Shown in pieces: positions 1 through 64,000 of a stretch of 64,000 bases of DNA. Numbering within the stretch: the stretch's first letter is position 1; each line of letters begins with the position of its first letter. Below the pieces are notes generated by a model that worked only from the letters and a program-made list of their open reading frames with translations, was not told where the DNA came from and ran no database searches. Source of the DNA: Streptomyces mirabilis (GTDB lineage: Bacteria > Actinomycetota > Actinomycetes > Streptomycetales > Streptomycetaceae); contig NZ_JBCJKP010000001.1 of NCBI RefSeq assembly GCF_039503195.1, positions 2,418,001-2,482,000 of the forward strand. Direction: 5' to 3'. The translations under genes and the position numbers were made by a program.

Positions 1-603
1 GCCGGTGGCGTCGGGATAACTGCCGCGCAGCAGGGGCGCGGTCTCCGCGTTGAGGAAACCGACGATCCGGCTGCGGGTCGCCACCCCGCCCGCCTTGCGG
101 TACATCTGCTCGTAGTGGGCGCGGGCCGCGCGCAGCATCTCGATGTCGGCCATGCTCACGTGGTGGCGGCCGCCGCGCGAGACGTCCACGTCCTCGGGCG
201 GGTTCTCCCACTCCCACACCGGCATCACGGCGGGCGTTCCGGTGACGGCCGGGGCGCCGAGGAGGTGCGGGCGCTGCTGTTCGTCGGAGCGCCACAGGGC
301 GGTGGCGCGCTCCACGAAACCGGAGAGCGAGGTGCCGTGCGGGGCGGACGGCTCGCCGGGCACGCCGAGGCCGATGTCGTCCAGGGTGACGGGCCGGTGC
401 AGGCGCCCCGCGAGCACTTCGCAGATCAGGTCGGGCACCTGACCGCGCGGGCGTTGACCCTTCAACCACCGTGCCACGGCCGTGTGTTCGTATCTGAGCG
501 CGAGGCCGCGTGCCCTCCCCGCCTGGTTGACATGCGCGGCGAGTCCGGAGTGCGAGATGCCGGCCTCGTCGAGTATCGCGTCGAGCAGAGTGTTGGGCTG
601 CAT
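1..603 (-). CDS. HTH transcriptional regulator, N-terminal part (runs off window)
   Basis: An open frame of 201 codons begins at an ATG (complement of 601-603) and leaves the window at its left edge, so only the N-terminal part is present. The protein begins MQPNTLLDAILDEAG. Residues about 1-65 look like a helix-turn-helix module containing the segment YEHTAVARWLKGQRPRG, seen in large streptomycete regulators with an N-terminal XRE-like HTH and a helical C-terminal region. After it comes a Pro/Trp-rich stretch (VWEWENPPEDVDVSRGG) and a helical segment with ARAHYEQMYRKAGG. I infer a DNA-binding developmental or metabolic regulator of the NsdA-like type. The family is recognised from general form only and the target is unknown. 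Confidence 0.6.
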   Translation of the reverse strand, partial: MQPNTLLDAILDEAGISHSGLAAHVNQAGRARGLALRYEHTAVARWLKGQRPRGQVPDLICEVLAGRLHRPVTLDDIGLGVPGEPSAPHGTSLSGFVERATALWRSDEQQRPHLLGAPAVTGTPAVMPVWEWENPPEDVDVSRGGRHHVSMADIEMLRAARAHYEQMYRKAGGVATRSRIVGFLNAETAPLLRGSYPDATG

Positions 604-851
604 TCGGGCCCCCGGGTGGCTCGGTGGCGACAGTGCGGTCAGAGTAATCCGTCCTCTGTGCTTGTGGGTCCCCCTTCACACGGGGTGTGAACCGAGTGCT
701 CGTATCCGTACCGTGTGCACGCTGTCGCGCAGAGTTCCTTGCCGGTTGACTGAAATGCCTCGCAAGAGGCCGGCCGGGCCGCCGGCTCCCCCTCGTACAG
801 TGCGGCGGCTCGGCTCCGCCGGTTGAGCGGGGTCACTGCGGGAGCCGGCGT

Positions 852-2096
852 TCATCCCATGTGCCGGGCAACGGTGCAGCTCTGCTGTGTCGGGACTCGG
901 CTGCGGTCGTTGCGGAGGATCAGTACGGCCACGTCGTCCGCCGGTCTGCCACCGGTGTGGCGCAACAGACGGGTGAAGACCGCCCTGAGAACGGTCTGCG
1001 GGGAGACGGGCTGGGTACGGACGGCCTCGGCGAGCGTGGCGGGCAGGGGGAAGAAGCGGCCCTGGGGGTCGCGGGCGTCCTCCACTCCGTCGGTGTGCAG
1101 GAACAGGGACTCGCCGGGGAGGAGTCGGCCGCACCGGGTGGCCGCCAGTTCGGCGGGGAGCGGGAACGGGCCGAGCGGGGGCAGCGGTTCGGCTCCCGTG
1201 AGTGGCTCCACCCGACCGGTGCCGAGTCGGTACGGCGCCGGGTGACCGCAGTTGAGGGCGTACACCTCGCCGTCACGGCGGATCTCCAGGAGCAGTACGG
1301 TGACGAACTCCTCGGCGACCGGGCTGTCGGGGTCCGGGCCCGCCGAGGGGTGTTCGGCGCGCGCCCGCTCGCGCAGGTACCGGGCCAGGGCGCGTTCCAG
1401 CCGCCGGAGCACACAGGCGAGTTCGGGTTCGTCGTGCACGGCCTCGCGGAAGCTGCCGAGGACGGCGGCGGCGGTTCCGATGGCGCCGAGGCCGTGTCCA
1501 CGCACGTCGCCCATGACGACCCGTACACCGTGCTCGGTGGCGATCACCTCGTACAGGTCGCCGCCGATGTTCGCGCCGTGGTCGGCGGAGAGCTGGGCCG
1601 CGGCGACGTTGAGGCCGTCGATGCGTGGAGGCAGCGGTCTCAGCAGCACGCTCTGGGCGGCGCCCGCGACCTTGCGGATCTGCCTCAGCTCCCGCAGCAG
1701 CGCCCGTCTGACGTGGAGGATCAGCCCGGTGCCGACGGCGAAGAAGACGGCGCTGGTGACGATCCGCGCCTCGAGGCCGTCCCGCTGGGCGAGTGGACAG
1801 GTCATTCTGTACGTGATGGCGATCGCGCCCCAGGCGGTGGGCAGCCCCAGGCTCAATACCCGCCGCAGGGTCCGGCGCTCGGCCCGGCGCACCGTCCGGT
1901 CGAGGCCGTCCGGCGGACCGCCACCGTGGACCGTCCGGGCCGGTCGCACGCGCGGTCTGCCCCGGCTCACCGCCCGGACGAGCCCGGCCCGCAGACCACT
2001 CCCCCGGTGTCGCGCCCGGAGGCCCGCCCGGGCCCGCCCCCGCGAATTCGTCCGGGACGTCGCCCTGCGGGGAGCCCCAGCCTTGATACGGATCAT
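852..2096 (-). CDS. PP2C/SpoIIE-type serine phosphatase, membrane-associated
   Basis: A protein of up to 414 aa. The C-terminal 240 residues form a SpoIIE/RsbU-type PP2C phosphatase domain. Metal-binding landmarks are GGDLYEV, GDVRGHGLGA, NCGHPAPY and the final DDVAVLIL. Before it lies a hydrophobic region (LPTAWGAIAITY, then SAVFFAVGTGLILHV), suggesting two membrane helices and a linker resembling the PLPPRIDGLNVAA segment seen in streptomycete homologues. The family dephosphorylates anti-anti-sigma factors in partner-switching systems. No anti-sigma or anti-anti-sigma partner is adjacent. The first 60 residues are Arg-rich and unlike the family, so the true start may be a GTG at 1970 or 1949; no clear ribosome binding site decides it. 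Confidence 0.8.
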   Translation of the reverse strand: MIRIKAGAPRRATSRTNSRGRARAGLRARHRGSGLRAGLVRAVSRGRPRVRPARTVHGGGPPDGLDRTVRRAERRTLRRVLSLGLPTAWGAIAITYRMTCPLAQRDGLEARIVTSAVFFAVGTGLILHVRRALLRELRQIRKVAGAAQSVLLRPLPPRIDGLNVAAAQLSADHGANIGGDLYEVIATEHGVRVVMGDVRGHGLGAIGTAAAVLGSFREAVHDEPELACVLRRLERALARYLRERARAEHPSAGPDPDSPVAEEFVTVLLLEIRRDGEVYALNCGHPAPYRLGTGRVEPLTGAEPLPPLGPFPLPAELAATRCGRLLPGESLFLHTDGVEDARDPQGRFFPLPATLAEAVRTQPVSPQTVLRAVFTRLLRHTGGRPADDVAVLILRNDRSRVPTQQSCTVARHMG

Positions 2097-2276
2097 GCCG
2101 ATTGGCCCCCCAATAGGCCCTGACAGCGCAGACGACCTTCAACAGGCCGGTCCGATTCTGTCGACCGCATGCCCCGATCGGGCCAGATCGCCCCGACGTG
2201 CCACCCGAATGAGTGACACAGCTTCGGACGCCTGCATTTATGCAGGTCGGCCGGGGAAAGCGCCCAGAAAGGGGCG

Positions 2277-2337
2277 CGGGGAACTGCGCGCCCAGCCACG
2301 CATCACACGCAGCCGGAAGACGACCCGCAGTTCCCCG
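2277..2337 (-). terminator. 12-bp inverted repeat downstream of pheT
   Basis: CGGGGAACTGCG at 2277-2288 is matched by its exact complement CGCAGTTCCCCG at 2326-2337, giving a 12-bp stem with a 37-nt loop. It lies 16 bp beyond the pheT stop codon and has no T-run, as usual for Streptomyces. I infer the end of the pheST transcript. The left arm belongs to a dispersed intergenic repeat that recurs near 26.95, 27.04 and 50.25 kb. Confidence 0.5.
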
Positions 2338-2352
2338 CTACGCCCAGCGGAG

Positions 2353-4857
2353 CTAGCCCCGTAGCACCGCCCCGGTCCGCTCACCCGCGAGCGCCACCGC
2401 GACGTCACGCGCCGCGGAGGCCTCGTCGACGGTCAGCGTGCGGTCGTCGGCGCGGAACCGCAGCGCGTAGGCCAGGGACTTCTTGCCCTCGCCGAGCTGC
2501 TCACTGTTCTCGTAGACGTCGAACAGGCGGATGGACTCCAGGAGTTCACCCGCGCCCTCGCGCAGCGCCGCCTCGACGTCCACGTGCGGGACGGTCTTGT
2601 CGACGACCAGAGCCACGTCCTGGGTGGCGACGGGGAAGGTCGAGATCTTCGGGCCCTTGGGGAGGCCCGCGCTCGCCTGCTCCAGCGCGTCCAGGTCGAG
2701 CTCCATCGCGCAGGTGCGCGCGGGCAGACCGAGGGTCTTCAGGACACCGGGGTGCAGCTCACCGGCGTACCCGATGACCTTCTCCTGGCCGTCGACGACG
2801 ACGGCCAGTTCGGCGCAGCGACCCGGATGCCACGGCCCGTACTGCCCGGCACGGACGAGAAGTTCGGTCCCCGCCTCGCGGGCCAGCGAGCGCGCTGCCT
2901 CGATCGCGTCGGCCCAGTCGGCCGGGCGGCCCTTGCCCCACCAGCCGGCCTGCTCGCGGGCGCCCGCGAGGACGACGGCGGCGTGCCGGGGCTGGACGGG
3001 GAGCGCGGCCGTGAGGGACGCGATCTCCTCGTCGGTGGGACGGCGGTCGACGGGCAGGCGGCCCGCGACGCGCAGTTCGTCCTGCGGCTGGAAGACGAGA
3101 CCGGTCTCGAAGAGCGCCAGGTCGTGGCTGCCGCGGCCGTCGTTGCGGCGCAGGGCGTGCAGCAGGCCCGGCAGCAGCGTCGTACGGAGCGCGGGCTCCT
3201 CGTCGGAGAGCGGATTGACCAGCTTGACGACCTTGCGCTTCGGGTCGTCGGCGGCCAGGCCGAGCTGGTCGAAGACGTGCTCGCCGATGAACGGGTAGTT
3301 CAGCGCCTCGACGTATCCGGCGCCGGCCAGGGTGCGGCCGATCCGGCGGTGCAGCCGCTGCCTGCCGGTCAGGCCCAGGCCCGCGGGGGGCTTCGGCAGG
3401 GTCGAGGGCAGGTTCTCGTAGCCCTCGAGCCGGATGACCTCTTCGGCCAGGTCGTTCGGGTCCGTCAGGTCGGGCCGCCAGGACGGCACGGTGACGATCA
3501 GCTCGTCCTGCCCGTAGACGTCGCAGCCGACCTGCTGGAGGCGGCGGACGACGGTCTCGCGGCCGTAGTCGACACCGGCCACCTTGTCCGGGTGGTTCGC
3601 CGGGATGGTGATGCTGTGCGGCGCGGAGGGCGCGATGACCTCGGTGACCCCGGCGTCGGCGGTGCCGCCGGCGAGGAGGACGAGGAGGTCGACCGTGCGC
3701 TGGGCGGCGGCGGAGGCGGCCTGCGGGTCGACGCCGCGCTCGAAGCGCTTGGACGCCTCGGAGGCCAGCTTGTGACGGCGGGCCGTGCGCGCGATGGAGA
3801 GCGCGTCGAAGTGCGCGGCCTCGATGACGACCTCGGTGGTGGTGCCCTCGGTGTCGTCGATCTCCGTGTTCGCCCCACCCATGACGCCCGCGAGGCCGAT
3901 GGGGCCGCGGTCGTCGGTGATGACCAGGTCCTCGGCGTCCAGCGTGCGCGTGACGCCGTCGAGGGTGGTGAGCTTCTCGCCCTGCTCGGCCCGGCGCACA
4001 CCGATCGCGCCCTGGACGCGGGTGCGGTCGTAGGCGTGCAGGGGCTGGCCGAGCTCCAGCATCACGTAGTTGGTGATGTCGACGGCGAGCGAGATCGGGC
4101 GCATGCCCGCCTTCTGGAGGCGGCGGCGCAGCCAGATCGGCGAGAGGGTCTCGGGGTCGAGGCCCGTCACCGTCCGCGCGGTGAAGCGGTCGCAGCCCAT
4201 CGGGTCGGACACCCGCACCGGGTAGCCGAACGCGTTCGGGGCCGGTACGTCGAGCAGCGCGGGGTCGAGCAGCGGCAGGCCGTAGGCGATGGCGGCCTCG
4301 CGGGCCACACCGCGCATCGACAGGGCGTAGCCGCGGTCGGGCGTGACGGCGATGTCGAGGACCTCGTCGACGAGCTGGAGCAGCTCGATCGCGTCGGTGG
4401 CGACCTCGACCTCCGGCGGCAGGACGATGATGCCGCCGCTGCCGTCGTCGCCCATGCCCAGCTCGTCACCGGAGCAGATCATGCCGTGCGAGGTCTTGCC
4501 GTACGTCTTGCGCGCGGCGATCGCGAAGTTGCCGGGCAGCACGGCGCCGGGCAGGACCACGACGACCTTGTCACCGACGGCGAAGTTGCGAGCGCCGCAG
4601 ACGATCTCCTGGAGCTCACCCGTGCCGTTGGCGGTGCCGACGTCCACGAGGCAGAAGCGGATGGGCTTCTTGAAGCCCTCCAGCTCCTCGATGGACCGCA
4701 CCTGGCCGACGACCAGGGGACCCTTGAGGTCGGCGCCGAGCTGCTCGACGGTCTCGACCTCGAGGCCTGCCGAAATGAGCTTGGCCTGGACGTCGCGGCC
4801 GGTCTCCGTCGCCGGCAGGTCGACGTACTCCCGCAGCCAAGAAAGCGGGACCCGCAT
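2353..4857 (-). CDS. pheT: Phenylalanine--tRNA ligase beta subunit
   Basis: An 834-aa protein of standard length for bacterial PheT. It is the beta chain of the (alpha-beta)2 phenylalanyl-tRNA synthetase, cytoplasmic, and carries editing and tRNA-binding functions. In order: N-terminal [15 protein letters not shown]; the EMAP/OB tRNA-binding domain (about 45-155, [12 protein letters not shown]); the B3/B4 editing domain (about 215-390, including TRTYPLR-like sequence and [10 protein letters not shown]); the B5 domain (about 400-480); the catalytic-like core; and the C-terminal ferredoxin-fold anticodon-binding domain (about 740-834, ending [14 protein letters not shown]). Its ATG overlaps the TGA of pheS by one base, so the two subunits are translationally coupled. 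Confidence 0.97.
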
Positions 4858-5981
4858 CAGATCTCCATCCCGAACGGCCGGGTGAACCGGACGTCACCCT
4901 CGACCATGTCTCGCATGTCTTCGACGTTGTGGCGGAACATCAGCATCCGCTCGATGCCGAACCCGAAGGCGAATCCGCTGTACTTCTCCGGGTCGACGCC
5001 ACAGGCGACCAGCACCCGCGGGTTGACCATGCCGCAGCCGCCCAGCTCGATCCAGCCCTCGGAGGAGCAGGTCCGGCAGGGGCGGTCGGGGTTGCCGACG
5101 GACTCGCCCTTGCAGACGTAGCAGAGCATGTCCATCTCGGCGGACGGCTCGGTGAAGGGGAAGTAGTTCGGGCGCAGCCGGGTCTTCATGTCGGCGCCGA
5201 AGAGCGACTGGACCATGTGGTCGAGGGTGCCCTTGAGGTCGGCCATGGTCAGGCCCTCGTCGACGGCGAGGAGCTCGATCTGGTGGAAGACCGGGGTGTG
5301 CGTGGCGTCCAGCTCGTCCGTGCGGAACACCCGGCCGGGGCAGACGACGTAGACCGGCGGCTCGCGGTCCAGCATGGCGCGGGCCTGCACGGGCGAGGTG
5401 TGGGTGCGCAGCACGACACCGGACTCGCCGTGGTCGCCCGTCGGGCCCTCGACGAAGAAGGTGTCCTGCATCTGCCGGGCCGGGTGGTCGGGCGTGAAGT
5501 TCAGGGCGTCGAAGTTGAACCACTCCGCCTCGACCTCGGGGCCCTCGGCGATCTCGTATCCCATGGACACGAAGACGTCGGCGACGCGCTCCATCATGGT
5601 GGTCAGCGGGTGGCGGGCGCCCGCCGGTACGCGGTCGTACGGCAGCGTGACGTCCACCGCCTCCTCGACCAGCACCCGGGCGTCGCGCTCGGCCTCCAGC
5701 TCACCCTGGCGGGCGCCGAGGGCCTTGTTCACCGCGCCCCGGGCCTGGCCGACCAGCTTGCCCGCGGCGGCCTTGGCGTGCGGGGGCAGGGCGCCGATCT
5801 CGCGGTTGGCGAGGGCCAGCGGCGAGGTGCCGCCGGTGTGGGCGACCTTGGCCTCCTGGAGCGCGTCGAGGTCGCCGGCGGCGGCGAAGGCGGCGAGCGC
5901 CTCGTCCCGCATGCGCTCGATCTCTTCCGGTTTCAAGGCCTCGACCTCTACAGGGTCGTACGACTTATTCGGTGCCGACAT
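4857..5981 (-). CDS. pheS: Phenylalanine--tRNA ligase alpha subunit
   Basis: A 374-aa catalytic subunit of phenylalanyl-tRNA synthetase. The N-terminal 100 residues form the tRNA-contacting coiled coil. The class II core has motif 2-like [10 protein letters not shown] and motif 3 [16 protein letters not shown] near the C terminus. The Zn-like CYVCKGES...CRTCSSEGW insertion occurs in many high-GC Gram-positive enzymes. I chose the start at [16 protein letters not shown] because GGAAGAG lies just upstream and the family begins here; the frame is open for 30 more codons upstream but these overlap a hairpin. It is followed by pheT with a 1-base stop/start overlap. Confidence 0.97.
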
Positions 5982-6013
5982 CTCTTCCCGTGCTTCCGGT
6001 TGGCTGGCGGATG

Positions 6014-6058
6014 GTCCCCGTCCCGACTCGGGGGACGCATCGTCCCTGAAACGGGGAC
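6014..6058 (-). promoter_or_regulatory. Hairpin in the pheS leader
   Basis: GTCCCCGT (6014-6021) and ACGGGGAC (6051-6058) form a perfect 8-bp stem, enclosing a second small stem GGGAC/GTCCC. The element ends 33 bp before the pheS start codon on the transcribed strand. It could be a 5' UTR structure or attenuator. No T-box features (specifier loop, TGGNACCGCG bulge) and no Phe-rich leader peptide are visible, so the mechanism is open. Confidence 0.35.
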
Positions 6059-6161
6059 GCAAAGGTGCCAAAGGCCGAGTCTAACGGGGTGGGAGCCGAC
6101 CTCGGACGCGCAGTCCGAGGGGTGGCTCCGGTACGACTGCGCCCGTGGGGCCTCTTCGGCG

Positions 6162-7381
6162 TTACAGCAGGTACGCCGGGGTGCCCACGGGCAACGTAAA
6201 TCGGAACTCGGCACCGCCGCCGGGGGCTCGGCCGACCGTGATGGTGCCGCCGTGGGCCTCGACGATGCCCTTGACGATGTACAGCCCGAGGCCCGTGCCG
6301 CCGCGCTTGCTGCCCCGCCAGAAGCGGGTGAAGACGCGGTTCATGGACTCCTCCGGGATGCCGGTGCCCTCGTCGCTCACGGTGACCGACGTGGCCGCGT
6401 TCTCGCCGTCCTCGCGCTCACGCGGGGACGCCGAGGGCGTGACGTCAATAGTGACGGTTCCCTCGCCGTGCCGCACCGCGTTTTCGAGCAGGTTGCTCAG
6501 GACCTGGTCGATCTTGTCCGGGTCGGCCCACAGCGGCGGCAGGGGCTGTTCGATGCGGAGCAGGAAGCGGTCGGCGGGCTGGCCCGAGGTGACGTACGCC
6601 TGGATGTGGCGGCCGACGGCGGCGCCGATGTCGACGGGCTGGCGGCGCACTTCCAGTCGGCCGGAGTCGATGCGGGAGATGTCGAGCAGTTCGGCGATGA
6701 GCCGGGTGACGCGGTCGGCGTCGGCGTCGACGGTCTCCAGCATGAGTTTCTTCTGGTCGTCGGTGAAGCGTTCCCACTTGGCGAGCAGGGTGGCGGTGAA
6801 GCCCTTGACCGAGGTGAGCGGGGAGCGCAGCTCGTGGGCGACCGTGGCGATCAGCTCGGCGTGACTGCGCTCGGTGCGGCGGCGGGCCTCGGTGTCGCGC
6901 AGCGAGACGACGACGCGGCGGACGGGCCCGGTGGGCGCGGTGCGTACGTAGCGCGCGGCGACGAGCACCTCACGTCCCCCGGGAGCAGCAGATTCCGCTC
7001 GGGCTGTCCGACGCGGATCGCGAGGCCGCCGTACGGGTCGGTCAGCTGCCACCAGCGACGGCCTTCGAGGTCCTCCAGGGGAAGGGCCGACTCCAGGTGG
7101 CGTCCGAGGGCCGCGGCGGCGGGGACGGCGGTGATGCGGGCGGCGGCGGCGTTGAAGCGGATGACCCGGCCGTTCTCGTCGGCGATGACGAGTCCGTCGG
7201 GCAGGTCGTCGGGGTCGATACCGAGTTCGCCCCCCGGTTGCGACCCGGGACCGGCACCGTGATCGGTGTCGTGATCGGCATCGAGCCGATCGTCGTGCTG
7301 ACCGGCGCGCGGGGGCGCGGGTGTGTCGCGCACGTCCCGCGCGCGCGGTGCGCTCTTCGCACCGCTCGTGCCGACACCCAT
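6162..7381 (-). pseudogene. PAS-domain sensor histidine kinase, split by a one-base frameshift
   Basis: The N-terminal PAS part (from MGVGTSGAKSAPRARD at 7381; LPDGLVIADENGRVIRFNAA, LEGRRWWQLTDP) is in one frame. The kinase part (HisKA AELIATVAHELRSPLTSVKGF with the phospho-His; HATPase NLLENAVRHG, GTGIPEE and GTGLGLYIVKGIVEAHGG) is in another. The switch falls at the five-base run 6976-6980. Adding one G on the coding strand gives a smooth LLPGGREVLVAARYVR and a 406-aa kinase. No transmembrane segment is apparent, so it would be a cytoplasmic sensor. No response regulator is adjacent. Because two other genes here break in the same way, a homopolymer sequencing error is more likely than real loss of function. 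Confidence 0.8.
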
Positions 7382-7434
7382 CCCCGTACCCCACCTCTCG
7401 TCTGGCGCAGTGGGCCCCCGAGCCCGTCACCCTA

Positions 7435-8292
7435 CTAGCTGTCGGTGACGGAGCGGCACCCTCCGGAGGCGCGCTGTGCACGGGCGGACGCGTAGAGACA
7501 TACGGCGGCGGCCGTCGCGAGGTTCAGACTCTCGGCCTTTCCGTGGATCGGTACGCGCACGACGGCGTCCGCCAGCGCGCGCGTCTCCTCCGGGAGCCCC
7601 CAGGCCTCGTTGCCGAACACCCAGGCGGTGGGGCCGCCCATGGTCCCTTTGTCGAGCTCGTCGTCTAGGTCGTCCTCGCCCGCGCCGTCGGCGGCGAGGA
7701 TCCGTACGCCGGCGTCCTTGAGGCCCTGCACGGCTGCCTCCACGGGCACACCGACGGCCACCGGCAGATGAAAGAGGGAACCGACCGAGGCCCGTACGGC
7801 CTTGGGGTTGTAGAGATCGACGGACGCGTCGGTGAGTACGACGGCCTCGGCGCCGGCGGCGTCGGCGCACCGCAGCACCGTGCCGGCGTTCCCGGGGTCG
7901 CGGACGTGTGCGAGTACGGCGACGAGCTTGGGGCGGGCCGTGAGGATCTCCTCGAACGGGGTGTCGAGGAAGCGGCAGATCCCGACGAGCCCCTGGGGAG
8001 TGACGGTGGTCGAGATGTCGGCGATCACCTCCTCTTCGGCGAGGTGCACCCGGGCTCCGGCGGCCCGGGCGTCCCCGACGATGTCGGCGTAGCGCTCCGC
8101 GGCCTCGACGGTCGCGAACAGTTCGACGAGCGTGGCCGCCTCGTCGACGCGGTGCGCCGCCGCCTCGCGCACGGCCTGCGGTCCCTCGGCGAGGAACAAC
8201 CGCTCCTTGCCGCGGAAGTTCCGCCGGGCGAGCCGCCGCGCGGCGGCTACGCGCGGCGAGCGCGGGGAGATCAGCTCGGGGGCGGCGGGCAT
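7435..8292 (-). CDS. SpoU/TrmH-family RNA 2'-O-methyltransferase
   Basis: A 285-aa RNA methyltransferase of the SPOUT (TrmH) class, which transfers methyl groups from SAM to ribose 2'-OH in rRNA or tRNA. An N-terminal substrate-binding domain (RNFRGKERLFLAEGPQAV) is followed by the three SpoU motifs: RDPGNAGTVLRCADAAG, VFGNEAWGLPEE and AESLNLATAAAVCLY. The start at 8292 is supported by GAGGTGA seven bases upstream. The frame stays open far upstream through the 70-bp repeats, but this extension is low-complexity and lacks a ribosome binding site. It lies between rplT and the sensor kinase, as I recall for other streptomycetes. Confidence 0.9.
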   Translation of the reverse strand: MPAAPELISPRSPRVAAARRLARRNFRGKERLFLAEGPQAVREAAAHRVDEAATLVELFATVEAAERYADIVGDARAAGARVHLAEEEVIADISTTVTPQGLVGICRFLDTPFEEILTARPKLVAVLAHVRDPGNAGTVLRCADAAGAEAVVLTDASVDLYNPKAVRASVGSLFHLPVAVGVPVEAAVQGLKDAGVRILAADGAGEDDLDDELDKGTMGGPTAWVFGNEAWGLPEETRALADAVVRVPIHGKAESLNLATAAAVCLYASARAQRASGGCRSVTDS

Positions 8293-8385
8293 GAAGTCAC
8301 CTCGGGGGGGTTGCGGAGGGTTCGGCTTGGGAGGGGGCGGGGCAGGGTCCCCTCGGAGAAGACGACGAGGCTGGGTACCCCCGCC

Positions 8386-8925
8386 GGAGGCCGGAGGCCA
8401 TGTCCGCCGAGACGGAACCCCGCCGCCGGGCCCGGGGCCGACGGGTTGGGTGTCCCGTCGGAGGCCGGGCATCGGCCGAGCCGGAACCCCACCACCGGAC
8501 CCAGAACCAACCGGCCAGGTATCCCCACCGGAGGCCAGGCGACCAACCGGCTGGGTGTCCCCGCCGGAGGCCAGGCGTCCGCTGGGACGGAACCCCACCA
8601 CCAGACCCGGGCCAACCGGCTGGGCGACCTCGCCGGAGGCCAGGCATCGGCCAGGACGGAGTCCCGCCGCCAGCTCCGGGACCAATCGGCTGGGTCCCCC
8701 GCTGGAGGCCGCGTCGGCCGAGACGGAACCCCGCCGCCGGACCCGGGCCCGACCGGCTGGGTGTCCCCCCGCCGGAGGCCAGGCACCGGCCGGGACGGAA
8801 TCCCGCCGCCGGACCCGGAATCGACGACCGGCTGGGCGACCCCGGCCGGAGGCCAGGCACCGGCCGGCACGGATCCCGCCGCCGGGCCCGGGGCCGATCG
8901 GCTGGGTGTCGCCGGCTGGAGGGCT
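8386..8925 (+). repeat. Degenerate 70-bp tandem repeat (minisatellite)
   Basis: The motif GGAGGCC followed by a conserved 60-base body recurs at 8386, 8460, 8530, 8566, 8635, 8704, 8774, 8848 and (decayed) 8918. Spacing is 74, 70, 36, 69, 69, 70, 74 and 70 bp, so there are about seven full units and one half unit. Units end in a conserved CCGGCTGGGTGTCC-like sequence and contain a potential hairpin (for example CGGGACGGAATCCCG). The period is not a multiple of three, which argues against coding. It fills most of the 0.9-kb gap between the methyltransferase and rplT. From 8926 to 9136 I see no gene. Confidence 0.85.
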
Positions 8926-9136
8926 TCGGTGTTGCGGGTGGGCTTCGTGTGCCCGGTGGGGGCACACGGCCTGTCATGCGTGGCGTTCGGTGCCGATCCG
9001 GGCAGGGATTCCCGCGCCGCAGGCACTTCTCCCGCCCTCGCGGCACTCAGCCGCGAACGGCGGAACCCGGCGGTGCCGAACCGACATCGCCGACGCGCAG
9101 CGTGCCTGGACAGGCCGGCGGAGCCCAAACGCACCG

Positions 9137-9166
9137 GGACCCGCAAGCCGTGAGGCAAGCGGGTCC
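9137..9166 (-). terminator. Terminator hairpin after rplT
   Basis: GGACCCGC (9137-9144) pairs with GCGGGTCC (9159-9166). Inside, after symmetric AA mismatches, GCC and GGC close a GTGA loop. It begins 33 bp beyond the rplT stop codon and is the probable end of the infC-rpmI-rplT transcript. Confidence 0.65.
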
Positions 9167-9198
9167 ACAGCGACGTACGGCTCAGGCGAGCGCGAGCG

Positions 9199-9582
9199 TC
9201 ACGCGGCCTTCGGCGCGTTGACGTCCGACGGCAGCGCCTTCTGCGCGACCTCGACGAGCGCGGCGAACGCACCGGCGTCGTTCACGGCCAGCTCGGCCAG
9301 GATCTTGCGGTCGACCTCGATGTTCGCGGCCTTCAGACCCTGGATGAAGCGGTTGTACGTGATGCCGTTGGCGCGGGCAGCGGCGTTGATGCGCTGGATC
9401 CACAGCTGCCGGAAGTCGCCCTTGCGCTTCTTGCGGTCGTTGTAGTTGTAGACCAGCGAGTGGGTGACCTGCTCCTTGGCCTTGCGGTACAGGCGCGAAC
9501 GCTGACCGCGGTAGCCGGAGGCCGCCTCGAGGATCGCCCGGCGCTTCTTGTGGGCGTTGACTGCCCGCTTGACGCGTGCCAC
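9199..9582 (-). CDS. rplT: 50S ribosomal protein L20
   Basis: A 127-aa protein beginning [18 protein letters not shown], with the L20 signatures [17 protein letters not shown] and [16 protein letters not shown]. It binds 23S rRNA early in large-subunit assembly and often acts as an autoregulator of its operon. Third gene of infC-rpmI-rplT, 96 bp after rpmI. The upstream GGAG-type sequence in AAGGAGTT supports the start. Confidence 0.98.
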
Positions 9583-9678
9583 TTTTTAACTCCTTGTAGC
9601 GGGGCCGTGGTTGTCGTCACACGGCCCGAAATCGATGGGGTCCCGGTCGGAGGTCAGGCGCGCGGTGCGCGCCCGACG

Positions 9679-9873
9679 TCACTTGCCGAGAAGCTTCTTG
9701 ATCTTCTTGGCGTCGCCCGGGGCCATCTCGGCGTTGCCGGTGAGGCGGCGCGTCAGGCGCGACGACTTGTGCTCGAGCAGGTGGCGCTTGCCGGCGCGCT
9801 CACGGAGCACCTTGCCGGAGCCGGTGACCTTGAAGCGCTTGCTGGCACCGCTGTGCGACTTGTTCTTCGGCAT
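9679..9873 (-). CDS. rpmI: 50S ribosomal protein L35
   Basis: A 64-aa basic protein, [18 protein letters not shown], with the conserved [16 protein letters not shown] core. Normal length for L35, a small component of the large ribosomal subunit. It lies 155 bp after infC and 96 bp before rplT, the conserved bacterial order. GAGGAGA immediately upstream is a strong ribosome binding site. Confidence 0.98.
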
Positions 9874-10028
9874 AGCGCCGTTCTCTCCTCGTCAGTGGCG
9901 TTCCGATGCCCGGTCGTTAAACCGGGCACGGTGGAACGTCATGTATGTATCGATTGACATCCCCGGACTCACGTCCCGTGGACTCCGTGGACTGCCGTCC
10001 CGGACTCCCCGGAGCCTTCACCCTGGGA

Positions 10029-10721
10029 TCAGGCCTCGGCGGAAGCCTCGGCCGGGGCCTCGGAGGTCTCGGCCTCGGAGGTCTCGCCCTCGGCGATCTC
10101 ACCCTCGGCGATCTCACCGTCGGCGGCGTTCTGCGAGCGACCGGGGTTGGCCTTCGCTTCTGCCTTGCGAGCCGCCTGGGCCTCACGGGCCTCGGCCATC
10201 GCCTCGGTCTTCTTCTTGTGCGGACCGAGAACCATGATCATGTTTCGGCCGTCCTGCTTCGGGTTCGACTCGACGAACCCGAGGTCCTCGACGTCCGAAG
10301 CCAGACGCTGCAGCAGTCGGTAGCCGAGCTCCGGCCGGGACTGCTCGCGACCGCGGAACATGATCGTGATCTTGACCTTGTCGCCCTGCTTGAGGAACCG
10401 GACGACGTGACCCTTTTTGGTGTCATAGTCGTGCGGGTCGATCTTCGGCCGGAGCTTCATTTCCTTGATGACCGTGTGCGCCTGGTTCTTGCGCGCCTCA
10501 CGGGCCTTCATGGCCGACTCGTACTTGAACTTCCCGTAGTCCATGAGCTTGCAGACCGGCGGACGCGCGCTCGCCGCCACCTCGACCAGGTCGAGGTCGT
10601 ACTCCTGCGCAAGCTCCAGGGCCTTGGCAAGCGGAACAATCCCGACCTGCTCGCCGCTGGGACCGACAAGTCGCACCTCGGGAACGCGAATCCGGTCGTT
10701 AATGCGGGGCTCGGTGCTGAT
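10029..10721 (-). CDS. infC: Translation initiation factor IF-3, probable AUC start
   Basis: IF-3 binds the 30S subunit and checks the start codon and initiator tRNA. N-domain [19 protein letters not shown], linker, and C-domain ([19 protein letters not shown]) are present. An acidic repeat-like tail ([18 protein letters not shown]) makes it longer (230 aa) than the usual 180. No ATG fits the N terminus. The only strong Shine-Dalgarno, CGAGGAGGATCC, sits directly before an ATC codon (10719-10721, reading ATC AGC ACC GAG). IF-3 genes classically use AUU, AUC or AUA starts for autoregulation. A GTG at 10745 is the alternative, but the Shine-Dalgarno would then lie inside the gene. Confidence 0.9.
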
Positions 10722-11040
10722 GGATCCTCCTCGGTAGCACCACACGGCGGTCTGGCGGACAGCCGCGTATGTCTCTGATGACATTGGACCAACCACCGCG
10801 GGGCATGAAAAATGCCCCGGGACGGTACACAGGCGGGGCTCCAACGAATACCGGAGCACCGCCGCGGTGAACCGCGGGGCGCACATTCGGGCGACTCCAC
10901 CGTCCGTACGGAACGGTGGTGGCCGCCTGACCGGGTGACCCGCCATCCCTGAGGACGGTCGGGTGGGAGATCGGAGCCTCCACTTGTGGGCCGAGCACGC
11001 TGACATAAGTCTGGGCGCATCCGGCCGGTCGTTACACAAG
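10722..11040 (-). promoter_or_regulatory. Structured leader of infC-rpmI-rplT
   Basis: About 320 bp without a gene separate infC from the divergent DUF1844 gene. On the infC strand it holds an 8-bp hairpin closed around TTTTC (arms 10799-10806 and 10812-10819) and, near 10863-10878, CCGCGGT/ACCGCGG. A GCCCCGC segment near 10833 could pair alternatively with the first hairpin. This resembles a regulated ribosomal-protein leader, possibly bound by L20 or controlled by termination. The L20 leader known in Firmicutes is not recognisable by eye. Confidence 0.45.
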
Positions 11041-11128
11041 GTTAGCAGCTCCCCGGGGCCCGCGCTAACCGAGCGCCTCCACGCTCCCGCGGACGGGTGC
11101 CCACGTGCCGGGGCCTATCGTGTGGGAC

Positions 11129-11485
11129 ATGAGTGAGACCCCTCCCCAGAACCCCGACTTCGACAGCATGACCCGCGACATCGCCGAGGTCCCCGCGGTC
11201 GAGGTCCTCGTCACGGTCGCCGTCAACCTGATGAGCGCCGCCGCCGTGAAGCTCGGTCTGACCGAGGAGGGCGACAAGTACAAGGACCTCGACGAGGCGC
11301 GCAAGCTGATCCACGCGCTGGCCGGACTGCTGGACGCGAGCGCGACCGAGATCAGCTCCTTCCACGCGTCCCCGCTGCGCGACGGACTGAAGTCGCTGCA
11401 GCTGGCGTTCCGCGAGGCGTCGATCGTCCCGGACGAGCCCGGCCAGGGCCCGGGCGAGAAGTACACGGGCCCGATCTACGGCTAG
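11129..11485 (+). CDS. DUF1844 family protein
   Basis: A 118-aa acidic cytoplasmic protein, MSETPPQNPDFDSMTRDIAE. The DUF1844 signature is VAVNLMSAAAVKLGL followed by DLDEARKLIHALAGLL. The function of the family is unknown; it is widespread and often sits beside infC-rplT in actinomycetes. I chose the ATG at 11129; an in-frame ATG at 11105 would add MPGPIVWD, which is less likely. It is divergent from infC and convergent with the SseB-like gene, with a hairpin between. Confidence 0.85.
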   Translation: MSETPPQNPDFDSMTRDIAEVPAVEVLVTVAVNLMSAAAVKLGLTEEGDKYKDLDEARKLIHALAGLLDASATEISSFHASPLRDGLKSLQLAFREASIVPDEPGQGPGEKYTGPIYG

Positions 11486-11495
11486 GACCTGATCC

Positions 11496-11523
11496 GCCGG
11501 AGAGGCCTTGGCTCCTCTCCGGC
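11496..11523. terminator. Bidirectional terminator hairpin
   Basis: GCCGGAGAGG (11496-11505) and CCTCTCCGGC (11514-11523) make a perfect 10-bp stem with an 8-nt loop, between the convergent DUF1844 and SseB-like genes. Confidence 0.7.
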
Positions 11524-11538
11524 TCCCGCTCCCGCTTT

Positions 11539-12270
11539 CTATCGACGTACGAACAAGGGCTCGCCCGGTGGCGTCGTCCCGGTCGGCAGCAGTGCCAGGT
11601 CGAGACCGCGCACCAGGCGGGCCCTCAGTGTTTCGTCGGCGGCGAGCCGCCCGGCGAGCGCGCGGGCGGCCTCGGCCGGGGCCGCGGTCGGGTCCAGTAC
11701 CAGCGCGAGCGTGCCGTCGGCCTGGCCGGGGCCCAGGTGGGCGCGGAGTACGGCGGGCTCGGCGGCCACGGCGGCGCGTACCGCCTCGACCACGGCGGGA
11801 TCGGCGAGCGGGTCCGCCGTCGTACGCCCCTCGGCTAGGGCGAGCAGCGCCGAGCCGGTCAGTTCGTACGGCACCGGACCGGCCAGGTCGAGGACGACCG
11901 TGTCGGCCTTCTCGTGCGCGGCGGCCTGCAAAGCCTGGTGCAGGGGTACGGCGACGGGGCGGGCCGCCGGGTCCCAGCGGGCCAGCGACTCGGTGGAGGT
12001 GAAGGCGGGCAGGGCCGTGCGGTGGCCGGCCTTCAGGGTGGGCACCGCCATGTCGCTGGTCTTCTCGTGACGCAGCCCGTTCTCGTCCTCCTCGACCTCA
12101 CCGAGGACGGCCACGACGGGCACGAGGAGCCGGGCGCCCTTGAGCGCCTCCAGGACCGGCCCCACGGCGGTGCGGTCCTCGGCCCAGGCCGCCAGTGCCG
12201 CGCTCAGCCGGGGATCGGCGGAGCCGTCGTCGTCGGGGAAGCCGGAGTCGGGAATGTTCTTGTTCGCCAC
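11539..12270 (-). CDS. SseB-like domain protein
   Basis: A 243-aa soluble protein that begins, from a GTG, as MANKNIPDSGFPDDDGSADPRL. The SseB-like N-terminal domain is recognised by LLVPVVAVLGEVEEDENGLRHEKTSDMAVPTLKAGHRTALPAFTSTESLARWDP. The second half (VVLDLAGPVPYELTG and an Ala-rich helical region) resembles the SseB C-terminal part. The family role in Streptomyces is unknown. An upstream in-frame ATG at 12366 would add 32 residues, but the conserved MANKNIPDSG start favours the GTG. Convergent with the DUF1844 gene. Confidence 0.75.
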   Translation of the reverse strand: MANKNIPDSGFPDDDGSADPRLSAALAAWAEDRTAVGPVLEALKGARLLVPVVAVLGEVEEDENGLRHEKTSDMAVPTLKAGHRTALPAFTSTESLARWDPAARPVAVPLHQALQAAAHEKADTVVLDLAGPVPYELTGSALLALAEGRTTADPLADPAVVEAVRAAVAAEPAVLRAHLGPGQADGTLALVLDPTAAPAEAARALAGRLAADETLRARLVRGLDLALLPTGTTPPGEPLFVRR

Positions 12271-12419
12271 GGTCCCCGACCCTATCGGGGGGATGCTGCT
12301 GGGCTTGTGCGGGCCCTGAAACCTGGCGTTGACAGCTTTCACCGGATTCTCAGCTTTCGCTGACACACCTCTAACATGCGTCTAACGCCGGGCACAGGCA
12401 CCGCCCCGAGCATCGCGGG

Positions 12420-13396
12420 ATGGCCCCTCACAGAGCTCGTCGGCGTCGCATCCGCCGCTCCGGACGCAGGACCCTCGTCCACACCGTGGTGGCTTCCGCC
12501 GTCCTCGTGGGCGGGACGGCGGCGGGTGCCGTGTACGTGAAGGCACAGGCGCACGACCGCGGGAGCCTCCTATCCTCTCCTCCCCCTCGGCATCGCCGGG
12601 TACGTCGTCCTCGGCGTCGGCCGCGTCGTCGTCCCCCAGCCAGGAGGCATCGGTGGAACCTGTGACGGAGCCCACGGTGGACCGGGACGCCCTGCTCGCC
12701 AAGGCGATGAAGGCCGTGGCGTTGGAGAACGGCGCGGCGGTCTCGGTCGCGGTGTTCGACATCGACGCCGGCGAGGGCGCCGCCTACGGCGAGGGGGCCT
12801 TCGACACGGCCAGCATCGTCAAGGTCGACATCCTCGCGACGCTGCTGCTCCAGGCGCAGGACGCGGACCGGCATCTGACGGCGGCGGAGAAGACGTACGC
12901 CACCGCGATGATCACGAACAGTGACAACGCGTCCGCGTCCGCGCTGTGGGACATCATCGGGCAGGCGGACGGTCTCGACGCCGCGAACGAGCGGTTCGGG
13001 CTGACCGGCACCTCCGGCGGGGACGGTGCGCTGTGGGGGCTGACCCAGACCACGGCGGCCGACCAACTCTCCCTGCTCCAGCAGGTGTTCGGGGACGACT
13101 CCGAACTCAGCGAGGCCTCGCGCACATACCTCCAGGGGCTGATGGGCGAGATCGCCGCCGATCAGCACTGGGGTGTGTCGGCGGCGGCCGACGGCACGCG
13201 GTGGGCCCTCAAGAACGGGTGGCTGGCGCGGAGTTCGACCGGGCTGTGGGACATCAACAGCATCGGTCGGGTCACTGTCGACGGGGACGAGTACCTGGTG
13301 GCGACGCTGTCGAACGGCAACACGACCAAGGCCAAGGGGATCTCACTCGTGGAGGCGGCGGCGAAGGCGGCGGTGGCCGCGTTCAGTGCGGCGTGA
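12420..13396 (+). pseudogene. Exported serine hydrolase (beta-lactamase-like), split by a one-base frameshift
   Basis: The N terminus (MAPHRARRRRIRRSG, then VVASAVLVGGTAAGAVYVKA) is a basic, hydrophobic signal or anchor segment. The catalytic part is in another frame: TASIVKVDIL holds the SxxK motif, NSDNASASALW the SxN-like motif, and LKNGWLARS a KTG-like motif. This is the class A beta-lactamase/penicillin-binding fold of streptomycete exported hydrolases. The shift lies at the C5 run 12582-12586; one added C joins the halves through a Ser/Pro-rich linker (SSPPPSASPGTSSSAS) to make 325 aa. Probably a homopolymer error. Substrate unknown: cell-wall peptide or beta-lactam. Confidence 0.75.
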
Positions 13397-13440
13397 CGTC
13401 GGGTTGTCCGTTCGGGTGCGGGTGCGTTGCGGCTGGGCGC

Positions 13441-13490
13441 GCCCACGGGGCGGAGCCGCCTGTGTCACAGGCCGGCGCCCCTAAAGGGGC
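13441..13490. terminator. Hairpin and intergenic repeat between convergent genes
   Basis: GCCCC-TAAA-GGGGC (13477-13490) is a small hairpin that overlaps the mycosin stop codon. The preceding GCCCACGGGGCGGAGCCGC is typical of a dispersed Streptomyces intergenic repeat, as I recall. Likely terminates both the serine hydrolase and mycosin transcripts. Confidence 0.45.
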
Positions 13491-14728
13491 ACGTCGCCCG
13501 ACGCGTCCTGCGCCGAGAACCTGCGGCCTCGCCACAGGAGTACCGACGCGGCCAGCAGGAGCACGCCCACGCCGCCCGCCGCCGGGCCCACCCAGCCGGA
13601 CGGCTGGTTGTCGTCCGGGGTGGCGTCGGGGCCCGTACCGAAGTACTTCTTGCCGTACGCCACCGCGTGGGTGCGCTCCGGCTTGAGGCGGCCGGCGGCC
13701 TCGATGGCCGCCGCGGGGTCGATGAAGCCGAAGCCGCGGGAGTCGTCGCGCCCGCCGCTGGGGGCGTTGCGGGCGGTGTCCTCCAGGAGCTTCTTGATCT
13801 GCGCCGGGGACAGGCCCGGGTGGGCCGCCTTGATGAGCGCGACCGCTCCGGAGACGAACGCGGAGGCGGCGCTGGTGCCCCAGCCCTCGTAGTACTTGTC
13901 GTCCGGGTCGGCGATGACGACGTCGACGCCGGGGGCGCTGACGGTGGCGTACCAGCGGCGGGTGGAGAACGAGGCGTGGGTGCCGTTCTGGTCGACGGCC
14001 GTGGCCGCGATCACGCCCGGGTAGGCCGCCGGGTACGAGATGTGGTCGCCCTTCTCACCGCCGTTGCCCGCCGAGGCGACGACGACCGCGCCCTTCTTCA
14101 GGGCGTACTGGACGGCGGCGTCCTCCGCGGGCTCGGGATGAGCGGACTTGGAGTCGTCGCCGAGGGAGAGGTTGATGACGTCGGCGCCCTGGTCGGTGGC
14201 CCAGCGGATGCCCTCGGCGAGGGCGTTGCCACGGGTGTTGCGGGCCCTCGTACGGGCCGAGTCGCCGTCTTCGAGGATGACGCGGACGGGGAGGATCTTC
14301 GCCTCGGGGGCGATGCCCAGGACTCCGTCGCCGTTCCCGACGCCGTGCCCGTGACCGGCGATGATCCCTGCCATCGCGGTGCCGTGCCGGGCCCATGCGC
14401 GGTCACCGCGCTGCGCCCCGAAGCCGACCATGTCCTTTCCGGTGAGGACGTTGCCGGCCAGGTCCGGATGCTGGTCGTCGACGCCCGTGTCGAGGACCGC
14501 GACCGTGATGCCCTGGCCCTTCGTGGTGCGCCAGGCCTGCTGGGTGTGCATCGCGTCGAGGGCCCACTGCTGGGCGCGAATGCCGTCGGCGTGCGCGGCG
14601 GTGGACGGGAGCAGGGCGAGGGAGGCGGCCAGCAGGACGCTCAGGGCTCCGGCCCTCCGAGCGGCCCTGCGGGATGCCTTGGAGGCGGTCTGGTGGGTGG
14701 CCCCGCGGGTGGTGGCCTTGCGGGTCAT
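13481..14728 (-). CDS. Mycosin-type S8 subtilisin protease, membrane-anchored
   Basis: A 415-aa exported protease. Signal peptide at about 22-47 (AARRAGALSVLLAASLALLPSTAAHA). The S8 catalytic triad is Asp80 in VLDTGVDDQHPD, His115 in RHGTAMAGIIAG, and Ser near 286 in GTSAASAFVSG. A C-terminal membrane helix (VGPAAGGVGVLLLAASVLLWRG) precedes a short cytoplasmic tail. This is the mycosin (MycP) arrangement of type VII secretion. No EsxA/B, EccC or EccD gene is in the window. Its ATG overlaps the TGA of the Pro-rich membrane protein (ATGA), so the pair is translationally coupled and probably works together at the cell surface. Confidence 0.9.
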   Translation of the reverse strand: MTRKATTRGATHQTASKASRRAARRAGALSVLLAASLALLPSTAAHADGIRAQQWALDAMHTQQAWRTTKGQGITVAVLDTGVDDQHPDLAGNVLTGKDMVGFGAQRGDRAWARHGTAMAGIIAGHGHGVGNGDGVLGIAPEAKILPVRVILEDGDSARTRARNTRGNALAEGIRWATDQGADVINLSLGDDSKSAHPEPAEDAAVQYALKKGAVVVASAGNGGEKGDHISYPAAYPGVIAATAVDQNGTHASFSTRRWYATVSAPGVDVVIADPDDKYYEGWGTSAASAFVSGAVALIKAAHPGLSPAQIKKLLEDTARNAPSGGRDDSRGFGFIDPAAAIEAAGRLKPERTHAVAYGKKYFGTGPDATPDDNQPSGWVGPAAGGVGVLLLAASVLLWRGRRFSAQDASGDVPL

Positions 14729-16992
14729 GACGGCTTCTCCGTGGCCGAGCCGACGGTTTTGCGCAGGCCGCGCTCGATGCGGTCGGCGAGGCCCTGTGCG
14801 TCGTGGCCCAGGCCCGCCTGGGCCGGGGTCGTGGTCGCACCGGGCTTGATGGCGTCCGCGGCGGGCTGCGGGGCGGTGACGATACGGGCGTCGGCGAAGC
14901 CGGAGACGGCGTAGACGACGACGGGCGCGTCGGTGAGCACCGACACCGTCCAGGACGCGCGCTGGGCGTCGCCGAATCCGGCGGCGACGGTGCCCTTGGC
15001 GGCGTACGGACGGGGCATCAGATCCGTGCGCCGGTCGAGGCCTTCCTGCTGGAAACGGTTCTTCAGCGCGGTCATGGCCGCCGGGTCCGCCTTGGTGAAC
15101 AGCAGGCCCACGGTGGTGACCTGACTGCGGGTCGCGTCCGTGTACGTGGCCCGCAGCAGCCGCAGACAGCCGGCCGGGGCGAGCGCCTTGCTCAGGAGCG
15201 GATCGAAGGCGTTCGCACAGCCGCTGTCCGGGGCGACGGCGAGTCGGGTCCAGGTGCGGTCGGCGCCGCCGGGGCCCGCGCCGCGGCCCTGCACGGTGGG
15301 CGGGAAGAGCTGGTCCACGGGCACGCTGTGCCACAGGCTTCCGGCCGCCACGAAGGCGCTGCGCGCACCGTCCGTGCCCGTGCCGTCGCCGGTCAGCCAG
15401 CTTCCGGCCGCCGCGCCGCCGATGAGGCCGAGGCCCAGCACGACGCAGGCCGCGGCCGCCGCCGCCCGGGGCCGGGAGCGCGCGCCGACGTGGCGCGGGC
15501 GCGTGGTGTCGTCGTAGGTCTCGGGCTCCGCGAACGAGACGTACGGGCGTGCCGTGTCGCGGGCCGGACTCGCGGGGGCGGGCGGTTCGACGGACCGCTC
15601 CGCGGGGACGGGGCGCAGCCGCGTGGTCGTCTCCGTGATCCCGTCCTCGGGTACGGGGGTCCGCCGGGTCGGGCCGGGGTGCGGCACGCCGGGGTGCCGG
15701 CCGGCCGGCGGGGCGTCGGGAAATCGGGCGGAGGCCGGGGGCGGGGGTGGGGGTGGAGACGCGGGGGTGGTGCGCCGGCCGGGGAAGCGGGGGTGCGTCG
15801 ACTCGTGGCGCGGGGGCTCGGAGGTGCCGGTGGCACCCGGCGCCGGTGGGGACGCCGTACCGGCCGAGGACGACCCCTCCGACGGTTTCGGATCGTGCGA
15901 GAGCCGGAAGGGGCGCCCCGCCCGGGTACCGCCGTCGGCCGGGCGCGCCATGACATCGCCGGAGGTGTCGGGCGCCTCACCGGAGCGCGGGACCCCGTCC
16001 GCGCCCGGGCGCGATGCCGCGTCCGCGGAGGAACCTGCCGACACCGGCCGTCCGGAACCACCGCCCGCGCGGGGCGCGCCGGCGGTGTCGGGCGACGACG
16101 GGGTACGGAACTCGCCGCCCGACCGCGGTGTCCCGGCGGTGGACGGACTGGGTGACGGGGAGGCGGCACCCGCGCGGGGCGGCGTCATGGCGTCGTCCGC
16201 CGGAGACGGGCGGCTCTGCCGGGGTGCGCGCGCGGCGGGGGCGTCAGCCGTGGTGGGCCGCTCCGCCGGGCGGCGCGGGGCGCCTGTCGCGGGCAGGTCC
16301 CCGGAGTCGGGGAGCGTCCAGGACTCGCCCACCACGGACGGGTCCGTCCGTCGGGGCCCCGGGGCGGGGGCCGCGGGCGGTTGCTGCGGGCTCGACAGCG
16401 ACCAGGGCTCGCCGCCCACGGGCGGCTCGGCCGGACGCGGCCGCCAAGTGGCGCCCGAGGGAAGGTACTTCGGGCGGGGCGGCACCGCGTCCCCACCCAC
16501 GGCGGACTGTTCGGGTCGCGGCGGGGTCGCCGGACGCGGCGGCGTGACACCCTGCGCGGGCGGCGCTTCGAACCTCTGCGGGGGCACCGGATTCCCACGG
16601 CCGGGAGACATCTCCGGCCTCGGTGCGGTCACCGCACGGGACGCCACACCGCCCTCGCCCCTCGGAGACCGTTCGGGCCGAGGCGGGGTCGCCGACCAGG
16701 AGGGCACGCTCTCTCCGCTCGCCGGAGACTGCGCGGGCCGCGGCGGGGTCGCCCGGCCGGAGGGCAGGCGCTCCCCGCTCGTCGGGGCCTGTTCGGGCCG
16801 TGGTGGGCTCGCCGGGCGGGAGGCCGTGGAGCCGGTGCGGCCCTCCGTGGGAGGCGGTGGGGTGTCCTGCGCGGGAGACGCTGCCGCCTCGGGGGAGACT
16901 GTCCCCTCGGGAGACTCTTCCGGTGGCTGTGCCGGGCGGGGTGGGGTGGCCGGGCGTGGCGGGATGGAGGCGCGGCGCGCTTCCGTGCTCAT
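14725..16992 (-). CDS. Pro-rich single-pass membrane protein coupled to mycosin
   Basis: A 755-aa protein. Residues 1-500 form a low-complexity Pro/Arg/Ser/Thr cytoplasmic region with repeated PPRPEQSP/PPRPA units. One membrane helix follows near residue 520 (AAAAAACVVLGLGLIGG), then an extracytoplasmic domain of about 200 residues with two Cys (DSGCANAF, PAGCLRLL), probably disulfide bonded. I recognise no named domain. The start at 16992 has GGGGGG just upstream. The frame remains open for 31 codons further. Its stop overlaps the mycosin start. I infer a surface adaptor or mycosin partner. The long Pro-rich region is also repeat-rich at DNA level, so its length may vary between strains. Confidence 0.75.
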   Translation of the reverse strand: MSTEARRASIPPRPATPPRPAQPPEESPEGTVSPEAAASPAQDTPPPPTEGRTGSTASRPASPPRPEQAPTSGERLPSGRATPPRPAQSPASGESVPSWSATPPRPERSPRGEGGVASRAVTAPRPEMSPGRGNPVPPQRFEAPPAQGVTPPRPATPPRPEQSAVGGDAVPPRPKYLPSGATWRPRPAEPPVGGEPWSLSSPQQPPAAPAPGPRRTDPSVVGESWTLPDSGDLPATGAPRRPAERPTTADAPAARAPRQSRPSPADDAMTPPRAGAASPSPSPSTAGTPRSGGEFRTPSSPDTAGAPRAGGGSGRPVSAGSSADAASRPGADGVPRSGEAPDTSGDVMARPADGGTRAGRPFRLSHDPKPSEGSSSAGTASPPAPGATGTSEPPRHESTHPRFPGRRTTPASPPPPPPPASARFPDAPPAGRHPGVPHPGPTRRTPVPEDGITETTTRLRPVPAERSVEPPAPASPARDTARPYVSFAEPETYDDTTRPRHVGARSRPRAAAAAACVVLGLGLIGGAAAGSWLTGDGTGTDGARSAFVAAGSLWHSVPVDQLFPPTVQGRGAGPGGADRTWTRLAVAPDSGCANAFDPLLSKALAPAGCLRLLRATYTDATRSQVTTVGLLFTKADPAAMTALKNRFQQEGLDRRTDLMPRPYAAKGTVAAGFGDAQRASWTVSVLTDAPVVVYAVSGFADARIVTAPQPAADAIKPGATTTPAQAGLGHDAQGLADRIERGLRKTVGSATEKPS

Positions 16993-17279
16993 GCACCCCC
17001 CGTTTCCTCGTACCCGGGCTACCGACCCGGCCCGGAATCCGCCGGGCCGCTCACGTGTACGGAAGAAACCACCTCGGCGACTCACCCGTCACGAGCACCC
17101 ATACCCGTGCCGACGGACCGTCATCCCGGGCACGACCCGCCCGGACAAGGTCGTTCCTCCCTGCGTGCGCGTCACTCTACGGGTTGACGTGGGCAGAGAG
17201 GGAACCAGTCCGCGCGCCCGGGGCATCTGCCCGGAACGTCCCCCTACCCTGCGGTAATCGAGTCTGGCAGGCTTCGGGC

Positions 17280-18482
17280 ATGACTGCCCGCGCCGCAGAC
17301 CGGGCCCGCTACGACCGGGCCACAGCTCACCTCGACGCCCCTCTCGCGATCGTGGATCTGGAGGCCTTCGACGCGAACGCGGACGATCTCGTCCGCAGGG
17401 CAGGCGGCAAGCCGATCCGGGTCGCCAGCAAGTCGGTGCGCTGCCGCGCGCTGCTCGAGCGCGTCCTGGAGCGGGACGGTTTCGCGGGGATCATGTCCTT
17501 CACCCTGGCCGAGTCGATCTGGCTGGCCCGTTCCGGCTTCGACGACATCCTGCTCGCCTACCCCTCGGCGGACACCCGGGGCTTCGCCGAGCTGACCTCC
17601 GACCCCAAACTCGCCGCCGCCGTCACCGTCATGATCGACGACCCCGCCCAGCTCCACCTGATCGACGAGGCCCGCCGGGACGGCACCGAAGTGGTGCGCG
17701 TCTGCCTGGAGTTGGACACCTCCCTCAAGCTGCTCGGCGGCCGGGTGCGGGTCGGGGCGCTGCGCTCGCCGCTGCACTCGCCCGCCCAGGTCGCCGACCT
17801 GGCCCGCGCCGTGGTCCGCCGGCCCGGGTTCAAGCTGGTGGGGATCATGGCGTACGAGGGGCACGTGGCGGGTGTCGGTGACGCCGTCGCGGGGCGGCCC
17901 TTGCGGTCGCGTGCGGTCAGGCTCATGCAGGCCACCGCCCGCAAGGAGCTCGCGCGGCGGCGCGCCGAGGTGGTCCGTGCCGTACGGGCCGTGGAGCCGG
18001 ACCTCGAGTACGTCAACGGCGGCGGGACGGGCAGTGTGCAGCACACGGCCGCCGAGGACGCGGTCACCGAGATCGCGGCGGGCTCCGGACTGTACGTGCC
18101 TCGGCTGTTCGACAACTACACGTCGTTCAGCGGGCGTCCGGCCGCGCTCTTCGCGCAGCCGGTGGTCCGCAGGCCGGGTGTCGGGGTCGTCACGGTGCTC
18201 GGCGGCGGCTACCCGGCCTCGGGCGCCCCGGGCCCCGACCGGCTGCCGGTCCCCCACCTGCCGGAGGGTCTGCGCTACGACCCCCAGGAGGGCCCCGGCG
18301 AGGTGCAGACGCCGCTGCTCGGCGCCCCCGCGGACGACCTGCTCATCGGCGACAAGGTGTGGTTCCGGCACGCGAAGGCCGGGGAGCTGTGCGAGCGCTT
18401 CGACGCGCTGCACCTGGTCGAGGGCGACACGGTGACGGCGACCGTCCCGACGTACCGGGGAGAGGGCCACACCTTCCTGTAG
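17280..18482 (+). CDS. PLP fold-type III amino acid deaminase/aldolase (D-threonine aldolase-like)
   Basis: A 400-aa cytoplasmic enzyme with an alanine-racemase-like N-terminal barrel. LAIVDLEAFDANADDLVRRAGGKPIRVASKSVR contains the PLP-binding Lys. VNGGGTGSV and a C-terminal DSD1-like metal-binding region (WFRHAKAGELCERFDALHLVEGD, with HAKAGE) follow. The family includes D-threonine aldolases and D-serine dehydratases; the actual substrate cannot be told from sequence. The ATG is chosen because it starts the conserved region (MTARAADRARYDRAT). Divergent from the Pro-rich protein gene, convergent with the DUF2510 gene. The 287-bp gap upstream holds no recognisable gene. Confidence 0.85.
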   Translation: MTARAADRARYDRATAHLDAPLAIVDLEAFDANADDLVRRAGGKPIRVASKSVRCRALLERVLERDGFAGIMSFTLAESIWLARSGFDDILLAYPSADTRGFAELTSDPKLAAAVTVMIDDPAQLHLIDEARRDGTEVVRVCLELDTSLKLLGGRVRVGALRSPLHSPAQVADLARAVVRRPGFKLVGIMAYEGHVAGVGDAVAGRPLRSRAVRLMQATARKELARRRAEVVRAVRAVEPDLEYVNGGGTGSVQHTAAEDAVTEIAAGSGLYVPRLFDNYTSFSGRPAALFAQPVVRRPGVGVVTVLGGGYPASGAPGPDRLPVPHLPEGLRYDPQEGPGEVQTPLLGAPADDLLIGDKVWFRHAKAGELCERFDALHLVEGDTVTATVPTYRGEGHTFL

Positions 18483-18513
18483 CCGGGCTCACCTCGTGCC
18501 CACCGGCCGGTGC

Positions 18514-19374
18514 TCACCGCGTGCTCACCGGCCGGATTCCCTCGGTGATCCGGTCCATGTCGGTGAGCGGCGGCCCGTCCGCACCCGCGTCGAACACGAA
18601 GCGGACGATGACGAGGGCCCGGGAGCCCACGCCGGAGGGGAACGCCAGCGATTCGACGTACCCCCCGGGTCCCACCCCCGTCTTCACCCGCCAGCGCACG
18701 AGGTATCCGACGCTGCCCGCGACGGCGACCGGACTCGCCCGCAGCTGCCGGTGGGACGTGATGCCGTGGAAGGGCCGGTTGTCGAGGAGGTCGCGGTCGT
18801 ACGCGGTGCTCGCGGCGTCCGCGATGTCGTGCTCGGCGAGGGCCTTCGGGGACCTCTCGTCGTTCGCGGTGACGGTGCGCGAGACGACCCGCCCGTGCCG
18901 GCACAGGCCGGGGTCGCCCGGACAGTCGTAGGTGCCGGGGGTGGTCATCATGACGTCCTCCTCGGCGACGTCCCGGGCGCGGACCCAGCCGTCGAACAGC
19001 GGCAGGGCGATGCCGTTGAGCTCGTCCACGACGACGGACGGGTCGCCGGAGGACGGGCCGGCCGGGGAGCCGGCGGTCCGTCCGGGTGCGGCGGGCGGGG
19101 TGGTCCGTGTCGCCGCGGTGCCCCCGCCGCCGCCCTCCCGGCCGAGCACGAAGGCGCCCGTGACGATCGAGGCGACCAGGACGACTCCGGCGGTGACGAG
19201 CGCCACGGCCTTGGCACGGCGGGAGCCGCCGCCGACGGGTCGCGGCGGTGCCAGGGGCACCTGGAGTGCCTCGGGTCCTCGCCGGTGGTCCGTCCAGGCG
19301 GCGCCGTCCCACCAGCGCTCGACGAGCGGGTGCGAGGGGTCGCGGTACCAGCCGGGCGGAGGCGTCATGCTCAT
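18514..19374 (-). CDS. DUF2510 domain membrane protein
   Basis: A 286-aa protein. The N terminus (PPPGWYRDPSHPLVERWWDGAAWTDHR) is the DUF2510 motif. One membrane helix follows (VALVTAGVVLVASIVTGAFVLG), then an extracytoplasmic domain of about 200 residues with a Cys pair (YDCPGDPGLCRHG). Role unknown; DUF2510 marks many actinobacterial membrane proteins. The first ATG (MSMTPPPGW) or the second, two codons later, may be used. Confidence 0.85.
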   Translation of the reverse strand: MSMTPPPGWYRDPSHPLVERWWDGAAWTDHRRGPEALQVPLAPPRPVGGGSRRAKAVALVTAGVVLVASIVTGAFVLGREGGGGGTAATRTTPPAAPGRTAGSPAGPSSGDPSVVVDELNGIALPLFDGWVRARDVAEEDVMMTTPGTYDCPGDPGLCRHGRVVSRTVTANDERSPKALAEHDIADAASTAYDRDLLDNRPFHGITSHRQLRASPVAVAGSVGYLVRWRVKTGVGPGGYVESLAFPSGVGSRALVIVRFVFDAGADGPPLTDMDRITEGIRPVSTR

Positions 19375-19402
19375 TCCGGCACTCTAGGGCGCGCCCCGAA
19401 CG

Positions 19403-20683
19403 TCAGTACACGGGTGTTCCGTACACGGTGTCCATCTGGTCGGGTACGACCGAACCGTCGTCCCTGAGGACGGGTTCCGCGCCCCCGCCGGTCGCGTGGT
19501 AGGCGCTGGTCGCGCACGGATACGGCTCGGGCCTGCGCGGCAGCGGCTCGATGAACATCGGGTTGATCACCCAGCGGCCGTCGGCGTCGTCGTACGCGCG
19601 GCACATGAGTTCGCTCTTGTTGCGGTTGAGGACGAGGTGGGCTCCGGTGGCGTCCCCGACGAAGGTCACATCGGTGTCGGCGTCGCCGGCCGCGAGCGCG
19701 GTGCGGTGGCGCGGGTCCTGCCGCTGCCAGGCCGCGGCGCCGTGGACGCCGTAGATCTCCTGGTTGATCCAGCAGCGCTTGCCGTCGACGTACGGGATGG
19801 CCTCGCCCCGGCTCGCCGGTACGCCGCCGCAGCCCTCGTTCCACGTGGTGATCCGGCCGCGCCGGTCGAGGACCGACCGGATGGCGATCGTGTGCCGGGC
19901 GTCGATGCCGACCCCCCGCGACCAGACCTCGGTGACCGGTTCGGCGCCCGCGGAGACGACGTAGACGTCGAATCCGGCCCTCTGGAGGGTACGGATCAGC
20001 TCGCGCTGCTGGTCGTAGTAGCGGACGTACGCCGGGACGGTGTGCGTGCCCAGGGTCCGCGTCGAGCCGAGGGGCGCGGCGAGTGCCTGCGCACGGACGC
20101 CGCGGGCGTACGAGGTCAGCTCGGCGACGGTGCGTCCGGCGAAGAGCTGGGGCACCCAGGCGTACTGAGGGACGGTGCGCCGGTGGTTCCAGGTGCCGGC
20201 GAAGGCGGCGGCGCCGCTCATGGTCCGGCCGTTCTCGCGGATCTCGAGGATCTCGTCGGCGCAGCGGGGCTCGGTCGAGGTGGGGAGGGGTCCGCCCGCG
20301 GGTGTGGTGGTGCCGCAGGCGGCGGTCAGTGCCCGGTCCGCCGCGTCCGTGAGCCACCGGCTGGTGTCCCGCCAGTGCGCGGGGCGCAGGATCTTGTCGT
20401 GTCCCAGGGCCCAGACGAGGGTGACGTCGGTGACGTCGTTCTTGGTGACGGTGTTGTCCCAGTCGAAGGCGGCGACCGGGCGGCCCGCCGGGGGGATCGG
20501 CCCGGCGCAGGTGCCTCGCTCGTCGATCACCTGTTGCAGGTGGGCGCGGTTGTCGCCGTACCAACGCGCGGAAAGCCGCGGGCAGTCGGGACGGGTGCCG
20601 GAGGAGGCGGGTGGCGCGGCCGCCAGGGTGGCGGCCGCGACCAGGGCCCACGCGAAAGTGACACGAACGGATCGGTATCGCAT
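19403..20683 (-). CDS. Secreted HAD-family phosphatase
   Basis: A 426-aa protein with a signal peptide (MRYRSVRVTFAWALVAAATLAAAPPASS) and HAD motif I FDWDNTVTKND (Asp74 nucleophile, Asp76). Motif II-like VVSAGAEPVTEVW and motif III-like VGDATGAHLVLNRNKSE are present. Exported HAD phosphatases of this sort act on small phosphomonoesters such as phosphoserine, phosphocholine or phosphoethanolamine. It starts 24 bp after the SDR stop on the same strand, so it may be the last gene of the glnA4-like operon. I infer that it may release an amine or alcohol outside the cell for that pathway. An ATG at 20698 would add MYARS. Confidence 0.75.
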   Translation of the reverse strand: MRYRSVRVTFAWALVAAATLAAAPPASSGTRPDCPRLSARWYGDNRAHLQQVIDERGTCAGPIPPAGRPVAAFDWDNTVTKNDVTDVTLVWALGHDKILRPAHWRDTSRWLTDAADRALTAACGTTTPAGGPLPTSTEPRCADEILEIRENGRTMSGAAAFAGTWNHRRTVPQYAWVPQLFAGRTVAELTSYARGVRAQALAAPLGSTRTLGTHTVPAYVRYYDQQRELIRTLQRAGFDVYVVSAGAEPVTEVWSRGVGIDARHTIAIRSVLDRRGRITTWNEGCGGVPASRGEAIPYVDGKRCWINQEIYGVHGAAAWQRQDPRHRTALAAGDADTDVTFVGDATGAHLVLNRNKSELMCRAYDDADGRWVINPMFIEPLPRRPEPYPCATSAYHATGGGAEPVLRDDGSVVPDQMDTVYGTPVY

Positions 20684-20707
20684 GGAACGTGCATACACCG
20701 GGGCGAT

Positions 20708-21544
20708 CTACAGGGGTGTGACGTACGCGCCCGAGATCCCCCCGTCCACCAGGAAGTCGGAGGCGTTCACGAAGGAGGAGTCGTCGCTGGCGAGGAAGGC
20801 GACCGCCGCGGCGATCTCCTCGGCCTCGGCGAACCGGCCGACGGGGATGTGGACGAGTCGGCGTGCGGCCCGCTCGGGGTCCTTGGCGAACAGTTCCTGG
20901 AGCAGCGGGGTGTTGACCGGTCCCGGGCACAGGGCGTTGACGCGGATGCCCTCGCGGGCGAACTGGACGCCCAGTTCACGGGACATGGCCAGCACACCGC
21001 CCTTGGAGGCCGTGTACGAGATCTGCGAGGTGGCCGCGCCCATCCGGGCCACGAAGGACGCCGTGTTGATGATGGAGCCCTTGCCCTGGCGCCGCATGTA
21101 GGGGATCGCGGCCTTGCAGCACAGGTAGACGGAGGTGAGGTTGACCTCCTGGACGCGCTTCCAGGCCTCCAGGCCGGTTTCCAGGATGGAGTCGTCGTCG
21201 GGCGGCGAGATGCCCGCGTTGTTGAAGGCGATGTCGACGGAGCCGTAGGTGTCGAACGCCGTCTTGAACAGCGCCTCGACCTGCTCGGGGTCGGTGACGT
21301 CGACCTTGACGAAGATCCCGCCGACCTCGTCGGCCGCGGCCTTGCCGCGGGCGTCGTCGACGTCGCCGCAGACGACGTGGGCGCCCTCGGAGGCGAGCCG
21401 ACGGGCGGTGGCGAGACCGATGCCGCTGCCGGCGCCGGTGATGACGGCGGTACGGCCGACGAGGCGGCGGCAGATGATTCCTTCGGCGTCCGCGGTGGCT
21501 TCGGTGCCTGCGGTGCCTGCGGTGCCTGCGGTGGCTTCGGTCAC
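20708..21544 (-). CDS. Short-chain dehydrogenase/reductase
   Basis: A 278-aa SDR. It has the NAD(P)-binding TGAGSGIG motif near residue 37, NNAG, catalytic SYTASKGG (YxxxK) and NALCPGPVNTPL. The C-terminal NASDFLVDGGISGAYV matches the classical family. The N terminus has an odd repeat-derived tail (TEATAGTAGTAGTEATAD) from a 9-bp microsatellite. Starts at a GTG overlapping the TGA of the aldehyde dehydrogenase (GTGA), so translation is coupled. I infer a dehydrogenase step in the glnA4-like amine pathway, oxidising an alcohol or reducing an aldehyde. Confidence 0.9.
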   Translation of the reverse strand: MTEATAGTAGTAGTEATADAEGIICRRLVGRTAVITGAGSGIGLATARRLASEGAHVVCGDVDDARGKAAADEVGGIFVKVDVTDPEQVEALFKTAFDTYGSVDIAFNNAGISPPDDDSILETGLEAWKRVQEVNLTSVYLCCKAAIPYMRRQGKGSIINTASFVARMGAATSQISYTASKGGVLAMSRELGVQFAREGIRVNALCPGPVNTPLLQELFAKDPERAARRLVHIPVGRFAEAEEIAAAVAFLASDDSSFVNASDFLVDGGISGAYVTPL

Positions 21545-22935
21545 TGTGCGGGGCCCTCCGTGCTGATGAAGACGTTCTTGGTTTCGGTGAAGGCGGTGAG
21601 CGCGTCCGGGCCGAGTTCGCGGCCGATCCCCGACTGCTTGAAGCCGCCGAAGGGGGTCCAGTAGCGGACGCTGGAGTGGGAGTTGACGGACAGGTTCCCG
21701 GCGCGGACGGCCTGCGAGACGCGCAGGGCGCGGCCGACGTCACGGGTCCAGATGGAGCCGGAGAGGCCGTACTCGGTGGCGTTGGCGAGCCGGATCGCGT
21801 CCGCCTCGTCCTCGAAGGGCAGGACGACGGCGACGGGGCCGAAGACCTCCTCGACGGCCACCCGCGCGTGGGGCTCGACGCCGGTGAGGACGGTGGGCGG
21901 GAACCAGAAGCCGGGGCCTTCGGGGGCCTTGCCCCGGATACCGGGGGTGTCGACGGGGACGTACGAGCGCACACGCTCCAGCTGCACCCGGGAGATCAGC
22001 GGGCCCATCTGCGTCTGCTCGTCGGAGGGGTCGCCGACGACGACGGACTCGATCGCCGGGGCGAGGAGGTCGACGAAGCGGTCGTAGGCCGAGCGCTGGA
22101 CGAGGATGCGGGTGCGGGCGCAGCAGTCCTGGCCCGAGTTGTCGAGGAAGGCCATCGGAGCCGCTGCGGCGGCGGCCTCGATGTCCGCGTCGGCGAAGAC
22201 GATGTTGGGGCTCTTGCCGCCGAGTTCGAGGGTGACGCGCTTGAGCAGGGCCGAGCCCTTCGCCAACACCTGTTTGCCCACGGCCGTTGACCCGGTGAAC
22301 ACGATCTTCGCGACGCCGGGGTGCTCGACGAGCGCGTTGCCCGCGACCGGGCCGTGGCCGGGAAGCACCTGGAACAGCCCCTCGGGCAGACCGGCCTCCA
22401 GAGCCAGCTCGGCCAGTCGGAGCGCCGTCAAGGGGGTCGTCTCGGCGGGCTTGAGGATGACCGCGTTCCCGGCCGCGAGCGCCGGGGCGGTGCCCCAGGC
22501 GGCGATCGGCATCGGGAAGTTCCACGGCGCGATGACGCCCACGACGCCGAGCGGTTCGAGGATGGTCACGTCGAGGCCGCCCGGAACCGGGATCTGGCGG
22601 CCGGTGAGCCGCTCCACTCCCCCGGCCGCGTAGTCGAGCAGGTCTCGTACGTTGCCCGCCTCCCAGCGCGCGTTGCCGACCGTGTGCCCTGCCTCGCGCA
22701 CCTCCAGCAGTGCGAGTTCCTCCAGGTGTCCGTCGACGGCGGCCGCGAAGCGGCGCAGCAGGCGGGCGCGGTCGGCGGGCGGGAGAGCCGCCCACTTCAC
22801 CTGGGCCCGCGCGGCGCGTACGACGGCGGCGTCCACGTCGGCCGCGGTGGCGGCCGGGACGGTGGCGAGGACCTCCTCGGTGGCCGGGTCGAGTACCTGG
22901 AGATCGAGCTCGTTCGACAAGGAAGGACCTCTCAC
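21541..22935 (-). CDS. Aldehyde dehydrogenase family protein
   Basis: A 464-aa NAD(P)-dependent aldehyde dehydrogenase. It has the Rossmann segment (WNFPMPIAAWGTAPALAAGNAVILKPAETTP), GSTAVGKQV, the catalytic Glu in LELGGKSPNIVF, catalytic Cys in GQDCCARTRILV, and EEVFGPVAVVLPF. Its ATG overlaps the stop of the glutamine-synthetase-like gene, and its stop overlaps the SDR start. In gamma-glutamyl amine pathways such a dehydrogenase oxidises the gamma-glutamyl aldehyde made after deamination or alcohol oxidation. I infer that role here. Confidence 0.92.
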   Translation of the reverse strand: MRGPSLSNELDLQVLDPATEEVLATVPAATAADVDAAVVRAARAQVKWAALPPADRARLLRRFAAAVDGHLEELALLEVREAGHTVGNARWEAGNVRDLLDYAAGGVERLTGRQIPVPGGLDVTILEPLGVVGVIAPWNFPMPIAAWGTAPALAAGNAVILKPAETTPLTALRLAELALEAGLPEGLFQVLPGHGPVAGNALVEHPGVAKIVFTGSTAVGKQVLAKGSALLKRVTLELGGKSPNIVFADADIEAAAAAAPMAFLDNSGQDCCARTRILVQRSAYDRFVDLLAPAIESVVVGDPSDEQTQMGPLISRVQLERVRSYVPVDTPGIRGKAPEGPGFWFPPTVLTGVEPHARVAVEEVFGPVAVVLPFEDEADAIRLANATEYGLSGSIWTRDVGRALRVSQAVRAGNLSVNSHSSVRYWTPFGGFKQSGIGRELGPDALTAFTETKNVFISTEGPAQ

Positions 22936-24302
22936 ATGCGTTCGAAGGAGCGGCGCAGCTCCCAGTCGGTCACCGCGGCGTCGAAGGCCTCCAGTTCGAC
23001 GCGGGCCATGTTGCGGTAGTGCGCGACCACCTCGTCACCGAAGGCGGCCTTGGCGATGGGGCTGTTCTCCCAGAGCTCGGCGGCCTCGCGCAGGGTGGTG
23101 GGCACGTGCGCGTACTCGGCGGTGTACGCGTTGCCCGCGCACGGCTCCGGCAGCTCCAGCTTCTGTTCGATGCCGTACAGGCCGGCCGCGACGAGCCCGG
23201 CCACGGCCAGGTGCGGATTGACGTCACCGCCGGGCAGCCGGTTCTCGAAGCGCATCGAGCGGCCGTGGCCGACGACGCGGAGCGAACAGGTGCGGTTGTC
23301 GTATCCCCAGGCGACGGCGGTCGGCGCGAAAGAGCCGGGCTGGAAGCGCTTGTAGGAGTTGATGTTGGGCGCGTAGAGCAGCGAGAAGTCGCGCAGGGCC
23401 GCCAGCTGCCCGGCGAGGAAGTGCCGCATGACCTCGGACATGCCGCCCGGGTCCTGCGCCGAGCCGGCCATCACGTTCGTGCCGTTCGCGTCCGTGAGCG
23501 AGAGGTGGATGTGACAGGAGTTGCCCTCACGCTCGTTGTACTTGGCCATGAAGGTGAGCGAGACGCCCTCCTGGGAGGCGATCTCCTTGGCTCCGGTCTT
23601 GTAGATGGCGTGCTGGTCGCAGGTGACGAGGGCCTCGTCGTACTTGAAGGCGATCTCGTGCTGGCCGGGGTTGCACTCGCCCTTGGCGGACTCGACGGTC
23701 AGCCCCGCGGCCTGCATCTCGTTGCGGATGCGGCGCAGCAGCGGCTCGATGCGCCCGGTGCCGAGGACCGAGTAGTCGATGTTGTACTGATTGGCCGGGG
23801 TGAGCCCCTTGTAGCCCGCGTCCCAGGCCTGCTCGTAGGTGTCCTTGAAGACGATGAACTCGAGCTCGGTGCCGACCTGGGCGGTGTAGCCGAGTTCGGC
23901 GAGGCGGTCGAGCTGGCGGCGCAGGATCTGGCGGGGCGCGGCCACGACCGGGGAGCCGTCGTTCCAGGCGAGGTCGGCGACGAGCAGGGCGGTGCCCTCG
24001 TTCCACGGCACCCGCCGTAGGGTGCTGAGATCGGGGCGCATGGCGAAGTCGCCGTAGCCCCGGTCCCAGGAGGACATGACGTATCCGTCGACCGTGTTCA
24101 TCTCGGTGTCGACGGCGAGGAGGTAGTTGCAGCCCTCCGTGCCGTGCTCGAGGACCTCGTCGAGGAAGAAGCGCGCGGCGAACCGCTTGCCCTGGAGCCG
24201 CCCCTGCATGTCGGGGAAGGCCAGGACGACGGTGTCGATCTCGCCGCCCGCGACGAGGGCGTGCAGCTCCTCGACGGCGAGCGGGGGTGTGCGGTCTGCC
24301 AC
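22932..24302 (-). CDS. glnA4: Glutamine synthetase-like gamma-glutamyl-amine ligase (GlnA4-like)
   Basis: A 456-aa enzyme of the glutamine synthetase fold. ATP- and glutamate-binding landmarks are GTELEFIVF, GECNPGQHEIAF, CHIHLSL, NSYKRFQPGSFAPTA and MRFENRLPGGDVNPHL. It lacks the adenylylation Tyr motif of GlnA. In Streptomyces coelicolor, GlnA4 ligates ethanolamine to glutamate and GlnA3 handles polyamines. Gene context (downstream aldehyde dehydrogenase, divergent FadR-type regulator, PuuD-like hydrolase) is as I recall for glnA4. I therefore favour ethanolamine, with polyamines as the alternative. First gene of an overlapping operon. Confidence 0.85.
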   Translation of the reverse strand: MADRTPPLAVEELHALVAGGEIDTVVLAFPDMQGRLQGKRFAARFFLDEVLEHGTEGCNYLLAVDTEMNTVDGYVMSSWDRGYGDFAMRPDLSTLRRVPWNEGTALLVADLAWNDGSPVVAAPRQILRRQLDRLAELGYTAQVGTELEFIVFKDTYEQAWDAGYKGLTPANQYNIDYSVLGTGRIEPLLRRIRNEMQAAGLTVESAKGECNPGQHEIAFKYDEALVTCDQHAIYKTGAKEIASQEGVSLTFMAKYNEREGNSCHIHLSLTDANGTNVMAGSAQDPGGMSEVMRHFLAGQLAALRDFSLLYAPNINSYKRFQPGSFAPTAVAWGYDNRTCSLRVVGHGRSMRFENRLPGGDVNPHLAVAGLVAAGLYGIEQKLELPEPCAGNAYTAEYAHVPTTLREAAELWENSPIAKAAFGDEVVAHYRNMARVELEAFDAAVTDWELRRSFERM

Positions 24303-24379
24303 CGGAAAAGCCTCCTTGGGTCAGCCGAGAGCCATAAGGTATTGCCGAGAACCATTGCTTGGGAAGGGGGCACGACCAG

Positions 24380-25117
24380 ATGACGCGGGCGGAAGCCGAC
24401 GGTGGTGTGGACGACCGACTGACGCCGGTGCTGCGGCCGGTGCGGGCGGGCAACGGTTTCGAGGAGGCACTGGAGCAGATCCTCCAGGTGGTCAGGCTGG
24501 GGCTGGTGCCCGGCGGCGGACGGCTGCCCGCGGAGCGGGAGCTGGCGGAGCGGCTGGGGATCAGCCGGGTGACGCTGCGCGAGGTGCTGAAGGTGCTCCA
24601 GGACCAGGGTCTTGTCGCGTCGCGGCGCGGACGGTACGGCGGCACGTTCGTGGTGCCGAGGGCCGAGACCCCCGGCGAGGACGAGCTGCGGCGCCGGTTC
24701 GCCGAGGTCGACATCGAAGACGTCCTGCGTTTCCGTGAGGTGCTGGAGGTGGGGGCGGCGGGGCTGTGCGCGACGCACGGGCTCTCCCCGGAGCAGGCCG
24801 AGCGGCTGCGCGAGGCGCTGGCCCGCACCCACGAGGCGCCGCTGGCGGACTACCGGCGCCTGGACACCCTGCTCCACCTCACCCTCGCCGAGCTGAGCGG
24901 TTCGCCGTCGCTGACGGCCCAGTACGCGGCCGTCCGCGCCTCCGTCAACGACCTGCTCGACTGCATTCCCCTCCTGGTCCGCAACCTGGAGCACTCCCAG
25001 CGCCAGCACACCGCGCTGGTCGAGGCGGTACTCGACGGGGACGCGGACGGGGCGCGGGAGATGATGCGGGAGCACTGCGCGGGGACGGCGGCGCTGCTGC
25101 GGGGCTTCCTGGCGTGA
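24380..25117 (+). CDS. FadR-type GntR regulator
   Basis: A 245-aa regulator. Winged helix at about 30-85: GGGRLPAERELAERLGISRVTLREVLKVLQDQGLVASRRGRYGGTFV. The C-terminal helical FCD effector domain follows (DVLRFREVLEVGAAGLCA, HLTLAELSGSPSL, HTALVEAVLDGDADGAREMMREH), with metal/ligand-binding His. Divergent from the glnA4-like operon with about 77 bp between, so it probably represses that operon and itself until an amine or gamma-glutamyl product is present. A TTG at 24359 is an alternative start. Confidence 0.88.
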   Translation: MTRAEADGGVDDRLTPVLRPVRAGNGFEEALEQILQVVRLGLVPGGGRLPAERELAERLGISRVTLREVLKVLQDQGLVASRRGRYGGTFVVPRAETPGEDELRRRFAEVDIEDVLRFREVLEVGAAGLCATHGLSPEQAERLREALARTHEAPLADYRRLDTLLHLTLAELSGSPSLTAQYAAVRASVNDLLDCIPLLVRNLEHSQRQHTALVEAVLDGDADGAREMMREHCAGTAALLRGFLA

Positions 25118-25188
25118 GCCCTCTGCCGGTACCGTACAAAGACTTCAAAGGTATGACTGCATTCCATTGAATCCCCAAGGAGCGCGGC

Positions 25189-25905
25189 GTGGGCGGTACG
25201 GACGGCGTGGGCGGTGCGAGCGGCGTGGGCAGACCGCTGATCGGCGTGAGTACGTATCTGGAGGCCGGGGCGCGCTGGGGGGTGTGGGAGCTGGAGGCCG
25301 CTCTGCTGCCGGCCGGCTATCCGCGGCTCGTCCAGGCGGCGGGAGGTCTCGCCGCGATGCTGCCGCCGGACGACCCCTCCCACGCCGCGTCGACCGTCGC
25401 CCGTCTCGACGGCCTCGTGATCGCGGGCGGCCCCGATGTCGACCCGGTCCACTACGGCGCCGAGCGCTCCCCGCGGACCGGTCCGCCGGCCGCCGCCCGC
25501 GACGCCTGGGAACTCGCCCTGATCGACGCCGCGTTGGCGATCGGCATCCCGCTCCTGGGCATCTGCCGGGGCATGCAGCTCCTCAACGTCGCCCTCGGCG
25601 GCACGCTCGTCCAGCACATCGACGGGCATGTGAAGGACGTCGGGGTCTTCGGGCGGCACGAGGTGACGCCGGTGACGGGGAGCCTGTACGGGGATGTCGT
25701 GCCGGAGACCTGCGCCGTGCCGACGTATCACCACCAGGCGGTCGAACGCCTCGGAGAGGGACTGACGGCCTCGGCGCACGCGCTCGACGGGACGGTGGAG
25801 GCGATCGAACTCCCCTCTTCCCGCTGGGTGTTGGGTGTGCAGTGGCATCCCGAGATGGGCGAGGACCTCAGGGTCATGCGGGCGTTGGTGCGAGCCGCTT
25901 CCTGA
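25189..25905 (+). CDS. Class I glutamine amidotransferase-like hydrolase (PuuD-type, peptidase C26)
   Basis: A 238-aa protein. Conserved GGPDVDPVHYG, nucleophile elbow GICRGMQLLN with Cys, and VQWHPE with His-Glu define the gamma-glutamyl hydrolase class that cleaves gamma-glutamyl-GABA in the Puu pathway. The GTG start has AAGGAG seven bases upstream; the N-terminal GGTDGVGGASGVG stretch is repeat-like. It lies 71 bp after the FadR-type regulator and probably removes glutamate in the last step of the gamma-glutamyl amine pathway. Its end overlaps the convergent phosphotransferase gene by 32 bp. Confidence 0.88.
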   Translation: MGGTDGVGGASGVGRPLIGVSTYLEAGARWGVWELEAALLPAGYPRLVQAAGGLAAMLPPDDPSHAASTVARLDGLVIAGGPDVDPVHYGAERSPRTGPPAAARDAWELALIDAALAIGIPLLGICRGMQLLNVALGGTLVQHIDGHVKDVGVFGRHEVTPVTGSLYGDVVPETCAVPTYHHQAVERLGEGLTASAHALDGTVEAIELPSSRWVLGVQWHPEMGEDLRVMRALVRAAS

Positions 25906-26839
25906 GCCAGCCGAGGGCGGCGGCGCCCTGGGCGTGCTGGAAGGCGCGCAGGGTCGGCAGTCCCGGGGGCGGTGGTTGCCGGGACTGCTGGACGAAGAAG
26001 CCGGCGAGGGCCGCCAGGGTGGCGGTGACGCCTTCCGGGTCGGCGTCGCGGCCCAGCGGGTGGGTGGAGAACACCTCTTCCGGGTCGGGGCCGCCCTGGG
26101 CGCGGACGCAGGGGAGCATCAGCAGCAGGTCGAACCACGGGGCGGCGCGCACGGCGTGCGGCCAGTCGACGAAGACGACCCCGCCGTCCTTCGTGAGCAG
26201 GACGTTGTCCGCGCGCAGGTCGGCGTGCGCGAGGGTGTCGCCGGTGGCGAACTCGGCCCACGGGGCGGAGAGTTCGGCCAGTTCGTGCAGGTGCGCCGCG
26301 ATCCACGGGTCGAGGCCCGCGCCCCCGGTGTCCCCGGAGTCGATGAGCCGCCGCCACCCCTGGAAGGCGTGGGCCAGGGACTGTGCGGCGGTCGGGGCGT
26401 CGAACGGTGCCGGCGTCAGGGCCCGACCCAACTCCTCGACGGCGTCGAGCACGCGTCTGAACTCGTCCTCCCGCCAGGGGACATGGGGCTGACGGCCCGC
26501 CACGTCCTCGAAGACGAGGGCGACCCAGGTGCCGTCGTCGTAGGTGCCGAGGAGCCTGGGGGCGGGGGTGTTCGGCGGGAGTGCGGAGGCGTTCCTCGCC
26601 TCCGTCCGGTGCAGGGAGGGGCTGTCGGGGTTCGTCTCTCCGCTGACCGCCTTCACGAACGCACGGCGGTGGTCCGTGGTGGTCACGCGGGCGGCAGCAC
26701 CGGGCGAGAAGCCGCCCTCCTGCGTGACGGCCGTCCGCACCGGCGCGCCGAGCACGTCCGCGACGGCGTCCCGGAGCGTGCGCGGGAGTTCTTCCCAGGG
26801 TGTGCGCAAGCCGGCGGCGGGCGGGGCGGTCGCAGTCAT
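25874..26839 (-). CDS. Aminoglycoside phosphotransferase (APH) family kinase
   Basis: A 321-aa protein of the APH/choline-kinase fold. Nucleotide-binding EGGFSPGAAARV and RRAFVKAV, Brenner's motif HADLRADNVLLT (catalytic Asp), and VFVDWPHAV (metal-binding Asp) are visible. Members phosphorylate antibiotics, sugars or amines; nothing here shows the substrate. The start MTATAPPAAG is chosen because AGGA precedes it; an ATG three codons upstream is possible. Its 3' end overlaps the end of the PuuD-like gene by 32 bp on the other strand. Confidence 0.85.
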   Translation of the reverse strand: MTATAPPAAGLRTPWEELPRTLRDAVADVLGAPVRTAVTQEGGFSPGAAARVTTTDHRRAFVKAVSGETNPDSPSLHRTEARNASALPPNTPAPRLLGTYDDGTWVALVFEDVAGRQPHVPWREDEFRRVLDAVEELGRALTPAPFDAPTAAQSLAHAFQGWRRLIDSGDTGGAGLDPWIAAHLHELAELSAPWAEFATGDTLAHADLRADNVLLTKDGGVVFVDWPHAVRAAPWFDLLLMLPCVRAQGGPDPEEVFSTHPLGRDADPEGVTATLAALAGFFVQQSRQPPPPGLPTLRAFQHAQGAAALGWLRKRLAPTPA

Positions 26840-26911
26840 GCCTGGCATCCTGCGGCGCCCCCGACCCCGCCCGCCACCGATTTCTCCTGGCCCCCCGCAT
26901 CGGCCGGCCCC

Positions 26912-27085
26912 CACCGGCCCGCGGCCGAGCGACCACAGCAGGGTAGGGATCCGGGGCGCGGGGAACTGGGCGACCGGCCTCCACCGGCCCGCGGCCGAAC
27001 GACTACAGCCGGGCAGGGATCCGGGGCGCAGCCCCGCCCAGGGGCGCGGGGAACTGCGCGACCAGCCCCCACCGGCCCGCGGCCG
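26912..27085. repeat. Tandem copies of a dispersed intergenic repeat
   Basis: CACCGGCCCGCGGCCGA begins at 26912, 26982 and 27070. Between copies lie GGGATCCGGGGCGC and GGGAACTGCGCGACCAGCC (full form 27041-27067, shorter form 26953-26979). Units are 70 and 88 bp, differing by an 18-bp internal block. The GGGGCGCGGGGAACTGCGCG core recurs at 2271 and in variant form at 50244 and 50312. The 280-bp gap around it has no gene. Confidence 0.7.
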
Positions 27086-27120
27086 ACACACTCACCGCGC
27101 AGCCCCCCGGTGGCGGTGAC

Positions 27121-28053
27121 CTACAAGCCTCGCGTCAGCGAGAGCAGTTCGCGTGCCGGGCCCGTGGGGCGATGGCCCGTGGGCCATACCGCCCTCAGGG
27201 CCCGGCGGAGCTGAACGTCGGACAGCGGGATGCTCACCAGCCGATGCGTCGACAGCTCCTCGCCGAGGGCCAGCTCGCTCAGGACGGCGGGCCCCGCCCC
27301 ACTCACCGCCGCCGCCTTCACCGCCGTAGTCGAGGAAAGCTCGATCAACGGCCGTGCCAACCCACCCAACGCCGCGTCGAGGACCTGCCGCGTACCCGAA
27401 CCCTCCTCCCGGAGGATCAACGGCGTCGCGGCCAGCTCAGCCCCGGCGAGCGGCGCGCGACGCCGGGCCCACGGATGCCCCGGCGCCGTCACCACGATCA
27501 GCCGGTCGTGCGCGATGACCGTCGAGTCGAGGGCGGGCGGCACGGACAGCCCCTCCACGAAGCCGAGGTCCGCCTCGCCCGCGAGAAGACGTTCCGCCAC
27601 GGCCGTCGAGTTCCCGGCGAGAAGCGACACCGCCGTGTCCGGCCGCTGCGCGCGCAGCGCGAGCAGCCACCCCGGCAGCAGATACTCGGCGATGGTCATG
27701 CTCGCCGCCACCCGAAGCCGCGAGTCCCGCCGGTCCCGCAACGCCTGCGCCCCCGCGTCGAACGCCTCCGCCGCCTCCACGACCCGCCGCGCCCAGTCCG
27801 TGACCAGCGCCCCGGCGTCGGTGAGCCGCGAGCCCCGGGGCGAGCGGTCGACGAGCGCGACCCCCAGTTGCCGTTCCATGGAACGGATCCGGCTGCTGGC
27901 CGCGGGCTGGGTGATCCCCAGCTCTCGCGCCGCCCGCCCGAGACTCCCGAGCCGCGCCACCGCGAGCAGCAGTTCCAGCGCCCCGAGGTCGGGCACCCGA
28001 TGCGCGATCCCGACCGTGACCGGTCCCGGTTCCCCCGACCGGCCACCCTCCAT
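27121..28053 (-). CDS. LysR-type transcriptional regulator
   Basis: A 310-aa LTTR. N-terminal HTH: LGALELLLAVARLGSLGRAA, ELGITQPAASSRIRSMERQL. The C-terminal periplasmic-binding-like effector domain follows (LRVAASMTIAEYLLPGWL, GLSVPPALDSTVIAHDRLIVV). Divergent from the TDT transporter, which it probably controls. The ATG at 28053 has GAGGGA upstream; an ATG at 28071 would run into the putative operator, so the shorter form is preferred. Confidence 0.88.
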   Translation of the reverse strand: MEGGRSGEPGPVTVGIAHRVPDLGALELLLAVARLGSLGRAARELGITQPAASSRIRSMERQLGVALVDRSPRGSRLTDAGALVTDWARRVVEAAEAFDAGAQALRDRRDSRLRVAASMTIAEYLLPGWLLALRAQRPDTAVSLLAGNSTAVAERLLAGEADLGFVEGLSVPPALDSTVIAHDRLIVVTAPGHPWARRRAPLAGAELAATPLILREEGSGTRQVLDAALGGLARPLIELSSTTAVKAAAVSGAGPAVLSELALGEELSTHRLVSIPLSDVQLRRALRAVWPTGHRPTGPARELLSLTRGL

Positions 28054-28069
28054 CGATCCCTCAGTACCC

Positions 28070-28084
28070 ATAAAGCCAGCTTAT
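28070..28084. promoter_or_regulatory. Putative LysR box (T-N11-A)
   Basis: ATAAAGCCAGCTTAT is an interrupted dyad (ATAA-N7-TTAT) that fits T-N11-A, between the divergent LysR and TDT genes. Inferred operator. Confidence 0.35.
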
Positions 28085-28141
28085 GCCCCCATAGACCCGT
28101 ACTCCCTGGTGGGGACCCGGCGGGCGCGCGACCGTGGACGC

Positions 28142-29266
28142 ATGGTCACCGCAGCCCCGTCCCTCCTGTCGCCGCCCGCCGCCGACGTCGGACGCCCGCA
28201 CGTCACCGCCGTCCGGTATCTCGGCCCGAACTGGTACGCCTCCGTCATGGGCACCGCGATCGTGGCGACGGCGGGCGCCGGACTCCCCGGCGACGTCCCG
28301 GGCCTGCGAACCGCCTGCACGGCTGTCTGGGCCCTCTCCGCCCTCATGCTCGTGACCCTGCTCGGCGCCCGCGCCCTGCACTGGACGCACCACCGCGACC
28401 AGGCCCGCGCCCACCTCCTCGACCCGGCCATGGCCCCCTTCTACGGCTGCCTGGCGATGGCCCTGCTGGCCGTGGGCGGCGGCACCCTCGTCGTCGGCGG
28501 GGACTGGATCGGAACGCGGGCGGCGGTCGCGGTGGACGCCGTGCTGTTCACCGCCGGCACGGCCGTCGGACTCGCCGCCGCCCTGGCCGTCCCGTACCTG
28601 ATGGTCGTACGCCACCGCATCCGCGCCGACCAGGCCACGCCCGTCTGGCTGCTCCCCGTCGTCGCTCCCATGGTGTCGGCCGCCGTCGGACCGCTCCTCG
28701 TGCCCCACCTGCCCCCGGGCCAGCCCCGGGCGACCCTGCTTCTCGGGTGCTTCGCCCTGTTCGGGCTGAGCCTGCTGGCCACCTTCGTGATGCTGCCGGT
28801 GATCTTCGCCCGGCTCGTCACCGCGGGGCCGCTGCCGCTCGCGCTCACTCCGACGCTGTTCCTCGTGCTCGGTCCGCTCGGCCAGTCCACGACCGCGGTC
28901 GGCAAGTTCGCGGACTTCGCACCGGGCGTCGTGCCGGCCCCCTACGACCAGGGTTTCGGGATGCTCGCCGTCCTCTACGGCGTCCCCGTGCTGGGCTTCG
29001 CACTGCTGTGGCTGGGCCTCGCCGGCGCGCTGGTGGCGCGGGCCCGCCGACGGGGCATGGGGTTCGCGATGACCTGGTGGGCGTTCACCTTCCCGGTGGG
29101 GACCTGTGTCACCGGCGCCGAGAGCCTCGCCCGGCACACCGGACTGGTCGCGTTCGACTGGCTCGCGGTCGCCCTGTACGCGCTTCTCGTGGCCGCCTGG
29201 TCCGTGGCCGCCGCCCGCACCGCGCGCGGCCTGGTCAGCGGCGAGCTGCTCGCGACACCTAGGTAG
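28142..29266 (+). CDS. TDT-family transporter (TehA/malate/sulfite-type)
   Basis: A 374-aa integral membrane protein with about ten hydrophobic helices. NWYASVMGTAIVATAGAG near the start is the typical first helix of the TDT family (tellurite-resistance/dicarboxylate, plant SLAC1, yeast Ssu1 sulfite pumps). FAMTWWAFTFPVGT near the C terminus is another family signature. Substrate unknown: a C4-dicarboxylate or sulfite is plausible. Start MVTAAPSLLS is chosen as the first ATG after the divergent regulator. Likely regulated by the adjacent LysR protein. Confidence 0.88.
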   Translation: MVTAAPSLLSPPAADVGRPHVTAVRYLGPNWYASVMGTAIVATAGAGLPGDVPGLRTACTAVWALSALMLVTLLGARALHWTHHRDQARAHLLDPAMAPFYGCLAMALLAVGGGTLVVGGDWIGTRAAVAVDAVLFTAGTAVGLAAALAVPYLMVVRHRIRADQATPVWLLPVVAPMVSAAVGPLLVPHLPPGQPRATLLLGCFALFGLSLLATFVMLPVIFARLVTAGPLPLALTPTLFLVLGPLGQSTTAVGKFADFAPGVVPAPYDQGFGMLAVLYGVPVLGFALLWLGLAGALVARARRRGMGFAMTWWAFTFPVGTCVTGAESLARHTGLVAFDWLAVALYALLVAAWSVAAARTARGLVSGELLATPR

Positions 29267-29279
29267 GTGTAACTCCGCA

Positions 29280-29637
29280 TCGGAAGCGGCCGACCGGCTG
29301 CTTACGGTCCGGTTCGACTTCCGGGACGAGGACGCCATCGCCTCCCTGGTCGCCTCGGGCGGCGGCTCGATCGTCAACGTCTCCTCGCTGGCGGCATGGC
29401 AGCGGGAAGCGTGTCCGAAAGAACATCCGGGCCGACGCCGTCGCCCCCGGGGTCGCTCTCACGGAGAACGTCCGCGCGGGCACGCCCCCCGAGGTCCGCG
29501 AGGTCCTGTCGGAGAAGACCGCACGACCGAGGCCCGGTGAGCCCGAGGACCTCGCCTCCATGGTCGTCCTCCTCCTGTCCGCGGAGTCCAGCTGGATCAC
29601 CGGCCAGTCGTGGTGCCCGGACGTATCCCCGGCGTGA
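29280..29637 (+). pseudogene. Relic of a short-chain dehydrogenase
   Basis: Two SDR fragments lie in different frames. First, in one frame, DAIASLVASGGGSIVNVSSL (the strand ending in the catalytic Ser). Then, after a shift near 29397-29420, VRKNIRADAVAPGVALTENV followed by EPEDLASMVVLLLSAESSWI, ending WCPDVSPA and a TGA at 29635-29637. The N-terminal TGxxxGIG part and the central YxxxK part are missing. Intact relatives have about 50-60 residues between the two fragments. Unlike the three homopolymer frameshifts here, this is real decay with deletions. Confidence 0.75.
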
Positions 29638-29750
29638 TCCGTACACGAGGGGCACCGACGGCGCGGGAACGCCGCAACCTCATGGTGCGAGCTGCGACTC
29701 TCTGCCCGTATCGTGAAAAGGCAGACAGCGGCACGGTAAGCGGGAAAATC

Positions 29751-30860
29751 ATGGCAGAACCGGCGGTCGACTACGCGGCGGTGTTCCAGGCTCTTCCCGG
29801 GGCGGTGGCGCTGGTGACTCCGGAGCTGATCTTCGCGGACGCCAACGCGGAGTTCCTGCGCCTCCGGGGCCTCCCCCGCGAGCTGTTGGTCGGTCGCTTC
29901 CTGCCCGATGACCGCCCCGAGAAGGACCCCGCCGAGCCTCTCCTGCTCAGAGTTCTGGCGTCATTGCGCCGGGCTGTGGACACCGGTCAGCGCAGCATCG
30001 TAGCGCTGCAGCGCTACGACCTGGAGGACCCCGACCGGCCCGGGGTATGGCACGAGCGGTACTTCAACATGACCGACATTCCCGTATTCGGACCTGATGG
30101 TCGGGTGACGCTGCTGCTGCACCGGGTGGAGGACGTCACGGAACTCATCCGCGCCCGTGAAGTCGCGCTGACCTTGCAAGAGGCCATGTTGCCCGCTCCT
30201 CGCCCGGTCGGCAGGCACCCGGCGGCCGTTCGCTACCGGCCCGCCGCCGAAGCGCTGAATGTGGCAGGCGACTGGTACGACCTGGTCGACCTGCCCGGCG
30301 ATCGCATCGCCGTGGCCGTCGGCGACGTCGTCGGCCACGGCCTGTACGCGGCCGGCGTCATGGGACAACTGCGCAGCGCCCTCGCCGCCGCCTCTCTCGT
30401 CCCCGAAGGCCCCGCCCGCGCCCTGGAAGTCCTCGGGCGGTACGCCCGCACCGTCGACGGCGCCGAGAACACCACCGTGGCCACGGCATTCGTCGACTGG
30501 GAGAACCACACCATCACTTACAGCAGCGCCGGCCACCCCCCGCCGGCGCTCCTGCACGGGGACGGGACCGTCGAGTTCCTGGACCAGGCCACCGACCCGC
30601 CACTGGCCGCCCGTCCTCAACACGGCCCCCGGATCCAGGCTGTCGCGGCCTTCCGCGAGGGTGCCGTCCTCGTGCTCTACACCGACGGTCTGATCGAACG
30701 CCGCGGCGAAGACATCGACGCGGGCCTCGCCCGGCTCGCCGACTCCCTGACCCGCCACCAGGCAGACGACCCCGAAACCCTCGCCGACGCCGTACTCACC
30801 GACCTCATCCCACCCGGTGGCGCCACCGACGACACCGCCCTGGTCATCGTGCGCCTGTGA
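29751..30860 (+). CDS. PAS-SpoIIE (PP2C) serine phosphatase
   Basis: A 369-aa cytoplasmic protein. N-terminal PAS domain (about 8-130): FQALPGAVALVTPELIFADANAEFL through YFNMTDIPVFGPDGRV. The SpoIIE phosphatase domain runs from about 150: LQEAMLPAPRP, NVAGDWYDLV, VGDVVGHGLYAAGVM, SSAGHPPPALL, LYTDGLIERRGEDID, and the final DDTALVIVRL. It probably controls an anti-anti-sigma factor in response to a PAS ligand. The start MAEPAVDYAA is chosen as the natural domain start; the frame is open 47 codons upstream into the SDR relic. No partner gene is adjacent. Confidence 0.88.
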   Translation: MAEPAVDYAAVFQALPGAVALVTPELIFADANAEFLRLRGLPRELLVGRFLPDDRPEKDPAEPLLLRVLASLRRAVDTGQRSIVALQRYDLEDPDRPGVWHERYFNMTDIPVFGPDGRVTLLLHRVEDVTELIRAREVALTLQEAMLPAPRPVGRHPAAVRYRPAAEALNVAGDWYDLVDLPGDRIAVAVGDVVGHGLYAAGVMGQLRSALAAASLVPEGPARALEVLGRYARTVDGAENTTVATAFVDWENHTITYSSAGHPPPALLHGDGTVEFLDQATDPPLAARPQHGPRIQAVAAFREGAVLVLYTDGLIERRGEDIDAGLARLADSLTRHQADDPETLADAVLTDLIPPGGATDDTALVIVRL

Positions 30861-30861
30861 A

Positions 30862-30925
30862 CCCGGCCGGGCCACGTTCGCCCGCTCGATGCCGAGCTCA
30901 CGCACGGTGGGGAGCACGCCGGCCT
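30862..30925 (-). pseudogene. Possible aldo/keto reductase scrap
   Basis: On the minus strand AGVLPTVRELGIERANVARP resembles the VLPTLRELGIGFVPYSPLG region of aldo/keto reductases. Only about 20 residues survive and nothing in line is visible. Weak. Confidence 0.25.
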
Positions 30926-31035
30926 CTCGGGGGTGCCGTTCAGCCCGAGGGCCTGCAACCCGTTGCTCCCAGAGCTGTCCGTCGGGTCCGACCGTCAGCG
31001 CGCCAACTTCGCAGGTTCTGGCGTCCAGCCTCCGC

Positions 31036-31794
31036 TCATGGTCGACATTGACCTTCCGCGGACCCTGCTCGCAGCGCCGCGCCGAGCAGGCTCGGCGCCT
31101 GTGCCAGCGACGGCCCGTACCAGGTCAGCAGGCGGCCGTCGACGAGCGCGCAGGGCACGCCCTCGAACGCCTCGGGGCCGTCGTCGGCGGTGAAGCGGTA
31201 CGGCTCGTCGGGCAGGATCACGAGATCGGGGGCCGCCGCCCGGAGTTCGGGGAGCGGAACGCGGGGGTAGCGGTCGGCGTGGTGGGCGTACACGTTGTCG
31301 ACGCCCAGGCGCGCCAGGACGTCCCCGGCGAAGGTGTCCCGGCCGAGGACCATCCAGGGGCGCCGCCAGATCGGCACGATCGCGGTCGTACGGCGGTCGG
31401 GAGCGGGGGGCCGCGCCCATGCGGCCTCCGCCTCGTCCAGCCAGCGGGGGCGGCTCCGCGCGCCGCACGCGCCCAGCACCCGCGCCAGCTCGCGGAAGGC
31501 TTCCGGCACCTCGCGGACCTCCGTGACCAGTACCTCGAGCCCCGCCTCCCGCAACGCCGTCAGATCGGGCTCGCGGTTCTCCTCCTCGTTGGCGATCACC
31601 AGGTCCGGGGCGAGTCGTACGATCCGCTCGACCGCGGGATTCTTGGTGCCGCCGACGCGCACGACGTCGAGGTCCGGCGGACGGCTGCACCAGTCGGTCG
31701 CGCCGACCAGGGCACCGGGGACGGTGACGGCCACGGCCTCGGTGAGTGAGGGCACGAGGGACACCACACGCACTCCGGCGGGCACGCTAGGCAT
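31036..31794 (-). CDS. Helical-backbone metal receptor / BtuF-like binding protein without signal peptide
   Basis: A 252-aa protein of the substrate-binding fold used for cobalamin and siderophores. VRVVSLVPSLTEAVAV and GGTKNPAVERIVRLAPDLVIANEEENREPD are typical of the BtuF/FecB class. It begins directly with the mature fold and has no signal peptide or lipobox, and no ABC permease is adjacent, so it is probably cytoplasmic with a role other than uptake. The ATG at 31794 is chosen; an ATG at 31821 would add MPCRPRPPV, also not a signal. Confidence 0.8.
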   Translation of the reverse strand: MPSVPAGVRVVSLVPSLTEAVAVTVPGALVGATDWCSRPPDLDVVRVGGTKNPAVERIVRLAPDLVIANEEENREPDLTALREAGLEVLVTEVREVPEAFRELARVLGACGARSRPRWLDEAEAAWARPPAPDRRTTAIVPIWRRPWMVLGRDTFAGDVLARLGVDNVYAHHADRYPRVPLPELRAAAPDLVILPDEPYRFTADDGPEAFEGVPCALVDGRLLTWYGPSLAQAPSLLGAALRAGSAEGQCRP

Positions 31795-31885
31795 GACGGG
31801 AGGTCTCGGGCGGCATGGCATCCAGTATCGCAGCGGCCCGCGATTCGTGGCCGCCCGCGATCGTCGCGGCCCGCGCGGGAACGGC

Positions 31886-32467
31886 TCAGCGCTTGCCGAA
31901 GGTCTGGCGGTCCTCCACCGCCTCGATGTGGTCGGCGACCTCGACCACGACCACCCGGGTGTCCGGCACGGTCGCCCGCCACCGGTGGCGCACCCCACCG
32001 GTGAGGTACAGCGTGTCGCCGCGCCCCAGGCGGTGGGCGCGGCCCTCCGCCTCGACCTCGACGGCCCCGTCGGCGACGTACATCAACTTGTCGTTGCGGT
32101 GCTGGAGTTCGCGGCCCTCCTCGTGGTCGCCGGTGAACTCCGTGGCGTGCAGCTGGTGGTGACCGCGCACCAGGGGGCGCATATGGGCTTCGGGAGTGAA
32201 CTCGGCGCCCGCTTCGGCGCGCACCACATCGACACTGCACGCCGGGTCGGCCGCCGCGAGCAGTTCGACTGCGGTGGTGCCCAGGGCGTCGGCGACCCGC
32301 TCGAGGGAACTCTGGCTGGGCCGGGCCCGTTCGTTCTCGACCTGGCTCAGGAAGGGCACCGACAGGCCGCTGCGCTCGGCCACGACGGCGAGCGTGAGCT
32401 CCAGTGCCCGGCGCCGCCGCCGGACGGCCGCACCCACCCGAAGGGGCTGTTCTTTGTGGTCGCCCAT
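31886..32467 (-). CDS. XRE-cupin transcriptional regulator
   Basis: A 193-aa regulator. XRE helix-turn-helix at about 12-68 (LELTLAVVAERSGLSVPFLSQVENERARPSQSSLERVADAL) followed by a C-terminal cupin barrel (HNDKLMYVADGAVEVEAEG, RLGRGDTLYLTGGVRHRW). Such proteins often control amine, amino acid or osmolyte use. The ATG is that of MGDHKEQPLRV. It stands alone, 91 bp from the BtuF-like gene on the same strand. About 140 bp upstream hold no gene. Confidence 0.88.
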   Translation of the reverse strand: MGDHKEQPLRVGAAVRRRRRALELTLAVVAERSGLSVPFLSQVENERARPSQSSLERVADALGTTAVELLAAADPACSVDVVRAEAGAEFTPEAHMRPLVRGHHQLHATEFTGDHEEGRELQHRNDKLMYVADGAVEVEAEGRAHRLGRGDTLYLTGGVRHRWRATVPDTRVVVVEVADHIEAVEDRQTFGKR

Positions 32468-32609
32468 CGCTCCGGCTCCCTCCCACGCGTCGTCGGTCCA
32501 CTGCTTCGGTCTGCCGCTTCGGCTGCCCCTCAGGCTGCGGCTTCGGCGCACAACTTCTGATGAGTTGTTTGCACCCTACGCATGTTCGGCAAACCGTTTC
32601 ATGCACCCG

Positions 32610-33353
32610 TCACATCGCTGACACACCGGAGGAGGGTGAGGGCCACAATTCGCGCCAATAGACGAGTCGCCCCGGCTCCCTGGGCGCCATGCCCTCCCGC
32701 GGGACGAAAACGCTGGCCAGCAGGGCCGGATGCCCCCGCGGATCGATGAGCGCGGGCACGGAGGGACCGGCGAGGGCGCGACTGCCGCCGTGGGTGCGGA
32801 TGGTCAGCCGATCAGCCCGCCCGGTCCTCGGATCATCGGCGTACGTCTGTCACCTCCCGAAGCCCGATGCCAAGGCTGACTTTCCGTCAAAATTCGTCTG
32901 GCGAGGTTGAGTTGGAGGAGTGAGCGGTCGCCGGGGTCGCCGCGCACGCCCCAGGACTCCAGGGCGCGGTCCGGCCGCCGGTCGGGGCCGTCGTACCAGG
33001 CCGTGAAGTCCTTGAGGATGGCCCGGAGTTCACGGTCGGTGGCGCGGCGCGCCCGGTGGTGGCCGGTGAGCTCGACCGCGCCGTCGTACACGGAGGTGAT
33101 GTCCGGAGCGCCTCGGCGCGGCGCGAGAGGTGCGCGGCGCATCGACGGCGTGGGAGGCGTTCTCGGACGGGAGGGCGTCCGGATCGACGCAGCCGCGTAC
33201 GGCGATGTGGTTGTCCGGATCCTTCTCGTACGCCAGTACGTAGCCACTGGTGTCGTCGGTCGCGAGTGCGGGCCGGAACAGGGGGCTCCGGGAACGCCGA
33301 AAGGGGTGGCTGTCGGTCAGACGGGTTCCGACACCCGTGTGACCGACAGCCAC
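32610..33353 (-). pseudogene. Decayed coding region, family unknown
   Basis: Three pieces of plausible protein lie in different frames on the minus strand. Near 33270-33140: DDTSGYVLAYEKDPDNHIAV then GCVDPDALP. Near 33100-32880: DITSVYDGAVELTGHHRA, RELRAILKDFTAWYDGPDRR and DRSLLQLNLARRIL. Near 32830-32640: RLTIRTHGGSRALAGPSVPA and LLASVFVPREGMAPREPGRL, ending at a TGA (32610-32612). The shifts do not fit one missing homopolymer base. I do not recognise the family. I infer one gene broken in at least two places. Nothing else is visible in this 0.75-kb stretch. Confidence 0.4.
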
Positions 33354-33357
33354 CCCT
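33302..33357. terminator. Very long terminator hairpin downstream of the betaine operon
   Basis: AGGGGTGGCTGTCGGTCA (33302-33319) and its exact complement (33340-33357) form an 18-bp stem. One mismatch inward, ACGGGT/ACCCGT adds six pairs around a 6-nt loop. It ends 19 bp before the transporter stop codon, so it closes the minus-strand operon and may stop the relic side too. No T-run. Confidence 0.85.
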
Positions 33358-33375
33358 CACCGAACATCCGTGCGG

Positions 33376-35985
33376 TTACTGCGGCGTCATCCGCTCCACC
33401 ACGTCCGGGTGCTCCTTCAGCCATGCGGCGACGGCCGCCTCCTCATGGCCCTGGCCGCGCTGCTTGATCTCGCTCTCCAGGGTGCCGAGCTCGGACTCGC
33501 TCATCCTGAAGTTCCTGATCCACTTGGTGAGCTGCGGATACCGCTCGGGGAACTTCTTGCTGGAGATGGTCCGGATCGTGTTCCCCTCGCCGAAGAGCTT
33601 CTTGTCGTCGGCGAGCTTGGTGAGCTTGTACTCGCTGTACGCCCAGTGCGGGGACCACAGGACGACGGCGACCGGCTGCTTCTTCGCGTAGGCACGCTTC
33701 AGCTCGGCCAGCATCGCGGGCGTGGAGCCGTCGACGACCGTGTACTCCTTGTCCAGGCCGTAGCCCGGAAGCACCTTCGTCTTCAGGAGGTTCATCTCGC
33801 CGGTACCCGGCTCGATGCCGATGATCCGGCCGCCGAAGGTGCCCGCCTTGCCCTTGAGGTCCGCGAGGGACTTGACGTCCTTCACGTACGAGGGCACGGC
33901 GATCTCCAGGGAGGTCGGCCGGTACCAGGTGCCCAGGTCCCTCAGGTCGTTCTTGTGCTGGTCCCAGTAGTTCGACTGGGCGTACGGCAGCCAGGCGTCG
34001 AAGTTGAGGTCCAGGTCACCGGAGGCGAGGCCGGTGTAGACGGGGCCGACGTCCATCTGCTTGAGGTTCAGCGTGTAGCCGCGCCGCGCCAGGACGTTCT
34101 TCCAGAGGTAGCTGACGGCGACGTCCTCGTCCCAGGGGAACCAGGCCACGTCCAGCGGGCGCTTCGTCTCGGCAGCGGCCACGGAGTTCTTGACCGGGGC
34201 CAGCTTGTCGACGACTCCGGGGTTCCGCTTCAGCCAGGCGCGCACCGCGTCCTGTTGCTTTCCCTTGCCCACCTTGTTGATCTCGGCCTCGAGACCGGTG
34301 AGCTGCTTCTCCGTCATCCTGAAGTTCTTCAGCCACTGCCCGACGACCGGGTTGTCCTGCGCGAAGCCCTTGCGGGAGAGGGTGTGCACGCCGTCGCCCT
34401 TGCCCCAGGCGCCCTTCGGGTCCTTGAGCTTCTTCAGGTCGTAGTCGCTGTAGGCCCAGTGCGGCGACCAGAGGGTGACGACGATCGGCTCCTTCTTGGC
34501 GTAGGCGCGCTTCAGCTCGGCCAGCATCGCGGGCGTGGAGCTGTCGAGGACCTTGTACTCCTTGTCGAGGCCGTAGTCCTTGAGGACCTTGCGCTTGAGC
34601 AGGCCCATCATTCCGGCGCTGGACTCGATGCCGGTGATCTTGCCACCGAAGGTGCCGGCCTTGCCCTTGAGGTCCGCGAGGGAGTCGACGCCCTTCATGT
34701 ACGAGGGGACGCTCAGCTCCAGCGAGGTGGGGCCGAACCAGGAACCCAGGTCGTCGAGCTTGCTGCCGTACTTCTTCCAGTACTGCTCGTGGGTGGTCGG
34801 CAGCCAGGAGTCCGTCTCGAAGTCGATGTCGCCCTGGGAGAGGGAGGTGTACAGCGGGCCCGCGTCGAACTGCTTGGTGTCGACCTGGAAGCCGCGCTCC
34901 TCGAGGATCTCCTTCCACAGGAAGGTGGAGGCGACGCCCTCGTCCCACGGGATGTAGCCGATGGTGACCTTCTTGCCCTGGCCGACGTTCTCGCCGTCGG
35001 CCGCGGTGGACGTCGAGTCGGTCCCGGCGAACATGCCCATGCCGCCCGCGACCAGCGCGAGCACGACGACACCGATGACGGCGACGGCCGCGCTGGGGCG
35101 GTAGGACCAGATCTTCAGGCCCTGCGCGGCGCGCAGTTTGGCGGCGGCGCGGCGGCCGAGCGGGGAGACCTGGGTGCCCAGGGCGCTGGTCATGCGGTCC
35201 AGGTAGATCGCCAGGATGACGATGGCGACGCCCGCCTCGGAGCCGAGGCCGACGTTCAGCTGCCCGATGGCCTCGTTGACGTCGCCACCGAGACCGCCGG
35301 TGCCGACCATGCCCGCGATGGCGGCCATGGACAGGCCCAGCATGATGACCTGGTTGACGCCCGCCATCACCGTGGGCAGCGCGAGCGGCAGCTGGATGCG
35401 CAGCAGGGTGTCGCGGGGCGTGGTGCCGAACGCGTCGGCGGCCTCGACGAGTTCCTTGTCGACCTGACGGATGCCCAGCTCGGTCATGCGGACGCCGGGG
35501 GCCAGCGCGAAGATCAGCGTGGCCACGATGCCGGCCGGGGCGCCGGTGCCGAAGAACAGGATCGCCGGGATGAGGTAGATCATCGCGGGCAGCGTCTGCA
35601 TGAAGTCCAGCACCGGGCGGACGATGCCGCTGACCCGGTCGGAGCGCGCCGCCCAGATGCCCACGGGTACCGAGACGACGAGCGCGATGAGCGTGGCCAC
35701 GAGGACCAGCGAGAGGGTCACCATCGCGTCCTCCCACAGTTCGAGGGAGTCGATGAACGCGAATCCCACGAAGGTGAGGACACCGGCGGAGGTGCCGCGC
35801 AGCCAGAACGCGATCACCGCGAAGATGCCCGCGAGGAGGAGCGGTTCGGGGGCCTGGAGGACGGCGTCGATGCCGTCGTAGGTGCCCTGGAAGACGGTCT
35901 TGAAGAAGTCGAAGAGCCACGCCATGTGGTTCAGCAGCCAGTCGACGGCGCTGTTGACCCAGTCGCCGAAGGGGATCCTAGGCAC
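33376..35985 (-). CDS. Glycine betaine/proline ABC transporter: permease fused to two substrate-binding domains
   Basis: An 869-aa fusion. Residues 1-300 are the OpuAB/ProW-type permease with about six helices (ARSDRVSGIVRPVLDFMQTLPAMIYLIPAI; EAA loop EAADAFGTTPRDTLLRIQLPLALP). One helix near 315-335 (AAVAVIGVVVLALVAGGMGM) exports the C terminus, which holds two OpuAC-type binding domains, about 345-605 and 610-869. The two share GYIPWDE/AWFPWDED, LADLKGKAGTFGG, STPAMLAELKRAYAKK and VLWSPHWAYS, so they arose by internal duplication. Family role is compatible-solute uptake under osmotic stress. Its start overlaps the ATPase gene by 8 bp. Confidence 0.93.
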   Translation of the reverse strand: MPRIPFGDWVNSAVDWLLNHMAWLFDFFKTVFQGTYDGIDAVLQAPEPLLLAGIFAVIAFWLRGTSAGVLTFVGFAFIDSLELWEDAMVTLSLVLVATLIALVVSVPVGIWAARSDRVSGIVRPVLDFMQTLPAMIYLIPAILFFGTGAPAGIVATLIFALAPGVRMTELGIRQVDKELVEAADAFGTTPRDTLLRIQLPLALPTVMAGVNQVIMLGLSMAAIAGMVGTGGLGGDVNEAIGQLNVGLGSEAGVAIVILAIYLDRMTSALGTQVSPLGRRAAAKLRAAQGLKIWSYRPSAAVAVIGVVVLALVAGGMGMFAGTDSTSTAADGENVGQGKKVTIGYIPWDEGVASTFLWKEILEERGFQVDTKQFDAGPLYTSLSQGDIDFETDSWLPTTHEQYWKKYGSKLDDLGSWFGPTSLELSVPSYMKGVDSLADLKGKAGTFGGKITGIESSAGMMGLLKRKVLKDYGLDKEYKVLDSSTPAMLAELKRAYAKKEPIVVTLWSPHWAYSDYDLKKLKDPKGAWGKGDGVHTLSRKGFAQDNPVVGQWLKNFRMTEKQLTGLEAEINKVGKGKQQDAVRAWLKRNPGVVDKLAPVKNSVAAAETKRPLDVAWFPWDEDVAVSYLWKNVLARRGYTLNLKQMDVGPVYTGLASGDLDLNFDAWLPYAQSNYWDQHKNDLRDLGTWYRPTSLEIAVPSYVKDVKSLADLKGKAGTFGGRIIGIEPGTGEMNLLKTKVLPGYGLDKEYTVVDGSTPAMLAELKRAYAKKQPVAVVLWSPHWAYSEYKLTKLADDKKLFGEGNTIRTISSKKFPERYPQLTKWIRNFRMSESELGTLESEIKQRGQGHEEAAVAAWLKEHPDVVERMTPQ

Positions 35986-37057
35986 CGGCCGTCACCGCCT
36001 CGTCCCGAGGACTGGCACAGCGTGCGGGGGTCGCCTGCTCGTCGCCGAGGAAGGCGACGAGGCGCTGCCGGTGGACGACGCCCACGAGGGCGCGCCGCTC
36101 GTCGAGCACCGCCACCGGGTGCGTGAGGCGGGCGCTGATCGCGCAGAGGTCCACGAAGGGGGTGTCGGGCGTGGCGCTCTCGCAGTCGCAGTCCGCCTCG
36201 TCGCCGCGCACGTCGGTGTCCATGACGGCCCCGGCGGTCAGAACCCGGGAGCGGTCGACGTCCTGGGTGAAGGAGGCGACGTAGTCGTTCGCGGGACGCA
36301 CGAGGATGTCCTCGGCGGTGCCGGTCTGGACGATGCGTCCGTCGCGCATGACGGCGATCCGGTCGCCGAGGCGCATCGCCTCGTTGAGGTCGTGGGTGAT
36401 GAAGACGATGGTCTTCTTGAGCTTCTTCTGAAGCTCGATCAGCTGGTCCTGCATGTCACGCCGGATCAGCGGGTCCAGCGCGCTGAACGACTCGTCCATC
36501 AGCAGCAGATCGGCGTCGGTGGCGAGCGCGCGGGCGAGGCCGACGCGCTGCTGCATACCGCCGGACAGCTCGTCGGGCCAGGACTTCTCCCAGCCGGCGA
36601 GCCCGGCCAGCTCCAGGGCCCTGGTGGCGCGTTCCCTGCGCTCGGGGCTCGGCACGCCCTGGACCTCAAGGCCGTAGGCCGCGTTCTCCAGGACGCTGCG
36701 GTGCGGGAAGAGCGCGAAGTGCTGGAAGACCATGCTGATCTTCTTCGACCGGACCTCGCGCAGCGCGCGGGCGCTGAGCGCGGTCAGGTCCTGGCCGTCG
36801 AATCGCACCTGGCCCGCGGTGGGCTCCAGGAGTCCGTTGAGCATGCGCAGGAGGGTGGACTTGCCGGATCCGGACAGGCCCATGACGACGAAGATCTGGC
36901 CGGGTTCCACCGTGAAGGACGCGTCGATCACCGCGGCGGTCGTGCCGTCGGCGCGCAGTTCCTCACGGTCGGCTCCCTGGCGGAGCCGCTCCACCGCGGC
37001 GTCGGGTCGTCTCCCGAACACCTTGTACAAATGCTCGGCCTCAAGCCTGGATGACAC
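35978..37057 (-). CDS. proV: Glycine betaine/proline ABC transporter ATP-binding protein
   Basis: A 359-aa ABC ATPase of the ProV/OpuAA type. Walker A GLSGSGKS, Q-loop FQHFALFPH, signature LSGGMQQRVGLARAL, Walker B LLLMDESFSALDP and HDLNEAMRLGD. The C-terminal 100 residues form a CBS-like module (VLDERRALVGVVHRQRLVAFL), which in OpuA senses ionic strength. The long N-terminal segment (DAAVERLRQGADREELRADG) is typical. The start is GTG at 37057, with GAGAGG five bases upstream. First gene of the two-gene betaine operon; it overlaps the permease start by 8 bp. Confidence 0.93.
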   Translation of the reverse strand: MSSRLEAEHLYKVFGRRPDAAVERLRQGADREELRADGTTAAVIDASFTVEPGQIFVVMGLSGSGKSTLLRMLNGLLEPTAGQVRFDGQDLTALSARALREVRSKKISMVFQHFALFPHRSVLENAAYGLEVQGVPSPERRERATRALELAGLAGWEKSWPDELSGGMQQRVGLARALATDADLLLMDESFSALDPLIRRDMQDQLIELQKKLKKTIVFITHDLNEAMRLGDRIAVMRDGRIVQTGTAEDILVRPANDYVASFTQDVDRSRVLTAGAVMDTDVRGDEADCDCESATPDTPFVDLCAISARLTHPVAVLDERRALVGVVHRQRLVAFLGDEQATPARCASPRDEAVTAGA

Positions 37058-37174
37058 GGGTGCCTCTCGATCGGACAGTTGAAAAACCAACGGGGTTGTC
37101 CCGGCGCCGCGCCTGCCCACGCTTACACGGAGCAAACACAGGAGTGGTCCAGGTCACTGTCAGTGGCGTACGGC

Positions 37175-38110
37175 ATGATGCGAGGCGTGACCAGACGCCT
37201 GATGCTGCTCGACACCGCTTCCCTGTACTTCCGGGCCTACTTCGGGGTCCCCGACTCGGTGAAGGCCCCGGACGGCACGCCCGTGAACGCCGTGCGCGGG
37301 CTGCTCGACTTCGTCGACCGGCTGGTCAGGGACCACCGTCCCGACGATCTGGTGGCCTGCATGGACGCGGACTGGCGCCCGCAGTGGCGGGTCGACCTGA
37401 TCCCCTCGTACAAGGCGCATCGCGTCGCTGTGGAGACCGAGGCCGGCCGGCCGGACGAGGAGGAGGTGCCGGACACGCTCTCCCCGCAGGTGCCGGTCAT
37501 CGAGGAGGTCCTCGACGCGCTGGGCATCGCCCGCGTGGGGGTCGAGGGGTACGAGGCGGACGATGTGATCGGCACCTTCACCGGGCGCGCCGACGGCCCG
37601 GTCGACATCGTCACCGGCGACCGCGACCTCTACCAACTGGTCGACGACAAGCGGGGGGTGCGCGTCCTGTATCCCCTCAAGGGCGTGGGCACGCTCCAGC
37701 TCACCGACGAGAGCTGGCTGCGCGAGAAGTACGGGGTCGGCGCTTCCGGATACGCGGATCTCGCGTTGCTGCGCGGCGACCCGAGCGACGGTCTGCCGGG
37801 GGTGCCGGGGATCGGTGAGAAGACGGCGGCCAAGCTGCTCGACCAGTTCGGCGACCTGGCCGGAATCATGGCGGCGGTCGACGATCCCAAGGCGAAGCTG
37901 ACACCTTCTCAGCGCAAGCGGCTCGCCGAGTCGCGGCCGTACGTCGCGGTCGCGCCCAAGGTCGTACGGGTCGCCGGTGACGTTCCCCTGCCGGACGTCG
38001 ACACGGCGTTGCCGCACGCGCCGCGCGACCCGGCCGCGCTGGAGGGACTGGCCGCGCGCTGGGGCCTGGGCGGGTCGCTGCAGCGGTTGCTCACCACGCT
38101 CGGCGAGTGA
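37175..38110 (+). CDS. 5'-3' exonuclease (DNA polymerase I N-terminal-like)
   Basis: A 311-aa stand-alone flap/5'-3' exonuclease. The PIN-like domain has LMLLDTASLYFRAYFGVP, the metal-binding EGYEADDVIG and VTGDRDLYQLVDD. The helix-hairpin-helix is GVPGIGEKTAAKLLDQFGDL. It removes RNA primers or flaps from DNA, supplementing PolA. Several starts are close: ATG at 37175 and 37178, GTG at 37187 and ATG at 37202; the first is listed, none has a clear ribosome binding site. Divergent from the betaine operon. Confidence 0.9.
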   Translation: MMRGVTRRLMLLDTASLYFRAYFGVPDSVKAPDGTPVNAVRGLLDFVDRLVRDHRPDDLVACMDADWRPQWRVDLIPSYKAHRVAVETEAGRPDEEEVPDTLSPQVPVIEEVLDALGIARVGVEGYEADDVIGTFTGRADGPVDIVTGDRDLYQLVDDKRGVRVLYPLKGVGTLQLTDESWLREKYGVGASGYADLALLRGDPSDGLPGVPGIGEKTAAKLLDQFGDLAGIMAAVDDPKAKLTPSQRKRLAESRPYVAVAPKVVRVAGDVPLPDVDTALPHAPRDPAALEGLAARWGLGGSLQRLLTTLGE

Positions 38111-38279
38111 TCGGGAGCGAGTGGAAATGATGTTCTCGCCCGGAAGAGTGACATTCCCCATTCAGGGTAGCCTTACTCGCGGAGCAGGACTCGACCCCTG
38201 CCACCGCGCGACTCGAGCCCTGGCGTGGGGGGCTCATGAGCTTTTCGCGCGGGGGGTGTCAACTGGGGAAGAGGTGCTA

Positions 38280-38297
38280 GCTTAGGTAAGCCTAAGC
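38280..38297. promoter_or_regulatory. Iron box (DmdR/IdeR-type operator)
   Basis: GCTTAGGTAAGCCTAAGC is a perfect dyad, close to the TTAGGTTAGSCTAACCTAA consensus of IdeR/DmdR1. It lies 20 bp before the ATG of the siderophore-interacting protein, consistent with iron-dependent repression. Confidence 0.85.
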
Positions 38298-38317
38298 GAG
38301 TGAACGAGGAGGCCGTC

Positions 38318-39166
38318 ATGGCAGAGCGTCCGGCACGCAGGTCCAGGAAGCCCCACTCCGCGCACGTCGTGCGGACCGAGCGGTTGACCCCCCACATGCA
38401 GCGTGTCGTGCTGGGCGGCGAGGGCCTCACCGAGTTCACCGCGGGCACCAGCACCGACCACTATGTGAAGTTGCTGTTCGCCCCGGAGGGTGTCACCTAC
38501 CCCGAGCCCTTCGACATGGAGCGGATCCGCGAGGAACTCCCGCGCGAGCAGTGGCCGGTGACCCGGACCTACACCGTGCGTGCCTGGGACCCCGAACTGC
38601 GCCAGCTGACGCTCGACTTCGTGGTGCACGGCGACGAGGGCCTGGCCGGGCCGTGGGCGGCGCACGTCCAGCCGGGCGAGGTCGTACGGTTCATGGGTCC
38701 GGGTGGCGCCTACGCGCCCGACGCGAGCGCCGACTGGCATCTGCTCGCCGGTGACGAGAGCGCGCTGCCCGCGATCAGCGCCGCCCTGGAGGCCCTGCCG
38801 GAGGGCGCCGTGGCCCGCGCCTTCGTGGAGATCTCCGGGCGTGAGGAGGAGCAGAAGATCGACTCCGACGTGGAGGTCGTCTGGCTGCACCGCGGGGACC
38901 GGCCGCTCGGCGAGGCCCTGGTGGAGGCCGTCCGCGCCCTCGACTTCCCGGCGGGCCGGGTGCAGGCGTTCGTGCACGGCGAGGCGGGCTTCGTGAAGGA
39001 GCTGCGCCGGCTGCTGCGGGTCGAGCGTGAGATCCCGCGCGAGGACCTGTCGATCTCCGGCTACTGGCGCCTTGGGCACAACGAGGACGGCTGGCAGGCC
39101 TCCAAGCGGGACTGGAACGCGCAGGTGGAGGCGGAGCAGGAGGCGACCGCGTCGGCCGCCTCCTGA
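38318..39166 (+). CDS. Siderophore-interacting protein (FAD-dependent ferric-siderophore reductase)
   Basis: A 282-aa flavoprotein of the ViuB/SIP family. FAD-binding domain at about 15-130 with RTYTVRAWD and GPGGAYAPD; NAD(P)H-binding SIP domain after DWHLLAGDESALPAISAALEALP, including VWLHRG and FVHGEAG, and the C-terminal ISGYWRLGHNEDGW. It reduces ferric siderophores in the cytoplasm to release iron. The ATG is preceded by GAGGAGG at ideal spacing. The iron box directly upstream supports iron-repressed expression. Confidence 0.94.
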   Translation: MAERPARRSRKPHSAHVVRTERLTPHMQRVVLGGEGLTEFTAGTSTDHYVKLLFAPEGVTYPEPFDMERIREELPREQWPVTRTYTVRAWDPELRQLTLDFVVHGDEGLAGPWAAHVQPGEVVRFMGPGGAYAPDASADWHLLAGDESALPAISAALEALPEGAVARAFVEISGREEEQKIDSDVEVVWLHRGDRPLGEALVEAVRALDFPAGRVQAFVHGEAGFVKELRRLLRVEREIPREDLSISGYWRLGHNEDGWQASKRDWNAQVEAEQEATASAAS

Positions 39167-39214
39167 CTCCCGCCCCCTCGCGTCACCCAGGACGCCGACC
39201 CCGGCCCCTCGGGG

Positions 39215-39987
39215 TCACACGGAACGCTGGTAGGACCTGAACGTACGGATCGACAGCCACACCGCCGCCACGGCCAGTGCGAGCAGCGCGCCCGAGCGGC
39301 CGACCACGACACCCCAGTCGGGGTGCTCGGACATCGCCGAACGCCCCGCCACCATGGCCCAGTTGAGCGGATTGAAGTCGGCGATGTGCCGCATCCAGCC
39401 GGGCATCTGGGACGGGGCCATGAAGGCCGAGGAGAGGAAGGTCAGCGGCAGCAGCAGGAACGTGTTGATGCCGATGATCGACTCCCGCTCCCGGACCAGC
39501 ATGCCCAGCGCGTTGGACAGCGCTCCGAAGATCGTGCCGAGCAGGACCGAGGCGGCGATCAGGATCGCGATGCCGCCGATGCCGTCCGGGTAGTCCGCGC
39601 CGCCCAGCAGGCCGAGCAGCACGATGATGACCGACTGCAGCGCGGTGATCAGGCCGTTGTTGACGACGTTGCCGTTCATCAGGGCGGCCCGGCTGACGGG
39701 CGTGGTCAGGAAGCGGTTGAGCGTGCCGCGCTGGATCTCGTCGAGCGTGCCCATGCCCGCCCACATGTTGGAGCTGAGCGCGCTCATCACGACCACGCCC
39801 GGGACGAGGTAGTCCAGATACGAGGTGGTGCCGAAGCCTCCGAGTTCGACGACCTTCTTGAAGAGGCTGCCGAACAGGAACAGCCAGATCACCGGCTGGA
39901 TCAGGGTGATGATCGCGTAGGCGGGCTGCCGTGCGAACACCATCAGCTGACGCTGGGTCATGTACCAGGTCTGGGAGACGGCGGTGC

Positions 39988-39991
<4 letters not shown>
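39215..39991 (-). CDS. ABC-2 type transporter permease (DrrB-like)
   Basis: A 258-aa permease with six hydrophobic helices (AYAIITLIQPVIWLFLFGSL, YLVPGVVVMSALSSNMW, LQSVIIVLLGLLGG). The ABC-2 signature is FNPLNWAMVAGR. Daunorubicin-type exporters move lipophilic drugs out; the real substrate is unknown. Its start overlaps the ATPase stop by 4 bp (ATGA). PadR just upstream in the same direction probably regulates the pair. Confidence 0.9.
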
Positions 39992-41004
<1,013 letters not shown>

Positions 41005-41133
41005 GACGACTGCTCTCCTGTGTGAGCGGTGATCTCGGGCGGGTATGCCGAGCCGATCCGCGTGAAGAGCGCCGGGCTATCCTGGGTGTGCCGCACCTCG
41101 ATGGCTCGAAGCTGCCTCACGGCGGGTTCGGTT

Positions 41134-41185
41134 CGGGGTTCGAGACCCCGGCGGAGCTGCTGCAACAGCGCTGCCGGGGTCTTTT
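41134..41185 (+). terminator. Competing hairpins with T-run (plus-strand terminator/attenuator-like)
   Basis: GACCCCGGC (41144-41152) and GCCGGGGTC (41173-41181) pair perfectly and are followed by TTTTC, a classical intrinsic terminator on the plus strand, rare in this genome type. Upstream, CGGGG (41134-41138) and CCCCG (41146-41150) around TTCGAGA form a T-arm-like hairpin that uses the same C-run, so the two exclude each other. A TATCCT near 41086 could be a -10 box. I infer a small RNA or attenuated transcript of about 100 nt; no plus-strand gene is adjacent. Confidence 0.45.
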
Positions 41186-41195
41186 CTCTGTTCGG

Positions 41196-41846
41196 CTACG
41201 GCCTTTCGGCCTCACCGGCTTCCAACTGCTGGTACTCCTCGGGGATCTCCCCCGTCTCGCTGAAGGACCGCCACTCCTTGACGCCCGGAAACGTGCCCGC
41301 CGTGACCTCCGCCAGGAAGCCGCGGACCCATGCGGCCTCCGCCTCGATCATGTGCAGCTTGAACTCGGACTCGATCAGGAAGAGCCGGGGCAGCGTCTCG
41401 TACAGCTTCTCCAGGCCGCCGCGCAGACTCGCGGCCCGCACCTCCAGCATGGTGAGCCGCTCCCCCAACAGGCGTGCCACCTCGTCGGGATGGAGCACGC
41501 CCATCAGCGAGAGCGCGGCCTCGAAGATCGGATACTCCTCCGCCGGGACGGCGAGCAGGTCCGACAGCCACTCCGTGGCCTCCGCACGTCCGGCGTCCGT
41601 GATGCCGTACAGCGTGCGCTCGGGGCGGTTGCCCTGTCGCTGCACCTCCGCGACCTCGACGAAGCCGTGCTTCTCCAGGTTCTGCACGACGGTGTAGAGC
41701 GAGCCGTAGTTGATCTTCAGGCTGGTGTCCTTGCCCCGTCGGCGCAGGGTCTGGGCGATCTCGTACGGATGCATCGGCTTCTCGGTGAGCAGCACCATGA
41801 CCGCGAGCGCCAGCGGATTGCTCAGCTTCCGGCGTTTCGTCGCCAT
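41196..41846 (-). CDS. PadR-family transcriptional regulator
   Basis: A 216-aa regulator. PadR winged helix at about 10-90 (PLALAVMVLLTEKPMHPYEIAQTLRRRGK, INYGSLYTVVQNLEKHGFVEVAEVQRQGNRPERTLYGIT) and a C-terminal helical dimerisation region of the Vir type (EYPIFEAALSLMGVLHPDEVARLL). Such proteins repress drug exporters until the drug binds. It lies 191 bp upstream of the drrAB-like pair in the same direction. Start MATKRRKLSNP has GAGGTGAGG upstream. Confidence 0.9.
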   Translation of the reverse strand: MATKRRKLSNPLALAVMVLLTEKPMHPYEIAQTLRRRGKDTSLKINYGSLYTVVQNLEKHGFVEVAEVQRQGNRPERTLYGITDAGRAEATEWLSDLLAVPAEEYPIFEAALSLMGVLHPDEVARLLGERLTMLEVRAASLRGGLEKLYETLPRLFLIESEFKLHMIEAEAAWVRGFLAEVTAGTFPGVKEWRSFSETGEIPEEYQQLEAGEAERP

Positions 41847-42013
41847 GATGACCTCACCTCGTCTCCGAATATCCGTTGCCGAACATATCGCGTGTACGCG
41901 GCGCGCGTCAATACACACGATGTATCGCGATTCTTCACGGGGCGCAAGGGCGTGAGGACTTAGGCCCGACCCCGACACGGCCGTGTCACGCGAGCGAAAC
42001 AGGTACTCCCTAA

Positions 42014-42033
42014 TTTCTGTCACCCGACAGGAA
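42014..42033. promoter_or_regulatory. Near-palindromic operator before the APC permease, same as at 50465
   Basis: TTTCTGTCACCCGACAGGAA is an 8-4-8 dyad with one mismatch. It matches the perfect operator upstream of the DUF1989 operon, and both copies share the left flank CCCTAATTTCTGTC. It lies 64 bp before the permease start. I infer joint control by the TetR protein at 49.6 kb. Confidence 0.65.
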
Positions 42034-42097
42034 TCCGGCTCACGCCGTCCAGCACACCCACCCCGCCCACCCTTCCGCGCCGAAGGCAGGTGCCGCC

Positions 42098-43648
42098 GTG
42101 ACCACCACCGCCCCCTCCGACGTACGCCCCGACCCTCCGGAGTCCTCCGGCGACCGATCCCTGGCCGAGTTCGGCTACCGCCAGGAGCTGCACCGCAGCC
42201 TCGGCCGGTACGCCTCGTTCGCCGCAGGGTTCTCCTTCATCTCCGTCCTGACGACCGTCTTCCAGTTCTTCGCCTTCGGGTACGCGTTCGGCGGCCCCGT
42301 CTTCTTCTGGACCTGGCCGGCCGTGCTCGTGGGCCAGTTGGCGGTCGCCGCCTGCTTCGCGGAGCTGGCCGCGCGCTATCCGATCTCGGGCGCCATCTAC
42401 CAGTGGTCCTCGCGTCTGTCGAACCTCTCCTTCGGCTGGTTCGCCGGCTGGATCATGGTGATCGGGCAGATCGTGGTGGTTGCGGCGGCGGCGCTCGCGC
42501 TGCAGATGGTGCTGCCCGCGATCTGGTCCGGCTTCCAGCTGGTCGGCAGCGATCCGGCTCCCACCAGCCCCGACGGAGCGGCCAACGCGGCGGTCCTCGG
42601 CGTGATCCTCCTCGTGCTGACCACCCTGGTGAACGTCATCGACAACCGCGTGATGTCGGTGATCAACCGGATCGGTGTCACCGCCGAGATCATCGGCGCC
42701 GTCCTGATCATCGTGCTCCTGCTCACCCACTCCGAGCGCTCTCCCGGCATCACCTTCCACGCCGGCCAGGGCAGCACCGGCCTGTTCGGGGCGCTGATGG
42801 TGGGCTCGTTCATGGCCGCGTACGTCATGATCGGCTTCGACAGCGCCGGGGAGATGAGCGAGGAGACCCACCACCCGCGCCGCACCGCGCCCCGCACGAT
42901 CCTCACCGCGCTAGGCGCCGCGGGTCTGCTCGGCGGACTGATCGTGCTCGGCGGACTGCTCGCCGCGCCCAGCCTCACCGACGGCCGTCTCGGCGTCGAC
43001 GGTCTGAGCTACGTCCTGACCAGCAGCCTCGGCGACGGGGTCGGCCGCGCGCTGCTCGCCGACGTCGTGGTGGCCATCGCGGTGGCGACCCTGGCGATCC
43101 AGACCGCTGCCTGCCGCATGCTCTTCTCGATGGCCCGCGACCACCAGCTCCCCTTCTCCGGCCGCCTCTCCAAGGTCAACCCGCGCACCGGCATGCCGAG
43201 CGCTCCCGCCCTGGTCGTCGGCGTCCTCGCCGCCGCTCTGCTGCTGCTCAACTTCGCCTCCCCCGACGCCTTCCTGGCGATCGGCACCACCTGCATCGTG
43301 ATGCTGTACCTGGCCTACGCGATGGTGACCGGGCCACTGCTGGTCCGTCGGCTGCGCGGGCAGTTCACCGCCGACGGCACCGACGAGAGGGGCGCCCCGC
43401 TCTTCTCGCTGGGCCGCTGGGGCGTCCCCGTCAACGTGATCGGCCTCGTCTACGGCCTCTTCATGACCGTCAACCTCGCCTGGCCGCGCGCGGCGGTGTA
43501 CGACCCGGCCGGGGGACACTGGTACTTCCAGTGGTTCACGGTGCTGTTCCTGGGCCTGACGCTGGTCGCCGGCGCCGCCTACCGGGCCTACCGGGCGCGG
43601 ACACCGGTGGGCGAGACTCCCGAGGTGGTCCCGGCCTCGTACGCCTGA
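42098..43648 (+). CDS. APC-superfamily permease
   Basis: A 516-aa membrane protein with about 12 helices (FAAGFSFISVLTTVFQFFAFGY, ISGAIYQWSSRLSNLSFGWF, GFDSAGEMSEETHHPRRTAPR). The E-E-T-H-x-P-R-R signature is that of the amino acid/polyamine/choline superfamily, close to GABA/choline-type permeases. Its GTG start has GGCAGG upstream. Given the shared operator, I infer that it imports the nitrogen compound used by the 50.5-kb operon (urea, guanidine or a related amide). APC permeases are commonly found next to urea-carboxylase operons in other bacteria. Confidence 0.88.
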   Translation: MTTTAPSDVRPDPPESSGDRSLAEFGYRQELHRSLGRYASFAAGFSFISVLTTVFQFFAFGYAFGGPVFFWTWPAVLVGQLAVAACFAELAARYPISGAIYQWSSRLSNLSFGWFAGWIMVIGQIVVVAAAALALQMVLPAIWSGFQLVGSDPAPTSPDGAANAAVLGVILLVLTTLVNVIDNRVMSVINRIGVTAEIIGAVLIIVLLLTHSERSPGITFHAGQGSTGLFGALMVGSFMAAYVMIGFDSAGEMSEETHHPRRTAPRTILTALGAAGLLGGLIVLGGLLAAPSLTDGRLGVDGLSYVLTSSLGDGVGRALLADVVVAIAVATLAIQTAACRMLFSMARDHQLPFSGRLSKVNPRTGMPSAPALVVGVLAAALLLLNFASPDAFLAIGTTCIVMLYLAYAMVTGPLLVRRLRGQFTADGTDERGAPLFSLGRWGVPVNVIGLVYGLFMTVNLAWPRAAVYDPAGGHWYFQWFTVLFLGLTLVAGAAYRAYRARTPVGETPEVVPASYA

Positions 43649-43686
43649 ACCCGTCCCCCCGCCCCGAGCCTCGTACGCTTGACCAG

Positions 43687-44634
43687 GTGAGACGCAGACC
43701 CCGGATCCCGCCCTCCCCCCTGCCGCAGCGCGAGGGAGTCGACCCCGTGCGGATCAGGCTGCCGCGGGACGGGGGGTGGGCCACCGTGCGGGAGCATCTG
43801 GTGGAGCGGCTCGCGGCCGAGGCCGGGGTGATCGACGGGATGTTCGGGGACGGGCTGATCGTCGGCGCCGACGGGCGTCCGGTGGCGCCCGACGCGGCGT
43901 ACGAGCCGGGGATGTTCGTGTGGTTCCACCGGGAGCTGCCCGACGAGGAACCGGTGCCGTTCGCCCTCGACGTGCTGTACCGCGACGAGCACATCGTCGT
44001 CGCCGACAAGCCGCACTTCCTCGCCACCACCCCGCGCGGGGGCCATGTCGCCGAGACCGCGCTGGCCCGGCTGCGGCGGGAGCTCGGCCTGCCGGCGATC
44101 GGCGCCGCGCACCGGCTGGACCGCCTCACCGCCGGGCTGGTGCTGTTCACCGTGCGGCCCGAGGAGCGCGGCGCCTACCAGACGCTGTTCCGCGACCGGC
44201 GGGTCCGCAAGGAGTACGAGGCGGTGGCCCCGTACGACACGGGGCTCGCGCTGCCCCGGACCCTCACCAGCCGGATCGTGAAGGAGCGCGGGGTGCTGGC
44301 CGCGCGCGAGGTGGCGGGCGAGCCGAACGCCCTCACGGAGGTCGAACTCACCGACCACCGCGACGGACTGGGGCGCTACCGCCTGCTGCCGCACACCGGG
44401 CAGACCCATCAACTGCGGGTGCACATGAACGCGTTGGGCGTGCCGATCCTCGGCGATCCGCTCTACCCGGTGGTGACCGGCCCCGTGCCGGCCGGTGACT
44501 TCCGGCGTCCGCTCCAACTGCTCGCGCGGGTACTGGAGTTCACCGATCCGGTCACGGGACGCGCGCACCGGTTCGTCAGTGGGCGAGCACTGCGGGCCTG
44601 GTCCTCGTACGACGAGTGGGCCCAGGGGGCGTGA
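43687..44634 (+). CDS. RluA-family pseudouridine synthase
   Basis: A 315-aa RNA pseudouridine synthase. Catalytic HRLDRLTAGLVLF (Asp), the preceding VVADKPHFLATTP, and the downstream GRYRLLPHTGQTHQLRVHMNALGVPILGDPLYP are the RluA signatures. The N terminus is an S4-like extension typical of the actinobacterial subgroup. Starts at a GTG (43687); the frame is open far upstream through the permease gene in another frame. It probably modifies rRNA or tRNA; the site is unknown. Confidence 0.9.
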   Translation: MRRRPRIPPSPLPQREGVDPVRIRLPRDGGWATVREHLVERLAAEAGVIDGMFGDGLIVGADGRPVAPDAAYEPGMFVWFHRELPDEEPVPFALDVLYRDEHIVVADKPHFLATTPRGGHVAETALARLRRELGLPAIGAAHRLDRLTAGLVLFTVRPEERGAYQTLFRDRRVRKEYEAVAPYDTGLALPRTLTSRIVKERGVLAAREVAGEPNALTEVELTDHRDGLGRYRLLPHTGQTHQLRVHMNALGVPILGDPLYPVVTGPVPAGDFRRPLQLLARVLEFTDPVTGRAHRFVSGRALRAWSSYDEWAQGA

Positions 44635-44650
44635 TCGCCGGCGGCCCGGC

Positions 44651-46120
44651 TCAGTAGCCCCGCCACCAGCGCAGGAAGCGCTGCCAGGCGCCGAGCCCGC
44701 GCACGGGTTCCGGTGTCGCCGGCAGGACGGGCGATGCCACGGGTGCCGGGGCGGGCGCCGCGGCCGGCTCGTCCGTCGTGACCTCCAGGCTCGGCCGCTG
44801 CCGCGGCACGGGATTCATGGAGGGCACGTCCTCGACGTCCTGGGGCGCCTGCGGCGCGAAGTACACCGGAAGCTCCACCAGGTGGCGCGAGGACATCGAC
44901 GAGCGCCAGCGCAACTCGTCCTCGTCGCCCTCGAGTTCGACGTCGGGCAGCCGGATCAGCAGTGCCTCGACCCCGACGTCCGCGATGGCACGACCGATGT
45001 CCTGGCCCGGGCACTCGTGGGGGCCGCCGCCGAAGGCGAGGTGGGCGCGGTTGCCCATCATGTTGGCCTTGAGGTCGGGACGCACCTTGGGGTCGATGTT
45101 GCCCGGCGCGATCCCCAGGATCAGACCGTCGCCCCGGCGGATCTCCCGGCCGCCCAACTCCGTGTCCTGCTTGGCGAAATAGCCGAGGACCGCGCTGAAC
45201 GGCGGCTCGTCCCACAGGGACTGCTCGACCGCCTGGGGCACCGTCATCTGCCCGCCGTTCAGCTGGGCACGGAAGCGCGGGTCAGTGAGCACCACGCGCA
45301 GCACGTTGGCGAGCAGGTTGGCCGTGGCCTCGTACGCGGCGAGCAGCACCAGGCGCAGATGCTGGGAGACCTCGTCGTCGGTGAGCTGGGCCGGGTGGTT
45401 GATCAGGACGCTGGTGAAGTCCCCGGTGGTCTCGACCCGGCGCCGGGCGGTGTGCCTGATCAGGATGTTCATGACGTACTCGTTGCTGGCGATCGCGGTC
45501 TCGGTGCCCCTGAGCAGGTCGCGGGTCGCCTGCACCAGCCGGTCGTCGTACTCGTCGGGCATGCCGAGGATCTCGCACAGCACGGCCATCGGCAGGTGCT
45601 CCGCGAACTGGCTGACCAGGTCGGCCCGGCCCTTCTCGCAGAACCGGTTGACGAGCAGCTGGGTCGCGCGGTTGATGTGCCGCCGGATGGTGCGGTGGTT
45701 GATGGTCGACATGGCACCGATGACCGCGCCGCGCAGCCGCAGGTGTTCGTCGCCCTCGGCGTGCGAACAGATGGGCTGCCAGGCGATGTGCGGCGCGAGG
45801 GGGTGGTCGGGGCCGGCCGTGCCGTCCTGGACGGCCTTCCACAGCCGGCTGTCCCGGGAGAAGTGTGTGGGGGTGCTCACCAGGTGCAGGTTCTCGGCGT
45901 GGCCGAGCACCACCCAGATCGGCACGTCGTTGTGGAGCAGGACGGGGGCGACCGCACCGTGCTCCTGACGGAGTTTCTCGTACAGGTCTCCCAGGTCGTC
46001 CGCCTCGGGGCCGTACAGCCGGTGCAGCCCGCCGGGACCGAGGCCGTGGGCGGGGCAGCCGGGCGGCGGGGCGAGCGTACGGTCGTCCGTACCGGCCGGG
46101 AAGTGGGATTCAGACGTCAC
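44651..46120 (-). CDS. rarE: Conservon cytochrome P450, CYP157-like (RarE-type)
   Basis: A 489-aa P450-like protein, last gene of the conservon. Heme-binding FGGGPHECPGQDIG (Cys near residue 370) is present. The normally invariant K-helix ExxR is replaced by EQSLW near residue 299, as reported for the CYP157 family. A Pro/Ala-rich tail of about 70 residues (PSLEVTTDEPAAAPAPAPV to WQRFLRWWRGY) is unusual. Conservon P450s regulate development through an unknown reaction. The order and direction match rarA-E (cvn9) of S. coelicolor as I recall. It starts 102 bp after the GTPase gene. Confidence 0.9.
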   Translation of the reverse strand: MTSESHFPAGTDDRTLAPPPGCPAHGLGPGGLHRLYGPEADDLGDLYEKLRQEHGAVAPVLLHNDVPIWVVLGHAENLHLVSTPTHFSRDSRLWKAVQDGTAGPDHPLAPHIAWQPICSHAEGDEHLRLRGAVIGAMSTINHRTIRRHINRATQLLVNRFCEKGRADLVSQFAEHLPMAVLCEILGMPDEYDDRLVQATRDLLRGTETAIASNEYVMNILIRHTARRRVETTGDFTSVLINHPAQLTDDEVSQHLRLVLLAAYEATANLLANVLRVVLTDPRFRAQLNGGQMTVPQAVEQSLWDEPPFSAVLGYFAKQDTELGGREIRRGDGLILGIAPGNIDPKVRPDLKANMMGNRAHLAFGGGPHECPGQDIGRAIADVGVEALLIRLPDVELEGDEDELRWRSSMSSRHLVELPVYFAPQAPQDVEDVPSMNPVPRQRPSLEVTTDEPAAAPAPAPVASPVLPATPEPVRGLGAWQRFLRWWRGY

Positions 46121-46222
46121 GGTGATCGCTCCGAAACTGAAGTGGATCCGGTGTGTTGGGAGTGTCCGGGTTCTTGGGGACGGTCCGGTGTCTTGGGACG
46201 GGAGTGGCGGCCGCCGCGGGCA

Positions 46223-46843
46223 TCAGGTGTGTGCCTGGCTCATCGTGAGCGAGTACAGGAAGTGCATCAGCGTCATCAGGACGTCCCGGCTGGAGGCCCG
46301 GCGGCGCGCGTCGCACTGCACGATCGGGATGTCCTCGGACAGGTCGAGCGCGGCGCGCAGGTCCTCGATGGGATAGCTGGGCGCGTCCGGGAAGGTGTTC
46401 ATCGCGACGACGAAGGGAACACCGCGCTCCTCCAGACGGCCGATCACGTCGAAGCTGACTTCCAGCCGGCGGGTGTCGATCAGTACGACCGCGCCGAGCG
46501 CGCCTTCGAACAGGCCGTTCCACAGGAACCAGAAGCGCTCCTGGCCGGGGGTGCCGAAGAGGTAGAGCACCAGCCGTTCCGTGATGCTGATGCGGCCGAA
46601 GTCCATGGCGACGGTGGTCGCGGTCTTGGTCTCCGAGCCGTAGTTGTCGTCGATGCCGATGCCGGCCTGCGTCATGGTCTCCTCGGTGGTCAGCGGTTTG
46701 ATCTCGCTGACGGCACCCACCATGGTCGTCTTGCCGACTCCGAACCCGCCCACGATCACGATTTTCACGGCGGCCTGCGCCGTGTGCGGCAGATGGTCCT
46801 CGGCGCGCGGGCCGGTGATCGTCTCAGAGCTTTTGAAGTCCAT
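46223..46843 (-). CDS. rarD: Conservon GTP-binding protein (RarD/CvnD)
   Basis: A 206-aa small GTPase-like protein. P-loop IVGGFGVGKTTMVGAVSEI, switch region AGIGIDDNYGS..TTVAMDFGRI, G3-like LFGTPGQERFWFLW and G4-like VVAMNTFPD. Conservon GTPases assemble with the histidine-kinase-like, roadblock and DUF742 proteins at the membrane, in a way likened to G-protein signalling. It overlaps the DUF742 gene by 20 bp. Confidence 0.93.
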   Translation of the reverse strand: MDFKSSETITGPRAEDHLPHTAQAAVKIVIVGGFGVGKTTMVGAVSEIKPLTTEETMTQAGIGIDDNYGSETKTATTVAMDFGRISITERLVLYLFGTPGQERFWFLWNGLFEGALGAVVLIDTRRLEVSFDVIGRLEERGVPFVVAMNTFPDAPSYPIEDLRAALDLSEDIPIVQCDARRRASSRDVLMTLMHFLYSLTMSQAHT

Positions 46844-47261
46844 GCATCACCGCTTCGAGGAGGGAACGGTCGGGGAGCGCCGAGCGAACGATCGGGGCGC
46901 GTGCCTGTACCAGTTCGGCCGCCAGCAGCTCGGTGAGCAGGACGGTCACCACGCTGAACGGCAGATTGAGATAGGCCGAGAGCTCGGCCACGGACAGAGG
47001 GGCCTGGCAGAGCCGGAGCAGCGCCGACTGCTCCGGCTGGGTGGTGGGTGTCGGCGCGTCGGCGCGCGCCACGATCAAGGTGACCAGGTCCAGGTCGGCC
47101 CGCTCGCCCGCCTCGCCCCCACCGGTGAGCAGATACAGGCGCCCGGGATTCTTGGGGTCCTCTTCCTCACCGTCTTCCTCACCCTCTTGGGGAGGCCGCT
47201 CCCGGGGAGGCTCGGTGAACTCTTCCTTGGGGTATCGCCGTCGGCGTTGCGGAGGAGTCAT
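46824..47261 (-). CDS. rarC: Conservon DUF742 protein (RarC/CvnC)
   Basis: A 145-aa protein. DUF742 region: RLYLLTGGGEAGERADLDLVTLI and a winged-helix-like ALLRLCQAPLSVAELSAYLNLPFSVVTVLLTELL, ending in LLEAVMHGLQKL. The N terminus is rich in Glu, Pro and Arg. Overlaps the roadblock gene by 4 bp and the GTPase gene by 20 bp. Confidence 0.94.
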   Translation of the reverse strand: MTPPQRRRRYPKEEFTEPPRERPPQEGEEDGEEEDPKNPGRLYLLTGGGEAGERADLDLVTLIVARADAPTPTTQPEQSALLRLCQAPLSVAELSAYLNLPFSVVTVLLTELLAAELVQARAPIVRSALPDRSLLEAVMHGLQKL

Positions 47262-47665
47262 ACGGTCTGCCCGTTGCGCCTCGGCGGACTGGTCAGATGG
47301 GCGCCGATCCGGGCGACGAGGTCGCTCATGCGGTTGCTCATGAGGCCGGGCTCCGCGATCTGGTTGGCGAGGACAGCGAGATAGGCGTTGGCCCCGGCGG
47401 ACATCAGGTAGAAGTAGCCTCCGTCGATCTCGATGAGGACCATCTTCATCGTGCCGTCGCTGCTGGGAACCTCGCTCGCGACCGCCGCGGCCAGGCTCTG
47501 CAGGCCCGCGCAGGCCGCGGCGACGCGGTCGGCGGCGTCCGGGTTGCCGCCGTAGCGTGCGATGCGCAGTCCGTCGGCGGAGAGCACCACGATCTGCTGG
47601 ATGCCCGGTACTCCGTCAGCGAGATCCCTGAGCATCCAGTCGAAGTTGTCCCGCTGATGGATCAC
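47258..47665 (-). CDS. rarB: Conservon roadblock/LC7 protein (RarB/CvnB)
   Basis: A 135-aa roadblock/LC7 protein: FDWMLRDLADGVPGIQQIVVLSADGLRIARYG, AACAGLQSLAAAVASEV, GGYFYLMSAGANAYLAVLA. Roadblock proteins are GTPase regulators, matching the GTPase two genes later. Overlaps its neighbours by 4 bp on each side (ATGA type). Confidence 0.95.
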   Translation of the reverse strand: MIHQRDNFDWMLRDLADGVPGIQQIVVLSADGLRIARYGGNPDAADRVAAACAGLQSLAAAVASEVPSSDGTMKMVLIEIDGGYFYLMSAGANAYLAVLANQIAEPGLMSNRMSDLVARIGAHLTSPPRRNGQTV

Positions 47666-49263
47666 TTGAGGTCCCCCTCGTCGTCGGCCTCCGAGGCCGC
47701 CTGGTTCTTCCTGGTGAACGCGTTGGGGTCCGGGTCACGCTTGAGTCCCTCCCAGAACGCCTCGACCCAGTGCCCCGGTGGCTTCTCCTTCTCCTTCTCC
47801 TGCTTCTTCGGGGCGGCGGGCACAGTGCCCCAGGAGGGAGCCGCGGCGGCGGCGGCCGCTTCCTCGGCGGCGAGCCGGGCCGCCTCGGCGTACCGCTCCC
47901 TGAGCGGGATCTTGACCCGGCTGCGCCGCTGCGGCAGGCCGTTGGGCGTCCACTCGGTGACCAGGGGGGCGTCGTCGTCCCTGGACCCGTCGTCCTGCTC
48001 GGGGAGGCGGGGTCCGGTGGTCGGGCGACGCTTCTTCGGCTTGCGGTTGGGCCCCTCGACCCCGTCGGTGTCCATGGTCGCGGTGGAGTTCGCGCCGATG
48101 CCGTGGGCGAGGGAGGCTGCGGGGTCCTTGGTGAGCATGTTGCTCGGCACCACCACGACCGCGCGGACACCGCCGTACGCGGACTGGCGGAGCGCGATCG
48201 CCATGTCGTACATCTTGGAGAGCCGGCCGACGACGGAGATGCCGAGCCGCGGGGCCTCGCCGAGAACCTGGAGGTCGGTGCCGGCCGCGGCCTGCCGGAG
48301 CAGTTCCTCCATCTTGCCGCGGGCCTCGTCGCTGAAGCTGACGCCGGAGTCCTCGATCTCGATGGCGACACCGGTCTGCACCTTGAGGGCGGTCAGGTGC
48401 ACCTTGCTGTTCGGCGGCGAATAGCGCGTCGCGTTGTCGAGGAGTTCGGCGACCGCGTGGATGACCGGTTCGACGTGGATGCCGTTGACGTTGACGTCGG
48501 CGATCGAGTGCAGCTCGATGCGCCGGTACTCGAGGATCCGGGACATCGCGCCGCGCATCACGCTGAACAACGGCACGGGCTTGGGCCAGTTGCGGCCCGG
48601 ACGGCCGCCGCCGAGCACCGCGATGGAGTCGGCGAGGCGACCGATCAGCGCGGTGCCGTGGTCGATGCGGAGCAGGTCGTCGAAGACCTCGGGGTTACGC
48701 CCGTGGTCCTCCTCCATCTCGCGGAGTTCCTTGTTCTGCTGGTGGACGATCGCCTGGACGCGGCGGGCGATGTTGACGAAGGAGCGGTGCGAGGAGTCGA
48801 GCAGCAGCTTCTCGGTGTCCAGCAACTCCAGGACGGTGCCCAGCAGGTCCCGTTCCACCTCGGAGATCTGCGGCAGGCTGGGATCGTCGACGCCGAAGCG
48901 GTGCGCCACGGAGTCGGGGTTCATGCCGCGGTTCATGCGCCGGATCGCGGCGGGCAGGACTTCGTGGTGGAAGCGCACGATGTCCTGGTCGTGGGCGGCG
49001 ATGCGCTGCTCCAGGTACGCCGTACGGCGGGCCAGTTCGGCGCGCACCGCACGGATGACGCGGCCACGGCGTACGGCTTCGGCGGCGACCGCGATCACCA
49101 GCAGCGTCGCGATGCCGCCACACCAGCCGACGGCGGCCCGGGCCGGGCCCGTCACCAAGGCGACGGCGGCCCCGGTCACCGCGGCCATCAGTATGGCCGG
49201 CGGCAACAGCACGCGCGCGTAGGGAAGTTCACGGCCACCGGGAGGCGATTGAACACTCACCAT
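47662..49263 (-). CDS. rarA: Conservon sensor-kinase-like membrane protein (RarA/CvnA)
   Basis: A 533-aa protein. Two N-terminal helices (VLLPPAILMAAVTGAAVALVTG, GWCGGIATLLVIAVAAEAV), a coiled-coil/DHp-like region, and a GHKL ATPase domain with N-box ELLDNATRYSPPNSKV and G1 EIEDSGVSF. A true phospho-accepting H-box is not obvious. The tail is long and charged (KKQEKEKEKPPGHWVEAF). It is the first gene of the five-gene operon. The ATG of MVSVQSPPGG is preferred to one 21 codons upstream. The 290 bp upstream, to the TetR gene, hold no gene and probably the operon promoter. Confidence 0.92.
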   Translation of the reverse strand: MVSVQSPPGGRELPYARVLLPPAILMAAVTGAAVALVTGPARAAVGWCGGIATLLVIAVAAEAVRRGRVIRAVRAELARRTAYLEQRIAAHDQDIVRFHHEVLPAAIRRMNRGMNPDSVAHRFGVDDPSLPQISEVERDLLGTVLELLDTEKLLLDSSHRSFVNIARRVQAIVHQQNKELREMEEDHGRNPEVFDDLLRIDHGTALIGRLADSIAVLGGGRPGRNWPKPVPLFSVMRGAMSRILEYRRIELHSIADVNVNGIHVEPVIHAVAELLDNATRYSPPNSKVHLTALKVQTGVAIEIEDSGVSFSDEARGKMEELLRQAAAGTDLQVLGEAPRLGISVVGRLSKMYDMAIALRQSAYGGVRAVVVVPSNMLTKDPAASLAHGIGANSTATMDTDGVEGPNRKPKKRRPTTGPRLPEQDDGSRDDDAPLVTEWTPNGLPQRRSRVKIPLRERYAEAARLAAEEAAAAAAAPSWGTVPAAPKKQEKEKEKPPGHWVEAFWEGLKRDPDPNAFTRKNQAASEADDEGDLK

Positions 49264-49553
49264 GTATGCCCTCTGAGACAAATCGGATGGGGTAGGGGGG
49301 AGTTCGTGGGGAAACTGCGTGGTCAAACCGCATCTTCGGAACTTTTGGGAACAAGCGCACGATTACATCTCAACTCGGTGCGCTGCGGGCGAGCTTAGTC
49401 CGACCGGATCATCGCCGTGTCATATTCAGCAACCGCCTGAAATCGCCCGCGCGGCAGGAGTACTCTCGGCCGTTTGCACGCTCAGGCTTCGTTCGCACAC
49501 GATGAGTAGCGGCGTACGGGCATGCGAAAACCGCACCTCCACAGGGCGGTACG

Positions 49554-50180
49554 TCAGATTCCGGCGATCCGCAGCGCCGCGTCGGCGGTCGCTTCGGCGA
49601 AGGCGGACACGGGCCGCTCGGGGTCGGACCGGTGCACGAGGATCACCCCTTCGATGAGACCGAACAGCAGATCCGTCCGCAGGTCGAGTTCACTCTTGAC
49701 GAGCGCGCCACCTGCCGTGGTCGCGGCCAGCAACTGCCGGTAGGTGTCCTTCAACTCGGCCCGTACGGCATGGAAGCCGGCGAAGCGCTCGGCGCGCACC
49801 TCGGGCAGCAGATACAGCCCGCCCAGGTTGTGCGGGCCTGCGCAGAGCAGCTCAACGTCGGTGCGGCACAGCTCCCACAGCCGGTTCTCGGGCGGGGTCG
49901 CGTCGTCGGCGAGGAGCTCCCGGGCGAAGGCGAGCGAGGGTGTGACGGTCGACTCCAGGAGCTCGGCGAGCAGCTCCTCCTTGCCGGAGACGTAGTGGTA
50001 CATCGACGCCTGGCGCATGCCGGCCCGCTCGGCGACGGCACGGGTGGTCGTCGCGGCGTACCCGCGCGTCGTGAACAACTCGGCGGCGGCGTCGAGCAGT
50101 TCGTCCCGCGGCGACAGCCCACTGTCCGGCCGCTGCGCAGCCCGGGGCCGCCCGACCCGTCGCCCACCACCACTTCCCAT
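49554..50180 (-). CDS. TetR-family regulator, probable repressor of the DUF1989 operon
   Basis: A 208-aa TetR protein. HTH at about 25-70: LLDAAAELFTTRGYAATTTRAVAERAGMRQASMYHYVSGKEELLAELL. The helical C-terminal domain holds GLYLLPEVRAERFAGFHAVRAELK and LFGLIEGVILVHRSDP. Starts at MGSGGGRRVGRP. It is transcribed away from the DUF1989 operon, 330 bp apart. The perfect palindrome near that operon and its copy at 42014 are the natural targets. Ligand unknown. No palindrome is seen at its own start, so it may not regulate itself. Confidence 0.88.
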   Translation of the reverse strand: MGSGGGRRVGRPRAAQRPDSGLSPRDELLDAAAELFTTRGYAATTTRAVAERAGMRQASMYHYVSGKEELLAELLESTVTPSLAFARELLADDATPPENRLWELCRTDVELLCAGPHNLGGLYLLPEVRAERFAGFHAVRAELKDTYRQLLAATTAGGALVKSELDLRTDLLFGLIEGVILVHRSDPERPVSAFAEATADAALRIAGI

Positions 50181-50243
50181 GCGTTCGATCCTCGCACACG
50201 ACACCGGACCCGAGCAGGACAAGGAACGGCCCGCCCACCCACC

Positions 50244-50339
50244 AGGGGTGCGAGGAACTGCGCGCCCAGCCACACACAACCCGCAACTCCAAACCCACAG
50301 CACACCCTCACAGGGGCGCGAGGAACCACGCACCCAGCC
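50244..50339. repeat. Two variants of the dispersed intergenic repeat
   Basis: AGGGGTGCGAGGAACTGCGC plus GCCCAGCC (50244-50271) and a second copy (50312-50339) with GAGGAACCACGC. Both are variants of the GGGGCGCGGGGAACTGCGCG element at 2271 and 27041. They fill the gap between the TetR gene and the operon promoter. The rest of this 330-bp gap contains the operator, and I see no riboswitch. Confidence 0.6.
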
Positions 50340-50464
50340 GCACCCGACCCACACCCTCAAACCCACGGAGCGCCCCGTACCGCCAAACCCGCGGAACGTC
50401 CGGTGAGGGGTCGGTAACCGTCCGGCAACACTCGGGACACGACCCCGACCCTCCCCGCCCCTAA

Positions 50465-50484
50465 TTTCTGTCGAGCGACAGAAA
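50465..50484. promoter_or_regulatory. Perfect 20-bp palindromic operator of the DUF1989 operon
   Basis: TTTCTGTCGAGCGACAGAAA is a perfect 9-2-9 palindrome, 25 bp before the first gene of the operon. Its length and form fit a TetR dimer site. A near copy lies at 42014-42033. Confidence 0.75.
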
Positions 50485-50509
50485 CCACCCAGGAGCCGGA
50501 GGACTCGCG

Positions 50510-51334
50510 ATGGCGACAGCGACCACTTACGGAGCCCGTGCCCACGCCCGGGCGCAAGAGGGTTCCCGCACGGAGGCCATGCCCGTCGTCCCGGCGGGCG
50601 CCTGGCCCGCGCCGCCCTGCGAGGCGGGCCACCTGGTGTGGGCGGAGACGGTGGCCGCCGGCAACTACACGCACAAGGTGCTGGCCCGCGGCACGGAACT
50701 CAGGCTCACCGACCTCAGGGGCGACGCCTGCGCACACCTGCTCCTGTACGCCGCCGACCGCCCCTGGGAACGCCTGAACGTGGCGGACACGGTCAAGGTC
50801 CAGTGGAACGCCTACCTCGGCGAGGGGCAGCTGCTCCTCTCCGACCAGGGCCGCGTCCTCGCCTCCCTGGTCGCCGACACCTCCGGCCGCCACGACACGC
50901 TCTGCGGCACCTCCACCCTCGTACGCAACACCCAACGCTACGGCGACGGAACCCCGCAGTCCGCCTCCCCCGCCGGCCGCGAACTGTTCAAGCTGGCCGC
51001 CGCCAAGAACGGCCTCGAACCCCGCGACCTGCCCCCCTCGCTCTCCTTCTTCCAGGGAGTGGAGGTCCGTGACGACGGCTCGCTGGACTTCACCGGTTCG
51101 GCGGGCCCCGGCGGCAGCGTGACGCTCCGCGCCGAACAGGACGTGACCGTGCTGCTCGCGAACGTGCCGCACCCCGCCGACCCCCGTACGGAGTACGTCA
51201 GCACTCCCCTGGAGGTCCTCGCCTGGCGCGCGGCCGCGACCGCGCCCGGCGACCCGCTGTGGGAGGCCACACCCGAGGGCCGCCGCGCCTTCCTGAACAC
51301 CGCCGAGTTCCTTGCCGCGAGGGGGATCGCATGA
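50510..51334 (+). CDS. DUF1989 protein 1 (urea-carboxylase-associated; carboxyguanidine deiminase subunit)
   Basis: A 274-aa protein of DUF1989. It contains GNYTHKVLARGTELRLTDLRGDACAHLLLY, AYLGEGQLLLSDQGRVLASL, the CGTSTLV segment and FFQGVEVRDDGSLDFTG. The family was first called urea-amidolyase-associated protein and was later shown to form a two-subunit carboxyguanidine deiminase (CgdAB) in guanidine degradation. Conserved His/Cys/Asp residues likely hold a metal. First gene of the operon; GGAGGA precedes the ATG, and the last 4 bp overlap the next gene. Confidence 0.88.
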   Translation: MATATTYGARAHARAQEGSRTEAMPVVPAGAWPAPPCEAGHLVWAETVAAGNYTHKVLARGTELRLTDLRGDACAHLLLYAADRPWERLNVADTVKVQWNAYLGEGQLLLSDQGRVLASLVADTSGRHDTLCGTSTLVRNTQRYGDGTPQSASPAGRELFKLAAAKNGLEPRDLPPSLSFFQGVEVRDDGSLDFTGSAGPGGSVTLRAEQDVTVLLANVPHPADPRTEYVSTPLEVLAWRAAATAPGDPLWEATPEGRRAFLNTAEFLAARGIA

Positions 51335-51936
51335 AGACCGTGGTTCCGGCCCGGGCCGCCTGGTCCGCCGTCGTCCGCACCGGAGAGACGCTCACCGTCA
51401 CCGACCTGCACGGCAACCAGGCCGTCGACTTCCTGGTGTACGACGCCCACGACACGACCGTCCGCTACAGCGCGCCCGACACCATCCACGCGCAGGGCAA
51501 CCTCTTCCTCACCACCGGCAGCGTGCTGATGTCCAACGAGCACACCCCGCTGATGACCGTGGTCGCGGACGAGGTCGGCCGGCACGACACGGTCGGCGGC
51601 GCCTGTTCCAAGGAGTCGAACACCCTGCGCTACGGCCACCACACCTGGTCCCAGCACGCCTGCGTGGACAACTTCCTCGCGGAGGGCGCCAAGTACGGCC
51701 TCGGCAAGCGCGATCTCGTCTCGAACATCAACTGGTACATGAACGTGCCGGTCGAGAAGGACGGCACCCTCGGCATCGTCGACGGCATCTCGGCCCCGGG
51801 GCTCACGCTGACCCTGCGCGCCGAGTGCGACGTCCTCGTGCTGGTCTCCAACTGCCCCCAGATCAACAACCCCTGCAACGGCTTCGAGCCGACCGCGGTG
51901 GAGATGACCATCGAGGCGAGCGGGGCGACGGGATGA
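51331..51936 (+). CDS. DUF1989 protein 2 (second carboxyguanidine deiminase subunit)
   Basis: A 201-aa DUF1989 paralogue of the preceding gene: LTVTDLHGNQAVDFLVYDAHD, AQGNLFLTTGSVLMSNEHTP, DTVGGACSKESNTLRYG and NCPQINNPCNGFEPTAVEM. Two paralogues side by side before a biotin carboxylase fit the CgdAB pair. It overlaps both neighbours by 4 bp (ATGA), so all three are translationally coupled. I chose MKTVVPARAAW because it sits at that overlap. Confidence 0.88.
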   Translation: MKTVVPARAAWSAVVRTGETLTVTDLHGNQAVDFLVYDAHDTTVRYSAPDTIHAQGNLFLTTGSVLMSNEHTPLMTVVADEVGRHDTVGGACSKESNTLRYGHHTWSQHACVDNFLAEGAKYGLGKRDLVSNINWYMNVPVEKDGTLGIVDGISAPGLTLTLRAECDVLVLVSNCPQINNPCNGFEPTAVEMTIEASGATG

Positions 51937-54900
51937 CCTTCGACACCCTGCTGGTCGCCAACCGCGGCGAGATCGCGGTACGGATCATCCGCACCGCCCG
52001 TGAACTCGGCCTGCGCACGGTCGCCGTGTACTCCGACGCCGACCGCTCCGCACCCCACGTCCGGCTCGCCGACGAGGCGGTACGGCTGGGGCCCGCGCCC
52101 GCGAAGGAGTCCTATCTCGACGCCGACCTCGTCCTGAACGCGGCCAAGGACACCGGGGCCGGGGCGATCCACCCCGGGTACGGCTTTCTGTCCGAGGACG
52201 CGGCCTTCGCGCGGCGTTGCGAGGACGCCGGGATCGTGTTCGTGGGTCCGACGCCGGAGCAGCTGGAGCTGTTCGGGGCGAAGCACACGGCGCGGGCGGC
52301 GGCGGAGGCGGCCGGGGTGCCGTTGGCGCCGGGCACGGGACTTCTCCCCGGTCTCACCGAGGCTCTGGAGGCGGCCGCCCGCATCGGCTATCCCGTCATG
52401 CTGAAGGCCACCGGCGGTGGCGGCGGCATCGGTATGTCGGCATGTCGCTCCGCCGATGAACTGACCGGGGCATGGGAGCGGGTACAGCGCGTCGCCGCCG
52501 CCTCCTTCGCCTCCGCCGGGGTCTTCCTGGAGCGGCTGGTGGAGCACGCCCGCCATGTCGAGGTGCAGGTCTTCGGCGACGGCCGGGGCCGGGTCGTCAC
52601 CTTCGGGGACCGGGACTGCTCGCTCCAGCGCCGCAACCAGAAGGTGCTGGAGGAGGCTCCGGCACCGGGCCTGCCGTCCGCCGTTCGCACCCAACTCGCC
52701 GACGCGGCACGGGACTTGTGCGCCGCTGTCGGATACCGCTCGGCCGGAACCGTCGAGTTCGTCTACGACGCCGCCCGCGAGGAGGCCTACTTCCTGGAGG
52801 TCAACACCCGCCTCCAGGTGGAGCATCCGGTCACCGAGGAGATCTACGGCGTCGACCTCGTCGCCTGGATGCTGCGGCTCGCGCGCGGGGAGTCGGACGT
52901 CGTACGCGATCCGGGGGCGCCGCGCGGTCACGCCGTCGAGGCCCGGGTGTACGCCGAGGACCCCTCGCGCGACCACCGGCCGAGCGCGGGCCTGCTGACG
53001 CGGGTCGAGTTCCCCGGCGGCGTCCGCGTGGACGGCTGGGTGGAGACGGGCACCGAGGTGACCACGTCGTACGACCCGATGCTCGCGAAGGTCATCGCGT
53101 ACGGCCCGGACCGGGCGCACGCGCTGGAACGCCTCGACGAGGCGCTGGCCAGGACCCGGTTGGACGGTATCGAGACGAACCTGGGGCTGGTGCGGGCCGC
53201 GCTCGCCGAACCGTCCTTCCTGCGGGCGACGCACTCGACGGCGACGCTGGCCGAGGTCGGCGATCCCACGCAGCGCGTCGAGGTCGTCTCCGGCGGGACC
53301 CTCACCACGGTCCAGGACTGGCCTGGCCGCACCGGCTACTGGCAGGTGGGTGTGCCCCCGTGCGGCCCGATGGACGACCTCTCCTTCCGGCTCGGCAACC
53401 GCGCCCTCGGCAACTACGAGGGGGCACCCGGTCTGGAGTGCACCCTCCAGGGGCCGACCCTGCGCTTCACCCATGCGACGACGGTGTGCGTCACGGGCGC
53501 ACCGGCGCGGGTCACCGTGGACGGCGCGGCGGTCGCGCAGTGGGAACCGGTGACGGTACCGGCGGGGGCCCTGCTGGAGGTCGGCTCCCCCACCGAACAC
53601 GGCCTGCGCACCTACGTGCTCTTCGCGGGCGGGGGCCTGGACGTACCGGCGTTCCTCGGCAGCGCGTCCACGTTCACGCTGGGCCGATTCGGCGGGCATG
53701 GAGGCCGCGCCCTGCGCACCGGCGACGTACTGCACGGCGGCTCGGCGACGGATCACGGGGTGCCGGTACCGGTCGGCGACCGCCCCGGGTTCTCCTCCGC
53801 CTGGCGGGTCGGCGCGCTCGAAGGCCCGCACGCCGCACCGGAGTTCTTCACCGAGGACGACATCCACGACTTCTACGCCGCCGACTGGAAGGTCCACTTC
53901 AACTCGGCGCGCACGGGCGTACGGCTGATCGGCCCGAAGCCCCGCTGGGCGCGCACCGACGGCGGCGAGGCGGGCCTGCACCCGTCCAACATCCACGACA
54001 CGCCCTACTCGGTGGGCGCCGTCGACTACACCGGCGACATGCCGGTGCTGCTCGGCCCGGACGGCCCCTCGCTCGGCGGCTTCGTCTGTCCGGCGACGGT
54101 CGTCAGCACGGAACGCTGGAAGCTCGGCCAGTTCCGCCCCGGTGACACCGTGCGCTTCGCACCGCTGGCCGACGACGGCTCGCAGCGGCCCGCGATCGTC
54201 GACGGCGGGGTGCTCGCGCGGGACGGCGACGTGACGTACCGCCGCAGCGGAGACGACAACCTGCTCGTCGAATTCGGGCCCATGCAACTGGACCTGGCGC
54301 TGCGCATGCGGGTCCACGCGCTGATGGAATCCGTGGCCGAGGCCGCGCTCGACGGCGTCACGGACCTGACCCCCGGCATCCGCTCCCTGCAGATCCAGAC
54401 GGACCCCGGCAGGCTTCCGCAGCACGAACTCCTCACCGCGGTACGGGAGATAGCCCGCACACTCCCGCCGAGCGACCAGCTGGTCGTCCCCTCCCGCACG
54501 GTGCACCTCCCCCTCTCCTGGGACGACCCCGCGACCCGCGAGGCGATCGCCCGCTACATGGCGGGCGTCCGCGACGACGCGCCCTGGTGCCCGTGGAACA
54601 TCGAGTTCATCCGCCGCGTGAACGGCCTGGACTCGGTGGACGACGTGTACCGCACGGTGTTCGACGCGGAGTACCTCGTCCTGGGCCTGGGCGACGTCTA
54701 CCTCGGCGCACCGGTGGCCACCCCGCTGGACCCGCGCCACCGCCTGGTGACCACCAAGTACAACCCGGCGCGCACCTGGACCGCCGAGAACTCGGTCGGC
54801 ATCGGCGGCGCCTACCTCTGCGTCTACGGCATGGAGGGCCCCGGCGGCTACCAGTTCGTCGGCCGTACGACCCAGGTGTGGTCGGGGTGGCAGCAGCGCG

Positions 54901-55448
54901 GTGCGTTCGAGCCGGGCTCGCCCTGGCTGCTGCGCTTCTTCGACCGCATCAAGTGGTACGCCGTCGAGCCCGACGAACTCCTCGACCTGCGCGCCGACAT
55001 CATCTCGGGCCGTTTCGTGCCCCGGATCGAGGAGGGCGTCTTCTCGCTGGCCGAGTACGAGGCCTTCCTCGCCACCCACTCCACGTCCATCGCGGAGTTC
55101 CGGGCCAGGCAGGGCGCCGCGTTCTCCGCCGAGCGGGACGCCTGGGAGGCGGCGGGCGAGTTCGACCGCGCGGACGCCGTGTCCGCACCCGCGGCGCCCA
55201 CCGCCGAGGTGACCGTCCCCGCGGGCGGCCGTCTGATCGAGGCCGAGTTCGCGGCCTCCGTGTGGCAGCTGAACGTCAGGCCGGGCGACCGGGTGACGAC
55301 CGGCCAGCCCCTGCTGGCGCTGGAGGCGATGAAGATGGAGTCCAGGGTGCCCGCCCCGATGGACGGAGTGGTCCAACAAGTCCTCACCAAGCCCGGCGCC
55401 CAGGTGGAAGCGGGCACAGCACTGGTGGTCCTGGCACCCGCCACCTGA
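51933..55448 (+). CDS. Urea/guanidine carboxylase, biotin-dependent
   Basis: An 1171-aa multidomain enzyme of the usual urea carboxylase length. Biotin carboxylase domains (about 1-450): LVANRGEIAVRIIRTARELG, ATGGGGGIGMS, FLEVNTRLQVEHPVTEEIYG. Then AHS2/KipA-like (about 460-770: GTLTTVQDWPGRTGYW) and AHS1/KipI-like (about 780-1060: LLVEFGPMQLDLALRMRVHA, SGRTVHLPLSW-like) carboxyltransferase regions. The C-terminal biotinyl domain carries LLALEAMKMESRV, with Lys near 1134. It carboxylates urea to allophanate or guanidine to carboxyguanidine using ATP and bicarbonate; the DUF1989 partners favour guanidine. Third gene of the operon. Confidence 0.93.
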   Translation: MTFDTLLVANRGEIAVRIIRTARELGLRTVAVYSDADRSAPHVRLADEAVRLGPAPAKESYLDADLVLNAAKDTGAGAIHPGYGFLSEDAAFARRCEDAGIVFVGPTPEQLELFGAKHTARAAAEAAGVPLAPGTGLLPGLTEALEAAARIGYPVMLKATGGGGGIGMSACRSADELTGAWERVQRVAAASFASAGVFLERLVEHARHVEVQVFGDGRGRVVTFGDRDCSLQRRNQKVLEEAPAPGLPSAVRTQLADAARDLCAAVGYRSAGTVEFVYDAAREEAYFLEVNTRLQVEHPVTEEIYGVDLVAWMLRLARGESDVVRDPGAPRGHAVEARVYAEDPSRDHRPSAGLLTRVEFPGGVRVDGWVETGTEVTTSYDPMLAKVIAYGPDRAHALERLDEALARTRLDGIETNLGLVRAALAEPSFLRATHSTATLAEVGDPTQRVEVVSGGTLTTVQDWPGRTGYWQVGVPPCGPMDDLSFRLGNRALGNYEGAPGLECTLQGPTLRFTHATTVCVTGAPARVTVDGAAVAQWEPVTVPAGALLEVGSPTEHGLRTYVLFAGGGLDVPAFLGSASTFTLGRFGGHGGRALRTGDVLHGGSATDHGVPVPVGDRPGFSSAWRVGALEGPHAAPEFFTEDDIHDFYAADWKVHFNSARTGVRLIGPKPRWARTDGGEAGLHPSNIHDTPYSVGAVDYTGDMPVLLGPDGPSLGGFVCPATVVSTERWKLGQFRPGDTVRFAPLADDGSQRPAIVDGGVLARDGDVTYRRSGDDNLLVEFGPMQLDLALRMRVHALMESVAEAALDGVTDLTPGIRSLQIQTDPGRLPQHELLTAVREIARTLPPSDQLVVPSRTVHLPLSWDDPATREAIARYMAGVRDDAPWCPWNIEFIRRVNGLDSVDDVYRTVFDAEYLVLGLGDVYLGAPVATPLDPRHRLVTTKYNPARTWTAENSVGIGGAYLCVYGMEGPGGYQFVGRTTQVWSGWQQRGAFEPGSPWLLRFFDRIKWYAVEPDELLDLRADIISGRFVPRIEEGVFSLAEYEAFLATHSTSIAEFRARQGAAFSAERDAWEAAGEFDRADAVSAPAAPTAEVTVPAGGRLIEAEFAASVWQLNVRPGDRVTTGQPLLALEAMKMESRVPAPMDGVVQQVLTKPGAQVEAGTALVVLAPAT

Positions 55449-55602
55449 CAGCACGCGTGCGGCCTGTGGGCAGACGCCACACCCAGGCGATTCCAACGGC
55501 CACGTCGACCACCCGCCGTGGTCTGTGGGCAGGCGTTCCGCAGGGCGGAACGGGTGGGCACAGACCACCCACCGGCCGCACCCGAAGAACCAGGAGCAAC
55601 CC

Positions 55603-57263
55603 ATGTCCGTCCTGACCCGAGTCCACCTGGCCTACGCCCGCATCGAGGCAGTCGACCGCCCCGAGATCTGGATCGACCTACGCCCCCGGGCAGAGGTCGA
55701 GAAAGAAGCCCAGGCCATCGACGCCCGCCTCGCCGCAGGCGAACACCTCCCCCTCGCCGGCAAGCTCCTCGCCGCGAAGGGCAACATCGACGTGGCCGGC
55801 CTGAAGACCACCGCAGGCTGCCCGGCCTACGCGTACACCCCGGAGGGCGACGCCCCCGCGGTCGCCCGCCTCCGCACAGCCGGCGCACTCGTCCTCGGCA
55901 CCACGAACCTCGACCAGTTCGCCACCGGCCTGGTCGGCACCCGCTCCCCGCACGGCGCCGTACGAGGCGCCCTGGACCCGGCCAGGATCAGCGGCGGCTC
56001 CAGCTCGGGATCGGCCGTGGCCGTGGCCCTCGGCATCGTCGACCTCGCCCTCGGCACCGACACGGCCGGCTCCGGACGCGTCCCCGCCGCCTTCAACGGC
56101 ATCGTCGGCCTCAAGCCCACCCGCGGTCTGGTCCCGGCCACCGGTGTCGTCCCGGCCTGCGCCTCGCTCGACTGCGTGACCGTCTTCGCCCGCACGCTCC
56201 CGGAGGCCGAGCAGGCCCTCTCATACCTGGCGTCCCCCTCAGGACGCGAACTCCCCGCACTCCCCCAGCGGGCCCCCGGCCCCTGGCGCGTCGCCGTCCC
56301 CCGACGGCACAGCTCGGCGAACTCGACGAGGGCTGGGCGCAGGCGTACGAGGCCGCCGTGGAGCAGCTCGTCGCCGCCGGGGCCGAGGTGCGCACGCTCG
56401 ACCTCACCCCGTTCACCGAGGCGGCGGCGATGCTCTACGAGGGCGCGTTCGTCGCCGAGCGCTACACGGCGGTGGGAAGCTTTGTCGACAAGTTGATCAG
56501 CGAGGGGGGTGCGGGTCTCGACCCGACCGTCGCCGGGATCATCACCCGCGCCCGGGACATCCCCGCCCACCAGCTCTTCGCCGACCAGGACCGGCTGGCG
56601 GCGCTGCGCACCCGGGCCCTCGCCGAACTCGGCGACGCGGACGCCCTGTTGCTGCCGACCGCACCCGGCCACCCCACGCTCGCGGAGGTCGCCGCCGACC
56701 CGCTCGGCGCCAACGCCCGGCTGGGCCGCTTCACCAACTCCACGAACCTCTTCGACCTGGCGGCGGTCGCCGTCCCGGCCGGTCTCACGCCCGCCGCACT
56801 GCCCTTCGGCGTGATGCTGATCGGCCCGGCGTTCACCGACGAACGCCTCGCCCGGATCGCCGCGCTGCTCCAGCCGGGCCTGCGGATCGCGGTGGTCGGC
56901 GCCCACCTGTCCGGCCAGCCGCTGAACCCCCAGCTCCTGTCCCTGGGCGCGGAGTGGGAACGTACGACCACGACGGCACCCGCCTACCGTCTGCACGCAC
57001 TGTCCACCACCCCGCCCAAGCCGGGCCTGGTCCACGGAGGCGAGAGCGCCGGAGCCCGCATCGAGGCCGAGGTGTGGCGACTGCCCGCGGCGGGCCTCGG
57101 CCGGCTGCTCGCCGACCTGCCGCGACCGATGGCACTGGGCCGTGTCGAACTCGCCGACGGCACTCACGTGCCCGGCTTCCTGTGCGAGCCCGCGGCGCTC
57201 GAAGGCGCCGAGGACATCACGGAGTACGGCGGCTGGCGCGGCTACCTCCGGACCCGCGCCTGA
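55603..57263 (+). pseudogene. atzF: Allophanate hydrolase, split by a one-base frameshift
   Basis: The N-terminal amidase-signature part is in one frame: LLAAKGNIDVAGLKTTAGCP (Lys), GGSSSGSAVAVALGIVDLAL (Ser-Ser) and GTDTAGSGRVPAAFNGIVGL. The rest is in another: ELDEGWAQAYEAAVEQLVAA through LLLPTAPGHPTLAEV, and the C-terminal domain RIEAEVWRLPAAGLGRLLAD to GGWRGYLRTRA. The shift lies at the C5 run 56298-56302; one added C reads VAVPPTAQLGELDEGW and gives 553 aa, close to the AtzF length. The enzyme hydrolyses allophanate to ammonia and CO2, the final step. It starts 154 bp after the carboxylase with CAGGAG upstream. A sequencing error is likely. Confidence 0.85.
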
Positions 57264-57429
57264 CCTCACGGCCGTGGTCGGGCCGGAAAGCCGACGAGTC
57301 ACGATGCGGCAACGAGCAGCGCGAAAACGGAGCCGAACGTGCCCCGGGGCCGGGGCGTCACAGGCGTGGCACGAGCTTCGCGCCGCACCACTCGCCTTCC
57401 GTTCGTCAGCGCCGGCCCCCGGGGGACCC

Positions 57430-58245
57430 ATGCAGTACAAGACCACCCGCACCGCCCGTCTGCTCGTCTCCCTCGCCCTCCTGAGCGCCGGAGCCGGTGC
57501 CGTCACGGGGTGCGGCAGCGAAAGGGCCGCCGGCAGCGGGGTGGAGGCCCCCGGCACCGGTCAGGAGCCGCGGGCGGAGAGCCGCGCCCGACAGGTCGCC
57601 GACGCCTGGGACGGGTCCGAGGCCGCGCGGCAGTGGCGCCGGGGCTACCACCCGATGGCGGACGCGGTCCAGCTGCCCGAGGGCGGCCCGCGCGACAAAG
57701 CCGACCAGCGGGCCTTCACCACCCAGAACTTCGTGCTGCGCGGCGGGAACGACGGCCCGCACCTGACCGTGACCGGGGTGAAGCCGGGCGAGATGACCCT
57801 GGCCACCAGCCGGGGCCCGGCGACCGTTCCGGCCTGGCTGTTCACCCTGGAGGGCTACGACACTCCGCTCACGCGCGCTGCCGTCCGCCCCCCGAAGCTC
57901 CCCGAGTCACCGATCGGGCCGAGCCGGGATGTCCCCGCCGGCACGCTGGTCCCGCTCGGCCGACTCGTCGAGGTGGCCGGCGACGGCCGGTCCGTCACGG
58001 TCCTGGCCGACCACGGGTCCTGCGACTCCGGGCCCGCCGTGCACGTACGGGAGACCCGGACCCGGGTGGTGCTGTCCGCGTCCGTCCTCGGCGCACGGAA
58101 GGGTCCCTGCACCGGTGAGACGATCCGCGCGAGGGTGACGGTGAGGCTGACACGCCCGCTCGGCGACCGAATCCTCCTGGACGCCCACACCGGCCGCCCT
58201 GTGCCGCATGAGGGGCCGCACGAGGCCTCACCGAGCTGGAGCTGA
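57430..58245 (+). CDS. Lipoprotein of unknown function
   Basis: A 271-aa exported lipoprotein. Basic n-region (MQYKTTRTARLLVSLALLS), hydrophobic core and lipobox AVTGC with Cys near 28. The mature part is soluble and contains TTQNFVLRGGNDGPHLTVTG and two Cys (GSCDSG, KGPCTGET), probably disulfide bonded. No family is recognised. Starts at the ATG behind GGGGGA. Independent of the upstream operon (166-bp gap). A perfect 11-bp hairpin separates it from the convergent helicase. Confidence 0.8.
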   Translation: MQYKTTRTARLLVSLALLSAGAGAVTGCGSERAAGSGVEAPGTGQEPRAESRARQVADAWDGSEAARQWRRGYHPMADAVQLPEGGPRDKADQRAFTTQNFVLRGGNDGPHLTVTGVKPGEMTLATSRGPATVPAWLFTLEGYDTPLTRAAVRPPKLPESPIGPSRDVPAGTLVPLGRLVEVAGDGRSVTVLADHGSCDSGPAVHVRETRTRVVLSASVLGARKGPCTGETIRARVTVRLTRPLGDRILLDAHTGRPVPHEGPHEASPSWS

Positions 58246-58251
58246 CAAGAA

Positions 58252-58284
58252 GGCGCGCCGCCCCCGGCAGGGAGGCGGCGCGCC
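58252..58284. terminator. Bidirectional terminator hairpin
   Basis: GGCGCGCCGCC (58252-58262) and GGCGGCGCGCC (58274-58284) form a perfect 11-bp stem with an 11-nt loop between the convergent lipoprotein and helicase genes. Confidence 0.75.
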
Positions 58285-58310
58285 ACGACCGACCGGGCCA
58301 CCGGCTCGGC

Positions 58311-61127
58311 TCAGCCCACCGACGAGTAGGCGACCACTCCGCGCAGCAGGCCGTCGACCGCCTTACGCGCGTTCTTCGCGACCGTCGACCTCTCACCGCC
58401 GGAGACCGGCGCGGCGGCCGAGATCTGGCCCAGCACGTCGATGACCTGCTTGCACCAGCGGACGAAGTCACCGGCCGGCATCTCCGCCTCGCGCAACACC
58501 TCGTCGAGGCCCTTGCCGGAAGCCCACTCGTAGGCCGCCCAGGCGAAGCCGAGGTCCGGCTCGCGCTGGCCGACTCCCTCGGACTGGGTGATCCGGAAGT
58601 CCTCCTCCAGCGCGTCGAGACGGCCCCAGATGCGGACCATCTCACCGAGCGCCGCCTTGGCCCTGCCGGACGGCAGCTTCGGCGCCATCGCGTCGTCACC
58701 GACCCGCGACTCGTACACCAACGCCGAGACACAGGCCGCGAGTTCGGCCGGGTCGAGACCTTCCCATACCCCGGCGCGCAGGCATTCGCTGGCCAGCAGG
58801 TCGAGTTCGCCGTACAGCCGGGCGAGTCGTCTGCCGTGCTCCGTGGCCTCGTCGCCGCGCAGGTAGTCCAGCTCGGTGAGGAGGGCGACGATCCGGTCGA
58901 AGGTGCGGGCGATGGTGTTCGTCCGCCCCTCGATGCGGTTCTCCAACTGCTTGGTGTCGCGCAGCAGCCGGTGGTAGCGCTCGGCCCAACGGGCGTGATC
59001 CTCACGGTCGTTGCACCCGTGGCAGGGGTGGGCGCGGATCGCGGTGCGCAGCCGGGCGATCTCGCGGTCGTCGGCGGCCTCGGAACGGCGCTTGCGCAGC
59101 CGGTCGGGAACGATGTGCCCGGCCTTGGTGCGCAGCGCGGAGGCGAGGTCGCGACGCGACTGCGGGGAGCGCGGATTGAAGGACTTCGGGATACGCATCC
59201 GCTCCAGCGCCTCGACCGGCACCGGGAAGTCCATCGAGGCCAGTCGCTTCACCTGGCGCTCGGCGGTGAGGACCAGCGGGCGCGGTCCGTCGTGGTGCTC
59301 GAAGCCGCGGTGGCCGTTGGACCGGCCCGCGGGCAGCCCCGGGTCGAGGACCAGCGCCAGGCCCGCGAACTTGCCGGTCGGGACATGGATGATGTCGCCG
59401 GGCTTGAGCTTCTCCAGCGCCACGGCCGCCTCGGCGCGCCGCTGCGCCGCGCCCTGCTTGGCGAGCTCCGTCTCGCGGTCCTTGAGTTCGCGGCGCAGTC
59501 GCGCGTACTCGTCGAAGTCCCCGAGGTGGCAGGTCATGGACTCCTTGTAGCCCTCCAGACCCTCCTCGTTGCGCTGCACCTGCCGGGAGATCCCGACGAC
59601 CGATTTGTCGGCCTGGAACTGCGCGAAGGACGTCTCCAGCAGCTCGCGCGAGCGGTGCCGGCCGAACTGCTCGACCAGGTTCACGGCCATGTTGTACGAC
59701 GGCTTGAAGCTGGAGCGCAGCGGGTAGGTGCGGGTGCCCGCGAGTCCCGCCAGGTGGTCGGGGCTGAAGCCGCGCTGCCACAGCACGACGGCGTGGCCCT
59801 CGACATCGATGCCGCGCCGACCGGCACGCCCGGTGAGCTGGGTGTACTCGCCGGGTGTGATGTCGGCGTGCTGCTCGCCGTTCCACTTGACGAGCTTCTC
59901 CAACACCACCGAGCGGGCGGGCATGTTGATGCCCAGTGCCAGGGTCTCGGTCGCGAACACGGCCTTCACCAGGCCGCGTACGAAGAGTTCCTCGACGACT
60001 TCCTTGAACGTGGGCAGCATGCCCGCGTGGTGGGCCGCGATGCCGCGCTCCAGGCCCTCCAGCCACTCGTAGTAGCCCAGGACGTGCAGGTCCTCGGAGG
60101 GGATGGACGCGGTGCGCTCCTCGACGATCTCGCGGACCTTCGCGCGCGCCTCCTCGTCGTTCAGCCTGAGGCCCGCGTACAGGCACTGCTGGACGGCGGC
60201 CTCGCAGGCGGCGCGGCTGAAGATGAACGTGATCGCGGGCAGCAGGCCCTCGGCGTCGAGCCGTTCGATGACCTCGGGGCGGCCCGGTGTCCAGATCCGC
60301 GAGCGCTGCCGGCGCTCGCGCTCGCGGTCGGCCTCGCGCATGGCGCGGCCACGTCTGCGGTCCTGGAACGACGGACGGCTGGCCTCCATCCGGGCCAGGC
60401 GGGTGAGGTCGGGGTTGACCGCCTTCTTGTTGCCCTCGCCCTCCTCGAAGAGGTCGTACATCCGGCGCCCGGCCAGCACGTGCTGGAACAGCGGGACGGG
60501 CCGGTGCTCGGAGACGATCACCTCGGTGTGGCCGCGCACGGTGTCCAGCCAGTCGCCGAACTCCTCCGCGTTCGACACGGTCGCCGAGAGTGACACCAGG
60601 GTCACCGAATCGGGGAGGTGGATGATCACTTCCTCCCAGACGGCGCCACGGAAGCGGTCCGAGAGGTAGTGCACCTCGTCCATGACCACATAGCCGAGGC
60701 CGAGGAGGGTCTGGGAGCCCGCGTACAGCATGTTGCGCAGCACCTCGGTGGTCATGACGACCACCGGGGCATCGGAGTTGACGCTGTTGTCGCCGGTGAG
60801 CAGGCCGACCTTGGCCGCGCCGTAACGGCGGCACAGATCGGCGTACTTCTGGTTCGAGAGCGCCTTGATCGGCGTGGTGTAGAAGCACTTCTTGCCCTGC
60901 TGGAGGGCGAGGTGGACGGCGAACTCGCCGACGACCGTCTTCCCCGAGCCGGTGGGCGCGGCCACGAGCACACCCTTGCCCGCTTCGAGCGCCCGGCAGG
61001 CCTCGATCTGGTAGGGGTCGAGGCCGAAGTCGTACATCTCGCGGAAGGAGGCGAGCGCGGTGGCCTGCTCGACAGCGCGCTTCCGTGCTGCCGCATACCG
61101 CTCGGCCGGTGAGAGGTCCTCTGTCAT
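58311..61127 (-). CDS. DEAD/DEAH-box RNA helicase (HelY/Mtr4-like)
   Basis: A 938-aa SF2 helicase. Walker A VAAPTGSGKTVVGEF, DEVH box VVMDEVHYLSDRFRG, motif III VSLSATVSN, HHAGMLP, and motif VI TGRAGRRGID. The C-terminal half has the DSHCT domain (LFGRHRSRELLETSF-like to AYEWASGKGLDEVL). An insertion has CHGCNDREDHARWAE, possibly metal binding. Related to eukaryotic Mtr4/Ski2, and known as HelY in mycobacteria; it probably acts in RNA decay or processing. I chose MTEDLSPAERYAAARKRAV. It follows the divergent DAGK gene order as in other streptomycetes. Confidence 0.92.
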   Translation of the reverse strand: MTEDLSPAERYAAARKRAVEQATALASFREMYDFGLDPYQIEACRALEAGKGVLVAAPTGSGKTVVGEFAVHLALQQGKKCFYTTPIKALSNQKYADLCRRYGAAKVGLLTGDNSVNSDAPVVVMTTEVLRNMLYAGSQTLLGLGYVVMDEVHYLSDRFRGAVWEEVIIHLPDSVTLVSLSATVSNAEEFGDWLDTVRGHTEVIVSEHRPVPLFQHVLAGRRMYDLFEEGEGNKKAVNPDLTRLARMEASRPSFQDRRRGRAMREADRERERRQRSRIWTPGRPEVIERLDAEGLLPAITFIFSRAACEAAVQQCLYAGLRLNDEEARAKVREIVEERTASIPSEDLHVLGYYEWLEGLERGIAAHHAGMLPTFKEVVEELFVRGLVKAVFATETLALGINMPARSVVLEKLVKWNGEQHADITPGEYTQLTGRAGRRGIDVEGHAVVLWQRGFSPDHLAGLAGTRTYPLRSSFKPSYNMAVNLVEQFGRHRSRELLETSFAQFQADKSVVGISRQVQRNEEGLEGYKESMTCHLGDFDEYARLRRELKDRETELAKQGAAQRRAEAAVALEKLKPGDIIHVPTGKFAGLALVLDPGLPAGRSNGHRGFEHHDGPRPLVLTAERQVKRLASMDFPVPVEALERMRIPKSFNPRSPQSRRDLASALRTKAGHIVPDRLRKRRSEAADDREIARLRTAIRAHPCHGCNDREDHARWAERYHRLLRDTKQLENRIEGRTNTIARTFDRIVALLTELDYLRGDEATEHGRRLARLYGELDLLASECLRAGVWEGLDPAELAACVSALVYESRVGDDAMAPKLPSGRAKAALGEMVRIWGRLDALEEDFRITQSEGVGQREPDLGFAWAAYEWASGKGLDEVLREAEMPAGDFVRWCKQVIDVLGQISAAAPVSGGERSTVAKNARKAVDGLLRGVVAYSSVG

Positions 61128-61212
61128 CGTGCTTTCGAGACTACCGGCAGCCACTGACAACATGACGATCAATATCCGGATCTGTTTATCTCAAACCCCG
61201 GATTCCCGCAGC

Positions 61213-62103
61213 TCAGGGAATGGCCACACGCACCGCAGCGGGCACGCACTCCGCCGTGAGCGGCAGCGGCCCCAGCGGCTCCCCGTCCGCGTACGCGGTG
61301 ACACCCTCTGCGACGAGCTCGACCTTGGCGGCCCGGTGCACGGTGACGACGGGGTGGTCGAGGTGGGTGCCGCGGTAGACCCTGGGGAACACCGTGAGCA
61401 GGGTCGTACGGCTGCACTCCCCGACGACCGTGACGTCGAACAGCCCGTCCTCCAGGTCGGCGCCCGCGCAGATCCTCATCCCGCCGCCGTACGACGATCC
61501 GTTGCCGACCGCCACGAGGGTCGCCGCGATCTCCCGGACCTCGCCGTCGTCCAGGGTGATCCGGTACGGGAGGGGCGTGAGGGCGGCCAGTTCGGCGAGC
61601 ATGGCGAGGTCGTACTTGAAACGGCCGACCGGCCAGCGCATGCGATTGCCGCGATCGTTGACCCGGGAGTCGAAGCCGGAGGCGAGGACGGTGGCGAACC
61701 AGGTGCCGTTCACCCGGCCCAGGTCGACGTCGCGCAGCCGCGCCCCCTTGAGGGACTCGGCGATCAGCCGTCCCGCGGCCGCCGGGTCGCGCACCGGAAG
61801 CCCGAGGGCGCGGGCGAAGTCGTTCCCGGTGCCGGCGGCGACCAGGCCGAGCGGGGTGCGGGTGCCGGCGACGGCCTGGAGGGCGAGGTTCGCCATGCCG
61901 TCGCCCCCGACGGCTATGAGGGCGCCGGTGCCGCCCTCGACGGCCGCACGCGCGCGCGTGAGGGCGTCCTCGGCGTTCTCCCCGAGGACCGTACGGACGG
62001 AGAATCCCGCCGCCCGCAATGCGAAAGCGGCCGGCTGCGCCGCGTGGGCGCCCCGGCCGCGTCCCGCGGTGGGGTTGACGAAGAGGGTGATCTCGCTGGT
62101 CAC
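61213..62103 (-). CDS. Diacylglycerol/lipid kinase family protein
   Basis: A 296-aa kinase of the DagK/YegS class. ITLFVNPTAGRGRGAH begins the fold, followed by the nucleotide motif IAVGGDGMANLALQAV (GGDG), GTGNDFARALGLP, and a metal-region CAGADLEDGLFDVTVVG. Such kinases phosphorylate diacylglycerol to phosphatidic acid at the cytoplasmic membrane. It lies 31 bp from tatC, in the same direction, and 85 bp from the helicase, and may share its transcript with tatCA. Confidence 0.9.
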   Translation of the reverse strand: MTSEITLFVNPTAGRGRGAHAAQPAAFALRAAGFSVRTVLGENAEDALTRARAAVEGGTGALIAVGGDGMANLALQAVAGTRTPLGLVAAGTGNDFARALGLPVRDPAAAGRLIAESLKGARLRDVDLGRVNGTWFATVLASGFDSRVNDRGNRMRWPVGRFKYDLAMLAELAALTPLPYRITLDDGEVREIAATLVAVGNGSSYGGGMRICAGADLEDGLFDVTVVGECSRTTLLTVFPRVYRGTHLDHPVVTVHRAAKVELVAEGVTAYADGEPLGPLPLTAECVPAAVRVAIP

Positions 62104-62134
62104 GGCCCTGACCCTACGAGATCTCCGGCCTTCG

Positions 62135-63082
62135 TCAGGTCACGTCGTCATAACCGTTGACCCGGTCCGTGCCCGACTGCTCGGGCAGCGCGCGGTGCGC
62201 CGACACGCTCTCGACCTCGCCGATGTCCTCGGGCGTGAGGTCCAGGTCGGAGGCCTCGTCGTCCGCCGGACCCTCGGCCTCGCGGAGCCGCTTGCGCCGG
62301 TCGTTCATCAGCGAGAAGACGACGGCGCCGAAGTAGAGGACCCAGATGGGTACCGCGAGCGCCAGCATCGTCAGCGGGTCGGTGCTCGGCGTGGCGACGG
62401 CCGCGAAGACCGTGATGCCCATGATCATGGCGCGCCACCAGCCGAGCATGCGCCTGCCGGTCAGGATGCCGGTGAGGTTGAGCATGACCAGCAGCAGCGG
62501 CAGCTCGAAGGAGAGACCGAAGACGACCACCATGCGGGTGACGAGGTCGAGCAGATCGTCCAGCGGCAGCAGGTTGTTCACACCGTGCGGCGTGAAGGTG
62601 ATCAGCACCTTCGCGGTGGTGGGCAGCACCTTGTAGGCGAAGAAGCCACCGGCGAAGAACAGCGGAACGCCCGTCCCGACGAACGCATACGCGTACTTCT
62701 TCTCGTTCTGGTGCAGACCGGGCGCGACGAACGCCCACAGCTGGTAGAGCCACACCGGCGAGGCGAAAGCGACGCCGGCCATCAACGAGACCTTCAACGC
62801 CAGGGTGAACGGGGCGAGCAGACCGTTGATCGTGATCTGCGCGCACTGCTTGCCCTTGGGCATCCTCGCCAGCTCGGCGAAGCTCGAAGGACACCCGACC
62901 GAGTCCAGCACCGGCTTGGTGAAGAAGTTGATGATGTCGTTGTAGTAGAAGGCGGCCACGACCGTGACGATGACGATGGCCAGCATCGCCTTCGCGAGCC
63001 GGTTGCGGAGCTCACGAAGGTGGTCCGCAAGGGGCATCCGTCCCTCGGGATCCTTCTCCTTCTTGCGGGCAGACTTGAGCAA
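62135..63082 (-). CDS. tatC: Sec-independent translocase protein TatC
   Basis: A 315-aa TatC with six helices. N-terminal GRMPLADHLRELRNRLAKAM contains the conserved Glu in HLRELR; YQLWAFVAPGLHQNEKKYA is the conserved periplasmic loop segment, and FGLSFELPLLLVML and RRKRLREAE complete it. TatC binds twin-arginine signal peptides and forms the pore complex with TatA. The C-terminal acidic tail is typical of actinomycetes. It follows tatA by 47 bp. Confidence 0.96.
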   Translation of the reverse strand: MLKSARKKEKDPEGRMPLADHLRELRNRLAKAMLAIVIVTVVAAFYYNDIINFFTKPVLDSVGCPSSFAELARMPKGKQCAQITINGLLAPFTLALKVSLMAGVAFASPVWLYQLWAFVAPGLHQNEKKYAYAFVGTGVPLFFAGGFFAYKVLPTTAKVLITFTPHGVNNLLPLDDLLDLVTRMVVVFGLSFELPLLLVMLNLTGILTGRRMLGWWRAMIMGITVFAAVATPSTDPLTMLALAVPIWVLYFGAVVFSLMNDRRKRLREAEGPADDEASDLDLTPEDIGEVESVSAHRALPEQSGTDRVNGYDDVT

Positions 63083-63129
63083 CCCACGTCCTCATCTCGT
63101 GCGGCGGACCGGAGGCGTCCGGCCCTGCG

Positions 63130-63414
63130 TCAGCGCTTGGTCGTGTCCGTCGGCTCGGTGACCGGGCGGGAGCTGGTCACATCGCCGGGCGCGGCCTGGA
63201 TCGTGCGCTGAGCCGGGGTCTGCTCGTCGGTGCTGGGCGGACCGGCCGGGGCGGAGGTGCTGCCCTCGTCCTTCATCGCCTTGGCCTCGCTCTTCAGGAT
63301 GCGCGCGGACTTGCCGAGGGAGCGCGCCATGTCCGGAAGCTTCTTCGCGCCGAACAGCAGGATGATGACGACGAGGATGAGAATGATCTCGGGAGCGCCG
63401 AGCCTTCCGAACAT
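63130..63414 (-). CDS. tatA: Sec-independent translocase protein TatA
   Basis: A 94-aa Tat[37 protein letters not shown] shows the single helix, the FGAKKLP hinge and the amphipathic helix. The C terminus is hydrophilic ([19 protein letters not shown]). It oligomerises to form the twin-arginine channel. First gene of the tatA-tatC pair. Its start is followed upstream by a small palindrome at 63456-63471. Confidence 0.96.
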
Positions 63415-63455
63415 AAGTCTTTACCTTCTCACCGAGGCGGCTGGGTCGGGGTGCT

Positions 63456-63471
63456 GTCCGATCGGTCGGAC
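63456..63471. promoter_or_regulatory. Small palindrome upstream of tatA
   Basis: GTCCGATCGGTCGGAC is a 6-4-6 hairpin/dyad 42 bp upstream of tatA. It may be an operator or leader hairpin. No regulator is known to me. The remaining 200 bp to the next gene hold nothing obvious. Confidence 0.25.
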
Positions 63472-63673
63472 ATGTGCCCGAACGTCGTGATGACAGCGAT
63501 CGTAACGCTCAGGGGTGAACGCGGGGCAATCCCTGTGCGTACTCCCAGTTCGCGGCCCGCGCCTCGTTCTCCGGACCGCGATCAGAAGCGTACCCGCCCT
63601 CACCGGCAACTTGACAGGTTCAAACGGCTCATTGCGTATACCTCGACGGACTCATACCGGGATCCCTGGAAGG

Positions 63674-63868
63674 TCATACGGCATCCACAGAACGCGCGAC
63701 CCCCACGGCCGCCCGCTCCAGGTCGTCGGCCGCCTGGTTGATCCGGCGCGCGGAGTCCGTCACCTGCTTCCCCAGACGCTCCGCTTCCACGAAGACACGG
63801 ACAGCGAGGACGCCGAGAACGGCGATTCCAAGAAAACCCACCACAATCGCGAACATCGGCCAGAACAT
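63674..63868 (-). CDS. Small single-pass membrane protein
   Basis: A 64-aa protein. N-terminal helix MFWPMFAIVVGFLGIAVLGV followed by an amphipathic/coiled segment LGKQVTDSARRINQAADDLE. Small, TatA-like in outline but without the FG-KLP hinge. Function unknown; it lies in the conserved tatA neighbourhood. Predicted start MFWPM. Convincing coding shape but no family recognised. Confidence 0.6.
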   Translation of the reverse strand: MFWPMFAIVVGFLGIAVLGVLAVRVFVEAERLGKQVTDSARRINQAADDLERAAVGVARSVDAV

Positions 63869-63878
63869 GAGGTCGAGC

Positions 63879-64000
63879 CTAAGTCGTGGAGTGCAGACGC
63901 AGTGTGCGCACCCCGCCGCCGGTGAGGAGTTCGACGATGCGCTCGCCCGCGGGCTTGCGGACGGCCGAGCCGCACTCGGTGCAGGTGAAGGAGTAGAACG
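63879..64000 (-). CDS. C-terminal end of a small zinc-ribbon-like protein (runs off window)
   Basis: The last 39 codons of a minus-strand gene: FYSFTCTECGSAVRKPAGE, then LLTGGGVRTLRLHSTT and a TAG at 63879-63881. CTECG is a single CxxC; its partner may lie outside. Only the C-terminal part is visible, so the family is not certain. The spacing to the small membrane gene is 10 bp, suggesting one transcript. Confidence 0.45.
   Translation of the reverse strand, partial: FYSFTCTECGSAVRKPAGERIVELLTGGGVRTLRLHSTT

Follow-up and report, generated by a model that had tools for sequence, protein, structure and literature searches.

Which protein reads the perfect 20-bp palindrome that lies in front of a DUF1989 (cgdA-cgdB) and carboxylase operon in the 64-kb window considered here (the window being the whole stretch of DNA that was analysed), and to which signal would it respond? 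An earlier note on this DNA had read the palindrome as the operator of a TetR-family regulator and had connected it, through a second site, with both import and breakdown of a substrate; comparative genomics supports both suggestions. Our analysis indicates that the palindrome is very likely an AmtR operator, one of a conserved pair, in a soil bacterium; the regulon would be repressed by AmtR, activated in GlnR fashion and probably devoted to the use of guanidine. What the earlier note lacked was the identity of the regulator as AmtR with its published regulon, the probable guanidine pathway and, probably, a second, GlnR-like input upstream of both boxes.

The probable operator pair

The palindrome (operator 1, TTTCTGTCGAGCGACAGAAA) was confirmed as a perfect dyad, and its end lies, as noted before, 25 bp from the ATG of the first gene of the operon, which is transcribed divergently from the TetR-family gene (Table 1). 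The near-identical site that had been placed about 8.4 kb away before an APC permease gene was recovered 8451 bp from operator 1 and 64 bp before the permease start; this operator 2 (TTTCTGTCACCCGACAGGAA) deviates by one mismatch in its GACAGGAA half, and both sites indeed carry the same 14-base left flank, CCCTAATTTCTGTC. That two such sites are far above chance is borne out: the 20-bp pattern, with up to three mismatches allowed, matches twice in the window against 0.06 matches expected, and one of 100 shuffles reached two. The short core CTGTC-N4-GACAG, with up to two mismatches allowed, is not enriched across the window (23 found versus 41.8 expected), and its perfect copies in the window are operators 1 and 2 only. 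Since operator 1 is 284 bp away from the assumed amtR start (ATG at 50180), we assign it to the operon promoter. The window also contains an Rfam match to the Streptomyces sRNA Scr1601 (positions 10807-11033, 163.5 bits).

Table 1. Features of the putative AmtR regulon, in window coordinates.
Feature	Position	Strand	Remarks
Pentamer array, permease promoter	41952..42000	+	five pentamers, 11-bp spacing, ahead of operator 2
Presumed -10-like hexamer TAATTT	42011..42016	+	overlaps operator 2; from sequence
Putative AmtR operator 2	42014..42033	.	TTTCTGTC-ACCC-GACAGGAA, one mismatch; precedes APC permease
APC permease, urea-carboxylase-system type	42098..43648	+	TIGR03428, 653 bits, below cut-off of 740
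amtR, TetR-family repressor, 208 aa	49557..50180	-	start assumed; stop codon 49554-49556 excluded
Pentamer array, operon promoter	50403..50451	+	GTGAG, GTAAC, GCAAC, GACAC, GACCC; 11-bp spacing
Presumed -10-like hexamer TAATTT	50462..50467	+	overlaps operator 1; from sequence
Putative AmtR operator 1	50465..50484	.	TTTCTGTC-GAGC-GACAGAAA, perfect dyad; precedes cgdAB-carboxylase operon
cgdA-like, DUF1989, UAAP1	50510..51334	+	TIGR03425, above cut-off
cgdB-like, DUF1989, UAAP2	51331..51936	+	TIGR03424, above cut-off
Urea/guanidine carboxylase	51933..55448	+	TIGR02712, 1836 bits (cut-off 1304); Asp698 at specificity site
Allophanate hydrolase	55603..57263	+	frame broken near 56299-56318; family libraries run on downstream piece only

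The regulator and its regulatory domain

Homology identifies the divergent TetR-family gene as one encoding AmtR. The best match in the PDB is 5e57, which is named AmtR (E 9e-37) and aligns over residues 21-205, thus covering both the DNA-binding and the regulatory domain, followed by five AmtR-type sequences (E 2e-34 to 3e-31), two of them likewise named AmtR, and the first match outside the AmtR group is far weaker (E 3e-12). We take 5e57 to be the AmtR of M. smegmatis, and 5dxz and its kin to be that of C. glutamicum. The residue order Thr42, His43, Arg52-Ser55, Tyr57, Tyr58 and His59 stated for C. glutamicum AmtR in a passage of PMC2723105 agrees with the letters of 5dxz. Of the residues that the same passage endows with roles in DNA binding, Thr42, Gln53, Ser55 and Tyr57 correspond to T46, Q57, S59 and Y61 of the window AmtR (S59 is replaced by T in two of 12 aligned AmtR rows), while Tyr58 and His59, also described as important for DNA binding, correspond to His62 and Tyr63. 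The C. glutamicum AmtR box is given there as tttCTATN6AtAGat/aA (PMC2723105). With TTTCTGT-N6-ACAGAAA, the window box has the C. glutamicum layout, one core base being changed from A to G, and both core forms are present among the boxes of relatives (TTTCTRTC). For M. smegmatis AmtR, Petridis et al. reportedly described in 2016 the site CTGTC-N4-GACAG, to which the core of the present box would be identical.

According to a passage of PMC4617892, C. glutamicum AmtR is released from DNA by a PII protein, and the window protein, being a homologue, could in the same fashion read the nitrogen status through the PII protein GlnK and not through a small molecule. We consider this unlikely, since the same source describes mycobacterial PII as no regulator of the transcriptional nitrogen response, and since the regulatory domain differs: all 80 AmtR loci (the best 80 of 185) have D108, E127 and E177 without variation, as does 5e57, whereas 5dxz, a single Corynebacterium-type sequence, has E, I and M at these positions. 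The invariance extends to the 13 of these 80 loci in which the retrieved stretch holds no operon, and is thus not operon-specific. Such a pattern would fit an acidic binding site for a small cation, lost once GlnK had assumed control.

Conservation of the box

In the source genome (11.1 Mb in two contigs), searched as a whole, the box was found at seven places with up to three mismatches, versus two for the pattern read backward, and at three places with up to one mismatch, which is far from the dozens of unrelated sites that the earlier note had named as contrary evidence. The third of these places, at 5,991,253 (L003), is absent from the seven other operon-bearing Streptomyces genomes, and no nitrogen gene was recognised when its neighbours were viewed by eye; we therefore take it as a chance or private occurrence and not as a regulon member. 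Among 20 Streptomyces genomes searched with up to one mismatch, all eight that bear the operon have two places each (three in the source genome), no place was found in the 12 that lack a cgdA match, and the backward control gave none in any of the 20. In each of the eight, a perfect box precedes cgdA and a box with one mismatch precedes the permease gene, the mismatch always residing in the same half-site (GACAGGAA); this half, with one mismatch, recurs in 26 of 27 permease promoters (from the window and from loci among the best 80 of 185), L143 being the exception. Hence, operator 2 looks maintained rather than decayed, and comparison across genomes indicates that the two sites very probably constitute a conserved AmtR regulon in Streptomyces. 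Even where amtR is more than 1 Mb away from the operon, as in G323, the boxes remain at cgdA and at the permease, and there is no box near that amtR within four mismatches.

Across 396 Actinomycetota genomes, AmtR (E up to 1e-18) was found in 18, cgdA (E up to 1e-20) in 21, and both in 16; AmtR occurs without cgdA in G285 and G071, and cgdA without AmtR in five genomes, all of family f44. A box with up to one mismatch lies by the operon or amtR in 11 of the 16 genomes with both genes, including all eight Streptomyces. The remaining five comprise G038, G270 and G290, which match there at three mismatches only, and G243 and G252, which have no box within three mismatches near operon or amtR; a perfect box is present at a second amtR copy in G038 and G290. 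The G285 genome (locus L065) was searched as a whole and holds no box with up to one mismatch.

A further scan for AmtR among named relatives provided the best 80 of 185 loci; they include Streptomyces, Actinacidiphila, Microbispora, Actinoplanes, Cellulomonas, Gordonia, Nocardia, Rhodococcus, Mycobacterium and others, and they overlap with the draw from the phylum (e.g., L116, L134, L146, L152, L158), so that the two counts are not independent. In 67 of these 80 loci, cgdA or the carboxylase lies in the retrieved stretch. When searched there as TTTCTRTC-N4-GAYAGAAA, the box was found with up to two mismatches in 61 of the 67 operon-linked loci and without mismatch in 52, leaving six with no box at that threshold (L155, L158, L161, L172, L174, L180). 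In total, 96 box matches occur in 1.56 Mb of loci from this set, versus none for six patterns with shuffled halves. In five loci (L074, L159, L160, L163, L170), amtR stands without the operon in the retrieved stretch; all five share one and the same box, TTTCTGTCGTGTGACAGAAA, which begins 59-80 bp ahead of the amtR match, and on its far side in L074 there is an ABC transporter of the peptide type. Six Streptomyces loci (L065, L140, L141, L142, L145, L146) hold amtR with neither operon nor box in the locus.

The substrate of the operon

The operon unites cgdA, cgdB and the gene of an allophanate hydrolase, as in the guanidine carboxylase pathway, although the hydrolase frame is broken in the window. 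Between the same flanking residues, the window has 20 bases at the break and seven of seven Streptomyces relatives have 21; the hydrolase is intact in the relatives, and the break is either a sequencing error or a real frameshift. The carboxylase belongs to a family named urea_carbox, and the literature, including passages of PMC4222082, speaks of urea metabolism, so that the pathway might serve urea, with AmtR answering to urea or allophanate. We regard this as improbable, one argument being the enzyme's specificity site. D698 of the window carboxylase aligns with N1330 of the urea amidolyase 5i8i, and we take this position to be the Asp/Asn site meant by the rule that distinguishes guanidine from urea carboxylases. 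As stated in a passage of PMC12186494, which gives no position, Asp marks guanidine carboxylases and Asn marks urea carboxylases. Asp occupies this position in all 66 AmtR loci that are readable (from the best 80 of 185, 14 of which have no such fragment) and in the cgdAB operon of all 16 phylum-draw genomes that have both AmtR and cgdA.

In the phylum draw, the TIGR02712 search was permissive (365 of 396 genomes matched, mostly through biotin carboxylase domains), and residues were surveyed at 24 places in 23 genomes, namely those among the matches listed that reach the carboxyltransferase region. At the eight places other than the 16 operons, the residue is Asn (two), Ile (four), Met (one) or Ala (one), and none of the seven genomes holding only a non-Asp carboxylase among the matches listed has AmtR at E up to 1e-18; these seven represent three families, five of them a single one, so that relatedness may explain part of this pattern. 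G049 is instructive because it has both enzymes. Its Asp enzyme is accompanied by cgdAB, a sodium:solute symporter, amtR and a perfect box; its Asn enzyme (L192:2389-7913 and 7965-11624) lies with the urea-transporter genes UrtA, UrtB, UrtC and UrtD and a GntR regulator, and neither a cgdAB match nor a box with up to three mismatches was found in 19 kb. Hence, AmtR follows the Asp enzyme and not the use of urea as such. In G214, the Asn enzyme likewise has a GntR neighbour and there is no box in 14 kb. Two further points speak against urea: urease alpha is matched strongly at two places of the source genome (and weakly at a third), and urea, like amino acids, was without effect on DNA binding by M. 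smegmatis AmtR in the effector tests of PMC4222082, a passage that does not name guanidine or its products. Taken from these comparisons, the substrate of the operon is probably guanidine, not urea.

Riboswitches were considered as well. At Rfam gathering scores, the window contains no guanidine riboswitch, nor do the 15 other AmtR-linked operons of the phylum draw (stretches of ~3.4-3.8 kb and some longer ones). The source genome has no guanidine-I match, and its guanidine-III match remains below threshold (32.8 bits versus 36; L187:1501-1928, C1:4232662 onward). This match lies ~20 bp before a gene for a SugE/Gdx-type small exporter of the SMR family, which suggests that the source organism does meet guanidine.

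The five genomes of family f44 have a cgdAB operon whose carboxylase shows Ile or Met at the specificity site, and AmtR was not found in them at E up to 1e-18; in one of them, G321 (Met), a guanidine-I riboswitch is present, while the four others have neither a guanidine riboswitch nor a box at the operon. Asp as the sole mark of guanidine carboxylases is thus not watertight, and the f44 carboxylases (L075, L076, L194-L196) possibly act on another guanidine-like substrate. A TetR-type protein is matched weakly (31% identity, 45 bits) near the operon of G365. In seven loci of family f3 (L066-L072), the match of the Asp enzyme to the window protein is confined to the carboxyltransferase part (residues 443-1096, approximately), and no biotin carboxylase part was detected in 10-16 kb, so that another biotin carboxylase may be borrowed; the Mycolicibacterium locus L172 has a long carboxylase match, and the partial enzyme is therefore not universal.

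Architecture of the two promoters

Ungapped alignment anchored at the box of 38 operon and 27 permease promoters (the window plus 37 and 26, respectively, of the 42 loci L107-L148 from the best 80 of 185, included if the box lies within about 400 bp of the gene) revealed five pentamers in both promoter types at -62, -51, -40, -29 and -18 from the box, i.e., phased at 11 bp. These arrays, examined in Streptomyces and two other genera, resemble the GlnR box, for which a passage of PMC10704036 gives the consensus gTnAc-n6-GaAAc. In the window, the best match in the operon promoter is GTAAC-N6-GCAAC (50414-50429, one mismatch), and GTCAC-N6-GAAAC in the permease promoter (41985-42000) is an exact fit. 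The mean frequency of the major base in the pentamers is 0.93 (operon) and 0.88 (permease); the linkers of 6 bp reach 0.64 and 0.73, the region beyond the array on its upstream side 0.50 and 0.52, and the 30 bp after the box 0.47. The aligned promoters are kin, which inflates conservation, but the low conservation of the leader within this alignment serves as an internal control. Shifting the pentamer frame reduces conservation, albeit less sharply for the permease promoters. All 38 operon promoters have their best GlnR match at -51 (no mismatch in two, one in 31, two in five), and 25 of the 27 permease promoters have it at -29 (the full set of 27 shows no mismatch in 15 and one in 12), whereas shuffled sequences mostly match with three or four mismatches. 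The two preferred positions differ by 22 bp, which is two array steps. Within the permease array, pentamers two and three depart from the GlnR consensus. We infer from this resemblance that the arrays are GlnR sites. In conjunction with the -10-like hexamers overlapping both operators (Table 1), and with the CCTAA flank of the box that is conserved in the same alignment, the sequence suggests the order activator array, -10 region and repressor operator.

If transcribed, the perfect dyad, with its loop of four bases, would also fold and could then be an RNA hairpin in the leader, as part of an attenuator or a riboswitch. We reject this as highly improbable: the distance between box and start codon varies from 14 to 105 bp among the 38 operon promoters (start positions being extrapolated from protein matches), boxes of this type precede cgdA and permease genes alike and, in mycobacteria, occur near amtR, the window lacks an Rfam riboswitch, and the conserved footprint extends upstream and not downstream of the box. 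That the permease-side box is owned by a PadR regulator, the gene of which adjoins the permease in the window, L058, L060 and L061, has hardly any likelihood either, as this box is the AmtR box and PadR was undetected beside the permease in four of the seven other Streptomyces loci (L057, L059, L062, L063; 1.7 to 4 kb).

A model for control by AmtR

The preferred reading of the palindrome as an AmtR operator leads to the following model. An AmtR dimer would bind operator 1 across the -10 region and the probable transcription start, thereby blocking the operon of cgdA, cgdB, carboxylase and allophanate hydrolase, and operator 2 would impose the same block on the APC permease gene. The upstream array of GlnR-type pentamers, phased at 11 bp, would convey activation under nitrogen starvation, so that output from each promoter would require both low nitrogen and release of AmtR; it is thus probable that both promoters combine activation upon starvation with derepression. 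Passages of PMC4222082 report for M. smegmatis that the region upstream of the permease gene msmeg_2184 is bound by GlnR as well as by AmtR, and that AmtR devoid of its DNA-binding domain results in raised expression. The substrate would most likely be guanidine, with a compound of the pathway as the inducer; allophanate is one possible inducer.

A guanidine-type operon and a GlnR-like input beside an AmtR box make AmtR, the probable regulator of the operator pair, a candidate for a protein that senses guanidine or some product of the pathway. It is then tempting to speculate that in AmtR proteins outside Corynebacterium guanidinium (or carboxyguanidine or allophanate) binds near D108, E127 and E177 and thereby releases the box, a proposal that we put forward tentatively and rate at somewhat below even chances. 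If true, a guanidine-sensing AmtR would be the DNA-binding counterpart of the guanidine riboswitches, and the AmtR of Corynebacterium would have lost the pocket and come under the control of GlnK. The relevant passage of a 2025 review states that no protein sensor of guanidine is known. Our literature search, with most subscription journals outside it, found AmtR and guanidine together only in insect papers (by title); among the matches listed for guanidine-sensing regulators none was on AmtR by title, and a search for guanidine carboxylase terms together with AmtR returned none mentioning AmtR.

The operator itself was to be expected from published work, and it is the reassignment that matters: a regulator so far classed with urea use or the general control of nitrogen instead tracks guanidine-type carboxylases, and AmtR, with its defined operators and candidate residues, offers a concrete and cheap sensor candidate.

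Comparison with known systems

The closest known system is the AmtR regulon of M. smegmatis described in 2013 in PMC4222082, which, in the passages concerned, also proposes a homologue for S. avermitilis. Both systems share the regulator family, the small size of the regulon, the GlnR input (in M. smegmatis) and the targets, that is, a permease, urf1/urf2, a carboxylase and an amidase, with urf1/urf2 matching the DUF1989 genes by position; as here, amtR points in the opposite direction in S. avermitilis. Regulator, target set and that gene orientation are therefore already known from this source (PMC4222082). Its passages, however, read the pathway as one for urea and report no effector, whereas the carboxylase looks guanidine-specific here, and the promoter anatomy is here mapped across many species. 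What goes beyond prior work is the probable reassignment to guanidine, the GlnR-like pentamer arrays, and AmtR as a candidate sensor of guanidine or a product of its pathway.

With the C. glutamicum AmtR box, as given in a passage of PMC2723105, the operators share the 20-bp dyad, CTAT-type half-sites 6 bases apart and the TTT/AAA ends, but the half-site is CTAT there and CTGT here, and at least 35 genes are controlled there versus two conserved sites here. The guanidine carboxylase operons under riboswitch control, as described in passages of PMC12186494 and PMC12508155, have the same enzyme set and guanidine-specific control, yet they rely on an RNA aptamer where a putative DNA-binding repressor would act in the present case. 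Hence, the AmtR switch is of a known type, and what it senses may be guanidine.
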